DNA of 64,000 nucleotides, taken from positions 930,001 to 994,000 of the forward strand of contig NW_026516206.1 in assembly GCF_025602895.1 (NCBI RefSeq), written 5' to 3'. This document shows positions 1 through 64,000 of the stretch, piece by piece. How positions within the stretch are numbered: position 1 is the stretch's first letter; the number at the start of each line of letters is the position of its first letter. The translations under genes and the position numbers were made by a program. The notes below the pieces were generated by a model. The model was not told where the DNA came from. It made no database searches and saw only the letters and a program-made list of their open reading frames with translations. The stretch comes from Polychytrium aggregatum. Taxonomy: Eukaryota > Chytridiomycota > Chytridiomycetes > Polychytriales.

Positions 1-1005
1 CTTTGCCTTCATGAGCGGCCGCCAAATGGACATCAAGGGCATCCCTGTTTACATCTCTCGTCTCGGATACACCGGCGAGGACGGATTCGAGGTGCGCAAA
101 GACGGCCAACCTGATTGCTTGATGCACGCTGGAGCAGACAACGCTCCAACAGCACGGATACCTGTGCGCCGCTGCTGTACCCACAGCAGTCGGTGGTGAT
201 GGTCAGATCGCCGCCCAGAAATCGGTGTGGGCGTCGTCTGTCGCGCTGTCCTGTGCACTTGCGAATGTCCAAGTATCCCCATCTGACCTGCGAGCCGCTC
301 CGTTCTGCTTCTGCCGTATCTCGCGATCAGATCTCCGTTCCCCATTCCGAGGCCGTGGCCCTTACCGAGCATCTTCTGGCCAGCCCCCACGTCGAGCTTG
401 CCGGCCTCGGCGCTCGCGACAGTCTCCGTCTCGAGGCTGGTCTCTGCCTCTACGGCCATGATCTCGACGAGACTGTTACTCCCGTCGAGGGTGCCCTGGT
501 CTGGACCATTGGCCAGCGGCGGCGCGCCGAGGGCGGCTTCCTCGGTGCCGACATCATTCTGCCCCAGATCAAGGGCGGCGTCAGCCGCAGAAGAATCGGT
601 CTCATCGTCGAGGGTGCTCCTGCTCGTGGTAAGCAAGACCCTTCTCTTCCTTTCTGCCGGATTGAGTCTCCGCGCTGACCGAGTTGACGAATTGACCGGG
701 CAAGCACCAAGCCAGACGACTGCTGCCGTGCACTCCTCTGTTGGGACTGTGTCGACTGATTGCATCCCTCCACCCACGCTTGCACAGAGGGCGCCGAGAT
801 CCTCAACAGCAACCAGGAAGTCATCGGCACCATCACCTCGGGCTGCCCCTCTCCTGTCCTGAAGAAGAACGTGGCCATGGGCTACATCAAAAACGGATTC
901 CACAAATCTGGAACCGAGGTGCTTGTCCGTGTCCGCGGCAAGGTTTCCAAGGGTGTCGTCACCAAGATGCCCTTCGTTCCCCACAACTACTACCGCGGAG
1001 CCTGA
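1..1005 (+). CDS. GCV1: Aminomethyltransferase (glycine cleavage T-protein), 3' part
   Basis: Carboxy-terminal part of the T-protein of the mitochondrial glycine cleavage complex, which moves the methylene carbon from the aminomethyl-lipoyl H-protein to tetrahydrofolate and releases ammonia. Exons read 1-91, 331-628 and 788-1005; both introns are GT-AG and keep frame. The first exon carries the family hallmark [12 protein letters not shown]; later come [20 protein letters not shown] and the closing barrel domain ending near [13 protein letters not shown] with stop TGA at 1003. The 5' part, including the start and any presequence, lies outside the window. Family assignment is firm from these motifs; the symbol is by analogy with yeast GCV1. 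A gap of about 540 bases separates it from the serine-synthesis gene downstream, so the two one-carbon/serine enzymes are neighbours, though no shared regulation is visible. Confidence 0.93.
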
Positions 1006-1547
1006 GCGTCAGAGTCATCCTGATGCTTGACTCTCGCCGCAGCACAGTCCCCGTTCTTTCTTTCCCCACTTGCGATGCTGAGGTCATCGACCATGCTTCC
1101 CCCTGCTCGGTCGTGATGCTCGGTCGTGAATCGCTCCTCATTTGTGATGCCCAGGCATGGCTCTGTCATCGCTGCTACCCAATCGATAGTGCATCGTTCG
1201 CTCATCCGTGTTGGTGCTCTCAGAGTCACAGACAGCGCCGTGAATATGCTGCCCCCGACCCGGATAGATCTTCAACATGTGCATCCGTCGCTCTTGCTGT
1301 CCCGTCGTCCTGTGCTTTCATGCCCACTGGTGCGAACTCGTCCGTCACGTGCGCACGTGGGCGATATCTCGGCCCCGTCGCACGAGATTGATCAGGATTT
1401 GTCCCGCAGCAATCCGCCTCGTTGTCTCCACCACCACCGTCGAGCTGGCTCTGGCCTCCTTCCTGCACCTCCCCTCCCCTCTCGGCAAGCCGACCATCCC
1501 CATCCCCATCCCCATTCCCACCCCGAGCCTCGGTTGCCTCCACTGCC
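1006..1547. other. Intergenic, with C-rich tract
   Basis: No coding signal was seen. The 3' half becomes pyrimidine-rich, with a TCCCCA/CCCCAT microsatellite around 1495-1525, just upstream of the phosphoserine phosphatase start. It presumably holds the terminator of the T-protein gene and the promoter of the next gene. Confidence 0.5.
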
Positions 1548-3200
1548 ATGCCCTCCTGGACCACTCTGCCGGCCACAGCCGCCACATCCAACGCCTTCGT
1601 CGCCACGATCCTGCGCGAACATGGCATCGCTCCCGCCTTGCTCGATGCCCTCGAGGGCTACATCCAAACACTCCCGAGTCTCCGGGCAGAGACGCTCGTG
1701 TACCGGCCGCTCTCGACCCAGCCCGAGTGCCGCGCAGGCGAAATCCAGTTCGAGACCACGGCGGAGTATGAAGCGATCCGGCCCCAGCTGGTGGCGATTG
1801 CGGCCCAGTTCCCCGGCCACGATATCACTCTGCAGGAGAACTCGGTCTTTCGCCGCAACAAGCGGCTCGTGGTCTTTGACATGGACTCGACCCTGATCCA
1901 GCAGGAGGTCATTGACGAGATTGCCAAGCATGCCGGTGTTGTCGAGCAAGTTTCGGTAAGCCGGTGACAGAGGCTGCGGCAAATCGCAGTGGCAAATCGC
2001 AGTGGCAAATCGCAGTGGTAGCAGCAGTGGCAGCCCTTTCGCTCCCACTTGCCCACTCACTTACTATGCTCGCGACCCTAGCGCATCACCGAATCGGCCA
2101 TGAATGGAGAGATCGATTTCAAGGAATCCCTTCGGCAGCGAGTCGCCTTGCTCAAGGGCATTCCCTCCAACGTCTTTGAGCACATCAAAACCGTCATTAC
2201 CTTCACTCCTGGTGCCCACCGGCTCTGCAAGGCCCTCAAGCGCTTGGGGTTCAAGCTTGCCGTGATCTCTGGTGAGTGCGGATGGCCTGGATCCACCGGG
2301 GGAGCCGACATGCGAGCGAGGTCTCTCCACCTCCCTCGATCGGTACGCCGAGCGTGGGCATTCCTCTGCAATTCCTATCAGGGTTCCTTAACAAGACTCG
2401 CCTTTCCTCTTTGACCGGGCTCCGATTCATCAGGCGGATTCATGCCGCTCGCTACCTACGTCAAGAACGAGCTTGGCCTGGACTATGCCTTTGCCAACCA
2501 GGTACCTTGAGAAAGGGCTAAGAGCAAGAATCGTGGTGGCATCGGCTGCAGTAGCAATAGTAGCAATAGTAGCAATAGTAGCAATAGTAGCATCGAGCAG
2601 GGCGATGGAGTGCTCGCAGCGGTCGTTCCTGGTTCATTCGTGTACAAGCAATCTCGCACACACCGCTGACTCGGCACTGGATCATTCCGTGACAGCTCAA
2701 GATCTCTGAAGACGGAACTCAGCTGACGGGAGAGACCTTTGGCCCTGTCGTTGACGGTGCAAGAAAGGCCGATCTGCTGCTCACGCTGGCACAGGCCAAC
2801 GGACTGATCAACGCACAGGTGATTGCTGTCGGCGACGGTGCCAACGATCTGCTCATGATGGCCGAGGCTGGTCTCGGTGTTGCCTTCAATGCAAAGCCCA
2901 GGGTCCAGGCTCAGGTGCGTACGATCCCTCGTGTGGGTTGGCTGTGTTGGATACTGCGGGTCTTGCACTGCAACTACCCATCGACGTATGTACGCTCTCG
3001 ATGTATTGAGGGGCTGTGCCTTGCGCTGCATCTTGTCTCATTCACCTCATTCACCTCATTCACCTCATCTATATCGTCTCTTCGCGCCGTGTCTGGATTT
3101 CGTACAGGCCCAGGCCCGAATCAACCAGACGAGCCTTGAGAACGTGCTTTACTTCCTCGGCTACAACGACGCCGAGATTGCCGCGCTCGTGGCGAACTGA
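1548..3200 (+). CDS. SER2: Phosphoserine phosphatase
   Basis: HAD-family enzyme of the last step of serine biosynthesis, hydrolysing O-phosphoserine to serine. Exons: 1548-1955, 2082-2271, 2434-2501, 2696-2914 and 3114-3200 (an acceptor six bases earlier, at 3108, would add Ala-Gln); all joins keep phase, giving about 323 residues. HAD motif I is VVFDMDSTLI (both nucleophile Asp and acid/base Asp present), motif II is in VISGGF after exon 2, and motif IV is VGDGANDLLMM. The N-terminal ~90 residues resemble the regulatory/cap extension seen in eukaryotic and proteobacterial SerB. The ATG at 1548 is preferred because the frame upstream is proline/serine-rich and unlike the family. Intron 3 contains a 9-bp TAGCAATAG-type array and intron 4 a CTCATTCAC array. 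Confidence 0.93.
2540..2592 (+). repeat. Intronic tandem repeat, 9-bp unit
   Basis: About five copies of a TAGCAATAG-like unit lie inside intron 3 of the phosphoserine phosphatase gene, in no reading frame used by the protein. Confidence 0.8.
3038..3068 (+). repeat. Intronic tandem repeat, CTCATTCAC unit
   Basis: Three to four copies of a 9-bp unit lie within the last intron of the phosphoserine phosphatase gene. Confidence 0.75.
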
Positions 3201-3890
3201 GCCGACTGTCTCCAATGAGAATCATGGCAAACGGAAAGAGCCGGTGTGCGTGTGAGGAGAGCGGAGCAATGTCCATGGTGTCTGGCTGCTCCAGACCTTA
3301 TCCACAACGTCTCAAACTTGAGTTGGGGAGGTCTGCCCCACATTCGCCAATAGAGAAGCGTCAGTGCCATCTCCCCGCTGTGCTGTCTGACTGACAGAGC
3401 TCGACCCGACCAAGTCGAAGGTACTGTGTGCATCGCTTGGCATATCATGGCGACATCACCCGTTTGCAGTGTTGCCTGGCTTGTGTGCACTGAACGAAAC
3501 CCCCCCGTCAGGCATCGTGCCGATGGCGGTGCGTCGTATATCGGTTACGTGTCAAGTGTATATTGGTGAGCGAGAAAGAGAAGCAAAAGTATAAAACAAA
3601 TCGACTGGAAATCACTGACATGGGGAGGAGGAGGGGAGAAATCGACCAGGGCGGCGCACACACCACAGACCACAAAGAGTGCCCATGTCCGCTGTGAAAA
3701 GAGCCAGAGGTAGGAGCCGGCTGGACATTCTTCAGAAGCAAGGACGGAGGAGCCTGGCTAGAGAGTCTGGGTCCCTGCGGTCTCGAGGATCGGTGTAGTT
3801 GGGAGGAGCAGCAGCTTGATGGCCGACACACGGCATCGTCGGTACCAGGACAGAGGGAGCATCCACAGAGAGTGAGGCAGGCGATACTAT
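3201..3890. other. Convergent intergenic region
   Basis: Lies between the 3' ends of the phosphoserine phosphatase (plus) and universal-stress protein (minus) genes. It probably consists of two 3' untranslated regions; open frames here are short and resemble no family I know. Confidence 0.5.
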
Positions 3891-4800
3891 TTACAACGAG
3901 TCATCCGTGGCTTCCTCAGCAGGGTTGGTCTTGATGTTGGATTCCTGGAGGCGGGCAACGATGACGGGGCAGGTGGCGTGGGCAACGCAGTGCTGGGAGA
4001 CGGAGCCGATCAGGAATCTGCAGCAAATCGAAGGAGGGCCATGGCAAGGGGATATGATGCGTTAGATGCTGCTGGGCGGATCCGGAATCGCCAGAGGCAG
4101 ACAGCGCGGCTGCCCGAGCCGCAAAGACAGACTCGACTGTGGAGCTCGACGAGCTGGCCGAGAGGGATTCTGTTGCTTACCCCTGGATATGGGTCTTGCC
4201 GGCCGAGCCCAGGACGAGCATCGAGGGCTGGATCTCGCGGGCGAGGTCGCAGATAAGGTTGCCGACCTGGGGCTTGTCGCCGATGACGATGCGGACGACA
4301 TAGTCGACTTTGTGGAGGTTGTGGCTCTCAGCCAGGACGCGGATGAGAGTCTTGATGCGGGAGAAGGCCTGAGAACGCAGCAACGCCGAGGGAGAGATAG
4401 AGAGACACAATCAGAACTGGTAAACGGAAGAAGCGACGATGGCCTGTGCCAACGGGCGAGAGCGACGAGATGGTTCTGCGAGCGAAAAGCCCTCAGGAGC
4501 AAGAGCACAGACGATGCAGCCTGGGTCGGAGGTCAATGTCGCCTCGCCCGCAAGCCGATGCGAGCCGATCTGGCCTGCGAGACAAGCGCGTAAACCCCAG
4601 CCAGCTGCAGCCGCGTTTGCCCTGGACAAAAAACGCTCCGACGGACGGGATGTGCTTACAGCTTCCTTCTCGACAGCATCGGGGACGACGGTAGAGACAA
4701 CGAGCTTGTCGTGCTCCTTGAGGATGTAGGTGAACACCCAGGAGAGGGCGCTGGAGGCGTGGGTAGATTCGTCGTGGGCGAACAGGACAGTCTTGGTCAT
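3891..4800 (-). CDS. Universal stress protein (UspA fold)
   Basis: Small single-domain Usp protein of about 151 residues; such proteins bind ATP/nucleotides and are linked to stress survival, but the substrate cannot be told from sequence. Exons on the minus strand: 4800-4660, 4368-4181 and 4017-3891, all GT-AG and in phase. It opens MTKTVLFAHDESTHASSALS (strand 1 plus the Asp that contacts the nucleotide). The C-terminal nucleotide-binding G-2x-G-9x-G(S/T) region is read across the last intron as LVLGSAGKTHIQG then FLIGSVSQHCVAHATCPV. The tail is acidic. A good TATA element (TATAAAAG) sits about 110 bases upstream of the ATG, consistent with a regulated or strongly expressed gene (inference). 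Confidence 0.9.
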
Positions 4801-4909
4801 GATGGGCAGGAAGAGTCTTGCAAAGGCAGAGCCGGACAGATGGAGGAGGAAACGAGACGAGTGCGAGATGCAATGCAAAAATTCGGAGCGTCGGGAAGGC
4901 AAGACCCAG

Positions 4910-4917
4910 CTTTTATA
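4910..4917 (-). promoter_or_regulatory. TATA box of the universal stress protein gene
   Basis: TATAAAAG on the minus strand, about 110 bases upstream of the ATG at 4800. Its position and sequence fit a core promoter element. Confidence 0.6.
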
Positions 4918-6152
4918 TCCACGCAGCTGATCGGACCAGCGCCTCGCCCGGCGGCGCTCTCGGCTGCATCTCGCCGGGTCGGTGGTCCGTTCATCCGCAC
5001 AAGCCGCGCGGCGTTGAGTCATATTCTGTCAGCGGGTCAGGACGCGCCGGGACGACACGTGAGAGCGAGCCGGGGGATGGGCGGTGTTGGCCATGGAAGA
5101 AAGGGCTGGCTGTGGATGGTGGCAAGAACGGGCGATGCTGCGTGTGGGTGATGGTGGGTGCTGGTGAGTGCTGGTGAGTGCTGATGCTGCTGGCGGTGGA
5201 GAGGGAAATCGATGGGCGAGAGCAGGAGCGAGGGCGGTCGTCTTGCAGCCGGATCCGACTCTGTCCCCGGTGATTCGCAGCGCCTCGCCGGGCGTTCGAT
5301 GCATTCGACGCATTTGGTGGAATCGATGCGATCGATGCGATCGATGCTGGGCGCTCAACGTGCTTGGCCATCCGCAGCGTGCTTGGCCAGCCGCAGGCCG
5401 CCTGCTCGGTGCATGTGCATGAGCAAGGCCACGGCCCACCCGCAGACCCCGGCCCATGAACGGCACTCCTCCGCGAGCACTCCGCGAGCACTCTGCCGAA
5501 AAGTACTTTTGCCCATCAGGGACCCTGGCGACGCAGTGATTCACCATGCATCATCCCGTCGCCTATTCACCCGCGGGCTCGGTGGTTGATACTCCACCGT
5601 GGCAGTGGTGTCTTTGCTGCCTGCAACTCCTCGCTTGCGACGCTATCCCGTCCTACCAGTCCGGGACCAGCGGTGGCAAACATCGGCCACTCGGATTGTT
5701 CGTTGCCTGGGTCGCTGGATGGCTGTCTCATTCCGTTCAGTCCGTCTCGTCCTCTCGACCGTCGATCCTTACCAGCATCTGTGATTGGACAGCCTTGGTG
5801 CCCTTCTCTGGAACCAGAGGCTCGAAACTTTGGCTCCTGAGTTCTCGTCAGACGTTCGCTTGCCGGCCTGCCAGCCAATCGTCTCGCTCCATGCCCATTC
5901 CAGCAGAAGATGCTCGCCAGACACCTCCAAACCCTCTGCGGCCGCGGCCAGAGCGACGCTCCCAGCCCGATGCCAACCACCAGCCGCTGCCGTCGGCAGG
6001 TCAAAAGGTCTGCGGGCATATCCTCCCGTCAAACTCTCGCTCGTGCAAACAAAACAAACCAAACCAAGAGATCTAACCTCATCGCGACCTGCACTTCTGC
6101 TCGTGTTGTTTGCAAACATCGGGCCTGCTTTCCACTGCTCCATGCCCCGGCC
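4918..6152. other. Divergent intergenic region
   Basis: Upstream of both the universal-stress gene (minus) and the GT2 gene (plus). It holds a short ATCGATGCG repeat near 5318-5348. No additional gene is supported; the many frames are low in family-like content. Confidence 0.5.
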
Positions 6153-8876
6153 ATGCCTGCGCTCCTGAACATTGACCAGTTTGCGGTCCCGGCCGACGAA
6201 TCGATCCCGCCGTGGCTGCGAGTCGTGGCCATCGTCATCACCTCCCTCTCGGCCCTCGAGTTCTCCATCTACACGCTGCTCTTCCTGGCCTTCCTGGCGC
6301 ACTCGTTCGCCACTGCGCGCTCGTTCTTGCGGAGGACATGGGTGTTGGTTGGCTCGCTGCTGTTCCTGCTCCTGCGTCTGCCCTTTGTGGTGGTGCATCT
6401 GTACAACTACAAGATTGTCTTCCCGCAGCTCGACTTTGGCGTCCTGACCGAACCGGAGGTCCTCACCGTATGCTTCTGGGCCATCTCTTGGCTCTACTTT
6501 GCCATCACTGCCCTGCCGCCCGTCGGCTTGTTTGTCAAGGAGCTCGTGGCGGCCATCTACTGCTGCTTCTCTCCCAGAGAAGGTGCCATCCTGGACCCTA
6601 ACAGTCCAAGAAAGCCCACCGTCGTCGCTATCGTCCCGGTCTACAACGAGCTATCCGAGGTGAGCACCAGCGAGACATGTCCGGCCAATCCCGGTCCCTG
6701 TTCCCACGCACTTGACAGCAGCCGGATGCATTCGAGCTCTGGCCGTCTCGCCTGTGCGTTGTCATCTCGCCTGTGCGGTTGCCGTCTCACCCGCCCCACT
6801 GTCGCTCCTTCGTGCATCGAATGCCAGGTACTGCTCTCGGCATGTATTTCCTTTGTTGAGTCCCAGTACCCCAAGGACCGTCTGCATCTGATCCTGGCCT
6901 TTGACGACAAGTCCATCGATAGCCCCCTCTTCAAGCGAACCATGAAAAATCTCAATGTCCATGGCCACCACCAGACCGACGACCCCGATGTCTACAACCT
7001 TTGCTTTTCGAATGTACCGGTGACTCTGTGCCGCTTCCAGCATGCGGGCAAGCGCCAGACCCAAGCCCGTGCCTTTGCCTTGCTCGAAACGTACCACAAG
7101 ACCGAGATCGACCAGGGCTCGCCGCCGCTGGTCCTGCTGATGGATTCGGATGTGGTTCTGGATCGTAGGGCCGTCGCCTCCATGGTGAGCCGCATGAGTG
7201 CCAGGCCCAGCCTCAAGGCCCTCTGCGGCCTCATCAACTGCACGTCGCCGTACTTCAATCTGTGGCTCTATCTCCAGGACGCCGAGTACGTCGAGAGTCA
7301 GTGGCTCCTCCGCGGCTGGGAGTCCATGCTGGGAGGCGTGACTTGCCTGCCAGGGGCTTTTACCATGCTGCGGTACGAGGTTGTCAAGGAGCTCGCTCCG
7401 AGCTACTTTGGTCTGATTCCGACGGCGTACATGTCGCATCTGGAGTATCCGCGACTTCATCTGGGTAAGACCGATCCGAATCGCCAGATCCCGGACTGCC
7501 GCTTCCGCCAGGGATTGCAGCCTTACTCTTCTCTTCCACCGCCCCATTGCCTCCATCCAGGCGAGGATCGCTTCATGACCTTCCTGGTTTTGGAGCAGTT
7601 CACGGGTATGCACCAAGTCGCCTTTGAGCCGCGTGCCCGATGCAAAACATACGCACCTTCAAAGTTCACCGATCTGCTGAGGCAGCGACGGCGATGGTTT
7701 CTTGGTAGGGCCACGTTCTGCGAGTAGAGCCGGACATCCAAATATTGAAATGGGCATTCCGTCCGAGACCCAGGCGGCAAACTACAGCCATTCACTCCGT
7801 CCCCTGTTCGCCGCTCGTCTTTGCAAGTTTCAGTTCAGGGAGGGCAGGCATTTCGGACCTTGGAAGCTCTGCTGCATATTGAAAGCTCTGCTGTGCATGG
7901 GAAGATCGGCTGGGCTGTCGAGCACATAGCCTGATTCACCTGCAATGCATTGCCGGACTAACATCGTGGTTTGCTTGCACTACAAGGCACCATCGCCAAC
8001 GAAGCGTACATCCTGACGTCGCCGGTCCTGTGGGCAAGCTATCCGTTGCTCCTGACCATCCAGCTCCTCCACAGCTCCTATCGCTCTCTCTCCATGCTCA
8101 ACTACCTCCTGGTGATCTTTCTCTTCCTCAGCCAGATGAACCTGTTCCCGCCCCTCTACTTTGTCGTCTGCTACCTCATTCCGCTCGGCCTCACTGCGCT
8201 GTCCATGCTATACATGGCCGTTCGCCTCCGACGATGGAACGTGGTCGTCTACCCAATCACATATGTGCTCTTCCCCTTTGTGAACTGGATCGTCCTCTTC
8301 TATTCGATCGCCACCTTCACGAGAAGGAGCTGGGGCGGCCCCCGTGTCGTCAAAGCCGCCGAGACCAGCGAGTCGCCCAGCCCAACCGAGTCCGAGTTTG
8401 ATGCCCGCGAAATCATTGAGATGTACTCGGACGAATACCAGCGAGTATGGACCCCCTGTTTGACTCTCTTGCACATGCCCTCCGCCATGCTCGATGTCGC
8501 CGCGATCCGAGGGGCGTGCAGCATTCGCACCGCACTCGCTACTAACGCTTTCTGCCGGACCGGATGCAACGCACCATAGTGGGTGGTGTCCATGCCGCCG
8601 CCTCCACATGCCGCACCGGAGGTTATCACTGTTCTGGACACCGAGAGCCCTCGGTATATAGACCACGAGCATCGAAAGTCCAGCATGAGCGATGTCTCAG
8701 GCAAAACCCTGGCCCTTGTCCGAGCCGAACAAGACACTCCCTCGATGCCTGTGCCCATGCCCGTGCCCTTGTCCACGCCCATGTCATTACCGGAACAACC
8801 ACGGTCGTCGGCTGACCCACAGCAGCAGCCCGACGAAAAGACCCTGCACCGGTTCAATATGAGTGGGTCGGACTAG
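6153..8876 (+). CDS. Chitin-synthase-like processive GT2 glycosyltransferase
   Basis: Integral-membrane family 2 glycosyltransferase of about 680 residues, probably polymerising UDP-GlcNAc or a related sugar at the cell surface. Exons: 6153-6659, 6828-7464, 7561-7704, 7987-8444 and 8580-8876, all in phase. The N-terminus has three to four hydrophobic segments, followed by the catalytic domain: VVAIVPVYNE, the first Asp pair in LILAFDDKS, the DxD motif in VLLMDSDVVLD, GGVTCLPGAFTMLR, HLGEDRFMTFLVL, and the chitin-synthase signature QRRRWFLGT spanning an intron. Four to five membrane segments follow, then a polar Pro/Ser-rich tail of about 130 residues. It lacks the myosin-motor and cytochrome-b5-like regions of large chitin synthases, so the exact class and product (chitin versus another beta-glycan) remain open. 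Confidence 0.85.
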
Positions 8877-9399
8877 CACAACCTTTGATGGGCCCTGACG
8901 AGAGCCTCGGCATCTGTCGTAGGCAAAAACGTGTTGCCATCTCCTGGTCTCCACCCACTCGCTCTGCTTCGCCCACCGCCGCTGTAACTTCTTACCCCTA
9001 AACTCACCAAGCGCTCCCCAAATAGTACCCCTGAATCTGATAGAATGTCAAATACATGTAATCTTGTGAGACCATAATCAGTCCGAATGTAAATGAGACA
9101 CACAGATATCGTGGTCGAGGAAGGGAGCTGTTATTCGTGGCAGTGTCCATTTATGAGTATTCCCCCTGAGACACCGCACTCCCTTTGCTGCTGCCAGTCG
9201 TCTTGGGTCGAGTCCTCACTGCCTTTGACTCTCGCTGGTCGATATCCATGAACGATGATCGGCCCATCGAGTGTGACAGCCTATTTGTTGGATTCCAGCC
9301 GTACATTCGCTCGGTATCCTTAGCGACTTTCATCCCACCTCCGAATTGCGCTGCGGCCCAATGGTCATTCTCTCCAAGGAGCCGCGCACCCGGCCGCTG
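8877..9399. other. Convergent intergenic region
   Basis: Lies between the stops of the GT2 gene (plus) and the pseudouridine synthase gene (minus). It appears to be 3' flanks only; nothing else is recognisable. Confidence 0.5.
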
Positions 9400-11200
9400 T
9401 CATGTCCTGAAGCTTCGTCGGATCAGATAGGTGCATGTCAGTGTCAGTCCAGCAACAAGGGTCAGTCCCGCGGCCGTCCAGGCGGTAGTGAGCAGCCCCG
9501 GCCGATGCCTCTTCCAAGCAACTTCGCGCGGAGTCAAGTCCCAGGGCCCCTTGAGCTCGGGCAAGACTTGACTGCCTGGTGCTGACGGGAAGCCCGAGAT
9601 TAGTTGCGAGAACGGCTCGTGTGTCTCGAGCTCGATCGTCCCGGTGACCAGCGGGATCGTGATCTTCCAGGCATGGAGCATTGTCCTAAAGGACTCGTTG
9701 GTGTGGTCGGGCCGTTCGTAGGCATAATCACCCACGATGGGATGCCCGATAGAGGCCAAGTGCACTCGGAGCTGATGCCGGCGTCCCGATAGCGGCTCGA
9801 GCTGCACCAGAGTGACCTCCCGATGCAAAAAATACCCCACTTGCAAGGGCGTCACCAGCGTTTCCGAGGGCTGTTTATGGAAAACACAAATACAATCGTG
9901 GAGAGTTGACTGTTCAGTATGCGGGAGCAAAGAAGCGAAACGGGAACGAAAGGCGCTCGCTTGGTTGGAGTGTGCAAGGGAACGAGTCACCAACAGCAGC
10001 AGCAGAACAGCAGCAGCAGCAGCAGAACAGCATCGGTTTGCGAGAACGTCGAGACTCACCCGGCCAGGATTATCGTCCGTCCCAATGCACATCATCTTGT
10101 CGTTCCCCTTGACTGTCGCGATGGGCTTGTTGATCACAAAGCTGATGACGATAAGCGGCAACAGCAGCGGTCAGGGCAATGTGGTTCGACCGAAAATGGC
10201 CAAATGCAGATGGCTGGATCGACTGCCACTCTGACGACGCAAGCTGGCACTCACGGATCGGTGGTGAGATGGCCCCGGATGAGAGCGACATAGGTCTTTT
10301 TGACAAGCCGTCGCATGAAGAGCTTTCCACTGCGAGATAATGGATGGAATTGCGATTAGCCCACACTCATGATGACATCGCTCTGCCGTGCCGCAACACT
10401 GCGCATCCATCTGGCGATCCAACCATTCGCTGCTTACGTTGCGCCGGTCGCTTTGCTACTCAATGCCCAGATGTGGATGCCCGAGGTCACATAGTCGAGC
10501 TGGTGAGCCAGGAAGATCTTGCTGTACTGTGGAAACGCACCCATCAGGATGGATTCGACTGGGATAGATGAAGTCCGATAGCCATACGGCGACTGCGGTG
10601 AGTCTGGGTGCCGCTGCAGAAACAGCCTCAAGTGCACTGCATGGAATGAGCGAAGACCAAGCCAGTCCCTGCATGTTTGCCCCCGGAGAACTCCCGGAAT
10701 CCGGCATAGATCCGTCTGCCCAGTCCTGCTTCGTTGTCTCCCCCGCTCGTCATCCGACCCAAATGGTGTCGGTGTGCATGCTCCGACAATTGAGTGGATC
10801 GGAAGGCGGGTAATCCAGCACCAAGCGCCTTACTTGTCGGACAATTGTGCAGCGGGCCATCGATGCGGACGTTGTAGCTGTCCAAAATATGGATGCAGGT
10901 GAGAGGAACTCGGAGCGACGGCGGCGTCGGGACGAGGCCAGGAAGCACGAGGGGCCCTCGGACTTACGGCTTGTTGATGATGAGGTACTGTCCCGGCTCA
11001 TGATACAGGATCGGAATTCGGTAGTGGCGATCGAAGCGGGGATCGACGGCATCGACAGGAGGAGGGATCGGAAGCGGGCACTCTGGTGCCTTGCGGGCGT
11101 GGTATTCAAAGCGCTCCTTGCGGGTGAATCGAGGGGTGTACTGTCTGGGCGCTGGCGAGGGCGCTGCTGTCTCAGAGTCTGGGTTTGGAACCGACTCCAT
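9400..11200 (-). CDS. RluA-family RNA pseudouridine synthase (RPUSD1-like) with C-terminal membrane segment
   Basis: Converts uridine to pseudouridine in RNA; the target RNA is unknown. Exons (minus): 11200-10968, 10877-10834, 10636-10438, 10329-10255, 10141-10060 and 9870-9400, giving about 367 residues in continuous phase. It shows LIINKPYNVRIDGPLHN (motif I), the catalytic Asp in HQLDYVTSGIHIWAL (the HQLD form used by RPUSD1, not the usual HRLD), LVKKTYVALIRGHL, and LEPLSGRRHQLRVHLASIGH (motif III). Exon 3 is the least certain because it may hide another short intron before the HQLD motif. After the catalytic domain, a hydrophobic stretch TAAGLTLVAGLTLTCTYLI is followed by Arg-Arg, resembling a tail anchor, which is not usual for this family. 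A CAG-rich repeat lies in the last intron. Confidence 0.88.
9988..10034 (+). repeat. Intronic CAG/AACAG microsatellite
   Basis: CAG triplets interrupted by AACAG lie inside the last intron of the pseudouridine synthase gene. Confidence 0.8.
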
Positions 11201-11290
11201 TTCGGCAGAGAAACGACGGGCTGAAGGAGGGGGTCGAGCGGGACCAGGCTGGAGCGGGTCAGATCAGATCAGATCACACAATCAACCTCT

Positions 11291-11798
11291 CGTGGCTGCC
11301 CATCTCGGTCACCTGAAAGTCACGTTGTTTGCGGCGCAGCAAAAGTTGGAATGGATCCGCGGTCGGTTGACGGACGGTGTCAACAACCAGGATCGTCTCT
11401 GGCGCAGTTGCTTCAAGCTGCGTAGTTCCCTCTTCCAAGAGCGGGTCAGGGACAAGAAGCTGTTCAACTACGAGATCAGCACCGATGGCATTGGATGCAC
11501 CATCGGTCTCGTCAAGTTTGTGCCTCGAACCGATCGCACCGAGACCATCGAGCCTCCTCCGACTGCCGAGCAGCGCATCCAGGCCCACATCGGCAACTCA
11601 GACCCCGACAAGACCACTTGGATTGGCATCGATACTGGAGTCGGCTTCATCTTCACGGCGGTCATCCAAGCACCGGGCCACCAAGACGAGGTGGTCTCGT
11701 TCTCCAATGGTCACTATCAGCACATGATCACAGCGTGCAGGTCGATTGTGGAGACCGGAGGGCGACCGGTGGTGTTCACTCGGAGGCTGCCAAAGTGA
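11291..11798 (+). pseudogene. Truncated Fanzor (eukaryotic TnpB-like) nuclease remnant
   Basis: An open frame of about 165 residues with the central signature of Fanzor/TnpB proteins. It has a Trp-containing helical stretch (DRLWRSCFKLRSSLF), then KKLFNYEISTDGIGCTIGL (the conserved TDG strand preceding the nuclease), then TTWIGIDTGVGFIFTAV, matching the RuvC-I block with its catalytic Asp, then VVSFSNGHYQHM, which in Fanzor1 proteins follows RuvC-I. The frame then ends after about 30 residues, so the RuvC-II Glu, the zinc-finger region and the RuvC-III Asp are missing. No clear start codon or N-terminal domain is present, and the frame runs open upstream only by overlap with the antisense synthase gene. 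The last ~12 codons match a second copy at 49193. I infer an internally deleted, non-functional copy. The family call is from motif recognition only. Confidence 0.6.
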
Positions 11799-11862
11799 TT
11801 TGATTTATATTTTATGGCTTTGCTTGACGCAAGCACATCGCATACTACGCTATCAATTGCGG
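11762..11862 (+). repeat. Dispersed repeat, copy A (3' end of Fanzor remnant)
   Basis: About 100 bases nearly identical to 49193-49292. The block begins at GCGACCGGTGGT, includes the last codons and stop of the Fanzor-like frame, and runs on through a conserved CATCGCATACTACGCT. It probably marks the right end of a mobile element. Confidence 0.75.
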
Positions 11863-12435
11863 GTTTCCCGTTGTCAGGGGCCGATATTAATAGTGTAGTG
11901 TCAGATCGGATCAGAGCAGAACGAGGTCGCGGTTTCAATGGGACTATCGCAGCCACATGCTTCCTATCCCACTCTATTGAGCTACTGCGCTGCTTCGCCG
12001 TTATGATAGACTGATGTATTCAGGGACCAGAGAAAGAAGAGAGAAAGAGAGAGACAAACAGAGGGAGAAACCCCGACAGCCATCCCTGGAATCGGTGGTG
12101 GTGATTTGCTTTGTTTTGGTTCCGCCTTGGACTGACTACGCTGGCTTGCGGTGTGCTGGCCGTGCAAGTGGAAGCATGAGCGGGTGATGAGTTTGGGCGG
12201 CGAGTGGAGACTACGAGGATGAGTACCTGTACCAAGGTCGCGGATGATCGGATGTATCAGGATAAGGCCGGGGTTGCCTCTGTCTTGCCCATTCAATCGA
12301 GCTACATTGCACAGCGGCTGTGTCTGGACTGAGCGATTCCACGCCGGCCGTTTTTTGCCAAGCCCGATGGTTGAACATGTCCATGAGCGCACACTCGTTC
12401 TCGCAGCCGTCGGTGCACGCTTTAGATTTCCCCCC
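11863..12435. other. Intergenic region
   Basis: Lies between the Fanzor remnant and the kinase 3' end. It includes an A/G-rich (AGAGA) stretch near 12028-12068. The 5' portion may be leftover element sequence; nothing coding is supported. Confidence 0.45.
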
Positions 12436-15400
12436 TCAAAGCTCCAGCATCCCGACAAACTCGCTGTGGAGCTCCTTGAAGATGAGTGCACTGCCAGAGA
12501 GTCGCTTGAGACGCACGCCGTGGACCTTCAGCAGCCAAACCTTGCAGATTTCAATCTCAAACTTGACAAATTCGCCATCAGCGGCATCGGGCGAGTCCGA
12601 GCTGAGGGTATAGGAGCACTCGAGCATGTAGTAGTCCTCCACTCGCGAGAACTGCAGCTGGTTGCTGTGTCGGCTCTGCATCACCACCAGCACTCGGTGG
12701 ACCTCTTGGAACATCAGGGCCGGTGCCATCGACGACGTCGTCGCCGAGTTGAAGGCAAAGCGCACCGACCGGATCTCTTTTGGCGGCCGATGGAACAGGT
12801 GCCAGTCCTCGATCTCCTTCTTGGAGGGCTCGACGGTTTCGTCGGTTGCGACGGACGAGTCAATCACCGAGTTGTCGATGCTGCTGTTGGTCATCGGGCC
12901 CGCAGAGGCCAACTTGCCTGAAATGTTTGGCGAGTCGCTCATGCTCTCGCGGACAGTGGTAGAGTCCGACGTGATCGGGCTGACCATCGACATGCGTCGC
13001 ATCTTGGTCATATCGCGGTCCAGGTCGACGAGGCCCTCGGATGCTCTCCTGACTTTGGAGCTGTCGGCAGTGCTGGCGCGGAGATGGCCGGTGTTGACAG
13101 ATGCCGGGCTGGCCATGCTGTCCGTAGACCGCTTATCCACGGGCGAGACGTGCGATGAGATGGTCGTGATGATGCCAGGGACTTGGATGCGGAGCGATGC
13201 CGCACGGCGCCGATATCCGCCCATGGGCACTTGCACAAGAGACCCCGGATTCAGATCGAGCGGATTGCTGCTTCCGCTGCCGACGTTGGGGATCGAGGGG
13301 ACAAGCGGAGGCGTCGACCTCTCCTGCATCGACATTCTCCGTGCGTGGGTCTTGGGCTTGGTGATAGGGGGCGCCGACGGCAGCGGAGACACTTTGTCCT
13401 CTTCTTCGACGATGGGCTTGTTACTCGGATCCGCCGCGGAGGCCGCGGCGGTGCGGACAACGAGCACTTCGTGGTTGGATATGGACGATCTCTTCTTCTG
13501 GAGATACTTGGCTGTGACTGGGGTGTCGCTGTCCCGGACGTGCGATCGGAAGGTATAGATCGTAAAGGTCTTCTCCTTGGTGATGCTGGAAATATACTGT
13601 CCGACGGCAGAGGCATCCGAGTTGCTTGTGACGCGAGGGCTGATGCGAGAAGGTGGGCCAGGCTCTTCAAAGTTGACCCACGGATCGTTTCGCAGTCCCT
13701 CCATGTCGATGCGAGCCTTGGGATCACGCACCAGAATTCTGGAAAGCAATTTGCGCAGCTCTGTCGCCAACGAGGGATGCAGTGCGACAAGAAAATGGCG
13801 ATACCAGGGCACCAGATCAGCACAGAGTCGAATGTCAAGGCAGAGCCGATGCAGACTGGATGCAGGCTGGATGGGCAAGCCCACTCTGCCCGGCACTTGT
13901 CGACGAGCAACAAGAGATATGATGTGCAGGGGAGATCAGCTGACCGGAGCTCACCTGGCGAAAAGTAGTCCGGACATTTGTAGTCCACGGCTTTGATTTT
14001 GGAATACAGCGCCGATATGTTTTCGCCCACAAAAGGCGGTCTGCCTGTCATCATGACGTAGAGCACAACCCCCATGGCCCAAACATCCGACTTGACGCCT
14101 ATGTATGGGATTCCAGAGATCAGCTCGACGGCGGCATAGTTGGGCGTGCCACAGAAAGTCTTGTCGTTGGAATGTAGCGCCGAGGGTAAATTGGGAGAGA
14201 ACACATCCGGCGCAACAGTGGCACAACCGAGGGTTTGAAACACCGGTTCGCCGCAGAATGTCGGCACAATTGGTGCGATGTTGGTCGATACAGTCCGCGT
14301 GTGGTCGAGGGTTGGCCGATGAAGTGACAGCGCCGGTGCCATATTGTGCCGGTGCCACATTGTGCCGTGCCGACCAGCGATGGTTGATGGAGTGTGCATT
14401 GGTGAGCGGGAGAGTCAGCGAGACGTCCTGTGGGTGTCAGTGTCTATATGGTCTGTCACTGACCTTCATGTAGTCGTCCTGGTCCGACGTAAAGGTGCGG
14501 CCGAGACCAAAGTCCGAAATGAGGATGTTTCTGTCAGAGTTGAGGAGTAGATTTTCAAGCTTGAGGTCGCGATGGACGACGTTGGCTTGGTGGCAGTGAT
14601 CCATGGCGGATATGATCTGGCGGAAGAACTTGCGAGCTTCCTTCTCTGTTAGCCGGCTTCGGGCAGCGATGTAGTCGATTAGCTCGCCGCCCGAGGCATA
14701 CTCCCTGTGAGCATCCCCCCGGAAGGAACAGCCAAGCCAATATAGTCAAGCAAATGCGAACAAGAACAATGCGCGGCGTGAACATGGTTTCGGTGTGTCG
14801 AGTCGGTTGGAATCGGCATATGTGCGTCGAATGAGAGAGGGGAAGGGTTGGGTTAGCGCTGACATGGAAGTACAACACGCACGTTTGATGGGACCGAGCA
14901 AGTGAGAACCAGACTCCTCCCAAAGCATGCATGCGAATGCGGCCAGACGGCAAGATACGACACCAACGCTGCAAGCCAACCCAGACTCGAGAGACATGCG
15001 CGATACGAACATGATCACAAAGCACTCGTCCTCGGTCTCCATGACTTGGTAGAGCGTGATGACGTTTGGATGGTCGAGTCTCATCAGCAGCTGAACTTCC
15101 GGCTGGAGGGACGACACGAACGACTTTTCTCCCGCGGCTTTGTCACTATTTTGCTTTTCCTTCTCCTCCTGCTTTTCCTTCTCCTTTTCCTTCTGCTTCC
15201 TCTCCTCTTCTTGCGCCTGCGCCTCGGCCGTGCGGGGCCTGCGCTTCAGCTCCTCGGCCCTCTTTCGCTTCTCTCGCTCTTCTTGTGCCTGTTTGGCTTT
15301 TTTCGCCTTGGCCTCAATCTGCTTCTTGTCTATGATTTTGATGGCCACCTGGGCGTTGCAGGCGGCATTCGTGGGGAATAGAGGGATGGAGGCTGGGTCA

Positions 15401-15660
15401 GGTACAGCCCAACACGCAAGCACGACGACTTTGGCGACCGTGTGAATCCGCCAGGCAGATACACAGTGTCCGCCGAGCGAGATGCTGGCTGTTGCGAGTG
15501 CCAGCCGCAAGCAACCCCGAATGAATGCAAGGGAGAGTGGGCAGACCTTTTGCCCGGTTTCCCGGTGGTATCCGATCTTGACTTTTGAGAAAGCGCCCTG
15601 GCCGATGGTTTTCCCCACATGGTAGTCGCCGAGCAGTTTCTTTCTGGCGAGCATTTGCAT
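12436..15660 (-). CDS. MARK/PAR-1/KIN1-like Ser/Thr kinase with KA1 domain
   Basis: CAMK-group kinase of about 740 residues. Exons (minus): 15660-15547, 15348-15011, 14704-14464, 14159-13955 and 13760-12436, all in phase (donor GTTCGT for exon 2 is inferred from phase). The kinase domain starts near residue 12: [15 protein letters not shown], the Lys in VAIKIIDK, catalytic loop [16 protein letters not shown] in LISDFGLGR, then [16 protein letters not shown]. Between the Lys strand and helix C lies an inserted Lys/Glu/Gln-rich segment of roughly 65-70 residues. A long Ser/Pro-rich linker with RRMSM-type sites follows. The final ~120 residues are a KA1 membrane-binding domain ([19 protein letters not shown]). 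Family members control polarity and the cytoskeleton. The APE motif reads AVE. Start at 15660; a second Met is two codons later. Confidence 0.93.
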
Positions 15661-16342
15661 TCGAGGCAAAGAAACAGCGGGGCTATCTGGTACTGAGGCC
15701 TACGAGGAACTGCTTTGGATGTATGCGGAGAGACCGTCCTTGGATCGGTGGGAAAGCAGTGGCGATACGAACGGAGGCTGGAAGGCGGTCTCAGCGGTGG
15801 CTCCCTGGCCGGCTCGCGGATGATGCAATGGTGCTAATGGAGCAAGCGGGACTCGATTCACACGAGGGGAAAGGAGGCTCGATGTGAACCACGTCAGTGG
15901 CGAATCGACGGCAAGATGTGCTTCGAGCAAGTGGCCGACGAAGAGCGATGAACCCAACAACAAGCGATGCTGCTCTGAGCGGCAGATGTCGTTGCTTCCA
16001 GCGACACCTGGCCGTCGCTGTCCACAAACAAAAGCCGTCCGCTGGGAGGACTGACGAAACCATCAATACCTGTCCAATCAGCCAGCCGCCACTGCTGCTG
16101 TTGTCGCCACCACTGCTGCATACAATGCCTGCTGGAACGACTGACCCACTTGCCTGTCGCTGCCGAGCCCGATCCCAATCACTTGCTGCATAGGCTTCCA
16201 GATTGTCACTTCCACCGGCCAAACGAGGCGGGGCTGGAGCAACCGGGCGGCGCGCGGGCGGGCAAAGAGAACACCGGTGATCCAGCCGGCAGCTCCGTTT
16301 AGTTGGCGGCTTTGAATGGCGGGCCTGAGAGGGCAGCACGGA

Positions 16343-16379
<37 letters not shown>

Positions 16380-16606
16380 CGTCTGATCATATCCCGTCTC
16401 TCGACGACGTCACTCGAATCGTCCTTGCCCCTTCTCGCAACACAGACGCACCGAATCACCAGTTCGGCTGTCTGCATCAACAATTGCCTCGACTCCATCT
16501 CTGAGCTGCTCCTCCTCGGCCCGACAGCACCGATTATTGCTGTCACAGAATTGATAGAGAAAGCCCAGTTTTGTCCGCGTCGCACCCGCACAACTTGCTC
16601 GCAACC
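15661..16606. other. Divergent intergenic region with CAG tract
   Basis: Promoter side of both the MARK-like kinase (minus) and DNAI4 (plus). It contains a pure CAG/GCA microsatellite at about 16348-16380. No further gene is supported. Confidence 0.5.
16348..16380 (+). repeat. CAG microsatellite
   Basis: Ten or more uninterrupted CAG triplets, about 230 bases upstream of the DNAI4 start. Confidence 0.9.
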
Positions 16607-19600
16607 ATGGAGCCCAAGATCGGAAACATGACCAAGATGGCCAACGCGCGCAGGTGTGGTGCTTGTTGTCGACCACCATCGGCCGTTTAGGATCAGGACG
16701 AGGGTGGGCGAACCATGCAGGGATAGGCTCGTGTTGGCATCCCCGAGCGAGGCCGCTGAACATGGACCAACTCACTTGCAGGCGACACATGAACTCGTCG
16801 ACGACGTCCTCGTCGGTATACCGAGAGGGTGATTCGGTCGTGGGTGGTCGATCCAAGAATGCGCTCGCTTCCTCGCAGGTGTATTCGGCCACCGTCAGCA
16901 AGAGCGGCATCCCCGGCATCCACGGGAAGCTGCCGACCGGCCATGAGATCATTGTCTATGACGAGGACGGCAACGACGTGACCCCGATCTCGTTGCTGGG
17001 GCCTCAGCGGGGAATCAAGTCGCTGTTGCATTCGAATGTGCTCCCCGGCGCCTCGACCACGGAGGTTTCATCCATGACAAGCGTCACCAAGGTGGGAGTC
17101 GTGCCTGGGCGAGTCGCTGGCCAGGCCATGATCGTTGGCATGATGTGCATCAATTGCTCAACTTGATCCTCGTTGTGCATGCCCCACAACCGCGCGAGGC
17201 CTGACACTGACCCTCCAAATGCAATCTGGACCGGCGCTGCTTGTCGACTTCCCAGGATACCGTTGCGGATGTCCTCAACAATCTGGAGACCATGACTGTC
17301 GGCTCGTGGAGCGCTTCGCAGTTTGGCCGATCCATGCACGGCTACGGCGGGTCGAGCCGGGCATCTGGCGCATCCACCCCCGAGGATAAGGACGAAGATG
17401 TGCTGTCGGTCGCAAGCTCGGACTCGAACGAAAAGGCTAGCACAGGCAGGTTTGAAGAGCAGTGGGCCTGGTTGGATTGGCGGGCTGGGCTGAGGGAGGG
17501 CTTGGGCGCAGACACAAGTACTTGAGCGGATACTTGCCTCGCTGGATTCAGTCGTGGCTCACTCATTTGGTTCACTTGGCGCACAGAGGAAACCAAAAAG
17601 GATGGCGGGGCGGGTGCAGTCGGTCAGGCGGCATCGACTCATAAGATCATCAGTGATGTGGACATGAACCGGATGCTCCACGTCCATCTCAGCGAGACCG
17701 ACTCGATCTGCCTGGTGGACATTCCGTCCGTGAGCGTGTCGACCGATTTCGTTGACGAGGCAACGAGTGTCAAGGCCTCGAATGCAAAGTACAAGGAGGT
17801 TAGCGTCAAGCCTTGTGTTGAGCGCTTGCCCGTGCTCTATGCTGCTCTGGAGCCCGTGCGACCTTGAGAAGGCAACAACCGCTCAAAGCACACCTTTGGA
17901 TGCTGATTCCGACCGGCTCGGTGGGTCTTTGCTCCCCCCCCCCGACAGCTCAAAGCCACCCGACAGAACAACGACAACTTCATCGACCGCGGCATGCAAA
18001 CGCTCAACTTGCCCCCCAAATCAAAGGAGGTGCAAGTGGCCGCCACCAAGGTGGTGGATGTTGAGCTTCAAGTTGAGCAATGGACCATCTACGACGCCTA
18101 TCACAACGGGCGAGGTGGCCTTGAAGGCGATGAGGCTTCTAGGATCTCGACGTAAGTGCACACACCACCCGGCAGCTTTGGCCATTCCACACTACGTCAC
18201 GGGTGCAGCTGCTCTCCACACCATTCTAAAGACTCGCATCCTTTCATGCTCGCACCACTTCTCTGCTCCTCACGATGACGCCTCACGCTGGCTCTCTAGA
18301 GGCGAAGACCACGACGACGACAGGGGACAGAGCCAGCGACAAGATGTCCTCGTGGGAACCGACTCCATGACACACTATATGAGCACGGATCCATCGAGCA
18401 GCTCGGCAGTCAACGTCATGGGCACCAACACTTCTGTCGTTGGCGACGGCTATGGATCCGTTTCGATGGTCTTTGACGACGACAATGCCTCAGAGTCATC
18501 CTTCAACAACACTCCCGGCGGGGTCTCGGGCGAGGAGAAGAAAGAGGATCCGTTGGTCTTGGTGAGTACGAGCTGGCTGAATGGTGTGGTGTTGCTGAGA
18601 TCGCGCCTGTTCGGCAGAGTCAGACCCCCAGCTGTGGTCGTTGTGGTGGCGGTTTGAGACTGGGATGAAACTGTCCACTCAATCTCAATCTGCCCATCTT
18701 TATCCGAAACAGCTGGGCCAGGAGAGCCTCCAGGCATCGCTGCAGATCATGGAGCGCGCCGTCCTGGGTAACTACTATATGAAACGATTCATATCCTATC
18801 GCGACTTGACGGATGTAGAAGACGAGCTCCAGGGTAAGACATGACTGTATTCTCATCCGTAGCTCGGTGGGCCCGTGGGAACGGATACATTACAGCAGCG
18901 GTGCCAGTGAGCTAATTTCCTTCCTTGGGTTGCTGCTGATCAGAGCGAGGTTAGTTCCGGGACTCGGAAACAAAAGCGTTTGAAATCTGGGCCTCGACAG
19001 ATACCCAACCCCCGAGACACACGAATACGACTAGTGTGGTAGCAGAGAGCAGATCCCCACCAAGTCGAAACACGCACTAAGACCTCCCTTGTTGTGCTAT
19101 GGCCCCCCTGTTCAGACCAGTACGACTCGAGCATGATTCCGTCGCTCGAGTACCTCTGGGCCTACAAATGCGAGCTGACCAGAGGACGAAGCGTGACGCA
19201 AATGGCCTGGAACAAGCACAACGAGGTATAAACGACTGTGCTAGATTGACTGAGTTGGACAGTCTTTGCTTGTTGCCTTGATCTGACTTGATGCCGTTGC
19301 GATTCTGGGCCGCCAATAGGATATACTGGCGGTGGCATACACCGAATGCCGACTGGCTGGATCGACCATATTTCCTGGTCTTGTACTGTGCTGGTCGATG
19401 AAGAATCCCGAGGTGAGACGGACCCAGCGGCCTCTCTCCCTTTCTGAACGATGATGCTTGTCCACAAACAGCCGTGTCTGCCCGAGCTTTGGCGGGCAAA
19501 TCGCAAGCTCAGACAGAGGACAGAGGACAGAGGACAGAGCGTTCACACGACCGTATTTTGCCGAAACGACAGTGGCCCGAGCGAATTTACCGCCTCAAGT

Positions 19601-21322
19601 CGCCCGTGACCACGCTCGACTTTAGCAAGAGCAGTGGCAATCTGCTGGCATGTGGACTGATGGATGGCCGTATCGTGATCTATGACGTTCGTCGGAAAGA
19701 CGATACGCCGGCACTCGACAATGCGTGAGTACAGCCAGGGAAGCACTCAAGAGTGAGGTGGACGAGCGTCCTAGCATCGCCTCTGGTGATGAGTGGCCTG
19801 ATCGCCTGTGTGGCCCATAGACATGCGCTAATGCAGTGTCAACGACAGAGAAATCCTCGGCAAGCATCGGGATCCTGTCTGGGAGCTCAAGTGGATCGAG
19901 AAGCTTGTTGGCGACGAGCACTCGCATGGCGAGGAGACGCTGGTGTCAGCCAGCACTGACGGGCGGGTGACCCAGTGGTTGGTCCGAAAGGGACTCGAGT
20001 ACACAGGTGAGTTACTCTGGCTCGCTATCAACCCTGCGAGAGTCTAGACCCGAGCTGGTGCATGTCCGATACTCTTGCTTGAGTACAGATGGGTGAATGC
20101 AATCGGATGGGCCATATGTGGTGATGCGGTCACACCTTCGATCTGCCCAGGGGTGATGCTGAATTGTCCATTGCAAAAGATCTGATGTCGCTGAAGCGAG
20201 TGACGAAGCAGGAGGTCAAATCAAGTGGTGGGCCTGTTTCAGGATCGTCTGGACAGGCCTCGATCGGTGGCGGCAACGGAGGCAGCCAGAACGTCAAGTC
20301 GACATCGGTGATTGCACGACACTCGGGTGGGCTTTGCTTTGATTTCAATCCAAAGGACAGCAACATGTAAGTTCGGTACATGGGCTTGGACCTCAGGACG
20401 GGTCGAGACCAGCTGCTTCTGTCGTCCAGTGCCACAGCTCGGATGCGGGTTGTATCAACTCTGGTGAACTCTGGTGAACTCTGGTAGCAGCATTGCTTGG
20501 GCAGGCGCGGCTGACGGGATCGTCCGTGCTAAGCAAAACTATTCGGTGGTGCAGCTATCTCGTCGGCACAGAAGACGGACAAATCCACCGATGCTCCTCC
20601 TCCTACAACGAGCAGTATCTCTCGACCTATGTGTCGCACACCGGGCCCATATACAGGGTGCGCTGGTCGCCCTTTGTGCCAACCGTGTTTCTGAGCTGCA
20701 GCGCCGACTGGACGGTCCGTCTGTGGCGAAGCGAAAAGGAAGAGCCCGAGTTCCGGTTCCAGAGCGGCAAGGACTCGGTTGCCGATGTGGCCTGGAGCAG
20801 CGGCAGCTCGACGGTGTTTGGATGTGTTGGCACCGACGGCCGGCTGGAGGTGTGGGATCTGAAGCACAGCGTGTAAGTGTCGCTTGGATTATGCCCGAGT
20901 CTGCTCGACCGGGGAGCACGAAAGTGGCGGACCGGACAGAAAAATTGACTGCCGGGTTGAATCGGAGACTCGGAGGGACTCGGATCGCTGCTTATTGCCA
21001 ACTACTAATCAAAGCCCTCCTGGATGTATCGCTCGAAATCAGGCTTGATCCTCTGATTGTGCACACTCTGCTGGACCGCCAGCTCACATCGATCCTTTTC
21101 TCGTCAAAGTCACCCATTCTCTTGATCGGCGACGACAGCGGCGCTGTTAATGTCTACAAGCTCAAGCAAGTGCCCTTCCATCCCAACATGGATGTCAACG
21201 AACAGGCCAGCGCGCTCTACAACGTCATCGATTCCAAGAACCATCCTGGCCAGACGACCAACGCCAATGCCAATGCCAACGCGAATGCCAATGCCAATGC
21301 AAATGCTACCGCCAGTACCTAG
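16607..21322 (+). CDS. DNAI4: Axonemal dynein intermediate chain 4 (DNAI4/WDR78)
   Basis: WD-repeat intermediate chain of ciliary dynein, expected in the flagellar axoneme. Exons: 16607-16653, 16782-17091, 17256 to about 17517, about 17587-17798, 17949-18151, 18300-18561, 18713-18833, 19116-19225, 19320-19412, 19573-19724, 19837-20006, 20180-20366, 20555-20872 and 21043-21322; about 908 residues. Only the exon 3/4 join is uncertain. The N-terminal marker is IIVYDEDGNDVTPISLL. The C-terminal beta-propeller carries DPVWELKWIEKLV, STDGRVTQWLVRKGLEY then DLMSLKRV, GLCFDFNPKDSN then IYLVGTEDGQIHRCSSSYNE, FLSCSADWTVRLW and LDPLIVHTLLDRQLTSILF, which follow the order in animal WDR78. The tail is an Asn-Ala repeat from an AATGCC-type hexanucleotide. 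Presence of this gene implies a motile flagellated stage. Confidence 0.93.
19508..19541 (+). repeat. Intronic tandem repeat, GGACAGA unit
   Basis: Three to four copies of a short unit (AGACAGAGGAC...) within a DNAI4 intron. Confidence 0.7.
20456..20488 (+). repeat. Intronic tandem repeat, AACTCTGGTG unit
   Basis: Three copies of a 10-bp unit within the intron preceding the WD exon at 20555. Confidence 0.8.
21257..21310 (+). repeat. Coding hexanucleotide repeat (Asn-Ala)n
   Basis: An AATGCC/AACGCC-type hexamer repeated about nine times encodes the Asn-Ala tail of DNAI4. Codon variation between AAT/AAC and GCC/GCA/GCG suggests it is not freshly expanded. Confidence 0.85.
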
Positions 21323-21752
21323 TACATATGTGCGAGCCTCCAGGATGCCGGTGGCGGAGCTGATGTGCCGCGGAGGAGAGGCTGTTGAATGCAAAGGCGG
21401 ATATGAATACAGCCGTCGCTACAGGAGTGATGCGTCGCCGGATAGGGACAGCGCCAGCGTGCATTGCGCAAAGGCAGAGGGTGGAGGCCAGCAAGCAGGT
21501 GCGCATTCATCGCAGCGACAGAGATGCCCCAAGCGCTGACTGATGCAGACCCAGTCCCGCGGGTCATGATGCGGGTTGTCCTGATGGCCGAGTTTCGGGC
21601 TGTCACGGGGGATGGCGATCGACACCCAAACCGCGCCCGCTGCGACCGATCCGCAAGCCATCCCCCGATCTCGGTCCGCTGAAATTTCGCACGTCCTGCG
21701 TACCGGGCCTTGGCTGTTGTCCATCCATCCCCACGTCTCTATCTGCCCCCAA
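21323..21752. other. Intergenic region
   Basis: Lies between the DNAI4 stop and the KAS start. An open frame extends upstream of the KAS ATG to 21612 without a family match, so a longer N-terminus cannot be excluded. Confidence 0.45.
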
Positions 21753-24106
21753 ATGAGTGTCCAGACCCGACGAGTCGTCGTCACCGGGCTCGGGCTAGTG
21801 ACGCCCCTGGCGACAGGAGTCGCCCAAACTTGGTCCAGACTGATCGCCGGCGGGAGCGGCATTGTGTCGCTGGCAGACCATCCCAACCGCCAGTATCAGG
21901 CGATACCCTCGAAAGTAGCAGCCTTGGTCAAGCACGGATCTGGCGAGGGTGAATTCGATCTGTCCAAATGGATCGACAAGGGGGTAAGCATGATCGGGCC
22001 GAGGAGATGCGCTCGGATGGACGGCCATTCACGGCCACAACAGGGCTTGCAGCAACAGCATCAGAGGGTGCATGTGGAAGATCGATCATCCGGACTGGGA
22101 ATCCGAATCCAGAGGCACTGGCTGGTCGATCGATCTTGCGGAACCCGAGTGCTCGCTGACCTTGACGTCTTTCTCAGAACGAAAAGCGCATGTCGCCATT
22201 CATCCAGTATGCTATGTGTGCCGCCAAGCAGGCTATCGAAGACTCGGGCTGGAAGCCGGTAGCCGAGGAGGATCGCCATCGAACGGTACGCTGCCTGCGC
22301 CAGGGAATGATGCAGTCTATCGATCGATTCCTTGAGCTAATTGTTGTCGGCGATCTCCAGGGAATCTGCGTCGGATCGGGCATTGGGTGCATCGACGAAG
22401 TGGCCGAAACATCCGCAAGCTTCGAGAGTCAGGTTGGCGCTGGTGTCAAGTCTGGACGAGGCTCGGAGCTGCCGAAGTGCAATTAGCTGGGATTATGACT
22501 CGAGAAGCCCCGGATCAAGGCCGGGTTATGGGACAGGGCTACTGGCCGGTTGGTCTGGCCATGCTGATGTCGATCGGCAACATGACTGCCACACAGGGCC
22601 TTCGCAAGATCAGCCCGTACTTTGTCCCCAAGATCCTGGTGAATCTGGCGGCTGGACATCTCAGCATGAAGTATGGATTCCAGGTACGGCCGAAAGTTGT
22701 GGACAGACAAGTGGCTCTGGGCAAGCTCCAGCAGCCAGCAGCACCAACAGCAGCACAACCACCAGCAGCAGCAGAAATAGTAGCAACAGCGCTAATTCCA
22801 TGTCGCCTCCGGATTTGCATGCATATCTGCTACGGCATGGGCGATTGCTTGCACATTCACCATCCAGGGTCCCAACCACAGCGCCTCGACGGCCTGCGCA
22901 ACCGGGGCACATTCGATTGGCGATGCGATGCGATTTATTCAATACGGCGACGCGGACGTCATGATAGCCGGAGGAACCGAGTCGAGCGTCTCGCCCCTCT
23001 CGATGGCCGGCTTTGCGAGGTGCGTGGTTCGCCGCTCCAGCGGATATGCCGGTGGTTCTGCGGATGACGCTGCGGATGGGCCGGCGAATGCCGCAGCGCT
23101 GACGATCTGGCGGGCTGCTGAGCAAGCGACCCGCCATCAAGACGATGCCGCGGAGAAACTGGGCCCCGGCAGACTGATGCGGACTGCATTCGGCCCTGCT
23201 GACCCATGCCGACTTTTGTGGTTGCGATTGCAGGGCTCGGTCCCTGTCATGCAACTTCAACGACCGACCCACAGAAGCCTCGCGGCCATTCGATAAGGAC
23301 CGCGACGGATTTGTCATCGGCGAGGGGGCAGGCATCGTCGTCCTCGAGGAGCTCGAGCATGCCCTCGCGCGAGGCGCTCCTATCTATGCCGAGGTTTGTG
23401 GCTACGGACTGTCGGGTGATGCTCATCATATGACGGCTCCGCCGGACGACGGCAACGGAGCGGCCCGGGCGATGAAGCGTGCGCTGGCGACAGGCAATAT
23501 CCAGCCCGACGATGTCGGTTACATCAACGCCCATGCGACCAGCACGGAGCTGGGCGACCTGGCAGAGACCCGGGCAATCAAGTCGGTGTTCTGCAACGGA
23601 CAGGACACGCGCAGCGGCCTCTGCGTTTCGTCGACAAAGGGCTCGATCGGCCACCTGCTCGGTGCGGCGGGGGCGGTCGAGGCCATCTTTACGATCCTGA
23701 GTCTGAAGCATGTAAGTGGTGGGGTCAGGATCGATGGACAGGCCGATGCACCGACGGATGAGCAGGGCCGGTGGCGATGCGCGACTGCGCTGGGTCCTGC
23801 GTGTTTGGCACGACATGCGTCCGGATGGCACTTGGACGCAACGCAGATGCAACTCTGGCTTGGATGGCACTCTGGGGGCTCATTTTGACAATCGCTCTCT
23901 ATCGCCTTCCCGACCGGCCTGGGGCGAAACGGCAGCGCATTGTCCCGCCGACCCTGAATCTCCACAGGGTCGATGCCGAGTTCACGCTGGACTATGTGCC
24001 GCTCAAGAGCCGCGAGCTGCCAGAGCTGCGCTATGCGCTGTCCAACAGCTTTGGCTTTGGCGGCACCAACTGCAGCTTGCTCTTCGGGCGCTGGACAGGG
24101 CGCTGA
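21753..24106 (+). CDS. CEM1: 3-oxoacyl-[acyl-carrier-protein] synthase II type (mitochondrial KAS)
   Basis: Condensing enzyme of type II fatty acid synthesis, elongating acyl-ACP with malonyl-ACP; in fungi this pathway is mitochondrial and feeds lipoate. Exons: 21753-21983, 22178-22285, 22361-22432, 22597-22683, 22868-23019, 23234-23711 and 23936-24106; 432 residues with every join in phase. The start motif is [15 protein letters not shown]. The catalytic Cys lies in [20 protein letters not shown], and the two His in [13 protein letters not shown] and [11 protein letters not shown]. The end, [17 protein letters not shown], is typical. The chosen ATG gives no presequence, although the frame is open upstream, so import by an upstream start or exon is possible. 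It is close in function to the lipoate-dependent T-protein at the window start, but that link is inference. The symbol is by analogy to yeast CEM1. Confidence 0.92.
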
Positions 24107-25338
24107 TCCCGAACGAATGCCGGCCGCCGGAAGAGGAGCCGTGGGCGAGCCGGGGCTGTGTGGTGTGACTGTGCAGTGGAGCTGTGTGGTGGAGCTGTGT
24201 AGTGGAGCTGTGTGGTGGAGCTGTGCACTCGGACTGTGCGTTGTGACTGTTCACTCGGACTGTGTGGCTTCTGGCAGCACGGACCCACTGCGCTGTGTGA
24301 CTGTGAGCAGTGCTCGGTTGGTGCAGCCGAAATATACGCCTTGTGCAGCGCTCCTTGCGTGGTTGGTGCAGCAGCACAGAGCGCGACCGCGTCCGCTGTG
24401 CACGCCGCGGGTCACACGCACCGCCGCAGCGACAGTGGCGGGTCACAGCGTGGCACCAGACTCACAGCCACAGCGAGACGGCACACAGCACAACCGCACA
24501 CTGCAGCAGCACACAGGAACAAGGCAGTCCCGCGGCTGCGGGCATGTGAGAGCGCGCCGCGCCGCCCGTGCCGCCGCGTCTGTGTCACCGCTGTGTCGCC
24601 GTCCAGTCGCTGCGTTGTTCGGCCTTTGCCGCGCCGGACTTGTCTGCTCTTGTCCTTTTGATCTCGGCCTCACCTTTGACGCTTGCTCGCTCGCCTGCTC
24701 GCATCCATCCATCCTTGGCTCCCATCTGTATTTTTATGCCGCTGGCTGCGTTTGTCGGCCCCGCCTTGCCCTGCCGAGTCCACTCGCCATCGCCCTTGTG
24801 AGTCGCCTGCCTCGCCTGCCTCGCCTGTGGTCTCGTCGCTGCTGCTCGCTTGCTCGCCGCCTTGATCCTCGCCTTGATCCCCGCCCATCGCCATCCGCGC
24901 TGTGTCCTGATCACCCGGTCTGCTTGTTTTTCCCTTCATCCACCCTTTTCCCACTTCCGGCTGGTCATATCCCGGCCGCTGCCCTCGTCCGTTTCATCTG
25001 CTTCATCGCATCTCGCCTCTCCGTCACATCCCTCGCTTCTGACCCTCCTCTGATCTATCCCCGTTCTGTCGTCCTCTTGCATACTCTGACTGCAACCCCC
25101 CCCACTGCATCGGTCTGGGACTGTCTTGGCTGACACTGCATTGCTGCCTCGATCGTCTGCCAACTGGTTCTTTTTTTTCCTCGTCCGTCGTGGCCGATCA
25201 ACTCAAATCGCTCAACCTCCCCTCGCCGTCGATCGGCTTGCGATCCATCAGCTCTGCTTCTCCCCTTCTCTCGCACACTTGATTTGAATCCTCAGGCTCC
25301 TCCCGCCGAGCAACGCTTCTTTCCCGCCATCGCCAGCG
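24107..25338. other. Intergenic region with GT-rich minisatellite and pyrimidine-rich promoter
   Basis: Holds a GCTGTGTGGTGGA-type repeat at about 24165-24260, then a CT-rich stretch (TCGCCTGCC repeats near 24800) leading into the arrestin gene. A 386-codon open frame runs from the end of the KAS gene through here, but it is compositionally biased, lacks family features and is treated as chance. Confidence 0.5.
24165..24262 (+). repeat. GT-rich imperfect minisatellite
   Basis: Repeated GTGGAGCTGTGTGGTGGAGCT and GGACTGTG units immediately after the KAS stop; imperfect copies of about 15 bp. Confidence 0.75.
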
Positions 25339-28251
25339 ATGCTCTCCAACATCCACTCGTCGCACCTCGAGGTCATCTTGGACGAGTCCACCATCGAGCT
25401 CTCCGGCAACATCGATGTCTCACAACAAGCCCCCGGCACTCGCCCTGGGCACGATCTCAAGGGCAAGGTCATCCTAACACTGCACAAGTCCCTGCTCACG
25501 GCCGTCGAGCTCAAGGTCTGCTTTGCCGGCCATGTCTACATCCATTTTAGTCCGTCCAACTCCAGCTTCTTCCATCATCAGCCCGAGTACCCTCCGGCCG
25601 CCCGCCCGCTCGTCGAGCGGAGCGTTACCCTGTGGTCGCCTCAGAGCGAGACGGCCGAGCTCCGGGCCGGCATCCACGAGTGGGACTTCAATATCTCTGT
25701 CCCTGCCAATCTGCCGCCGACATCGGCGACCCGCTCTGCAAAGATCCAGTATATCGTCCAAGCTCTGCTCGTCGAGCGCAAGCTCCCTGCCTCCCACGGA
25801 CCTGCTGCCACCCCACCCTCCAACCCACAGCCCATACCCGTCAAGCCGCACCTGGTCGAGACCCAGGCCACCAAAGTCGTGACCATCCAGACCTGCTGGC
25901 CACGAGGGGGCCTCCACGCAGAGCAGCTTATCTGCGACTCTACCCGGGGGATCCTCGAGGCCAAGGTCCACATGGCCCCGGAGGCATTTGTTGTCGATCC
26001 CGTTTACAAATTCTCTGTGTCACTCAACATCCTGAAGCCCACCGTCGTCAAAGAAGTCAAGAGCATCAAATGCCAGTTGCGGGAGAAACAGACATACCTG
26101 TGAGTATCGCTACTGCTTCGCTAATGTTCTGGCGCGATGTTGCTCTTGCGGCCGGCATACCCACCGATTACTCGTTGGCATGAGTTGGGGCCAACCATCT
26201 GGGACGCAGCACAGCATGTTGGCATTGGCATACGCGCAGGGCATTGGCATGCAACGGCTCGCCGACAGTGTCCTATCTCCACCATAGTGAATGAGTCGCT
26301 CAGTCCACAGCGTGACCGATTCTCGCTGACCCTCTCTCCTCGATTCACCCATTCCAATCGCATCTCGCACCTTGCATCGCGTAGGTGCAAGCAAGCCAAC
26401 TCGGAAGAAACAACAAAACAAAGAGAGGAACTCGGGATCGGCATAGCCACGGTCACCAGCGTCGACAAGCAGTCGGCCCTCGTCTCTAATCGCGGCACTC
26501 CCTCGTCACAGTCCTCCCAGAGCGGGAGCGGGGGAGCCAACACCTTGTCCAGCTCCATCGCCGGTGCTAGTGCGCCAGCATCGTCCTTCTGCTCGCCCAT
26601 CCACTTGGAGGTGTCGTTGCAAGGTGCCCACATTGACGTCAGCTTGCCCGAGTTCCGGGTTGTTCACCGACTCTACATCCTGGTGCAGTTCGAGACCGGT
26701 GGCGACAAGCTGGACGAGGTCATCGTGTTCGTTCCCATCCGTGTTGTCAACCCGAGCAGGTGGAGTGGCTATGCACCTGCACCTGTGCCTTCGCTCCTGC
26801 CCATCAACACAAACGTCAGCGGCTCCTACTCTGATACCAGCACCTTGGGCCGTTCGAAGCGAAGTGTGAGTTTACCCCAGTCGCCCGACTACACAAAATC
26901 CACACCCACTGGCGCCAAGTTCCAGGAACTGAGCCTTGGCAGTGTTGGCGTCGCGTCGTCTGCCGTCGGCGCACAGAGCCAAGGTCGATCCACCCTGATC
27001 CACAACAAGCGACGCAACGTCTCGGATCCCAATGCAGGTCTTAGCCCGCCGCTGCTGGCGCAGACCTTCCATACTGTCTCGCACGACCTCTACGTGTCGC
27101 CCAAGCCGGCGCCGATCCCCGAACGCAAATCCATGGACCCGGGGTATTCCAGCCGGGAAGCATACGCCAACAAGGAAAAGTCGGGTGGCTGGTTCGGCCT
27201 GAAGCGAAGTCTCAGCTTGAAGTCAAACAAAGCCTCCGGGCAAAACTTTGCAGGTGCGGCGCCTTCGCCGGCCCCACCGAGCTCGATCCGCAACCCACCT
27301 CCCCCCCTGAACCCCGCGCTGCTGCACAGCGGTCTGATGGAAACTGGCCTGGCTCTCGGAGGCGGCGGCACCGCCAGCGCCGGCAGCCACAATAGCCATA
27401 GTAGCCACAGCAATCACTATGGCATCGGTTTTGCGAGCGCCCCGCGTCCCAAGGCGCCGCCGATACAGCCGTCCCTGTCCAGCGAAGTCAAGCCGGACTT
27501 GGCCGCAGGCAAGGGCGGATGGATCAAGAACCTTGCCGATGCCCGTGTGATGATCACCAACTTTGGCCGAAAGTCTATGGACGAGAACCATCGGGGCAAC
27601 GGCGCCGGCCCTGGCGCCAGCGCGGCCTTCCCACCGCGCAAATCCATGGACGAGAGCCGTGTCGAAACTACCAAGCGCTTCGGCCGCCCCAGCAATCTCG
27701 ACGACGCCGACGACGACGACAACGACGACGGTGTCAAGTGGGCGGAGCAGCGCAAGGAGATCGAACTCGAGTACTCGCAGCTTCAGACTCTCAATCGGGT
27801 GCGTGAAGCTGCCGTGCGCGCCGAGAAGGACCGAAACGAAGTCTTCCAGCCCGGACACTCGGCTCCGCCCGTCCCGCTGCGGAACCTCAAGGCTTACGGC
27901 ATGAGCGTCGCGGCACAGGGCAGCCAGGCGACAGCCTTTGCCAACAAGCGCGAGTCAGACCTGCTGTTCGAATCCGACGACGACAACGAAGGCCGCCGAT
28001 GGACGTTTATCGACGGAGCGTATGTCTTTATCGAAACACGCGCCGGAGCAGGATCTCGCGCCAGTGCCGCCGACGAGAACGGTCGCGGCACGCCATCGAC
28101 ACTTGACGAGAGCCGCAGCTCGAAGCGATGGACCCTTGTCGACGGCGAATACGTTGCCAAGGAGCGCGTGCCGCTGGCCATGGACGAAGAAAATCCCGAC
28201 AACGGCGAGTGGGTGCTCGATGGCGATGTCTATGTCATGGTCCCGAGTTGA
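25339..28251 (+). CDS. Alpha-arrestin-like protein with C-terminal repeat tail
   Basis: Two exons, 25339-26099 and 26385-28251, in phase, encode about 875 residues. The first ~250 residues read as an arrestin N-fold followed by the start of a C-fold (EVILDESTIELSG, LKGKVILTLHKSLLTAVELK, AGIHEWDFNISVPANLPPT, FVVDPVYKFSVSLNILKPT). The second exon continues it (SPIHLEVSLQGAHIDVSLPE, VVHRLYILVQFETGG). Such proteins act as adaptors that bring ubiquitin ligases to membrane cargo. A long Ser/Pro/Gly-rich region carries three Arg-Lys-Ser-Met-Asp sites (codons near 27124, 27569 and 27640). The C-terminus has three Trp/Asp-Gly/Tyr-Val repeats (RRWTFIDGAYV, KRWTLVDGEYV, GEWVLDGDVYV). No PPxY motif was noticed. 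Partner and cargo are unknown. Confidence 0.8.
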
Positions 28252-29171
28252 AGAGGCTGCCGGTGCCACCGCGGTTGAAACAGCAGGGCCCGCTCGGACC
28301 TGTGCGCCTGCAGCAACGGCCACACTCGGTATAGCCGCGGCACCAGAGACCACGAATCGCCCCACCGTGGCGGCCCATTTTCGCTCCTCTCGTCGACTGG
28401 TGTCGCTGATGTCGCTGCTGGCCCTGTTGTACCGCACACTGACAGCACTTCGAAGGGGGCGACAAAGAAAACTTCTCGCTCACCCACTCACACCAAGAGA
28501 CAAGAAACACAAAAATCACTGGATCGCCTGGCCCTCCGAGGCGATCGCTGTAATTACACCGCGAAACGGGGCACTGCCTCCCCCCCCCCGTTATTGAGGC
28601 CAGCAGCCATGCTATTTTTTTTTCTGGGTTTTGAATACACTCATCCATCATCCACAATGACGACGCATCCATCCCCACATCCCCGCAGACGAAGGAGGCC
28701 TGCATCTGGCCCAGGGGGCAGGACGCAATGTGCGCGGCGTGGCTCGGAATCGGTCCGGTTGATCTCTCTCGGCCGCGTCCTGTCGTGCCCGTGCTCATGT
28801 GTCCCATTTCATTTTGGAAACGCTCTATTTTTGGCCACCCCGTGCGACAGCTCACCGCAAACATGGCTGTGTGTCTCCATGTGCAGCACCGACGCTTCCT
28901 TGGAGGCACTGGACTCGCACTTCCCACGCCTGCTTACCAGCCTCTACCGCCCCGTCTCCCAGCACCGAGATCGGTCCGTATCTCTGGCTCTTGCTCGATT
29001 GTCGATCCGGTTTACATCAACTGCTAGTCAGTGCTGCTTCTTGCTATTGCCAAATCCCAAACTCGATCTCCATCTCAAGCCGCAACCCGTCGCCCCCCCC
29101 CTGAACTGTCACATATCTGCAACGCTCTCCTCCAAGCGCACCAGTCTCTCCACACTCGCCCCCACCCTCAA
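28252..29171. other. Intergenic region
   Basis: About 0.9 kb between arrestin and F-box genes with homopolymer C and T runs near 28582-28625. No gene is supported. Confidence 0.5.
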
Positions 29172-30540
29172 ATGCCATCCAACATGCAAGCCGCCGCGGG
29201 TTTCCATAGCCAGGTTGCTTCGGCCAAGTGGTCCGACCTTCCATCCGAGCTGTGTGAAGAAGTCTTGCTCAGCTGCAGTACGCTCGAGTCGTTTGTCCGT
29301 CTCGGCCGTGCCAGTTCGCAGATGTATTCGATCATGGCGGATCCGAATGTCAAGGCCAAGTGGCTGATTCGGAGATTTGGCCTCAGCCAAGTGCTCAAAT
29401 ACGACGACATCCTGGGCCATCCGCTCATGAGAGCCGAGGTGGGTTTGAGGGCCGGCCTTGATTCGTTTCCCGGACGGGTTGCAAACGACCCTTGATGTGG
29501 CGGGATACTTGCTGTTGTCTGCGATCTGGAATTCGTCCTCGCATGAATATTGCTTGCGGGACGGAGCTGCCTCGCTCGCTCCCCCCTCCTCTCGAAACCG
29601 CCGCCGCGCCACTGATCCTCGGTCTCTCGGTCGCTCCCACAACCAGGTCGTCGAATGCATGCTCAACCGCGGCGCGCACTTCAATCAACTCTCCGACCTC
29701 CTGCACTTCCGCGACTGCTCTCCAAGCCAGGCAGCGGCCCGGTGCTTGGCCTTCCAGAACCAGCCGCGGAAGCGTCCGCTGCATCTCCTCAACTGGCTGA
29801 TCGAGCAGGACCGCCCGACCTTGATCCACTGCTACCACCGACATGACTCAAGTAATCTGATGGAGGGCAACGGCCTGGCGCTCTACGACGCCATCGGTGG
29901 AGGCAAGGTGCGGGCCTGCCAGGCCTTGATCGAGTGCGGAGCCGACGTCAACATCAACGACGGCGAGCTCCTGCGACTGGCCGTTGGCTCTGGAAACGAG
30001 AGGATGGCTCGGTTTCTGGTCGACCGCGCCGGCGCCAAGGTCGTCAGCCGGCCGTTCTCATGGGCCACTGCTGCCCGAGACAACGCCATTGGGCTGCTTG
30101 AATGGGCCCGGTCGCTTGGCTTGGACCTGCATTTTGGTGCCGAGGAGGCCCTGATCGAATGCTGCACCCACGGGTCGCTGCGAGGCGCCCGGCTTGCCCT
30201 GGATATGGGGTCAAGTCCAGACGCCCAGAACGCATTGCCGTTGCGGCGGTCGGCCGAGCGGGGGCACTGGTCCATTGTGGCGCTGCTGCAACAATCCGGA
30301 GCCGACCTGGAGCTGGCAAGACGGTACGGCGGGGCGACTTTCATGGCCCTGATGGACGAGTGTCAGACCAAGACAGCAAGAGGCGAGATCGGGGGCGACA
30401 ATCCAAGCAACGGCACAAGTCCCAGTAGCATCAACATCAGCAACAGCAGCACCAACATCGGCAGCAGCCCGGCTGCCCGTTACGAGTTTGGTCTCGTTTC
30501 AGGACGGATCGCTGCTGTCCGAAGCATTACTAGACTGTAA
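29172..30540 (+). CDS. F-box and ankyrin-repeat protein
   Basis: Two exons, 29172-29438 and 29647-30540, in phase, 386 residues. Residues ~20-65 resemble an F-box (WSDLPSELCEEVLLSCSTLE, then FVRLGRASSQMYSIM), suggesting an SCF ubiquitin-ligase substrate receptor. The rest contains degenerate ankyrin repeats with the usual helix-turn-helix rhythm (ACQALIECGADVNINDGELL, RMARFLVDRAGAKV, ARLALDMGSSPDAQNALPL, SIVALLQQSGADLELA). The final ~70 residues are Ser/Asn-rich. The substrate cannot be told. The ATG at 29172 is the first in frame before the F-box; an alternative Met lies four codons on. F-box plus ankyrin architecture is common in large expanded families, so this may be one of many paralogues. 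Confidence 0.8.
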
Positions 30541-31055
30541 AGGAATAGACTTGACTGAGGACACCGGCAAGACAGGTGGTTCATTCGCCCCATCGCCTCC
30601 ATCGCCCCATCGCCGCGATTGGTGTTCCCACGGACCAATACACAATCTTGAGCTCAGTTTGCTGACACAGCCGGCGGCATTAATGCCATGACCCTGGGCT
30701 GCCATCGCAAGCAGAGCGCGGTATGCGCGGGAAACGGCGGGCCAAAGCTTGCACTTCTCCTTCATCCGTTGATCCTCGTTGTCGCCAAGAAGCTGGTCGC
30801 AACGACGAATCGTTCTGGCAACGGATGGGCTGAGCAAAGCCCGCCAAAACAACAAAGCTGTCTGGCAGCTCCAATGAGATGGCCGCGAGCCCAAACAGCA
30901 GCCGCGAGTGCTCGCAAATCACCCAGACCTTGGCGCCTTTTTTTTCCCTCCGCAAGAAATCGTCCCAGTCGATCTACCAGAAGATCACCACCCCTAATAT
31001 CGAAGCAAAGCCGCACCGGCTGCCGCTCAGGAGTGATCTTTGTCATGCCTCCGAG
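30541..31055. other. Intergenic region
   Basis: Presumed 3' flank of the F-box/ankyrin gene and promoter of the glycosyltransferase. The frame of the next gene is open upstream to 30879 with poor coding character. Confidence 0.45.
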
Positions 31056-32857
31056 ATGATCAAATACTGCTCTGTCAGATTCAAGCGAGCTATCGTGAGC
31101 TTCGTTCTCCTGGCCACAGCCATGGCTTGGATACGCACCCTTCCGATCCGGCAAAATCTGCCGTTGATGCAGTTGGCGCTCAAAAGCATCGACTCCATAT
31201 CGCAACTGTATCTTCTGATCGACTACTTGAATGAGCTCTACGCATCGGAGCCATACCCATATGAGATCTACAGCAAGCATGACTACCGATTCGTGCCGTG
31301 TGAGCGTCCAAATCCAGTCCTCCCACGCAAGCCCCACAACGCCCCGAATCAGATCAGCAAAAAAGACACCGAGCGCCTGGCCTGTCTCATCGACCGCGCA
31401 AGATACACTATCATTGTTGACGGGCCGATCGGAAGGCCAGTCTCGTTCGGAATAGTGTCGTCGCACATAGCCCTGGAACTACATCGCCTCGGATATGTGA
31501 GTATTCTGAGGGCACTGGCATGGCCCAGTACTTTGGAAACATACGAGCTAACACTGCACCACATGATGCTGCACAACGCACCACAATGCGGGTCGCCATT
31601 ATTGCGCATAGCTCGTCCAATTGGAAGTGTGGAGCTCAGAGTCTGCGCTGAGCCCTGAGCTTCAGCACATCAAAGATCTTGAGTCGAAACGCCCTCGGCC
31701 AGACCATCCCGACCTTTTCATTCGTGTGAGCCACATCGACAGCTTCGAGCCCAGGCAGCACAGCCACTCTTTTGCCGTGACCGCCAACGAAGTCCCATTT
31801 TCACTCAGCAACAAGATGGGCAAGAAACTCGTCAGCATCACCAACCAGTCGATGAAGGAGGACCCCGAGGGGCACCTTATCGCCCACAAGATCTTTGTGC
31901 CGACCCATTTCATCCAGGAGCTGATGTCCCCGCTCGTCCCAAACGTGGAGACAAAGGTTGGGCTCTTCCCACACGGCTTTGATGAAGATGTTTTCCGGTA
32001 CAAGAGTCGCCACCACAGAGTCAACTCGGACACATTCCAGTTCGTCTGGATCTCGGTCTGGGGCGGTCGAAAAAACACCAAGGCTGCACTCGAAGCCTTT
32101 GTGCTGGCCTTTCCGGACGGGACCATCAAGTTGGCGGATGGAAGGACGACCCGGGTTGAACTCAAATTGGTTTGTGGACAGCCGCCGACGATCAAGCCAT
32201 GGGAGCGAGAGTACTGGTCTGCAAAGCCAGGCATCATCATCGTCGACCCGGACGAAAGCAGGACCGATGTTGAACTGGCCCAGCACTACCACGACGCCGA
32301 CTGTCTGGTGTTTCCAACTTATGCCGAGGGATTCGGCTTGACGGTGCTGGAGGCCATGGCGACGGGCCTGCCTGTGATTGTGCCAGATTTCTCGGGAATA
32401 CAAGACTTTTGCGATCGGCAGTCCTGTGTCATGATTCCACCGACTCGATGGGTGAATATGACCCTCGGATCGATCCCAGGTATGGCATCGCTTTGCTCGA
32501 TGAGAGGGGGGGGCTCACTGCATTATTGATTGCAGTGTCGCTGTCGGTGTCGTTACAAGTGGCTTCCAATGGTGGCCATCGCAGTCAGGCCATGTGGTGG
32601 ACCAGTGTCACTGACCTGGCGGCAGAATCTGTGTGTACATTGCTGATTCGATGTCTCTGGTCCCAATACCAGGCTGCGGTGCTGACATTGATCCACGAGT
32701 GCTCGCAGCCGTCATGAAGATGATGGTGCTGGATCGACAAGGATCTATCCTCTTGGGCAAACGGGCTGCCGAGAAAGCTCACCGAGACTGGACATGGCGG
32801 AAGGTGGTGCGGGATTTCGACCAGAAGCACATATGCCCTCTGTTTGAAAGTCTGTGA
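31056..32857 (+). CDS. GT4-type (GT-B fold) glycosyltransferase with N-terminal signal anchor
   Basis: Probable type II membrane glycosyltransferase of the secretory pathway; donor and acceptor are unknown. Exons 31056-31496 and 31612 onward are sure. The hydrophobic AIVSFVLLATAMAWI near residue 11 looks like a signal anchor. The second exon carries the GT-B core: FVWISVWGGRKNTKAALEAF (donor domain start), then DADCLVFPTYAEGFGLTVLE, the E-x7-E motif of GT4 enzymes, and MATGLPVIVPDFSGIQDF. The C-terminal helix region (VLAAVMKMMVLDRQGSILLG, AHRDWTWRKV) is in a third exon from about 32626 to the stop at 32855. The obvious donor after 32479 leaves the wrong phase. A GT at 32421 would fit phase, as would an extra small exon, so this junction is unresolved or slightly damaged. 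Confidence 0.78.
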
Positions 32858-34071
32858 CTGAGGTGGAGGAAGGGCACATGTCGCCCGCGAATGGGACCGA
32901 AAAAAAGGGGTGCCCAAGGACAGCAACACTTGAATCTAGCTGATGGCGCAAGCTGGATATCGCAAGTCCGGAGGGCTCCCGCGAGTCCCACCGCATCCAA
33001 CCATATCAAACGCAGCACCAGCTCACTCATAAACCCGTGGAGGGATGGAAGATCCGTCACTTGATTGGTGTGGTCGGGTTCGGAGGTGCTATGACTCACC
33101 CTGAGACCGACTGGAGCTTGCGGCGAGTGGCCATGCTCGTTCCAGAGCCCGCTGCTCGGGGAGTGGCTTTGCTTCCGAGACCAAGTGCAAAAATGATATC
33201 ACCCACATGGTTTTGTATGTTTGTATATATTCGCGATTGACCAAGCATGATGTGGAGTTGTTCCAACCCAGAGAGATCGGTTTGACAGTGCTATGATGAG
33301 GCCTTACATGTGTAACAGAATCAAAGCCCGGGAAGGCGGCGGGTTGTAGGAATCGGGTTGGGTGGGGCGGGAGAAAGGGAGACGGCGCAGAGCCAGCCAA
33401 AATCAGCTGGAATCGATCGCCAGAATCCAATACAGGACAGCATAACATATGAGGAATGAAAGGGCTTCGCACAACTTTCCGAGGCCAGCACGGCAGCTTG
33501 GACAACGACGAGATGGCGGGCGATGGAGGGGGCAGGGCGGAGGAGTTAGCGGGCGCAACAAAGGTGAAATGCTTAAGATGTATTTTTTTGGAGGGAGGAT
33601 GGTCAAAACTGGGAAGAACTGCGACAATACAGCTTCCGTATCATTCAAGAAAACGGCAGGGACACAGACGATGGAAAAAATAAGCACGGATCGCTTGACG
33701 AGAAATTTGGCCAAGCTTCATGGAAGGTGGAGGGAAGGGGGGTAGCAGCAAGCCTGTGATTGGGGATGACAGGTTGTGGGAGACATCGCGAGAATCGGTG
33801 CCCCGTCAAGTTCGGACCAGAGAGAAGCGAGTGGCACAGTTGTTAGCTCGTTTGGTCGGAGGCTCGGGCCAAAGACGCTGAACAGCCCGTCCTTCCCTTC
33901 CTTTCGTGAATACACTGGGAGGCCCAATGCGACGGAAGTGTCCCAGATGCGAGCGGCATGGTCGAGCCAGGGTGTATGCTTACCGGACAGAGCTGAAGGC
34001 TGCAGAGGCACACGGAGGCGCTCGTTTCCGGAAAGCAAGCTGCAGAAAGCAGGCTCCACGAGAGGGAGAAC
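32858..34071. other. Convergent intergenic region
   Basis: About 1.2 kb between the glycosyltransferase and the 82-residue protein gene. Frames on both strands are short and biased; no gene, RNA or repeat could be supported. Confidence 0.5.
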
Positions 34072-34320
34072 CTACTGCTTGTTGGTTATCTTCTTGATGA
34101 AGTTGGAGATCTTGCCCTTGACGGACTTGTTGGAGCGGATGGAGTTGATGGTCTCGGACTTGGAGACCTCGATGGGCTCCCAGCGCTTGGGGTCTTCGGT
34201 CGAGTCAGTGGTCTTTGTGCGAGGAATGGGAATACCCAGGATGTTGGGGTCCTTCTCCATGAAGACCATGTTCTTGGGAGCGAGCTGGGCGACGTGAGCG
34301 GGAGAGCGGGCACCGGACAT
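34072..34320 (-). CDS. Small protein of unknown function (82 residues)
   Basis: Uninterrupted frame on the minus strand with ATG at 34320 and TAG at 34072. It was judged real because it uses C-ending preferred codons like the strongly expressed genes nearby, and because a TATA-like element (TATTTAAG) lies about 140 bases upstream of the ATG. The protein starts MSGARSPAHVAQLAPKNMVF, has a central acidic/Thr segment, and ends in a basic helix-prone stretch (KSVKGKISNFIKKITNKQ). No signal peptide or membrane segment is seen. I do not recognise a family. It could be a conserved short fungal protein or a lineage-specific one. Confidence 0.62.
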   Translation of the reverse strand: MSGARSPAHVAQLAPKNMVFMEKDPNILGIPIPRTKTTDSTEDPKRWEPIEVSKSETINSIRSNKSVKGKISNFIKKITNKQ

Positions 34321-34458
34321 GATGTGATGAGGGGTTCGTGCAGAAGCAGAGAGTAGAACGAGGGATTTAGAGTTTCGCGAGAGGAGCCGAAAGGGCAGCA
34401 GAGAGGAGTGCGGGGGGAGCGAGTGATTCACAACGACGGGGCCACGGCCGCCTGCCGT

Positions 34459-34466
34459 CTTAAATA
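34459..34466 (-). promoter_or_regulatory. TATA-like element of the 82-residue protein gene
   Basis: TATTTAAG on the minus strand, about 140 bases upstream of the ATG at 34320, next to a T/C-rich tract on the plus strand. Confidence 0.5.
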
Positions 34467-35287
34467 CTCAACTTTTTTTTTCTCTCTCTCGCTCTCGTTT
34501 GCTCCTGTCCGAGGGACCTGCTCCGGGCAGCCGTGGGCAGTCGTTTTCTGTCGCGGGTGTGTACAGACGCTGTTCTTGGTGGGTCCCGCGTGGGAAGGAA
34601 GCTCAAGGCGGTGGGGAACATGCCACTCGGCCGAGATCGCCGCGCCAGCTATCAGTGCCCGTGGAGCAGCAAAGACAGGCCGGCCGACTGTTCTCCTGTG
34701 CCGGATGTGCTGGACTTTGGGCGACGGGCCTGGGGGGGGGGCGTGTTGGCGAGGCAGGCTGGGCGGTGACGGACCCTGACTCGATTGCGGCCAGCGGCAC
34801 AATGAGGATTATTGTGATCTGTGGCCGGCGGCAGCAGGACATGCAAAGTGCAGTTCGCCAACGTGCGCATTTAGGAAGCGACCCGTTCTTGCCGAATGTA
34901 AGGGCAGTCGCGGCGCGAGGACCGCAAACAGCCACCGGGCTGCGATTGGCTGAAATACGGACTGCCGATGCTGGGCGCTGGCCAGGGCGGACAGGGCGAG
35001 GGGGTGGGAGAGCATTTGGGCTGGCCGAGCTGGTTTGAGCAAGGCCGCTGGGCTGGTCGAGCAAGGCATCTGGGCTGGTCAGGGTGAGAGATGGCCGGCC
35101 CATCTCCGAAGATGTGGGCAGCGCGCGTGGGAGCGCAGCGCGGCACTCGGCCAGATTTGGACACGGTGCGCGCGTGTGCGCCGATCGCGGTGCCATGTAC
35201 ATGCTGCGCAGACGGTGACGGGGTATGGGTATGGGTTTGGCGCCAACCGATGCCATCTGCGAGGCTGTGATGCGACCGGGTGCTTGT

Positions 35288-35345
35288 AGATTGATACATT
35301 GATATATTGATTGATAGATTGATAGATTGATATATTGATATACGG
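35288..35345 (+). repeat. GATTGATA-type tandem repeat
   Basis: Imperfect copies of an 8-bp ATTGATAG/ATTGATAT unit, an AT-rich island in GC-rich surroundings. Confidence 0.85.
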
Positions 35346-35595
35346 AGGAGGCAGATCGCCCCCTCCAGTGCGTGGCCGCGGCGCGCCACATTCCACCGCA
35401 ATCGCAGAGCACGGGCAATGCCCGTTATCGCTTCGAGTTCCGACTCATCGGGTCAATCACATCCTCCTGCTCTCGTTGGCGCTTGCGCTTGTGGAACGAC
35501 CTGGCAATCCCGATAGAGTTGGTCAGTTGGGGGACCGGTTCTCTTGCTTCGAAGGTTCGAGAGCCGGACCGCTTCTCCACTCCCATTGACTTCTA

Positions 35596-35628
35596 CTCCA
35601 TCCATCCATCCATCCATCCATCCATCCC
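35596..35628 (+). repeat. TCCA/CATC tetranucleotide repeat
   Basis: About seven to eight copies of a tetranucleotide, just downstream of the RBBP6 stop. Confidence 0.9.
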
Positions 35629-35651
35629 GCCACATCGCCTCTGCACCCAGC

Positions 35652-38600
35652 TTACCTATCAAAGTGCGGGTCCATTCCGCCGGGCATGCCCATCATAGGC
35701 ATCGCATTGCCACCCATCATTCCCATGGGCATCCCTCCAGGGCCAGGCATGTACGAGCCGCCCTGTCCTGGTCCGTAGAAATCAGGCGGCGCGCCATAGG
35801 GATTGCCGGCGTTCATCATGTCGTTGTCGTAGTAGACCCCCGGTGGAGCCATCATCATGGAGTCGCGGCTCGAGCCGCTGCCGTACATCATGTTGGGCCC
35901 TCGATAGTGGCCTCCGGGATACCCGCCGGGCCGGGCAAAGTCTTTAGTGGGCTTGCCGCCCATTCGAGAGTCGTCCTGGTCAAGGGAGAGAGGCCAAAGG
36001 CGAAGGTGAGTCGCTAGATCAACACCCTGAGTGTCTCGTTGCGCCATCGTATGCCATCGTACGCATCTCCAGCACGATTGGAGTTCAAGCTCCATGGACT
36101 GAGCAGACTTACCATGGTCTGGATGGTCGAGATTCTCTGGCTTGCGTCGTGAGAACCACCTCCATGCCGGTGCGAATCGGGCCGGTCCCTTGGATTCGCA
36201 TCGCGATCTCGGTAATGTGAGTCACCACGCTCCCGGTAGTGCGGGTCGTTCTTCTGAGAAGCGATGAAGGTATATGCCTTCTGGGGCTGCTGCGACGGAG
36301 CCGCCGATGCCGACGCCGACGCCGGCGCAGTTGCCAGCGCCGTTGTCTTCTCTGCCTCTTTGTCTTGGCGGCCCTGAGTGCGTTCGAGATGCATATCGCG
36401 GTCGTCACGCTCATCGGCGGTCCTGTTCTTGGCTTTGATGAATGATCGGATGTGCTCCTCCACCCTCTGGCGAGCCTCGAAGCTCTCGACCAGGTTATCG
36501 GGCGACTGATCGGCGTTGCACTGAGGGCACTTGAGTTTCAGAGCCGGATCTGGATTCTCAAGCAGCGACAGTCGTATGCCTGCACCGAAACAGAGACGTG
36601 AACAAGTAGCAACCGTCTGTGAGTCACTCGATTTGGGGAACGAGGTGCGTCCGTCACATTCCTCCCTCAAGCCTTTGTGTTTGGAGATCGGCATTAAGCA
36701 GGTCACTCACAGTCATCGCAGAAGAGGGTTTTGCAGCAGGGGATCTCCACAGCATCCCGCAGAAGCTTGCGGCAAATCTTGCAGGCCAGCTCATCGGGGA
36801 CGGGCGCGTTGCTGTAGACGCTTTCGGTTGTGCCTCGGGTCTGCGCCGCCATCTTGTTCCAGGCCGTGCTATTGTGGGCGGCAGATGGATTGGATGTGTT
36901 TAGAGACGTTGCACGGGTTTAGAGACGTTGCACGGGTTTAGAGACGTTGCACGGGTTTAGAGACGTTGCCGGCTGCGAACGATCCAGAGTCTTGAGCAAA
37001 CGACACTGATTGATGCTCAGCCCGGCGCCTTGGCTGCACACAATCAGGACCTGCAACCTGCGATCCAGCGGCCAGGACGACACTTACTCGTTGGGCTTGA
37101 CTACCACCAGCTCCCCGGTCTGTGTAATCATGACGCCATCGCTAGCCTGTGCATCTTCAACGACAGTCAAGAAGACCTTGGGGATTCCCGTCGTGCGCTT
37201 GAGCTTCGGCCGGTCAAACTTGGCGTCTCCATGGGTAGGGCACTGGTTGAGAAAGTGGCCTATGATGCCGAGCAATACAGTCGCAACGAGAGAGTGGATG
37301 AATGGATGAGGTTCGGAGGCAGCCAGAGTGCGTGGCAGAGCAGGGCCAAAAGTGCGAGCGCAGGCGCAGGACAAGGCACAAGAGGGGCTCTATGATGTGG
37401 ACCATGCCGGGGTCAAGCACCGCGGTCGATTGTCGATCGTTGCCTACCTTTTTGCCCACAGCGATAGCAAATGTACCCGGGTGGCAGTTCTTGATTCATG
37501 TTGTTGTTGCGCCAATCGGCGTCGCCATGATAAGCGCCGCTGCCTCCAGAAACCATGCTTGAGGTATGCGAGGCGCTCTGGGAGCCGCCACGGTCTCCAG
37601 TGCCTTGAAATCCACCGCGATGGCCACCACGACCGCCACGGCTGGAGTAGTGTGATTTGATGACAGGCTTTTGACTGCGAGGTCGAGTCGGACGCATGTT
37701 AGGCGAGGAACATGCATCCACAATCAACGTGCGGCTACAGGTCGCAAAGGTGCCCAAGTACACATGAACAGATAGACAGGCACCACAGCGTTCGGTACTC
37801 ACTGGGACATTCGGTCCTGCTCGATCATCCAGTTCTCATTCGACTGCTTGAACATGGCTTGGATCTTCTCGTCTTCAGTCAGACCCTCGAGCATCTCTTG
37901 CGAGTACTCGGTTATGCCCTTGGGTCTGAGAGGTTCGATGACAAGCAGTTTGCCACAGATGGATCGATCGGTTGGCGAGCAGATCGAGGCATCGTGCGGA
38001 AGCAGCCGGATGCGCCCCAAGTCGATTGATCGGTAAGCCCCATATTGTACCAAAACGGTGGGTGAGTGGAGATGGACAGGTCAGCGACAGCGTGTGGTCG
38101 GAGCGATGCAAAGCTAAGCTAAGAGCAAGAGATGATGCAGAGTATCAAGCAAGGAATCCAGAGCTGCCAGGGTCGCCTGGGCCTGCTGCTTGGGAGCCTG
38201 GACTGGAACAGCAGCCACGCATCGCTGGCATTGCTGGCATTGCTGGCATCGCGCAGGACCAAAGTACCGAGCGCTGGAGACGCAAGCAAGCACATACACT
38301 TGTCCCTGGGTCGAACCCGTGTTGTTCAGGGTCATGGTCGATGATCTTCCTGGTGCAGCAGGATGGCCGAAGGCCGACCCTGTCCGGCTGGATGCCACTG
38401 TCGTTGGGTTGGCGACGGAGCTGACGTATTTCTGGGCCGTGCCCTTGCCGGGATGCCGGGCCGGCATGCGGCTGACCAGCACCGATGTATTCCGCGGCAC
38501 CATGTAGTTGTCGTCATAGTATTCTATGGATCAGCCAGGTGGATACAGGGGCGAGACAGGGAAAAGGCGGGAGTTGTCAAGTGAATAGATACGTGCAGCA

Positions 38601-39665
38601 TCCATGGGAGCCAGGACGGAGCAGCGTTGAGCAAGTCGGAGAGATTGAACGTTTTCGAGATTCATGGTGTTGAGGGGCGAAATTAGTTTTGTTTCGCAAC
38701 ACAGTAGAGTTTGATCGGATTTGGCGGGGATGCCGATGGAGCGGTGGGGCAGTTGGTGGTGAAGGGCGGACAGAGATTTGGTCCGAACATTGACGAGGCA
38801 TCCAGGTTGATGCGGAGCAACATCATATATTGACACCAGATACGATGGCGAGGATGGTGAGGATGGCGAGGACAGCACGCAAGGACGCACATGCATGGGA
38901 TAGAGGGAAGTGGGGGGGGTTGTGCAAGGCGATGGCACAGATTGGGGAGGGCCACGCCGGAAAGATATTGATGAGTTCAAAGCGCCGAATCGGAGGGTTT
39001 CATCAGAGCAAGCACAAAACGGGGGTCGGTGATTGGAATTGCTGAGTGGACTGAAGAGGATATATTTTTGCTTTGGTGCAAGAGCGGCCTCGGCTGGAGA
39101 AATTCCAGTTGTTGTGCAAGAGGCGGAGGGGCTGTCCCTCTGCAGACTGGGGAGTGCGACGGGGAGGGCAAGTGCACAGACAAACCTGGCGCACACGGCC
39201 AGCATGGCGGCAGGATGGCGGCAGGATGGCGGGTGTCGCAGCGAGGCGGAAAGACGGCCGAGGGCCGCAGAAAAATGCAAGCGCATCGGCTCCTCTGTCG
39301 GATGGACGGCAACGACAGAGGCATCCGCAGACAGGCAAGTGGCAGCGGGTCTTGCCCCGCTGATGCGCATGCAGCGAACACAGCGACGGCGGACGTCGTG
39401 CCTACCATCCGAGCAGAGGCAGCAGGCAAAAAAGAGGGTGCAGCGAACTCGGAGAGGACGGGGGAATGCAAGCCCTATGCAGCGGCGGCGATTTACCTTC
39501 GCTGGTTTCGGCGTTGTGGATGCTGAGATCGAAATCGGTGCCTTTGCCGAGCTTCTTCTGCTGCATGATCTCCTTCTTGAGATCAAAGACCGAGATGGTA
39601 GTGCCGTCAAAGATGACGGTGTCGAAGGACTTTGCGGCCTTGAACTTGTAGTAGACGATGGACAT
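35652..39665 (-). CDS. MPE1: RBBP6/Mpe1-like DWNN, zinc-knuckle and RING protein
   Basis: Homologue of the pre-mRNA 3'-end processing factor Mpe1/RBBP6, a subunit of the cleavage and polyadenylation machinery with RING-type ubiquitin-ligase features. Exons (minus): 39665-39497, 38523-38298, 37925-37803, 37674-37448, 37259-37088, 36868-36711, 36579-36113 and 35975-35652; 621 residues in continuous phase. The ubiquitin-like DWNN domain comes first (MSIVYYKFKAAKSFDTVIFD, then YYDDNYMVPRNTSVLVSRMP). Next is a CCHC zinc knuckle (YICYRCGQKGHFLNQCP), then the RING/U-box: DELACKICRKLLRDAVEIPC, CKTLFCDDC and KCPQCNADQSPDN. The tail is Arg/Asp-rich and then Gly/Met/Pro-rich. Intron 1 is long (973 bases); intron 5 contains a 20-bp repeat. 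The stop TAA sits inside GGTAAG, so a further short exon is conceivable. Confidence 0.93.
36898..36966 (+). repeat. Intronic tandem repeat, 20-bp unit
   Basis: Three to four near-identical copies of TTTAGAGACGTTGCACGGG within RBBP6 intron 5. Confidence 0.9.
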
Positions 39666-40235
39666 GACTGGACGGAGACGAAACGCTGATGCAGGGGGAG
39701 CAAGGTAACGGGGGTGCAAGCAACGGCGGCTCGGCTGCTCGGCAGTTCAAGGAAGCGAGAGCGGGAGCTCAGTGTCCAAGATTGAAATGACCAAAGCGAT
39801 CGATGCAATCAAAGCGACCGATGCAATCAAAGCGATCGATGCAACTGAAATGTCCAAGCGGGAGGTGCAAGGAGCGCCGGCCCAGCACCCAAGAGGCCAA
39901 GGCCGGCACAGCAGCGCGCAAGCGCAGCGGCGCAAATGCAAAACGGCGGCGCACCCACGTGGCCCTCAGGTGCGCGGCACGTGTGCTCGGCAGCGCCGCC
40001 GGCGACACAGAACCGGGCGGAAGTGCGTGGAAAAACGGCTGCGCAGCAGCCACACACACACGCCGCCCGCAGCACCGCCGCGGCGGCCGCTGTCACCGGC
40101 CCGTCACCTGCCCGAAATTTTTTTTCCTCGCCCGCTGCCACGGCCGCCGCCGTCATAAATAGCGCATGCCCGCGTGGCTGATTCTGGCCACGGGCTTCTC
40201 CTTCTGTCCGATCTCGCCTCTCCCAGATACCGACC
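39666..40235. promoter_or_regulatory. Divergent promoter region of RBBP6 and mitochondrial Hsp70
   Basis: 570 bases between the two start codons. It contains three to four copies of AAAGCGAYCGATGCAAT at about 39786-39846, on the RBBP6-proximal side, and an A/T-rich CATAAATA at about 40154-40161, some 75-80 bases upstream of the Hsp70 ATG, in the position of a TATA element. No clear array of heat-shock elements was seen. Confidence 0.5.
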
Positions 40236-41154
40236 ATGTACTCCTCGAGACTCTCCCGTCCTCTGCTGAACTCGGCCCGCGCTGCCAGCGCCACCGCCCG
40301 CGTTGCTCGCCCCTCGGTGTTCATGCGCCATGCCAGGTATGTCTCTTGCTGCTGCCGTTGCCGGCGCAGATCGCCTCCCGTCCCCAGTCGCCACGCGGAG
40401 TCGTCGGTCGATCGCTTTCGGCGTGCCTGCGCATCGATCGCACACGCAACGAGTCAGCCGGCCTCCGTTGCTGATCGGTGTGCACTGGCGAAATCCGGAC
40501 CCGATCTGATCTGATCTGAACTGATCTGATCAGATCAGATCCGGCTCGGCGGTGGGATCTCTGCGGTATCGGCGCCTCCGCGACCTCTCCCCCCTCCGAA
40601 CGCAACCCCGAGCGATCAGGCCGTTCGCGTTGATTGCCCTTTTCCAGCGCCCTCCAGCGCCGCCAGCTGACCGATCGTCTCCTTCCGCTGATCTGATTCC
40701 GACAGTGACAAGGTCCAGGGCGCCGTCATCGGTATCGATCTGGGAACCACCAACTCGTGTGTCTCCGTCATGGACGGCAAGACCCCCCGCGTCATTGAGA
40801 ACTCGGAGGGTGGCCGCACCACCCCCTCGATCGTCGCCTTCTCCAAGGACGGCGAGCTCATTGTCGGCACCCCCGCCAAGCGCCAGGCCGTCGTCAACCC
40901 TGAGAACACCCTCTATGCCACCAAGCGTCTGATCGGCCGGCGCTTCGACGACCCCAACGTCCAGCGCGACTCCAAGATTGTCCCCTTCAAGATTGTCAAG
41001 CACTCGAACGGCGACGCCTGGCTCGAGGCCCGCGGCAAGAAGTACTCGCCCTCCCAGATCGGTGGCTTTGTCCTCATGAAGATGAAGGAGACCGCCGAGG
41101 CCTTCCTCAACACCTCCGTCAAGAACGCCGTCGTCACCGTCCCTGCCTACTTCA

Positions 41155-41188
<34 letters not shown>

Positions 41189-42614
41189 CCAGATTGCCGG
41201 TCTCAACGTCCTCCGTGTCATCAACGAGCCCACCGCTGCCGCCCTCGCCTACGGCCTCGACAAGGTCGGCGACAAGATTGTTGCCGTTTACGATCTCGGT
41301 GGTGGTACCTTTGATATCTCCATCCTCGAGATCCAGAAGGGTGTCTTTGAGGTCAAGTCCACCAACGGTGACACCCATCTCGGTGGTGAGGACTTTGACA
41401 ACGCCATGGTCAACCACATTGTCGCCGAGTTCCAAAAGTCCAACCAGATCGATCTCCGCAAGGACCTGATGGCCCTGCAGCGCATCCGCGAGGCTTCCGA
41501 GAAGGCCAAGATCGAGCTGTCGTCCACCCCCCAGACCGAGATCAACCTGCCCTACATCACCGCCGACGCCACCGGCCCCAAGCACATCAACCTGAAGCTC
41601 ACCCGCGCCCAGTTCGAGGGCCTCACCAAGGACCTGATGGACCGCACCATCCAGCCCTGCAAGACCGCCATCAAGGATGCCGGTGTCAGCACCGGCGACA
41701 TCAACGAGGTCATCCTCGTCGGTGGTATGTCCCGTGTCCCCAAGGTCCAGGAGATTGTCAAGTCGCTCTTTGGCCGTGACCCCTCCAAGAGCGTCAACCC
41801 CGATGAGGCCGTTGCCATCGGCGCTGCCATCCAGGGTGGTGTCCTCTCCGGCGAGGTCACCTCCATCCTCCTGCTCGATGTTACCCCTCTCTCGCTCGGT
41901 ATCGAGACCCTCGGTGGTGTCTTCACCCGTCTGATCTCGCGCAACACCACCATCCCCACCAAGAAGTCCCAGGTCTTCTCCACCGCCGCCGATGGCCAGA
42001 CCCAGGTCGAGATCAAGGTCTTCCAGGGCGAGCGTGAGCTCGTCCGCGACAACAAGCTCCTCGGCCAGTTCAACCTCGTTGGCCTGCCCCCTGCTCCCCG
42101 CGGTGTCCCCCAGATCGAGGTCACCTTCGACATTGACGCCGACGGTATCGTCAACGTCTCTGCCAAGGACAAGGCCACCAACAAGGACCAGTCCATCACC
42201 ATCGCCGCCTCCTCGGGTCTCTCTGACGCCGAGATCGAGAAGATGATTGTCGAGGCTGAGAAGCACGCCGAGGCCGACAAGGCCCGCAAGGACGTCATCG
42301 AGGCCGTCAACCACGCCCAGTCCATCATCAACGACACCGAGAAGGCCATGGGCGAGTTCAAGGACCAGCTCGACAAGGAGGAGGAGACCAAGATCCGCAA
42401 CCAGATCACCGAGCTCCGCGAGCTCATTAGCAAGGACCCTGAGCAGCTCACCCCCGAGAATGTCAAGGAGAAGTACGACGAGCTCCAGCAAGGCTCCCTG
42501 AAGCTCTTCGAGATGGTCTACAAGAAGCGCGCCTCGGATGGTGATGCCAGCAAGACCGAGGACAAGACCGTTGACGCCGACTTCAAGGACGCCAAGGACG
42601 AGAAGAAGAACTAA
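40236..42614 (+). CDS. SSC1: Mitochondrial Hsp70
   Basis: Matrix chaperone of 669 residues that drives protein import and folding with J-protein and nucleotide-exchange partners. Exons 40236-40336 and 40706-42614. The Arg/Ser/Ala-rich N-terminus ([18 protein letters not shown]) is a matrix-targeting presequence. The ATPase domain shows [18 protein letters not shown] (phosphate 1), [15 protein letters not shown] (phosphate 2) and [14 protein letters not shown]. The substrate domain follows [18 protein letters not shown]. The C-terminal lid ends in an acidic/Lys tail without EEVD, as expected for the mitochondrial form. Codon use is strongly biased to C-ending codons, indicating high expression. 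A 763-codon frame on the opposite strand is a by-product of that bias. A J-domain gene lies at 60 kb in the same window. Confidence 0.97.
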
Positions 42615-42881
42615 GTGCGCGCTGCCGTGCTCCCCGCTCCCCACCGTTTTGCTTGCAATCATGCCTTTTTCTTCCTTTCTTCCTTTTCTTCCTCCTGCTT
42701 GACGGCACATCTTTGCTTCCCGCACTTGCTCTGGAGGGAACCTGCTTTCGCTCCATTCCCACGCCGTCCCCTCCCGCCGCCTTCTCTTCGATTCTATTTT
42801 TTTGCATGTATTTAGACCCACTGCTCATTGTCTCAGGCGCCGCTCGCTGCCCTATTCGGCACTGAATGTAATACATATTTA

Positions 42882-42983
42882 TAGCCAATCCAGAAAGAAA
42901 AGGGGCACTCGGACTTTGGTCGTTGATCAAATGTTTTGTTACCAAATCCCATCGCGCGCTGGTCATGACCATTCTGTGATGCG
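42882..42983 (+). repeat. Dispersed repeat 2, copy A
   Basis: Shares about 85-100 bases with 61457-61542: AGCCAATCCA at the left, TTTGGTCGTTG in the middle, and a conserved CATCGCGCGCTGGTCATGAC core containing the perfect palindrome GGTCATGACC, ending GTGATGCG. Both copies lie in 3' intergenic sequence. Confidence 0.72.
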
Positions 42984-43104
42984 GTGCTGCTCTGTCATCC
43001 ATAGCGTGAGGAAGTTGCCTCCATATTCAATGTGTCCAAGAGCACCATTCACTGCCGGCAATGCATCACAGCGACAGGGCAAGGCCCATGGTGAAAACGA
43101 GCTG

Positions 43105-43153
43105 CCTTGACACAGTGCTGCCTTGACACAGTGCTGCCTTGACACAGTGCTGC
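43105..43153 (+). repeat. Tandem repeat, 18-bp unit
   Basis: Three copies of CCTTGACACAGTGCTG(CC), about 70 bases beyond the INTS8 stop. Confidence 0.88.
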
Positions 43154-43223
43154 CGCACGTTGACGGTCGAGTGGTTGATCGATGATGACCGTGGCGCCCG
43201 TTCGCCGCAATGACCCCGTTGTA

Positions 43224-46200
43224 CTAGCTGTGGCTACTTGAACTTCGCCGCAGATGCATCTCGACAAAATGGCGCAGATACTGTCGCTGCTTCTGCTGGA
43301 TCAAGGCCATGTACACGCCTTCGTCTCGGTTGTTTGGGCCAGGAATCCGCGAGACCAACTTGGTCTGCCAGGACAGAAGCGAGGCGTGGGCGTGGACAAG
43401 CACAAGGCGCATGTGTAAGCCAGAAAGGGAGAGCAGTTGGTCAGGAGACTCGTCAGTCCATGGCATTCTCGTCAGTCCATGGCATTCTCGGCAATCCATT
43501 GGCATTCTTGTCAATCCATTGGCATTCTCGTCAGCCCATCGACCCTGTTACTCACGATTGCATCCAGAGTCTTTTCGTCGCCGCGCAGCTTGGCGTGGTC
43601 TGTTGGAAGGTCGGAAACGGGGACAGCAACAGCAACAACGGTAAAGGCAAACGCAAGGGCAGCGATGTTACAACCGTGATGGCTGGACCTTGGTTCATAT
43701 TCCCGTGTGAAGGATGTGGGCTGTCTGCGCCACACCGTTCCCAACACGGCGTCGCCCGACTTACATGCCATCCACTCGAGGAGCGTAACATCGTAGAGAG
43801 CTTCGAATGTGGCCCGCTTCACCTTCTGATACCAGCAGACGCCGCTGGGCCACGACTTGGTCGCATAGAGCTGCAAGCGCGCAAACGAGTCCGCATAGTC
43901 CTTGGTTGTGCCAAGGTACTGGGTAAAGACCACGGCGGCGTAATGCACTAGTGGTGGTGGTGGTAATTGGAGGCGAGGATGAAGCCATCACCCGCAGGGT
44001 GGTGATGTTAGATTCTCTTGGATGACCCAAAAGCACCCAATGCACATGCTCGTCGATATCCTCGGAACTATATCCGTGACTTACACTCGAGCTGCACGCA
44101 GCAGTCAATGAAACGGCGGAATGTCTTGGACGACCACAGCGTCTCGAGCTTGTCCATGCTCACAAAGTTGGAGGAAAGCTGCATCAGGCCGCTTGAATAT
44201 TGTCTGGCGTGGGGCAGATGCGACGGCGTGCGAGTCAGATGATTTTGAGCCAGAAGTGCTTTCGAGTATGTCCATAATTCCCTCTCAGCTGGTCGCAATG
44301 TCCGAGCTCCGGTCATTCTGGCCCGAGACAATCCTAGGAGAGTGACGCCGCTACTCACTGGAGCGCCTGGAAGTGCTGTTCGCTTCCAAACCACAGATCG
44401 CCCAGGCAGAAAAACGAGGCCACATCGTTTGGCTTGAGCTCGGTGACGCTTTCGTACAATCTCTGCACGAACGCCATCAAGGGTGGATGGCATTGCTGGA
44501 GAGCCGACTCCAGCAGTGGCGGGGCCGCCTTCATCTTCGTGGCCGTTTCCTGGATCCTTTGATGTCACCACCCAAACCCAGGCGCAAGAATGAGAATGCC
44601 GTCAGCCGCATGCCGGAAACACAATTGCCACAGGTTGAGCGCGTATATCCCATGTCCAACCATCTCCGTTTGCGACATGTCCATGTGGCAGCAGACTTAC
44701 TCGGCAATGTTCCACCCCTCCGTATATGAAGGATCCGCTGTGATGCTGCTCCAGACGCCGACATTCTCCAGGGTGATCTGCGTGGCGCACAACAGTATTG
44801 GTAAGTACACAAGCGTCCTCTCCTGTTGCGCCCATCGCATTCCAGCCACTCTAGCATCCTTAACAGTCGCATTGTCTATCATTATCAAAGAGCCATCAAC
44901 TCGAAACCCTTATACCACCTTGCGGTTTGCCGGCTGCGATCGACTGAGAATCCCCGACAAAAGGCCGCCCAGGATTTTGAGAGCGTCGACTTTGCCGCTG
45001 CCCACAAGCACATCGAGCAACACTTTGTAGACAACCTTCCAATAGCGCGGCAGCCAAGCAGATAGGTCAGCTCACGTCTGTCGTTCGAGATTGCATTGCA
45101 TGAGCTTGGCGATTGCGATGCGGAGGGATGGAGGGAGGCACGATCGTACCGGCTCGGGCGACGTCGCCAGCAGCGTTACGAATTCGGCTATGCACCCATG
45201 GATTGAAAACAGCACATTCTGGGGAAGATGTGCAACAGACTGTGGATCGTCGCTGACTGTTGGGCAGAGTTTATGAGGAGCGGGACATGCATGCTCAGGA
45301 AAAAGCAGCGACGGCGATCTCCGAACAGCATTTGTGCCAGTCGGTGTGAGGCAATGAGCCTTTGCTTACTCGATTTGTCGCCCAGAGTGCAGCCAAGCGA
45401 CTGCTCGATCAGGGCAATGATTTGGAAGGCCTGACAAGCAAGCACTCCTGCAGAGAGCAGGCTTGTGGTCTGCGTCTCCAGTGCTAATGTGGACACCATA
45501 CAAATCGCATCCATCGCCACCAAACATGGATGAATTAGCGGCCGATCCACTTCTGTTCAAGCTTAGCAAGGGCACATGGACTCGATATTGCACAAGTGCG
45601 CCGGTAGCTGTGTGGCAATGGCTTGATTGATAGCGTCTCTAGCTCTACCTTTGTTTGGCAGCTGTCCTTTGATCAGCTGCAAACGGCGTTGCAGATACGA
45701 CTTTGTGTCCTGGAATGAGTTGTCCAGCTCGACCCTGAGGAATCGATTCTGGGGATGGGGCTGTTGTTAGCGAACAGCGCGGGTGCCAACGAAAACTGTA
45801 ACGCAACGGGTGCGACCGAGTGAACCTATGCGGGCAAGAGAGAGGCTCACAGAAAGCTCGACCATAAAGCTAGCGCTGCAGCAACGATGACTCACAAAAA
45901 TGCCAACATCGAGCACCAAGTCAGGCTGTCATCGCAAAAGTGACGAGTCGTGGTGGTGAGTAAATCGCCGTCTTTTAGAACCAGAGCGGAGTCGAAGCAG
46001 TTCGGCCACACCAGCAGTCTGTCCCGAGCGACCATGTCCTCATTATGGTCTGTGGCACATACCGAGACAAATTGGTTGACAATCGCATTGTGGACAACGC
46101 CTGCATTGCGTCCCCCACGGCTCTCCTCGTAGAGATTGAAGAGCTGCATGATCTTGATCTTCTCGGAGAGCTCACGGATCAGTGCCCCGATGTTTGGGTT

Positions 46201-48849
46201 ATCATAGAGCCCGCTGGAATGGATTGTGGACGCTGCCTGGATGGCGGTTTCCGCTTCGATGTACAGCCCCTGTTTCAAAACAACGCAAGCACTCCGTCAG
46301 TTGCCACACATTCGACACCGAAGAATAGCTATATCGTGGTCATCGCAAACAGTTACCTGATCGTAGAACAGACGGGCATTCGAGCAAAGATACGGGATCG
46401 AAACCTAGACGAGGAATCCGGCGCCTTGGTCAGCTAATCGGTCAGCTCATTGCAAATAATCGTCAGCAATCCCAACCCATTCACATCCCATTCATATCCC
46501 ATTCACATCCCATTCACATCCCAGACACATCTCAGACACCACCTGCCTGGGGCGAAATGTTGAGCATCTTCAGCTCGCCGAGAATGCTATCTGCCGAGAG
46601 TGGCGGCTTGAGGAAGGCGAGATTGAGCAGTGCCTCGGAAAAGGTATCACCAGTTACGGGCGCAGCGATCTTGCCCATCCTGTCGATCCGATGTTTCTGA
46701 TCGGCTGTGAACGGACCACATTTGGACTCTGCAGGCAAGTGAGAATCGCGGATCCATGTAAGCAAGTGGGAGTAGCATGCGCTACAGCAAGGAAGATCAT
46801 TCACTTACTTCGCTGATACAGCTCATTCCACAACGGCACGGTGTCGATAGCATCGCAAAACTGGATCACGAAGCTCGATACGACATCGGCCGTTGTAGAT
46901 GCTGACTGGAGTCGGTGCCTCTCGATCTTGGAAAAGAAACAGGCAAACACATGCTTTGGGTCGGCGGAGTGCCTCAGCGTCACAATCAGACGCGGAGACA
47001 GCTGCTTCATCATCGCATCTGGCAGAGACACACAAGATCAACGATCATGGCAAGTCTGGATCGATCAAATGCAACGCCGAGCCCCAGTGTTTTGTCCACA
47101 ACATCAAGCTATGCCTGGGCGGGCGCGGCAGTCGACTTTACCAGCTCCTTCGGCAGAGTACTGGAATGCATTGACAAGGGCGATCCCAAGTGCAACATCG
47201 ACGCTGCCAGCATCAAGTGCAGCTTCACCCAGATACTGCCTCAAGCTTGCCGGGATTGTCTCGGCGACGAGACCGCTCTCCAAGTGCATCACGATATCGT
47301 CATAGTAGCAGCCCGACTGCAGAGCTTTGTAGATGCTGCTCATCGCATTTTCCGCTCCGGACGACTCGGAGGCCATGTTCAAGACATGTCGACAGACACC
47401 GATGCGCTTTCGCACCTTGGCCAGATCCACGGTGCTGGAGATTCAAATGGAAAGGCGTCAACCGCCTTGGTACGAAATCCCGCAGCACATGCTCACCACT
47501 TGAGCTTCCTGCTTCGCATTGACATCAAGGCGCAGCTTACCAGAATGCATCCGCCGCCAGGAACCCAGGGTCACGGCCGGAGAGTATGTTTTCGCATCGC
47601 TGGAACATCTGAAGCGCCTCTCCATAGTCGTCGATCTGAAGGCTATAGTTCCCGAGCTCCTCCATAAGCTGAATGGCTCTGTCGCTTCGCTGTTGTTTCC
47701 AAGAGAGGCTCGTCAGGGGTGGTTGCCATCCTTGGTCTGGATGCTGGATCCGATACACTTGCTGTCCGGATGAGGGGAACGGCCCAAATCCAACAGGCTC
47801 TTCATTCAGTTCGGGGCAATGCATCCGGTCGCGGTGCGATTCCTATCGTACCTCGTTCAGCGAGCTCAGAAATGTGCGAACATAGTGATGGTGAACTTGG
47901 AGCTGGTCGGCCGACTTGCCTGGCCATGTGTATCGACAAGCATATCGCAGCACGAACCGATGGAAAGTGAGGATTGCTCCGGTCGAGCTCGATGGCTCGT
48001 TGCTGCAGAAACGACATGGGTCAGCTACCGACCACTGACCCGACCCAATGCCCAGAGCTCAAGAAGGGGTTTGACGTTGGCCATACCGAATCTTGTTCAG
48101 CGACAGGAGCACATATGGCGTGATATGGTCAGGGATAGTCGACTCGAGCTCCTGGAGGGTCAGGGATATGCCGTCGACGATCTTGCAGATTGAGATGGAA
48201 TCAGTTCTGATCTTACGCATGCTGTGCGAGCTGGACTTTAGCACAACATCCGGCCCCTCGTCCAGAACGGCGAGTCCAGCCAGGCATGGGTATGCAACAG
48301 ACATCCGATCCAGAAACCTCTCTGTGGGCTTACCCGAGCCGAAAGGCCCAGCATGATCTGCTGCTTGCTGGTCAGCGAAAACACCTTCAGAGTATCGGGC
48401 GACACCAGCGGCTCGGCCAGATCAACCACAAACGACGGCGCTTTGCCATAGTCCTTCTCGAGATCGATCTTGGAGGCGAGGGCTGCGAGCAGGTCCTTCA
48501 AATGAGACTGGCCCTTGACAGGATCAAGCAGCGATGTCTGCACCTGCACGGCGAGGCCCGAATACCAAGGCGATGGATGGGATTGCACAAGGTCAACGAT
48601 CGGAGCGAGTACGATGCGGGCACGATGAGGCACAGATAAATCCCTGCCGAGTTCTTTCGATGGTTGACGGCGGATGTGGGTGGCCAGACGGCATCATGGA
48701 GCCATTGTGATGCCGACCGCAAAAGCGCATAGCATCCTCGCAGAGGCGGGCTATCATCTCGTATGGAACGGCCGGGCGATATTTACATATGCAGAGATCT
48801 GGTCTGGGTCCAGTAGCCATGCAAAAAGATGTTCTCTCAACACCTCCAT
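43224..48849 (-). CDS. INTS8: Integrator complex subunit 8 homologue
   Basis: TPR-like subunit which, in animals, links the PP2A phosphatase module to Integrator, a snRNA-processing and transcription-attenuation complex. Many small exons (minus): 48849-48787 (MEVLREHLFAWLLDPDQISA), about 48640-48334, 48235-48087, 48002-47852, 47689-47541, 47434-47142, 47018-46809, 46728-46543, about 46270-45896, one from about 45750, and several more down to the stop at 43224. Blocks matching animal INTS8 in order are: a MEELGNYSLQIDDYGEALQM repeat, CTVDLAKVRKRIGVCRHVLN, FRRFIDCCVQLE, HYAAVVFTQYLGTTKDYADS, TFEALYDVTLLEWMA, and the closing IQQKQRQYLRHFVEMHL, which parallels the family's basic C-terminal helix. 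The joins after exon 1 and around 46.3-46.5 kb and 43.9-45.6 kb are unresolved. Introns hold 22-bp and 11-bp repeats. Confidence 0.8.
43448..43545 (+). repeat. Intronic tandem repeat, ~22-bp unit
   Basis: Four imperfect copies of GTCAGTCCATGGCATTCTC within an INTS8 intron. Confidence 0.88.
46480..46528 (+). repeat. Intronic tandem repeat, 11-bp unit
   Basis: About four copies of CATTCACATCC or close variants between INTS8 exons. Confidence 0.85.
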
Positions 48850-49448
48850 GGCGGGCGGCTGGATCAAGGCGAAAGATGTGCTGCAGACAGCCGGGCTCTG
48901 TGCTGGTTGATGCACCCGCGATTCAGACAGCGAGACTGAGACGGAGCCATCGCCGGCCCTGGAAGCAAAGGCCGACCACGGCCCATATCCGAGACGATCG
49001 CCTGAGAGGACCGCCAGAGATGGGACTCATAATGGACTGCATCGCCGCAGCATCTTACAGCGTTTCGATAATGAAATGGGACACCCCGTTTTGAGCCATG
49101 ACATATATTTTGTTTCTGTGACCTGAATACACCCACCCACTCATTGCAATCATGGCCAAACACAGCACCCTCGATTTCCGCATCGCTGCACTGCGACCGG
49201 TGGTCTTCACTCGGAGGCTGCCAAAGTGATCTGTTGTATTTCTTATGGCATAGTTAGACGCATGCCATCGCATACTACGCTGACAAATGGGTTGTGGGCA
49301 GGTGTCCCATTCCCCCCTGAATACAATGTTTTCTGGCACACAAACTGCCAAACGCATTGACTCGGCTCCAAGGTCGAAGGGATGCACCCGGGCCATTTGG
49401 AAGGGCTATGTATTGACATACTCCGCCAGAACGAGCAAGACCGGGATC
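48850..49448. other. Intergenic region with second copy of the Fanzor-end repeat
   Basis: Lies between the INTS8 start and the PSMG2 stop. The only recognisable content is the dispersed repeat copy at 49193-49292. Confidence 0.5.
49193..49292 (+). repeat. Dispersed repeat, copy B (matches Fanzor remnant 3' end)
   Basis: Near-identical to 11762-11862. The frame reading RPVVFTRRLPK plus stop is kept. The only difference inside it is a synonymous GTG/GTC change, while the part after the stop carries more substitutions and small indels. Confidence 0.75.
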
Positions 49449-51124
49449 CTACTGGAATAGCTCGCGGGTGAACAGCCGACCGCCGAACAGGAGGTTCCAA
49501 GAGTGTGGGGGCTTCCACTGGATGGGCGTATCTAGTGTCGATTCACAGTCGATGATGCAAGGAAGAATGTTGCAGAGTCACAAGGAGCGATTAGACAAGT
49601 CCAGCGAAATGCCAGCGCCCAGCGCATGACATGTCCGGGACGCAAGAAGCATGGGCCTCCAGCTTACCTTTGGGACCATGCAGCAGCGTATCTGCAAATC
49701 CAGCCAGATTGACGGCGTCGGGGATGTTGTCTGTTCATGCATCAAGACCAAGCAGCCGTGTTAGACTCCATCAAACCGGTCTCTGTTCATGCATGCAGAC
49801 CGGAATGCTGCGCGGGATGGGATGAGACAACTACCTCCTTCGGAAGCAAACCAGATCACGGCAATGATCGGGACAGTTGACGACCCAAAGTGCTCCAAGA
49901 GATAGCGGGTGGACCCGGCTCCCGGTGGAATGGCATGGTTGACAGCCCCATCAAGCGCAGAAGGATCCACAGGCTCAAGAGCCTTCCAGCCGTATGCGGC
50001 CACCTCATTTTCAAAAATCTTGGTAGGCTGGTTCGCCCAGGCAAATCGAACTGGCACGCTGGCAGCACGACACCAGTAACCCCGGAAAGGTTGAGCATTA
50101 GATGCCGACGGATCGGGAAACAGCTATGCTATCGATGCAGCGACGGTGCTCTGGGCTGTGTACCTCTGGATCTGCGGATCCAAGCGTCGTCGGGCATCGC
50201 AGCCAGTGAGCTGAACGACCTGCTTGAATTCGCTCTGCTCGATCCAGTCTTGCAGATCCTTGGCAAACAGGTCGATCTTGGTCTGGAGATGAGGATGGCG
50301 GCAGAGTCAGCACCAATGCTGGTGCGCCACTCGAAAGCTTCATTGTCTGGAACTTTGGGACGACCCATCATGTCCCTGGCGACTGCCGGTCTCCGTGCGA
50401 TCGCAAAACGAGTGGGACGTCACCGCCAGTTCGACCGGCATTAGCCCACCTTGATCACAAGCGACCGCAGTTGGACCACGGTCAGTAGCGAGTCGGCATC
50501 TTGATAGACTGCAGTCGAGGATGGTGCGACAGATAGAAAGAGCGTTCAGCCGATACAGCCACAGAAGGGACTGGGCGTCATCCGAGACATGATGCTATCG
50601 CGACGGCAGCGTCGATCGATTCACCTTCAAAGCTGGTATGGAGCACACCCGCCTGATCACCCGGTTTGGCGTACGCATCGTTTCCGGCCAGCGGCAGAAC
50701 CCACGGCGATTCCAGGAATCCGACTCGCTTCAAGCCGTAGGTGGACACAATCAAGTCGATGGCAAGCTGGGTCGATCATATCAAGCATACTGTGTCAGCA
50801 TCAAGATTGCCACGAGGGCACTCATCGAATCGCAGGGAGCCAACATGCGATTGTGGAACAAAGAGGCACCTGTCCAATGTTGCCGATGTTGTTTGCGGCG
50901 GGCTGGAGCCCAGCCGTATCGTCGATGTCGGTGGGAGCGTCAGTTGCGGTACTCAACTGCTCATCTGCTCATCTGCTCATCTGCTCATCTGCTCATCTGC
51001 TCATCTGCTCATCTGCTCATCTGCTCTCGCTGTGATTGCCAACACAGCACATCGTGTTTACCAGGATCAAAGTCGATCCAGAGAGCTTGGCCGAGGTGTC
51101 GGTGCCGATGTAGAGCAGGGTCAT
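49449..51124 (-). CDS. PSMG2: Proteasome assembly chaperone 2
   Basis: PAC2/Pba2-type chaperone that, with its PAC1 partner, helps build the 20S proteasome alpha ring. Exons (minus): 51124-51062, 50902-50870, 50766-50625, 50508-50450, 50282-50164, 50058-49835, 49730-49668 and 49531-49449; 261 residues, all in phase and close to the length of the human protein. Recognised blocks: GSTLIL then PAANNIGNIGQ (a 33-base exon) then LAIDLIVSTYGLKRVGFLES, PLAGNDAYA, LLTVVQLRSLVIK, ENEVAAYGWKALE, EGDNIPDAVNLAGFADTLL, and the C-terminal PPHSWNLLFGGRL that follows the family's W-x-L-LFG ending. Intron 1 carries a CTCATCTG array. It is divergent from tRNase Z-1, with 282 bases between start codons. Confidence 0.92.
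50954..51028 (+). repeat. Intronic tandem repeat, CTCATCTG unit
   Basis: Eight or nine perfect copies of an 8-bp unit in PSMG2 intron 1. Confidence 0.93.
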
Positions 51125-51406
51125 GGCGAGATCTGGGTGCCGTCGCAGGGCGAATCGGGCCTGCCCCAGCCAGGAACAGGGCACATGGTTTTGGCCGGGG
51201 TCAGGGCCAGGGTCAGCCGCGGCTCGAGCCGACCACGCCGGATCCAGCCGGGGACATTGATCACACCCAACTCCGCCCAATCACGTTGCCTCGGGTCTTC
51301 GTGACAGGCGACCTGCTTGATCTGCGATGGCCAAGGTGCTCGGCAGCCCTTCCGATCAGCCCGCAAGCAGGCGGACAGACACTTGGCTCCGTGCAAGAGG
51401 GTCGCC

Positions 51407-54400
51407 ATGGGCCCTGCGTGGCTTCTCACCCGATTCTGTCGTCGATTCCAGTCGTCCCACAGTCGTCGGTTCCTGTCGTCCTCCAGCCCCAGCCCCCAAG
51501 ACCGTACACCCCGAGACGCAGGCCGAGAGACCTTCCAGGTCCTGATCGCCAACCAGCCGTCCTTTGCCAACACATCCGCAGTGCTGGTCCGATTCAGAGA
51601 ACGGAGCTACCTGTTCAACTGCCCCGAGACGCTCTCTCGTCTTGGCTTTGAGTATGCCCTGGAGCCCCACTGGGCCAGCCACGTATTCCTGACCCGCCTC
51701 GACAACGGCACCTTTGGCGGATTCCCTGGTAATGGCTTGTCCTGCCACCGGATGGAGTCTTGAAGATGCATGATTCAGAGCAGTAAGCTGGGCGATCCTC
51801 ACAGCTCATCTATTCCGTGCCATGCAGGCCTGCTCCTCACCAAGTACGACATCGGTCCAACCCATCTCCATGGCGGAAATGGTCTCGCCAGCATGGTCTC
51901 CGAGTTGAACCAAACGCATTTCATTGACAGGTACCATCAAGCAGCCGGTGCTTGTGCAGACAGCTACGCTCGTGGCAGTCGATGGTGCCACATTGGTCGA
52001 TGATGCCATACCAGAGTGTTAACGGCCCTTGTCTTCAGAACAGCACTCGCATCCTTATCGACAGTCGAGGTCAATGACGGCTTCCAATACCAGGATCACT
52101 ATCTCTCAATCGACACGGTCCATGCTTGGCCAAATCTCAATCCAAGCCATACCATTTCAGGTATGCGGCAAAAGCACTCAGCATCTGGCCTGGTCTGGTC
52201 CGGCAAATTGGCGAATCGCATGCGAAGCGTCCTGTCTGTGCAGTCCGGCGTCTCGCTGATCTAACAGACTCGCCAAATCATCACACTCGCACCCCACCGA
52301 TCCAACAGCCGCACCAGCTGCACAAACCATTGGCGATCCATCGGACGTCCAGAAACACGATGGTCCTGAGCGGCGCCCTGGTGAATCCATATCGTATATC
52401 TGCCGCGGACCAAGCCGACGGGGTAGATTCGATCCTGCGGCCGCCTCAAGGCTCGGAGTGAAGAATCCCAGGGACTATGGTGAGTCTGCTGTTCCAGCAA
52501 GCCCGTGTCCCCCCGCAACTCTTCGTGATAGCCCTCGCTGGCCTAAGAGTCCCGATCGATGCTTACCTTCATGGCACTCCGTAGGACGCCTGGCGAGAGG
52601 AGAGGCTGTTACCGCCGAAGACGGATCGATAGTGCACCCCCATCAAGTACTCGTCGGTGAAACCCGACGCGGATATATCTTTTGCATCGTCGACTGCCCA
52701 TCACCAACCCACATCGATTCCATCACTTGCTCGCCGAAATGGCCCCTGGAAACCAGCACAGCCGGCACCGGGGTCGTTGATCTCGTCATCCACATGCTTG
52801 GGGACAAAGTCATCGAGGACAGCCGATATGTCGTCTGGATGAACGCATTTGGATCGCACGTTCGGGTAAGACGAGAAACAACGGCAGAGTCGGTCCGTGC
52901 AGATGCCAAGCGCAACACAGACTCCCAAGCAATATTCCAGCCGGGCATGATCATGTCTTTTCCTAGCTAATCTGTGTTGTCATGCGCGGCCATCCACAGC
53001 ACGTCATACTGAGCTCGAAAAACAGTCCCCATCCAGTGCCGTTTCGCTCATATGCCACTTTCCAGCGAATCGCCCATCAAGCTCATCGCGGGCTGTTTCC
53101 TCTACCACATCACACCACCGAGCCCGAGCAAAGTCTGGAAAGCGGTAGGACGGCCCTGGGTATTGCCATAGTACCACACTATACAGCGAAACTGAAGCCA
53201 TCATTCTGATCCCGCAGTCCCAGGAATCCCCAAAACTGCCCAAGTCGGACACATTGGAATGTGTTTTGACTTTCAGAACTCGGAAATTGTGATTCGCAAT
53301 GAGTCAGACCCACGGAGTCTCAGAGGTGAATGTGCCGCCACCCCGCCTGCCGAACCAGCCAGTCTTGCTGCCAACGCATCAACGCACGGAATCATAGTTT
53401 CGCCTTTGGGCACTGGGTCCACAGCCCCGACAACGTTCCGGAATGGTCTGTGTTTCGCTCCGCTGTTCCCTTCAAAACCATGCGCAGGTCCTCTTGAGCA
53501 AAACTTCACACGCACCGATTCCTCAGCAAGCTGATATGCTGATATGCTGATATGCTGATATGCTGATATGCTGATTTGATGCTGCAATGCCGCACAGTGA
53601 GCTCGCTCTTGGTTACTCTCTCGGGTGGAAAGCGGATATTGCTTGACTGCGGCGAAGGCACCCTCGGGCAGCTGTTTCTCCTCCACGGAGGACAGGATTT
53701 TGACCGGATCTTGGTCTCGATTCGGTGCCTGTTTGTATCCCATATTCACGCCGACCACCACCTCGGTATCTTTGGCTTTATTCAAGCCCGCGCCAAGGTA
53801 AGTTGCGGCACCTCAATGCGATGACAGTCGACTCCAGGCAAACGCCTGCCGCTTAAATGTGTTGTCCTCTGCCACCGCGGGCTCGAACAGGCACTCCAGC
53901 AGTATGAAGGGCCTCTGTCGTCACTCTTCATCGTGGGACCTCCGCATCTCCTTGGGTGGATCACATCCTTTGCCGAGCGACTATGCATTCCCCTGGATCA
54001 AGTCGTCCTGCTCAGCTCAGTCGAGGTCGCGCAGAGTCCCGGGATTGCGGCGTAAGTTTGGTTCAGCCCTTGGTTTCTATCCCGAGCAGTGCGCGGAAGC
54101 TATCGCATTCCGACTGACCGATAGACTGACCCTTTTACCAACAGCCGGCCGCTTCAGAGCGAGCTGGAGGTACTCTCCTTCCAGCCGGTCGCAGTCAATC
54201 ACTGCCGACATTCATACGGCCTGGTGCTGATCGATCGCAAGATGAACAAGATTGTCTATTCGGGCGACTGCCGGCCGACACCAGCCTTGATTCAGGCGGG
54301 TGCATATGCCGACATTCTGATACACGAGGCAACCTTCGACTCTGAGAACTCGAACGAGGCCCGAGAACGGAGACACTCGACTGTGTCCGAGGCAATCCAG

Positions 54401-54839
54401 GCTGGATGCAGGTGTGTTTTTGATTGCCTGTCATGTCGTCGAGCCGACTCTCCACAACGAACTGGACGCCGTGCTCTGGACCGCCAACGAGCCGGCCCTG
54501 GCAAAGTACGGCTCAGGCATATCTGACTCGATTTGTCTTGGCAGCATGGGCGCCAAGCGTCTGCTTCTCACGCATTTTTCGCGAAGATTCGGGAGCCATC
54601 CGACGATACCAAGCGACCTCAAAGCGTGGAGGAGCCGAGCCGAAATGCAGGTCGGCTTGGCATTCGATCTGATGAGCATTCGCACAGATGACTTTGCGTA
54701 TCTGGAGAAGGCAACCCGATCGATTCCAGCCATGGCTTGGGAATTCCAAGAAACGACATGTCCCGCTTCTCCTGCTGGGGCCCGGACAATGGGTTCAAAT
54801 GCAACCTCCGTGGTCACCCGAAACCTCTCCCCGGCGTGA
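51407..54839 (+). CDS. Long-form tRNase Z, paralogue 1 (predicted mitochondrial)
   Basis: Metallo-beta-lactamase endonuclease that removes 3' trailers from precursor tRNAs. Exons: 51407-51728, 51828-51930, 52039-52160, about 52309-52479, 52585-52865, 53000-53144, 53218-53445, 53598-53797, 53828-54051, 54145-54411 and 54545-54839; about 785 residues. The start MGPAWLLTRFCRRFQSSHSR is Arg/Ser-rich, acid-free and presequence-like. The inactive N-half has LVRFRERSYLFNCPETLSR. The active C-half has PLGTGSTAPTTFRN, LLDCGEGTLGQLF, the zinc motif FVSHIHADHHLGI, the Asp in IVYSGDCRPT, the AxDxT-like HEATFDSE, and the final His in LLLTHFSRRF. Exons 2, 6 and 8 match paralogue 2 exactly in length (103, 145 and 200). 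The exon 4 acceptor is the least certain, and the C-terminal tail diverges from paralogue 2. Confidence 0.87.
53534..53578 (+). repeat. Intronic tandem repeat, GCTGATAT unit
   Basis: Five to six copies of an 8-bp unit within the intron before the metal-binding exon of tRNase Z paralogue 1. Confidence 0.92.
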
Positions 54840-54994
54840 ACGAATTGCTGTGGCCCCTGGGCTTCCGCGGTGCTTTCGAAGATGGAGACTGGACCAGCGA
54901 GCACTTGTTTGAAGCGGATTCTCGATATATTTCTGAGCGATGATGAGGCTCGTCCTGTTCGATGGACGGGCCGTCGACGCTCGACACCCCAACA

Positions 54995-55765
54995 TCAATA
55001 CAGGAATGGAAATACAGCCTTCCGGCTCTTCGGATAGGCGCTGCCAAAGGTTCGATGGTACCATTGGTGCTGGGAGACCGCCCGAGGCACCAGGTTCGCC
55101 AGAGTGAAAGCCAGGAACGACAGCGGGCCGCCGCTGAGGCCGTTGAGCAGTGCCCATCCGAACCACTCGAGGATCTCGCCCGAATAGTTGGCACAGGAAA
55201 CAAGCTCAAAAAGCCCCCCGCGCGGAATGTGGTAGCGTTGTCCGGTGGAGGACTTTTTGCGTCTCAAGGCAAAGAGAATCGAGTCCGAGTGGATGTTGAT
55301 GCCCATGCCGAGCAAAAACAGTGCCAAGCCTGTGTAGAACGACAGAGGAAGGGGCTCGCTGTCGGACCCTGCACCAAAGCGGGCTATGGCGATGCCGTTG
55401 ACGTAGCCATTCGCGAGATTGTATACTATGGCCGTGACGACCGTCAGGACTCCAGTCGGTGCGATGCTTGGGGCACGCAGCACATAGACGAACGAGCGAT
55501 GAAAATAGTGGACGACCCACAGCGAGAGGACGACGAGTTGAGTGGCGGTCCGGAATTGAGGCGGGGCAGCCAGGAAATACGACGCCGGACATGCGAACAG
55601 CGATACCGATTCAAATAGACACCAGCCCAGACGACCCGGAAGCACGGGCCCGAACCGAGCGTCTTGGAACTTGCCGAAGGGGGCCTTGAGGAACTGCAGG
55701 GTCGCGTAGACGACAACGGAGGAGGCATAGATGCCCCACAGCACGAGCGAGTACGAGTCGGCCAT
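54995..55765 (-). CDS. Steroid 5-alpha-reductase family protein (SRD5A1/2-like)
   Basis: Intronless gene for a 256-residue membrane enzyme that reduces a C4-C5 (or equivalent) double bond using NADPH; the natural substrate here is unknown. Start MADSYSLVLWGIYASSVVVY at 55765, stop TGA at 54995. It has several hydrophobic helices and the family signature in the C-terminal half: YHIPRGGLFELVSCANYSGE then ILEWFGWAL, followed by SQHQWYHRTFGSAYPKSRKA, which matches the conserved NADPH-binding end of 3-oxo-5-alpha-steroid dehydrogenases. The length is that of animal SRD5A1/2, shorter than the trans-enoyl-CoA reductases of the same superfamily. It lies between the two tRNase Z genes on the opposite strand, convergent with the first and divergent from the second (about 200 bases). 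Confidence 0.9.
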   Translation of the reverse strand: MADSYSLVLWGIYASSVVVYATLQFLKAPFGKFQDARFGPVLPGRLGWCLFESVSLFACPASYFLAAPPQFRTATQLVVLSLWVVHYFHRSFVYVLRAPSIAPTGVLTVVTAIVYNLANGYVNGIAIARFGAGSDSEPLPLSFYTGLALFLLGMGINIHSDSILFALRRKKSSTGQRYHIPRGGLFELVSCANYSGEILEWFGWALLNGLSGGPLSFLAFTLANLVPRAVSQHQWYHRTFGSAYPKSRKAVFPFLY

Positions 55766-55967
55766 GGAAGAGGCCCACAGATGCAGTCGCCGCTGATGAT
55801 GGAGGCGGCTTCTGGCTGTCTGGGGGTCAGCGCGGTGCAGAAATCGAGGCGGACGGCGATCGCGGAAGTACGTGTGTGTGTGTGCGATTCCTATATATGT
55901 CCGCAATGAGAGCCGAGTATCTCGGCTCTTTGCGTCCGCAAGATCAACCGCATCCGCACCGCAACTG
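55766..55967. promoter_or_regulatory. Divergent promoter of SRD5A-like and tRNase Z-2
   Basis: About 200 bases between divergent starts, with a GT dinucleotide run (55872-55884) and CTATATATG at 55891 that could be a TATA element for tRNase Z-2, about 75 bases upstream of its ATG. Confidence 0.45.
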
Positions 55968-58900
55968 ATGAAGTATCACCTGCAGATCGTCGGGCCGGCG
56001 CTCCCCGGGCACTCGCCCTCGGTGCTGGTTCACTTTGACGACCAGCGATATCTCTTCAACTGCCCCGAGGGCCAGCAGCGCATCGGATACGAGCACAAGA
56101 TCAGGCTGAAGAAGCTCAAGAGCATTTTCCTCACCCGCGTGGCATGGGAGTGTGTCGGTGGTCTCCCTGGTATGCCGAGCAAGGCCCATCGGGAGGACCG
56201 CAGTTCTCCAGAGCCCGGACGCAGCCGAGCCGCATTCGCATGCAGAGCGCTCTCTCGGCCGACCACTCGGCAATGCTGACATGCTTGACGCTGCCGTACA
56301 GGAATGATTTTGACCCTGGCCGACTCGGGCAGTAAGAACATCGCCATCCACGGGCCAGAGAATCTCACCCACTTCCTGGCGGGAACCCGGCACTTTATCT
56401 ACAGGTATGTGTCGCACGGATGCACATGCTCTACCCGGCATCTGCCTGGAGGCATGGCTGATCGGTGCCCGTGACGAATGCGAGGATTCTTATTCCCTCT
56501 TCCGTTCCCTGCCATCGCTGCAACTGTGTTCTGGCGTGCTTGCCTCATGTCGCAGATCGGCAATCTCGGTGGAGACACACGAATTTCATCGAGTCGGCTC
56601 GGAGTACAAGGACAGGAATCTGGTCGTCTCTCCGGTCTACGCCTGCCCTTCGGATGATCTGGAGTCGGTGTCAGGTCCTCCGGCCGCATCGGCAGCCTCT
56701 GCGGTCTCGGAGACATCTGCAACATCGGCCACGTCAGAGTCATCGCACAAGCGCAAGAGCAGTCATTTGCACGAAGACAGTCTCCGGCAAAAGCGAAGCA
56801 TCATCGACAATATGTTTTCCGGATCACAGCCATCATCGCAGCCCCTCCATTCGTGCAATTCGACACCGCCCGTTCATCAACCGAATCGAGATCTTCGGCC
56901 TCCTGAGCTGTGCCCGATAGCGGATCCGGTTGCCGTCGAGCCCAAGGCTCTCCGGCGGAATCGATCAGCAAGCCCGCTCCGTGTCGATACAGCCCTGGGT
57001 CAGGATCAAGATGTCAATCTGACGATTGCAGCCGGGTCATCCGAGAGCGTCACGATCACACCCGTCGATGTGGCCTTGCCGCCTGTTTGGGACTCGGAAC
57101 GAATGGGCGCCGAACGGCTTCCGCGTGTGGCCCGCAGCCATGTCGCCATCACTTACATCTGCCAGGGCCCGGAGAAGCCTCGGAAGTTCAATCCAGCGGC
57201 GGCCCGCAAGCTCGGCGTTCAGCCAGGGCCAGACTTTGGTAGGCATAGCACTTGATGATGATGATGTGTGGATACGCCTGAGACACAAAAGGGCAAAGAT
57301 GCGATGATATGTAGAAGGTGGCACTCATGATTCACCCTTGCCATCCATAATCAACAGGGCGCCTGACCAAAGGCGAATCCGTCCAAACTGCCACAGGCAC
57401 CACGGTGACACCCGACCAAGTCATGATCGGCGACCCCAAACCCGGCGCTGTATTCTGTATTGTCGACTGCCCGTCCAAACGCTACATTAACTCCCTCCTC
57501 GCCTCGGCCGCCTGGAGCGCTTATGGCGCCGAGGGGCCAAAGAAGATGCATCTGATGGTTCACATCATTGGCGACGACGTCCTGGACGACGAGCGGTACC
57601 AAGCCTGGATGCGATCGTTCGGCTCCGAGACAGAGGTACAGGGTCGGCCTCGGCTTGCACGGCGGCTTGCCTTCAGAGTGAAATTGTCAATCGCTGGGGA
57701 ACAGACCAGACGGCGGACCAGCCATTGACTCACTGACGTCAATCCGTATCCGCAGCACATCATCCTCAACAAGCAGTACAACGAAGCACGGGTGCCCTGT
57801 TGCGCCTCGGGTGTCATCCAATACTCGTTGAACCAGATTGACAGCCAAATATTCCCTCTCCCTCATCACTGCACAACCGCAGAGCTGGATCTTGGAAGCG
57901 GTATGGGTGATGCTATTGCAGATCGTGACCACGCTAGAGACACGCTCGTGTAGTGACTTTTATGGTCCAATTTGATGGGAAGCTGCGAGGCGCTGATTCT
58001 TCCCTGACTTGTGGTAGTGCCCACTTTGCCGGCCAAGACAAGGGCCGGCTACCTGCTTCAGAGTTATCAATTTGAGCCTGATGCACGATACCTTAGCGAC
58101 ATCGTGCCTGTTGACTACCTCGAGCAGGCCAAGAAAGCGCCTCTTTCGCAAAGCGTGGCTGAATCCATCGAGTGTCTTCGAGCAAAGGTAGACGAGGCCC
58201 AACAAGCGAGGCAAAACTCTGATGACAGCGCCGAAGCTTCCCCTGAAAGAAAGCCCTTGACCGTAACAACCCTTGGAACAGGCTCCGCCATCCCAGGAAA
58301 ATACCGAAACGGTGGGCTGCCAGCGTTTTGATTCTTCCGAGTTCGCACCGCCACTGCTAGAGCCGAGTGCGGTGCTCTTGTCCGCCCCGGTGGCCTCATC
58401 GGCATTGCACTGATGTGGCTCCAGCGGGTAGCTGGCTGAGCAGTGCACTGACATTATCTGTATACAATAGTGAGCTCCACTCTCGTCAAGATGTGCGATG
58501 GCAAATATATCCTCCTTGATGGAGGCGAGGGCACGCTGGGCCAGCTCTTCCGATCGCTGGGACCATCACGACTCCAGAGCATGCTGCGCTCTCTGCGGTG
58601 CATCTTTGTATCGCACCTGCATGCCGACCATCATCTCGGCATCATCAACATTCTAAGAGCCTGGAAAGAGGTGGGTACCCGTCCAGACCGAGCGGCAACG
58701 GCGGTTTTCTCAAGACGCTGACCATGGGTGGGACGTCTCCAACCACAGGATCGCGCAACATACGAAACGTTCGATACGCCGTTCCTGTACATCATTGCGC
58801 CACAGCAGTTTTTTGTTTGGCTGAAGGAGTATTCCGATTGCGAGGACTTTGGTCTCGAAGATACTCGCTTCATTACCTCAGAGTCGATCCGATGGGGCTG

Positions 58901-59653
58901 CAAGAAACGCGAGAGGCCGCCAAACGAGACGTAAGTCAAAGCGCATCTCGGATAGGTGGCGATGCAGGAAAGTTCGCCAGGTCCGAGGACGTCACTTGGT
59001 CCGGTTCAACTCGCTTGGCCTCGCTCCTCACCTGGCGTTCCATATCCCTCCTGTGCAGTATTGTTCCTTCGCTGATGGCGGCCATGTCACTCAAGTCGAT
59101 CAACACTGTCGGCGTGCACCACTGTCCGTCCGCATATGCGATCACCCTGGAGCATCAGTCCGGCGACAAGATTGTATTCTCGGGCGACTGCCGGCCGAGC
59201 GCCGACCTGGCCGAGGCTGGCCAAAACGCAACTGTCGTCATTCACGAGGCTACGTTTGAGGATGACAAGCGCGAAGAAGCGGTGGCTCGCAAGCACTGCA
59301 CAACCACCGAAGCGATCGAAGTGGCGATCGAGTAAGTTGGCTGCGGCACATGCTCGATGCTGTGAGTGACTGCGGAGACGGCCCTGCCACGCGAGCGCCT
59401 GGTGACTGACGAGCAGCACCTCTGTTTCAGGATGAATGCCGAGAGACTGCTGCTGACTCATTTCTCGCAGCGATATCCCAAAGTGCCGTACATCCCACTC
59501 TCGATCGTGCCCAAGGATCACAGGCTCGAGATCGGGGTCGGGTTTGATCTGATGCGTGTGCAGTCTGCAAACTTTTGGAAGCTGCCTCTGATGAGCGACG
59601 CCATCAACCTGCTCTTCAGGGAGATGGTTGAGGAGGACGAGCCGGAAATATAG
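55968..59653 (+). CDS. Long-form tRNase Z, paralogue 2 (no presequence)
   Basis: Second full-length tRNase Z, about 860 residues. Exons: 55968-56169, 56302-56404, 56556-57238, 57358-57635, 57757-57901, 58018-58311, 58471-58670, 58749-58930, 59059-59331 and 59431-59653, all in phase. It begins MKYHLQIVGPALPGHSPSVL, straight into the beta-lactamase-like N-half, so it probably acts in the nucleus or cytosol. A Ser/Ala-rich linker of about 150 residues sits in exon 3. The catalytic half has TLGTGSAIPGKYRN, LLDGGEGTLGQLF, FVSHLHADHHLGI, VGVHHCPSAYAI, IVFSGDCRPS, HEATFEDD and LLLTHFSQRY. Intron positions and phases mirror paralogue 1, which indicates a tandem duplication. The tail is acidic (EEDEPEI). 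Confidence 0.93.
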
Positions 59654-59992
59654 CGCATTCTGATCTGGGCTGGCACCGACTCGTGAGGAGCCGCATGGGC
59701 TGCCGGATCGCTCCCAGCTGCTGTTTGCGATCGGTTCGTGCAGAGTGCACTGCGCAACCCGCCGATCGCTTCATGACATGGAGTGTCGAGGGAGCTGCTC
59801 GAGGAAGCATGTGGCGGCTGGCTCCCCTGCGGATGCTCTGATTGGCCCGGCAAAATGCGGATCTGCGCGTGTGTGTGTGTGCGGCAGCGTGTGTGTGTGT
59901 GTGCTGGATGCAAATGGTCAGGCCTGACGTCGATCCGGCGAGCCCAGCGGCTCTGCCTCAATCTCGTTGGCAGGTAGGTCCTCAGAAGCAAA

Positions 59993-61141
59993 ATGTTCAA
60001 GAGCCGTCTGCTTGCCAGGACAACAGTCTCGGGCCCGTGCAGGCTTCCCCGGGCAGTGCGCTCCAAGGGGGAGATGTCCGGACGTGCAAGCTCGGAGTCT
60101 GGCCAGAGCAGCCGGCAGCCAGACCGACGATGCTTCTCGTCGAGAGTTCCCCCGAGCCGCTGGAAGTTCTCGGAGACGCCCTACCAGGTGCTCGGGGTCG
60201 ACAAGCACGCCAAGCTGCCCGAGATCAAGAAGAAATATTATCAGGTGGGCACCGGCGAATCGCTGGCGACAGCGTGGATGGCGGGGGCGGGCTTCCGCAC
60301 AAATGCCGCGGCCCATGAAGCCAGCAAGGCAGGACTGGGATCGAGGTTTCGCACAGGCCGCCTGTGGGGTCGACTCGCATGCGCACCATCGAGCTGGGAG
60401 AGCGAGGAGACCTTGCTCCAATGCGATCCATCCAGAGGCTTGTCAGTTCGGGGATGCTGTGCATCCGGTGCTTGGCATCAGTAAGATCGTCTGGCATTGT
60501 CCATAACTCGACCGCCAACATCCGCGTCCTGCTCCTGCATTGTGGCCGCAGCTCTCCATGACCTTCCATCCAGACCGCTCGGCTCAAAAGTCTGAGGCCG
60601 CCAAAAAGCAAGCACACGACCAGTTCATCAAAATCCAGCAAGCTTACGACTTGCTCTCGGACCGCCTAAACCGAAGCGACTACGACCTGTACGGCGGCAG
60701 CCCCACCGGGACGTCGTCCTCCACCACATGGACGCCTCCGCCATATGATCCGTTCCAGGCCAACCCGGGTCAGTCGTGGGAGCAGTGGGACGTCAATGCT
60801 GGTCCTGGATCGCAATACAATCAAGGTATGAGTCTCTGTCCGAGTATTTATGGGCGAGGAATGTTGGGGCAACACCAACGGACCGAATCGGAGCTCATTC
60901 TCGGAAGCAAGCAAGTGGCATGCTAACTACGTGACTCTTTGATTCAGACTCTGGCTTGTTGCGTATGTTCTCGCCCCTCATCACCGTTGGTGCGCTCCTG
61001 CTGGTCTCTGGATATATCGTAAAGTGGTACATCGACCACATGTCTGAGACAAGACGCCGAATGGCGTGGGCCCGCTTCCATCACGTCAAGTCCAAGGAGG
61101 GGCTGCAAGACGTTGTCTCGAGAGAGCCGCCGCCGAATTGA
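59993..61141 (+). CDS. J-domain protein with C-terminal membrane segment, probably mitochondrial
   Basis: DnaJ-type co-chaperone of 239 residues. Exons 59993-60244, 60552-60825 and 60948-61141. The N-terminus is Arg/Ser-rich without acids for about 20 residues (MFKSRLLARTTVSGPCRLPR), suggesting mitochondrial import. The J-domain starts ETPYQVLGVDKHAKLPEIKK and continues in exon 2 with the HPD tripeptide in LSMTFHPDRSAQ and a helix IKIQQAYDLLSD. A Pro/Ser-rich spacer precedes one hydrophobic helix (PLITVGALLLVSGYIVKWYI) and a basic C-tail. This arrangement resembles inner-membrane J-proteins such as yeast Jid1, but identity with it is not established. The last intron has a clear CTAAC branch site before its acceptor. 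It could partner the mitochondrial Hsp70 at 40 kb. Confidence 0.85.
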
Positions 61142-62204
61142 CCCACCCGAGTATCTCGGTTTACAGCGCACATACGACACCTCCTATAAGTACTTGATGT
61201 TCCAACTGAAGACTTGTAGCGATTGACTTGCAGTCGTCAAGACAGTTCTTGCAGCTTACCGCCACGGTGGCTCGCGTCCAGAGGGCTGGTTCTTCTTGAA
61301 CAACCTCATTGTGAACACTTCCAGTCGATTTCTATTGATGCCGATATACATTTCCACTCGCTCACATCTGCCGTCAGTCAGAGCGAATCGTGGTTGGATA
61401 CTGTAGTGGACAAGCTGCTCTTATGTATCTCAAAGCAGAGATTGCTCGTGAGTAACAGCCAATCCAATAAAAACAGGTTTGGTCGTTGCTGAATGTTATC
61501 ACTCAAAACATCGCGCGCTGGCCATGACCATTCAGTGATGCGTTTCTGGATCTGCATCAAGGATTATTTCTCGCTCAGATGGCTCCCCGCAAGCGACTCG
61601 ATCTCCAAGTGTGCTCGCGGTGCCGGGAAGCCAAGCGACTTGAGAAGGCCGAGTATCCTGATATCGATACACCATGGAGTGGTTCAGAGGGTCGAGTGAA
61701 TGCACCACACAGAGAGATTGTCAACCAGGGCGGGAAACAATCGCATGGCTTGCCCACTGGAGCCTACGATCAGCAGACTTTTGTTGCTGATGCCAGAAGT
61801 GACTATCCCGTCTCTCTCTGGATAGACTCTAGAATAGCAATAGCCCCTCATTCCGGCGTGACGGTAGCCAAAGTCCCCTCGGGGAATCTTCTCAGATGTG
61901 ATGGACTCTTGTGTATTCGAGACTCTGATAAGCGGCCGCAGACGCCAGAGCGGATGACTCGATTCCTTGTGTGAACGTCGAAAGTCAGATATACTCAAAT
62001 TGGTTGCATGGTACACTACATGGTGAATGGCATGGAGCGCTGCGTGGCACGTTGCAGAAAGTGAAACAGGCACTCTGTGGCCAGCGGCTTCTTCCATTGC
62101 GGACAGAGGGCATGAAGCTGGATGCTCAACCGGATGTGGCTCGATCTGGCCCGGCTTGGGGGCTCACATTAGTAGTTCCTGCAACAGCGTAGCAAAGTGA
62201 TAAG
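61142..62204. other. Convergent intergenic region with dispersed repeat
   Basis: About 1 kb between the J-protein and CEP131 3' ends. It holds dispersed repeat 2 copy B (61457-61542), followed by a 131-codon frame starting MAPRKRLDLQVCSRCREAKR at about 61579, for which I see no family; it may be element debris. Confidence 0.5.
61457..61542 (+). repeat. Dispersed repeat 2, copy B
   Basis: Matches 42882-42983 with substitutions and a short deletion. The conserved core is CATCGCGCGCTGGCCATGAC through GTGATGCG; the palindrome seen in copy A is broken by one base here. Confidence 0.72.
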
Positions 62205-64000
62205 TTATATAAGTGCTAGGGGATCACGCCTACCCGGGCTGCACTGGCAAAACGTCCCAGAAACGACGGCCAACACCACTTCCGGGCGAGACAGCGCTTC
62301 CTACAAATCCAGCCAGATGTGCTCGTCCAGTCTCATTGAACACACATGTACCTGTCGCTGCTGCTCAATAAGCCTTTCCAGATGGGTGGACTTGATCGAG
62401 AGTTCTTCCACTTGAGTCTTTAGGGAAGCGATAATATCGTCCTTGAGGGCAATGGTCTTGCGCACCCTGTTTTCGACAATCTCGAGGGCAAGCTCCTGCC
62501 AATGATCGACAGCCAAATGAGTCCTTACGAGTGCTATCGAGATGTTGTTGCTCCGGCAGTGGTAAACCAGATGTGGACTCTAATCTCACCTTGTCTTTGG
62601 CTGCTTCCTGGATCTCGGCCTGATGGCGAAGCTGCCGGTCCTCGATTGTGCGTCCCAGCTCCTGGAGTCTGACCTCGAGCTGGCGGATTTTGCCCTCCTT
62701 CTGTTCGATCAATTCTCCGTATTCGATCCCTGGAGCCCAAGTATACATTTGAGCACCCGCATCAGCGCTCTGCACTCACAACAGAACCCAAGACCAAGCT
62801 TACGCGGATGCCCAAAGAGCCTCCTCCCAATAATAGTACTCCAAGCTCCACTTACTGATGGTATTCGCCAGCGTCTCTTCATCGACCTTCAGCCGACTGA
62901 GCTCTGCCTTTTGCTGCTTTATGAGCCCATCTTTGGAGGCGCACTCGTGTTGACACTTGAGCAGCTCCTTTTGAACCTCGCGCCGGCGCTCTTCTGAATT
63001 GGATAGGGCAGCTTGAGCACTCAGCACCTTGTCAAGAGCCAAACTGTGCTGATCTCGGAGCTGGCAAGCAGAGAGAGAGAGGTTAAATCCAGCCTCGAAC
63101 AGACTCAAATGCAGCTTGCAATTCCAATAAGCTCCACACCAGCATACCTGCTTGATCTCCTCGGCTGTTTCGCGCTTGATTCTTTCCATGTCCAGCCGGT
63201 AGCGTCGATTGACGTCGCTCGTGCTGGAGTTTGTTTCGGACTCGATCCGCTGAACGACCATCTCCAGCTCGGCATCTCGTTCTTTCAAGAGCCGCTCTTT
63301 GAATGCTTTCTGTGGTGGTTCATAAGCCAAAGAGAGGCAGCACCAATCAGCAACATCTCCGAGGTTTGGTTGTGGTCTCTGGACTCGCCAAGCTTCAAGA
63401 GGAACTACAATGAGCCACACGCCCATGAGTGCCATCACTGTCACCGCCACCGCCTTTGACTTCATCGCAGACCTCTCGCTTCTGGATTTCGCCTTCGGTT
63501 TTTTGCATAAAATGATTTTGCCACTCCTCCTTCTCGATGGCGAGTTTCTCGCGGAGATTATTGAGCTGTGCGGGTTGGTCGGCATCGAGAGCGTGAGTAT
63601 CCATGACATGGACATCGACGATGTGCAGTCAGCCCAAATTGTCGGCGAGACTCGTGGCATTACCTCTTGGATGTTCTTCCGACGCTGTTCTTCAAGCAAG
63701 CTTTCCTTCATGGCTTTCTCGGATTCAATTTGCCTTCGCAACTCTTCTAGCTGCTTGCGGTGGCTGAACTCGTCTGCTTTGCGCTCTTCGCGGTGAGATT
63801 CCATGATGTTGTGTTTCTGCTCCTCGAAATCGGATACCAATTTGCGCTTCTGTTGCTGAAACTAAGAGTTGGGGTCTGTTAGACTCTGCCTGGTGCTATC
63901 CATCGAAAGCTCGGTGCCGCTTGCGTGGCATGCCGGTTTATCCAAGCATACAGGGTCAGGGCACTCCAAACACAGAAAAGTACATGGCTTATCCAAGCCG
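62205..64000 (-). CDS. CEP131: CEP131-like ciliary/centriolar coiled-coil protein, 3' part
   Basis: C-terminal region of a long coiled-coil protein; in animals CEP131/AZI1 works at centriolar satellites and the cilium transition zone. Exons seen (minus): 63855-63664, 63565-63473, 63309-63148, 63060-62856, 62729-62590, 62495-62352, then a short last exon from about 62245 to the stop at 62205 (inferred; otherwise the frame stops at 62301). Heptad-rich blocks match the family in order: LAIEKEEWQNHFMQKTEGEI, LLKERDAELEMVVQRIESET, RYRLDMERIKRETAEEI, then KTIALKDDIIASLKTQVEEL and LERLIEQQRQ, the characteristic end of CEP131. The 5' part lies beyond the window. Coiled coils converge easily, but the order of several distinctive segments makes CEP131 the best call. 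Confidence 0.8.

Follow-up and report, generated by a model that had tools for sequence, protein, structure and literature searches.

A predicted gene for Integrator subunit 8 (INTS8) lies on the minus strand of the window, the whole 64,000-nucleotide stretch of DNA that was analysed. The gene was modelled as 20 spliced exons running from 48849 to 43224 and encoding 1019 aa; the start codon at 48849 and the stop codon ending at 43224 are the end points given by the sequence-only reading. GT-AG introns were a precondition of the model, and GTA or GTGAGT donors were found at 17 of the 19 introns; two splice junctions, at exons 1 and 8, are weak. No stop codon interrupts the model frame before the final one, and the phases of the 20 exons are compatible. 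By codon usage the model frame outranked the other two sense frames in 18 exons and all five other frames in 13. The segment ALYDVTLLEW is contained in the minus-strand open frame 43987..43511, and IQQKQRQYLRHFVEMHL in the minus-strand open frame 43547..43224. The exons are as follows ("best of six" and "best sense frame" refer to codon usage):

48770..48849 (-), exon 1, tentative: start codon; LFAWLLD resembles human WFEFLLE; weak GTTCCA donor; frame unsupported by codon usage
48334..48643 (-), exon 2: model; best of six
48087..48235 (-), exon 3: model; best of six
47852..48002 (-), exon 4: model; best of six
47541..47689 (-), exon 5, TPR-like: weak TPR_12 match at aa 228-265, below cut-off; best sense frame, one antisense frame higher
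47142..47434 (-), exon 6: FCTVDLAKVRKRIGVCRHVL resembles human HCTIDEKRLAGYCQACDVL; best sense frame, one antisense frame marginally higher
46809..47018 (-), exon 7: model; best of six
46538..46728 (-), exon 8: 3' junction uncertain, GTCTGA donor; best of six
46357..46404 (-), exon 9: model; best of six
46063..46269 (-), exon 10: model; best of six
45649..45748 (-), exon 11: best sense frame, one antisense frame higher
45370..45552 (-), exon 12: best sense frame, one antisense frame higher
45150..45256 (-), exon 13: boundaries uncertain; frame not favoured by codon usage
44916..45035 (-), exon 14: best sense frame, one antisense frame higher
44701..44777 (-), exon 15: ITLENVGVWSS resembles human ITAEHISIWPS (alignment); best of six
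44359..44556 (-), exon 16: TPR_INTS8 stretch aa 820-979 and human INTS8 stretch aa 821-1008; best of six
44085..44203 (-), exon 17: human INTS8 match, TPR_INTS8 match, codon usage
43765..43947 (-), exon 18, with ALYDVTLLEW: human INTS8 match, TPR_INTS8, spliced alignment, codon usage
43556..43599 (-), exon 19: human INTS8 match, TPR_INTS8 match, codon usage
43224..43364 (-), exon 20, with IQQKQRQYLRHFVEMHL and the stop codon: human INTS8 match, codon usage; spliced alignment ends at 43254

The identification as an INTS8 homologue, proposed from the sequence alone, was borne out when the spliced model was used as query. Pfam TPR_INTS8 (PF25756) scored 48.6 bits against a curated cut-off of 27, and the best PDB match was human INTS8 (7cun chain H; 2.7e-7), the next match being unrelated (0.4). 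Significant similarity to INTS8 is confined to the C-terminal ~200 residues and weak generic TPR matches exist, as would be expected of some other helical-repeat (TPR) protein whose C-terminal repeats are INTS8-like by chance or through generic TPR similarity. That explanation is very unlikely: none of the three generic TPR models that matched reached its cut-off (the best, TPR_12, scored 16.8 bits where 30.1 are required), so that no other TPR family fitted better, whereas TPR_INTS8 stood 21 bits above its own; the match to human INTS8 extends to model residue 1008 of 1019; and five other Integrator subunits are encoded in the genome.

The INTS8 assignment depends on splicing, because no single unspliced frame was significant against human INTS8: the lowest E among the nine frames listed was 1.1, three of these frames lying in the INTS8 region (E 1.1, 1.4 and 3.8) and six elsewhere in the window. 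Spliced alignment of human INTS8 776-995 to the minus strand of the window, with introns chosen by the alignment itself, placed this part at 43254 with a score of 89, compared with a maximum of 54 for 22 shuffled queries (mean 45.5, sd 3.4) and 50 for the reversed query; under a harsher intron penalty the score was 73, and no shuffle exceeded 53. The restriction on donors and acceptors applied here, which fits most donors of the model, was chosen after a laxer test with full-length human INTS8 had failed to separate the real query from shuffled ones. Human INTS8 1-775 scored 53 in spliced alignment, compared with 50-65 for 11 shuffles. The earlier proposal that several blocks follow the INTS8 order therefore holds for the C-terminal part and lacks statistical support for human residues 1-775.

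The protein is similar in length to human INTS8 (1019 and 995 aa), and its C-terminal TPR region and tail are collinear with the human ones, DVTLLEW here corresponding to DVTILEY. A forced semi-global alignment gave 23.5% identity (197 of 838 aligned residues). The N-terminal part is too diverged for reliable alignment: neither pairwise nor spliced alignment of its ~780 residues gave a significant signal, and the best matches of these residues were not collinear with human INTS8. The exon 6 segment has its best local match at the expected human position, at a score that is weak taken alone (2.1 bits). WFEF in human INTS8 is the N-terminal PP2A-docking segment and reads LFAW here; the resemblance of LFAWLLD to this segment was noted by eye, without a statistic, in an exon whose frame codon usage does not support.

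INTS2, INTS4, INTS6, INTS9 and INTS11 were matched in the same genome by searches that covered these five subunits together with INTS3, INTS5 and INTS8. In reciprocal searches with one stretch per subunit, each of the five had its namesake as top match. INTS11 is 64-69% identical to the human protein in two stretches, keeps its metal-binding active-site motif HFHLDH, and gave a reciprocal value of 8.5e-151 against 1.7e-68 for CPSF73; CPSF73 is a separate locus, so a dedicated INTS11 nuclease is present. Its inactive partner INTS9 (reciprocal 1.8e-12), the scaffold INTS4 (5.3e-14) and INTS6 (3.6e-13) were recovered likewise, and the backbone subunit INTS2 was found with PF14750 above cut-off and a PDB reciprocal of 4e-9. 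A CPSF100-like gene, named by eye, was seen at C46, separate from INTS9. INTS6 keeps IDEADE, that is, the DEAD motif of the PP2A-blocking inhibitory loop; according to PMC11062913, this DEAD loop blocks PP2A-C, and PP2A is bound by INTS2/5/6/8.

Exon-wise searches of the genome with PF14837 for INTS5, which partners INTS8 directly, and with PF10189 and the human protein for INTS3 gave no match; these searches were insensitive, because the INTS8 profile missed the INTS8 gene too. Of the companion subunits that the sequence-only reading had named, INTS4, INTS6, INTS9 and INTS11 were thus found with reciprocal support and INTS5 was not detected; with INTS2, the genome holds five Integrator subunits besides INTS8. 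A lineage losing Integrator might carry INTS8 as a decayed or non-functional pseudogene; the weak junctions at exons 1 and 8 and the highly diverged N-terminal part would accord with this reading, which is extremely unlikely in view of the 20 open exons with compatible phases and of the highly conserved INTS11 with its metal-binding motif.

Zn2Cys6 (Zn_clus) domains and LDB19-type arrestins are typical of fungi; Zn_clus, eEF3 and chitin synthase serve as fungal markers, and aphelids and nuclearids are close relatives of fungi. The genome gave 27 Zn_clus matches above cut-off and contains eEF3-like genes, and the window itself carries a chitin synthase gene and an LDB19-type arrestin gene. The host organism is probably a fungus, as had been suggested, on the evidence of Zn_clus, eEF3 and chitin synthase. 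A non-fungal host with an ordinary Integrator, such as a nuclearid, an aphelid, a choanoflagellate or another opisthokont or protist, is unlikely; the best eEF3-like match is just 52% identical to yeast eEF3, and a passage of PMC11378755 places eEF3 also in choanoflagellates and some other lineages, whereas the Zn_clus matches, of which 14 control genomes of unstated identity gave none, and the chitin synthase and arrestin genes argue against such a host. An aphelid or a nuclearid may still be the host.

The gene at 48849..43224 (-) is very probably orthologous to INTS8 and belongs to an early-branching fungus, neither yeast nor mould, in which an Integrator-PP2A complex is kept. It adds a member to a known family, in a lineage commonly described as being without Integrator. 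INTS2, 4, 6, 8, 9 and 11 of the animal Integrator-PP2A complex (INTAC) are encoded here too and would make up a putative complex; the catalytic motif of INTS11 and the inhibitory-loop motif of INTS6 are common to both, and neither INTS3 nor INTS5 turned up here in the insensitive searches. Assembly, PP2A docking and function are predicted by analogy with the animal complex, which cuts newly made RNA and recruits a phosphatase to Pol II: in the shoulder module INTS8 would be paired with INTS5, and together with INTS6 and INTS2 it would hold the PP2A A/C core, which could then dephosphorylate the Pol II CTD, while INTS4/9/11 would cleave nascent RNA; the outcome would be early termination, with snRNA 3'-end formation as a possible further result.

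Plants, too, have an Integrator-like set: according to an excerpt of PMC5079582, their DSP1 complex contains potential homologues of INT3, INT4 and INT9 as well as a protein resembling INT7. In that excerpt the plant complex works with CPSF73-I and its description names no plant INTS8; the genome studied here has both a dedicated INTS11 and an INTS8. A 2022 review (PMC9006982) states in one passage that Integrator is restricted to metazoans, and a fungus with INTS2, 4, 6, 8, 9 and 11 contradicts that statement.

We lean towards the view that a working Integrator-PP2A, by which nascent RNA would be cleaved and Pol II dephosphorylated near promoters and on snRNA genes, survives in this fungal lineage; the phosphatase-docking arm would hence predate the animal/fungus split and would have been lost en route to yeasts and moulds. 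The six Integrator subunits in a fungus place both arms of the complex, nuclease and phosphatase, in the common ancestor of animals and fungi or earlier, make the loss of Integrator in yeasts and moulds a dateable event, and provide a fungal system in which the part of Integrator in promoter-proximal termination and in snRNA processing could be tested.

Open segments are numerous on the minus strand from 48849 to 43224, and were spliced into an INTS8 model of 20 exons encoding a protein of 1019 residues. The 19 introns (80-314 bases) are all compatible in phase and, by construction of the model, GT-AG throughout; 17 of the 19 donors read GTA or GTGAGT, and weak donors occur at exons 1 and 8. 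The model is a guided one, its junctions having been picked with the human protein in mind, and codon usage served as an independent check, with five stretches from this genome's Hsp70, INTS11, eEF3 and CPSF73 genes as the training set. By this measure the model frame leads the three sense frames in 18 of 20 exons (exceptions: exons 1 and 13) and all six frames in 13; an antisense frame outscores it in exons 5, 6, 11, 12 and 14. Short tandem repeats were observed at 43449-43539, 46476-46539 and 50952-51026; the first two lie within introns of the model, and 46476-46539 touches the edge of exon 8.

The spliced protein scored 48.6 bits (E 6.6e-13) against Pfam TPR_INTS8, over the cut-off of 27, and three generic TPR models matched it only below their own cut-offs. 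Among solved structures, human INTS8 was the best match (2.7e-7, best stretch 821-1008; next 0.4). The INTS8 homologue proposed in the sequence-only reading is upheld by these matches; the gene is a further member of a known family. No unspliced frame matched human INTS8 significantly (lowest E 1.1), and splicing freedom was therefore tested directly: human INTS8 776-995 was the query for a spliced alignment, free in its choice of introns, across the window's minus strand. The donor and acceptor limits suit most donors of the model and were fixed only once a laxer test on the full length had not distinguished the real query from shuffled ones (300 versus 236-309 in five shuffles). Under these limits the alignment ended at 43254 and scored 89; the 22 shuffled queries reached at most 54, and the reversed query 50. 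A harsher intron penalty gave 73 versus 53 and 50, respectively. For human INTS8 1-775 the same test gave 53, with 11 shuffled queries at 50-65, and N-terminal windows of 60 residues showed no collinearity with the human protein. The N-terminal exons were assigned to INTS8 because of gene structure, length and resemblances to human INTS8 seen by eye (LFAWLLD / WFEFLLE; FCTVDLAKVRKRIGVCRHVL / HCTIDEKRLAGYCQACDVL).

The genome (64.7 Mb, 418 contigs) was searched for the Integrator subunits INTS2, INTS3, INTS4, INTS5, INTS6, INTS9 and INTS11, and one stretch per subunit found was searched back (reciprocal search). Loci are given by contig handle:

INTS11: C68, second copy on C363; 64-69% identity to human, query residues 4-468.
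CPSF73: C13, copy on C292; a gene separate from INTS11.
INTS9: C124, copy on C401; from the genome search with the INTS9 query.
CPSF100-like gene: C46; named by eye.
INTS4: C1; two stretches, 50% and 58% identity; reciprocal 5.3e-14.
INTS6: C179; four collinear stretches, two weak (E 0.0036 and 0.10); reciprocal 3.6e-13.
INTS2: C388; over the family cut-off; reciprocal 4e-9.

INTS11, read through without removal of intron sequence, is 49% identical to human over 4-597; it retains HFHLDH, and in the reciprocal search it matched INTS11 at 8.5e-151 versus only 1.7e-68 for CPSF73. The INTS9 query gave 4.1e-11, versus a weaker 9.0e-10 at the CPSF73 locus; the reciprocal search (71-residue stretch) gave 1.8e-12 for INTS9 and 0.036 for yeast Ysh1, and the candidate lacks HFHLDH, as does human INTS9. 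INTS6 retains IDEADE at the loop that, according to PMC11062913, blocks PP2A. The co-presence search tied to the INTS8 proposal found INTS4, INTS6, INTS9 and INTS11 in the same genome. INTS3 (PF10189 and human protein) and INTS5 (PF14837) gave no match in the genome, in an insensitive search in which the INTS8 profile likewise missed the INTS8 gene.

Several genes have equal or near-equal scores on paired contigs (match loci L001/L002, L005/L006, L033/L034 and L049/L050), as if two haplotypes had been assembled apart; unlike these, INTS2, INTS4, INTS6 and INTS8 were each found on a single contig. Zn2Cys6 matches over the cut-off number 27 in the genome, copies on paired contigs included, and none were found in 14 control genomes of unstated identity. 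The top eEF3-like match shares 52% identity with yeast eEF3 (residues 183-1003), and there are apparently three distinct eEF3-like genes (L049 on C9, C135, and C386/C87), with 41-53% identity to the yeast protein in their longer stretches; according to PMC11378755, eEF3 occurs in all fungi and in a few lineages besides. With these matches, and with an LDB19-type arrestin gene and a chitin synthase-like gene in the window, the organism is likely to be a fungus. The following were observed in the window:

5841-7727, plus strand: chitin synthase-like gene (Chitin_synth_2, 1.8e-21).
12436-15699, minus strand: frames that may belong to one gene, with matches to a protein kinase (just under its cut-off) and to a C-terminal KA1 domain.
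40692-42614, plus strand: mitochondrial-type Hsp70, a single long open frame convergent with INTS8.

Among the titles and abstract openings listed by searches of an open-licence library, none described Integrator in fungi. The complex is not known from moulds. PMC5079582 describes partial relatives in plants and absence in yeast. Given its absence in yeast and moulds, the fungus would be an early-branching one. A review (PMC9006982) restricts Integrator to metazoans; the surprise is taxonomic, a member outside metazoans, contrary to that review. In the animal complex INTS8 co-purifies mainly with INTS5 (PMC7980224). By analogy with that complex (PMC11062913, PMC10511320), INTS5 and INTS8 would form the shoulder, INTS2/5/6/8 would place PP2A at the CTD of Pol II, and INTS4/9/11 would cut nascent RNA. 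Judging by gene content and motifs, the presence of INTS2, INTS6 and INTS8 suggests retention of the phosphatase side, and not of the nuclease alone.
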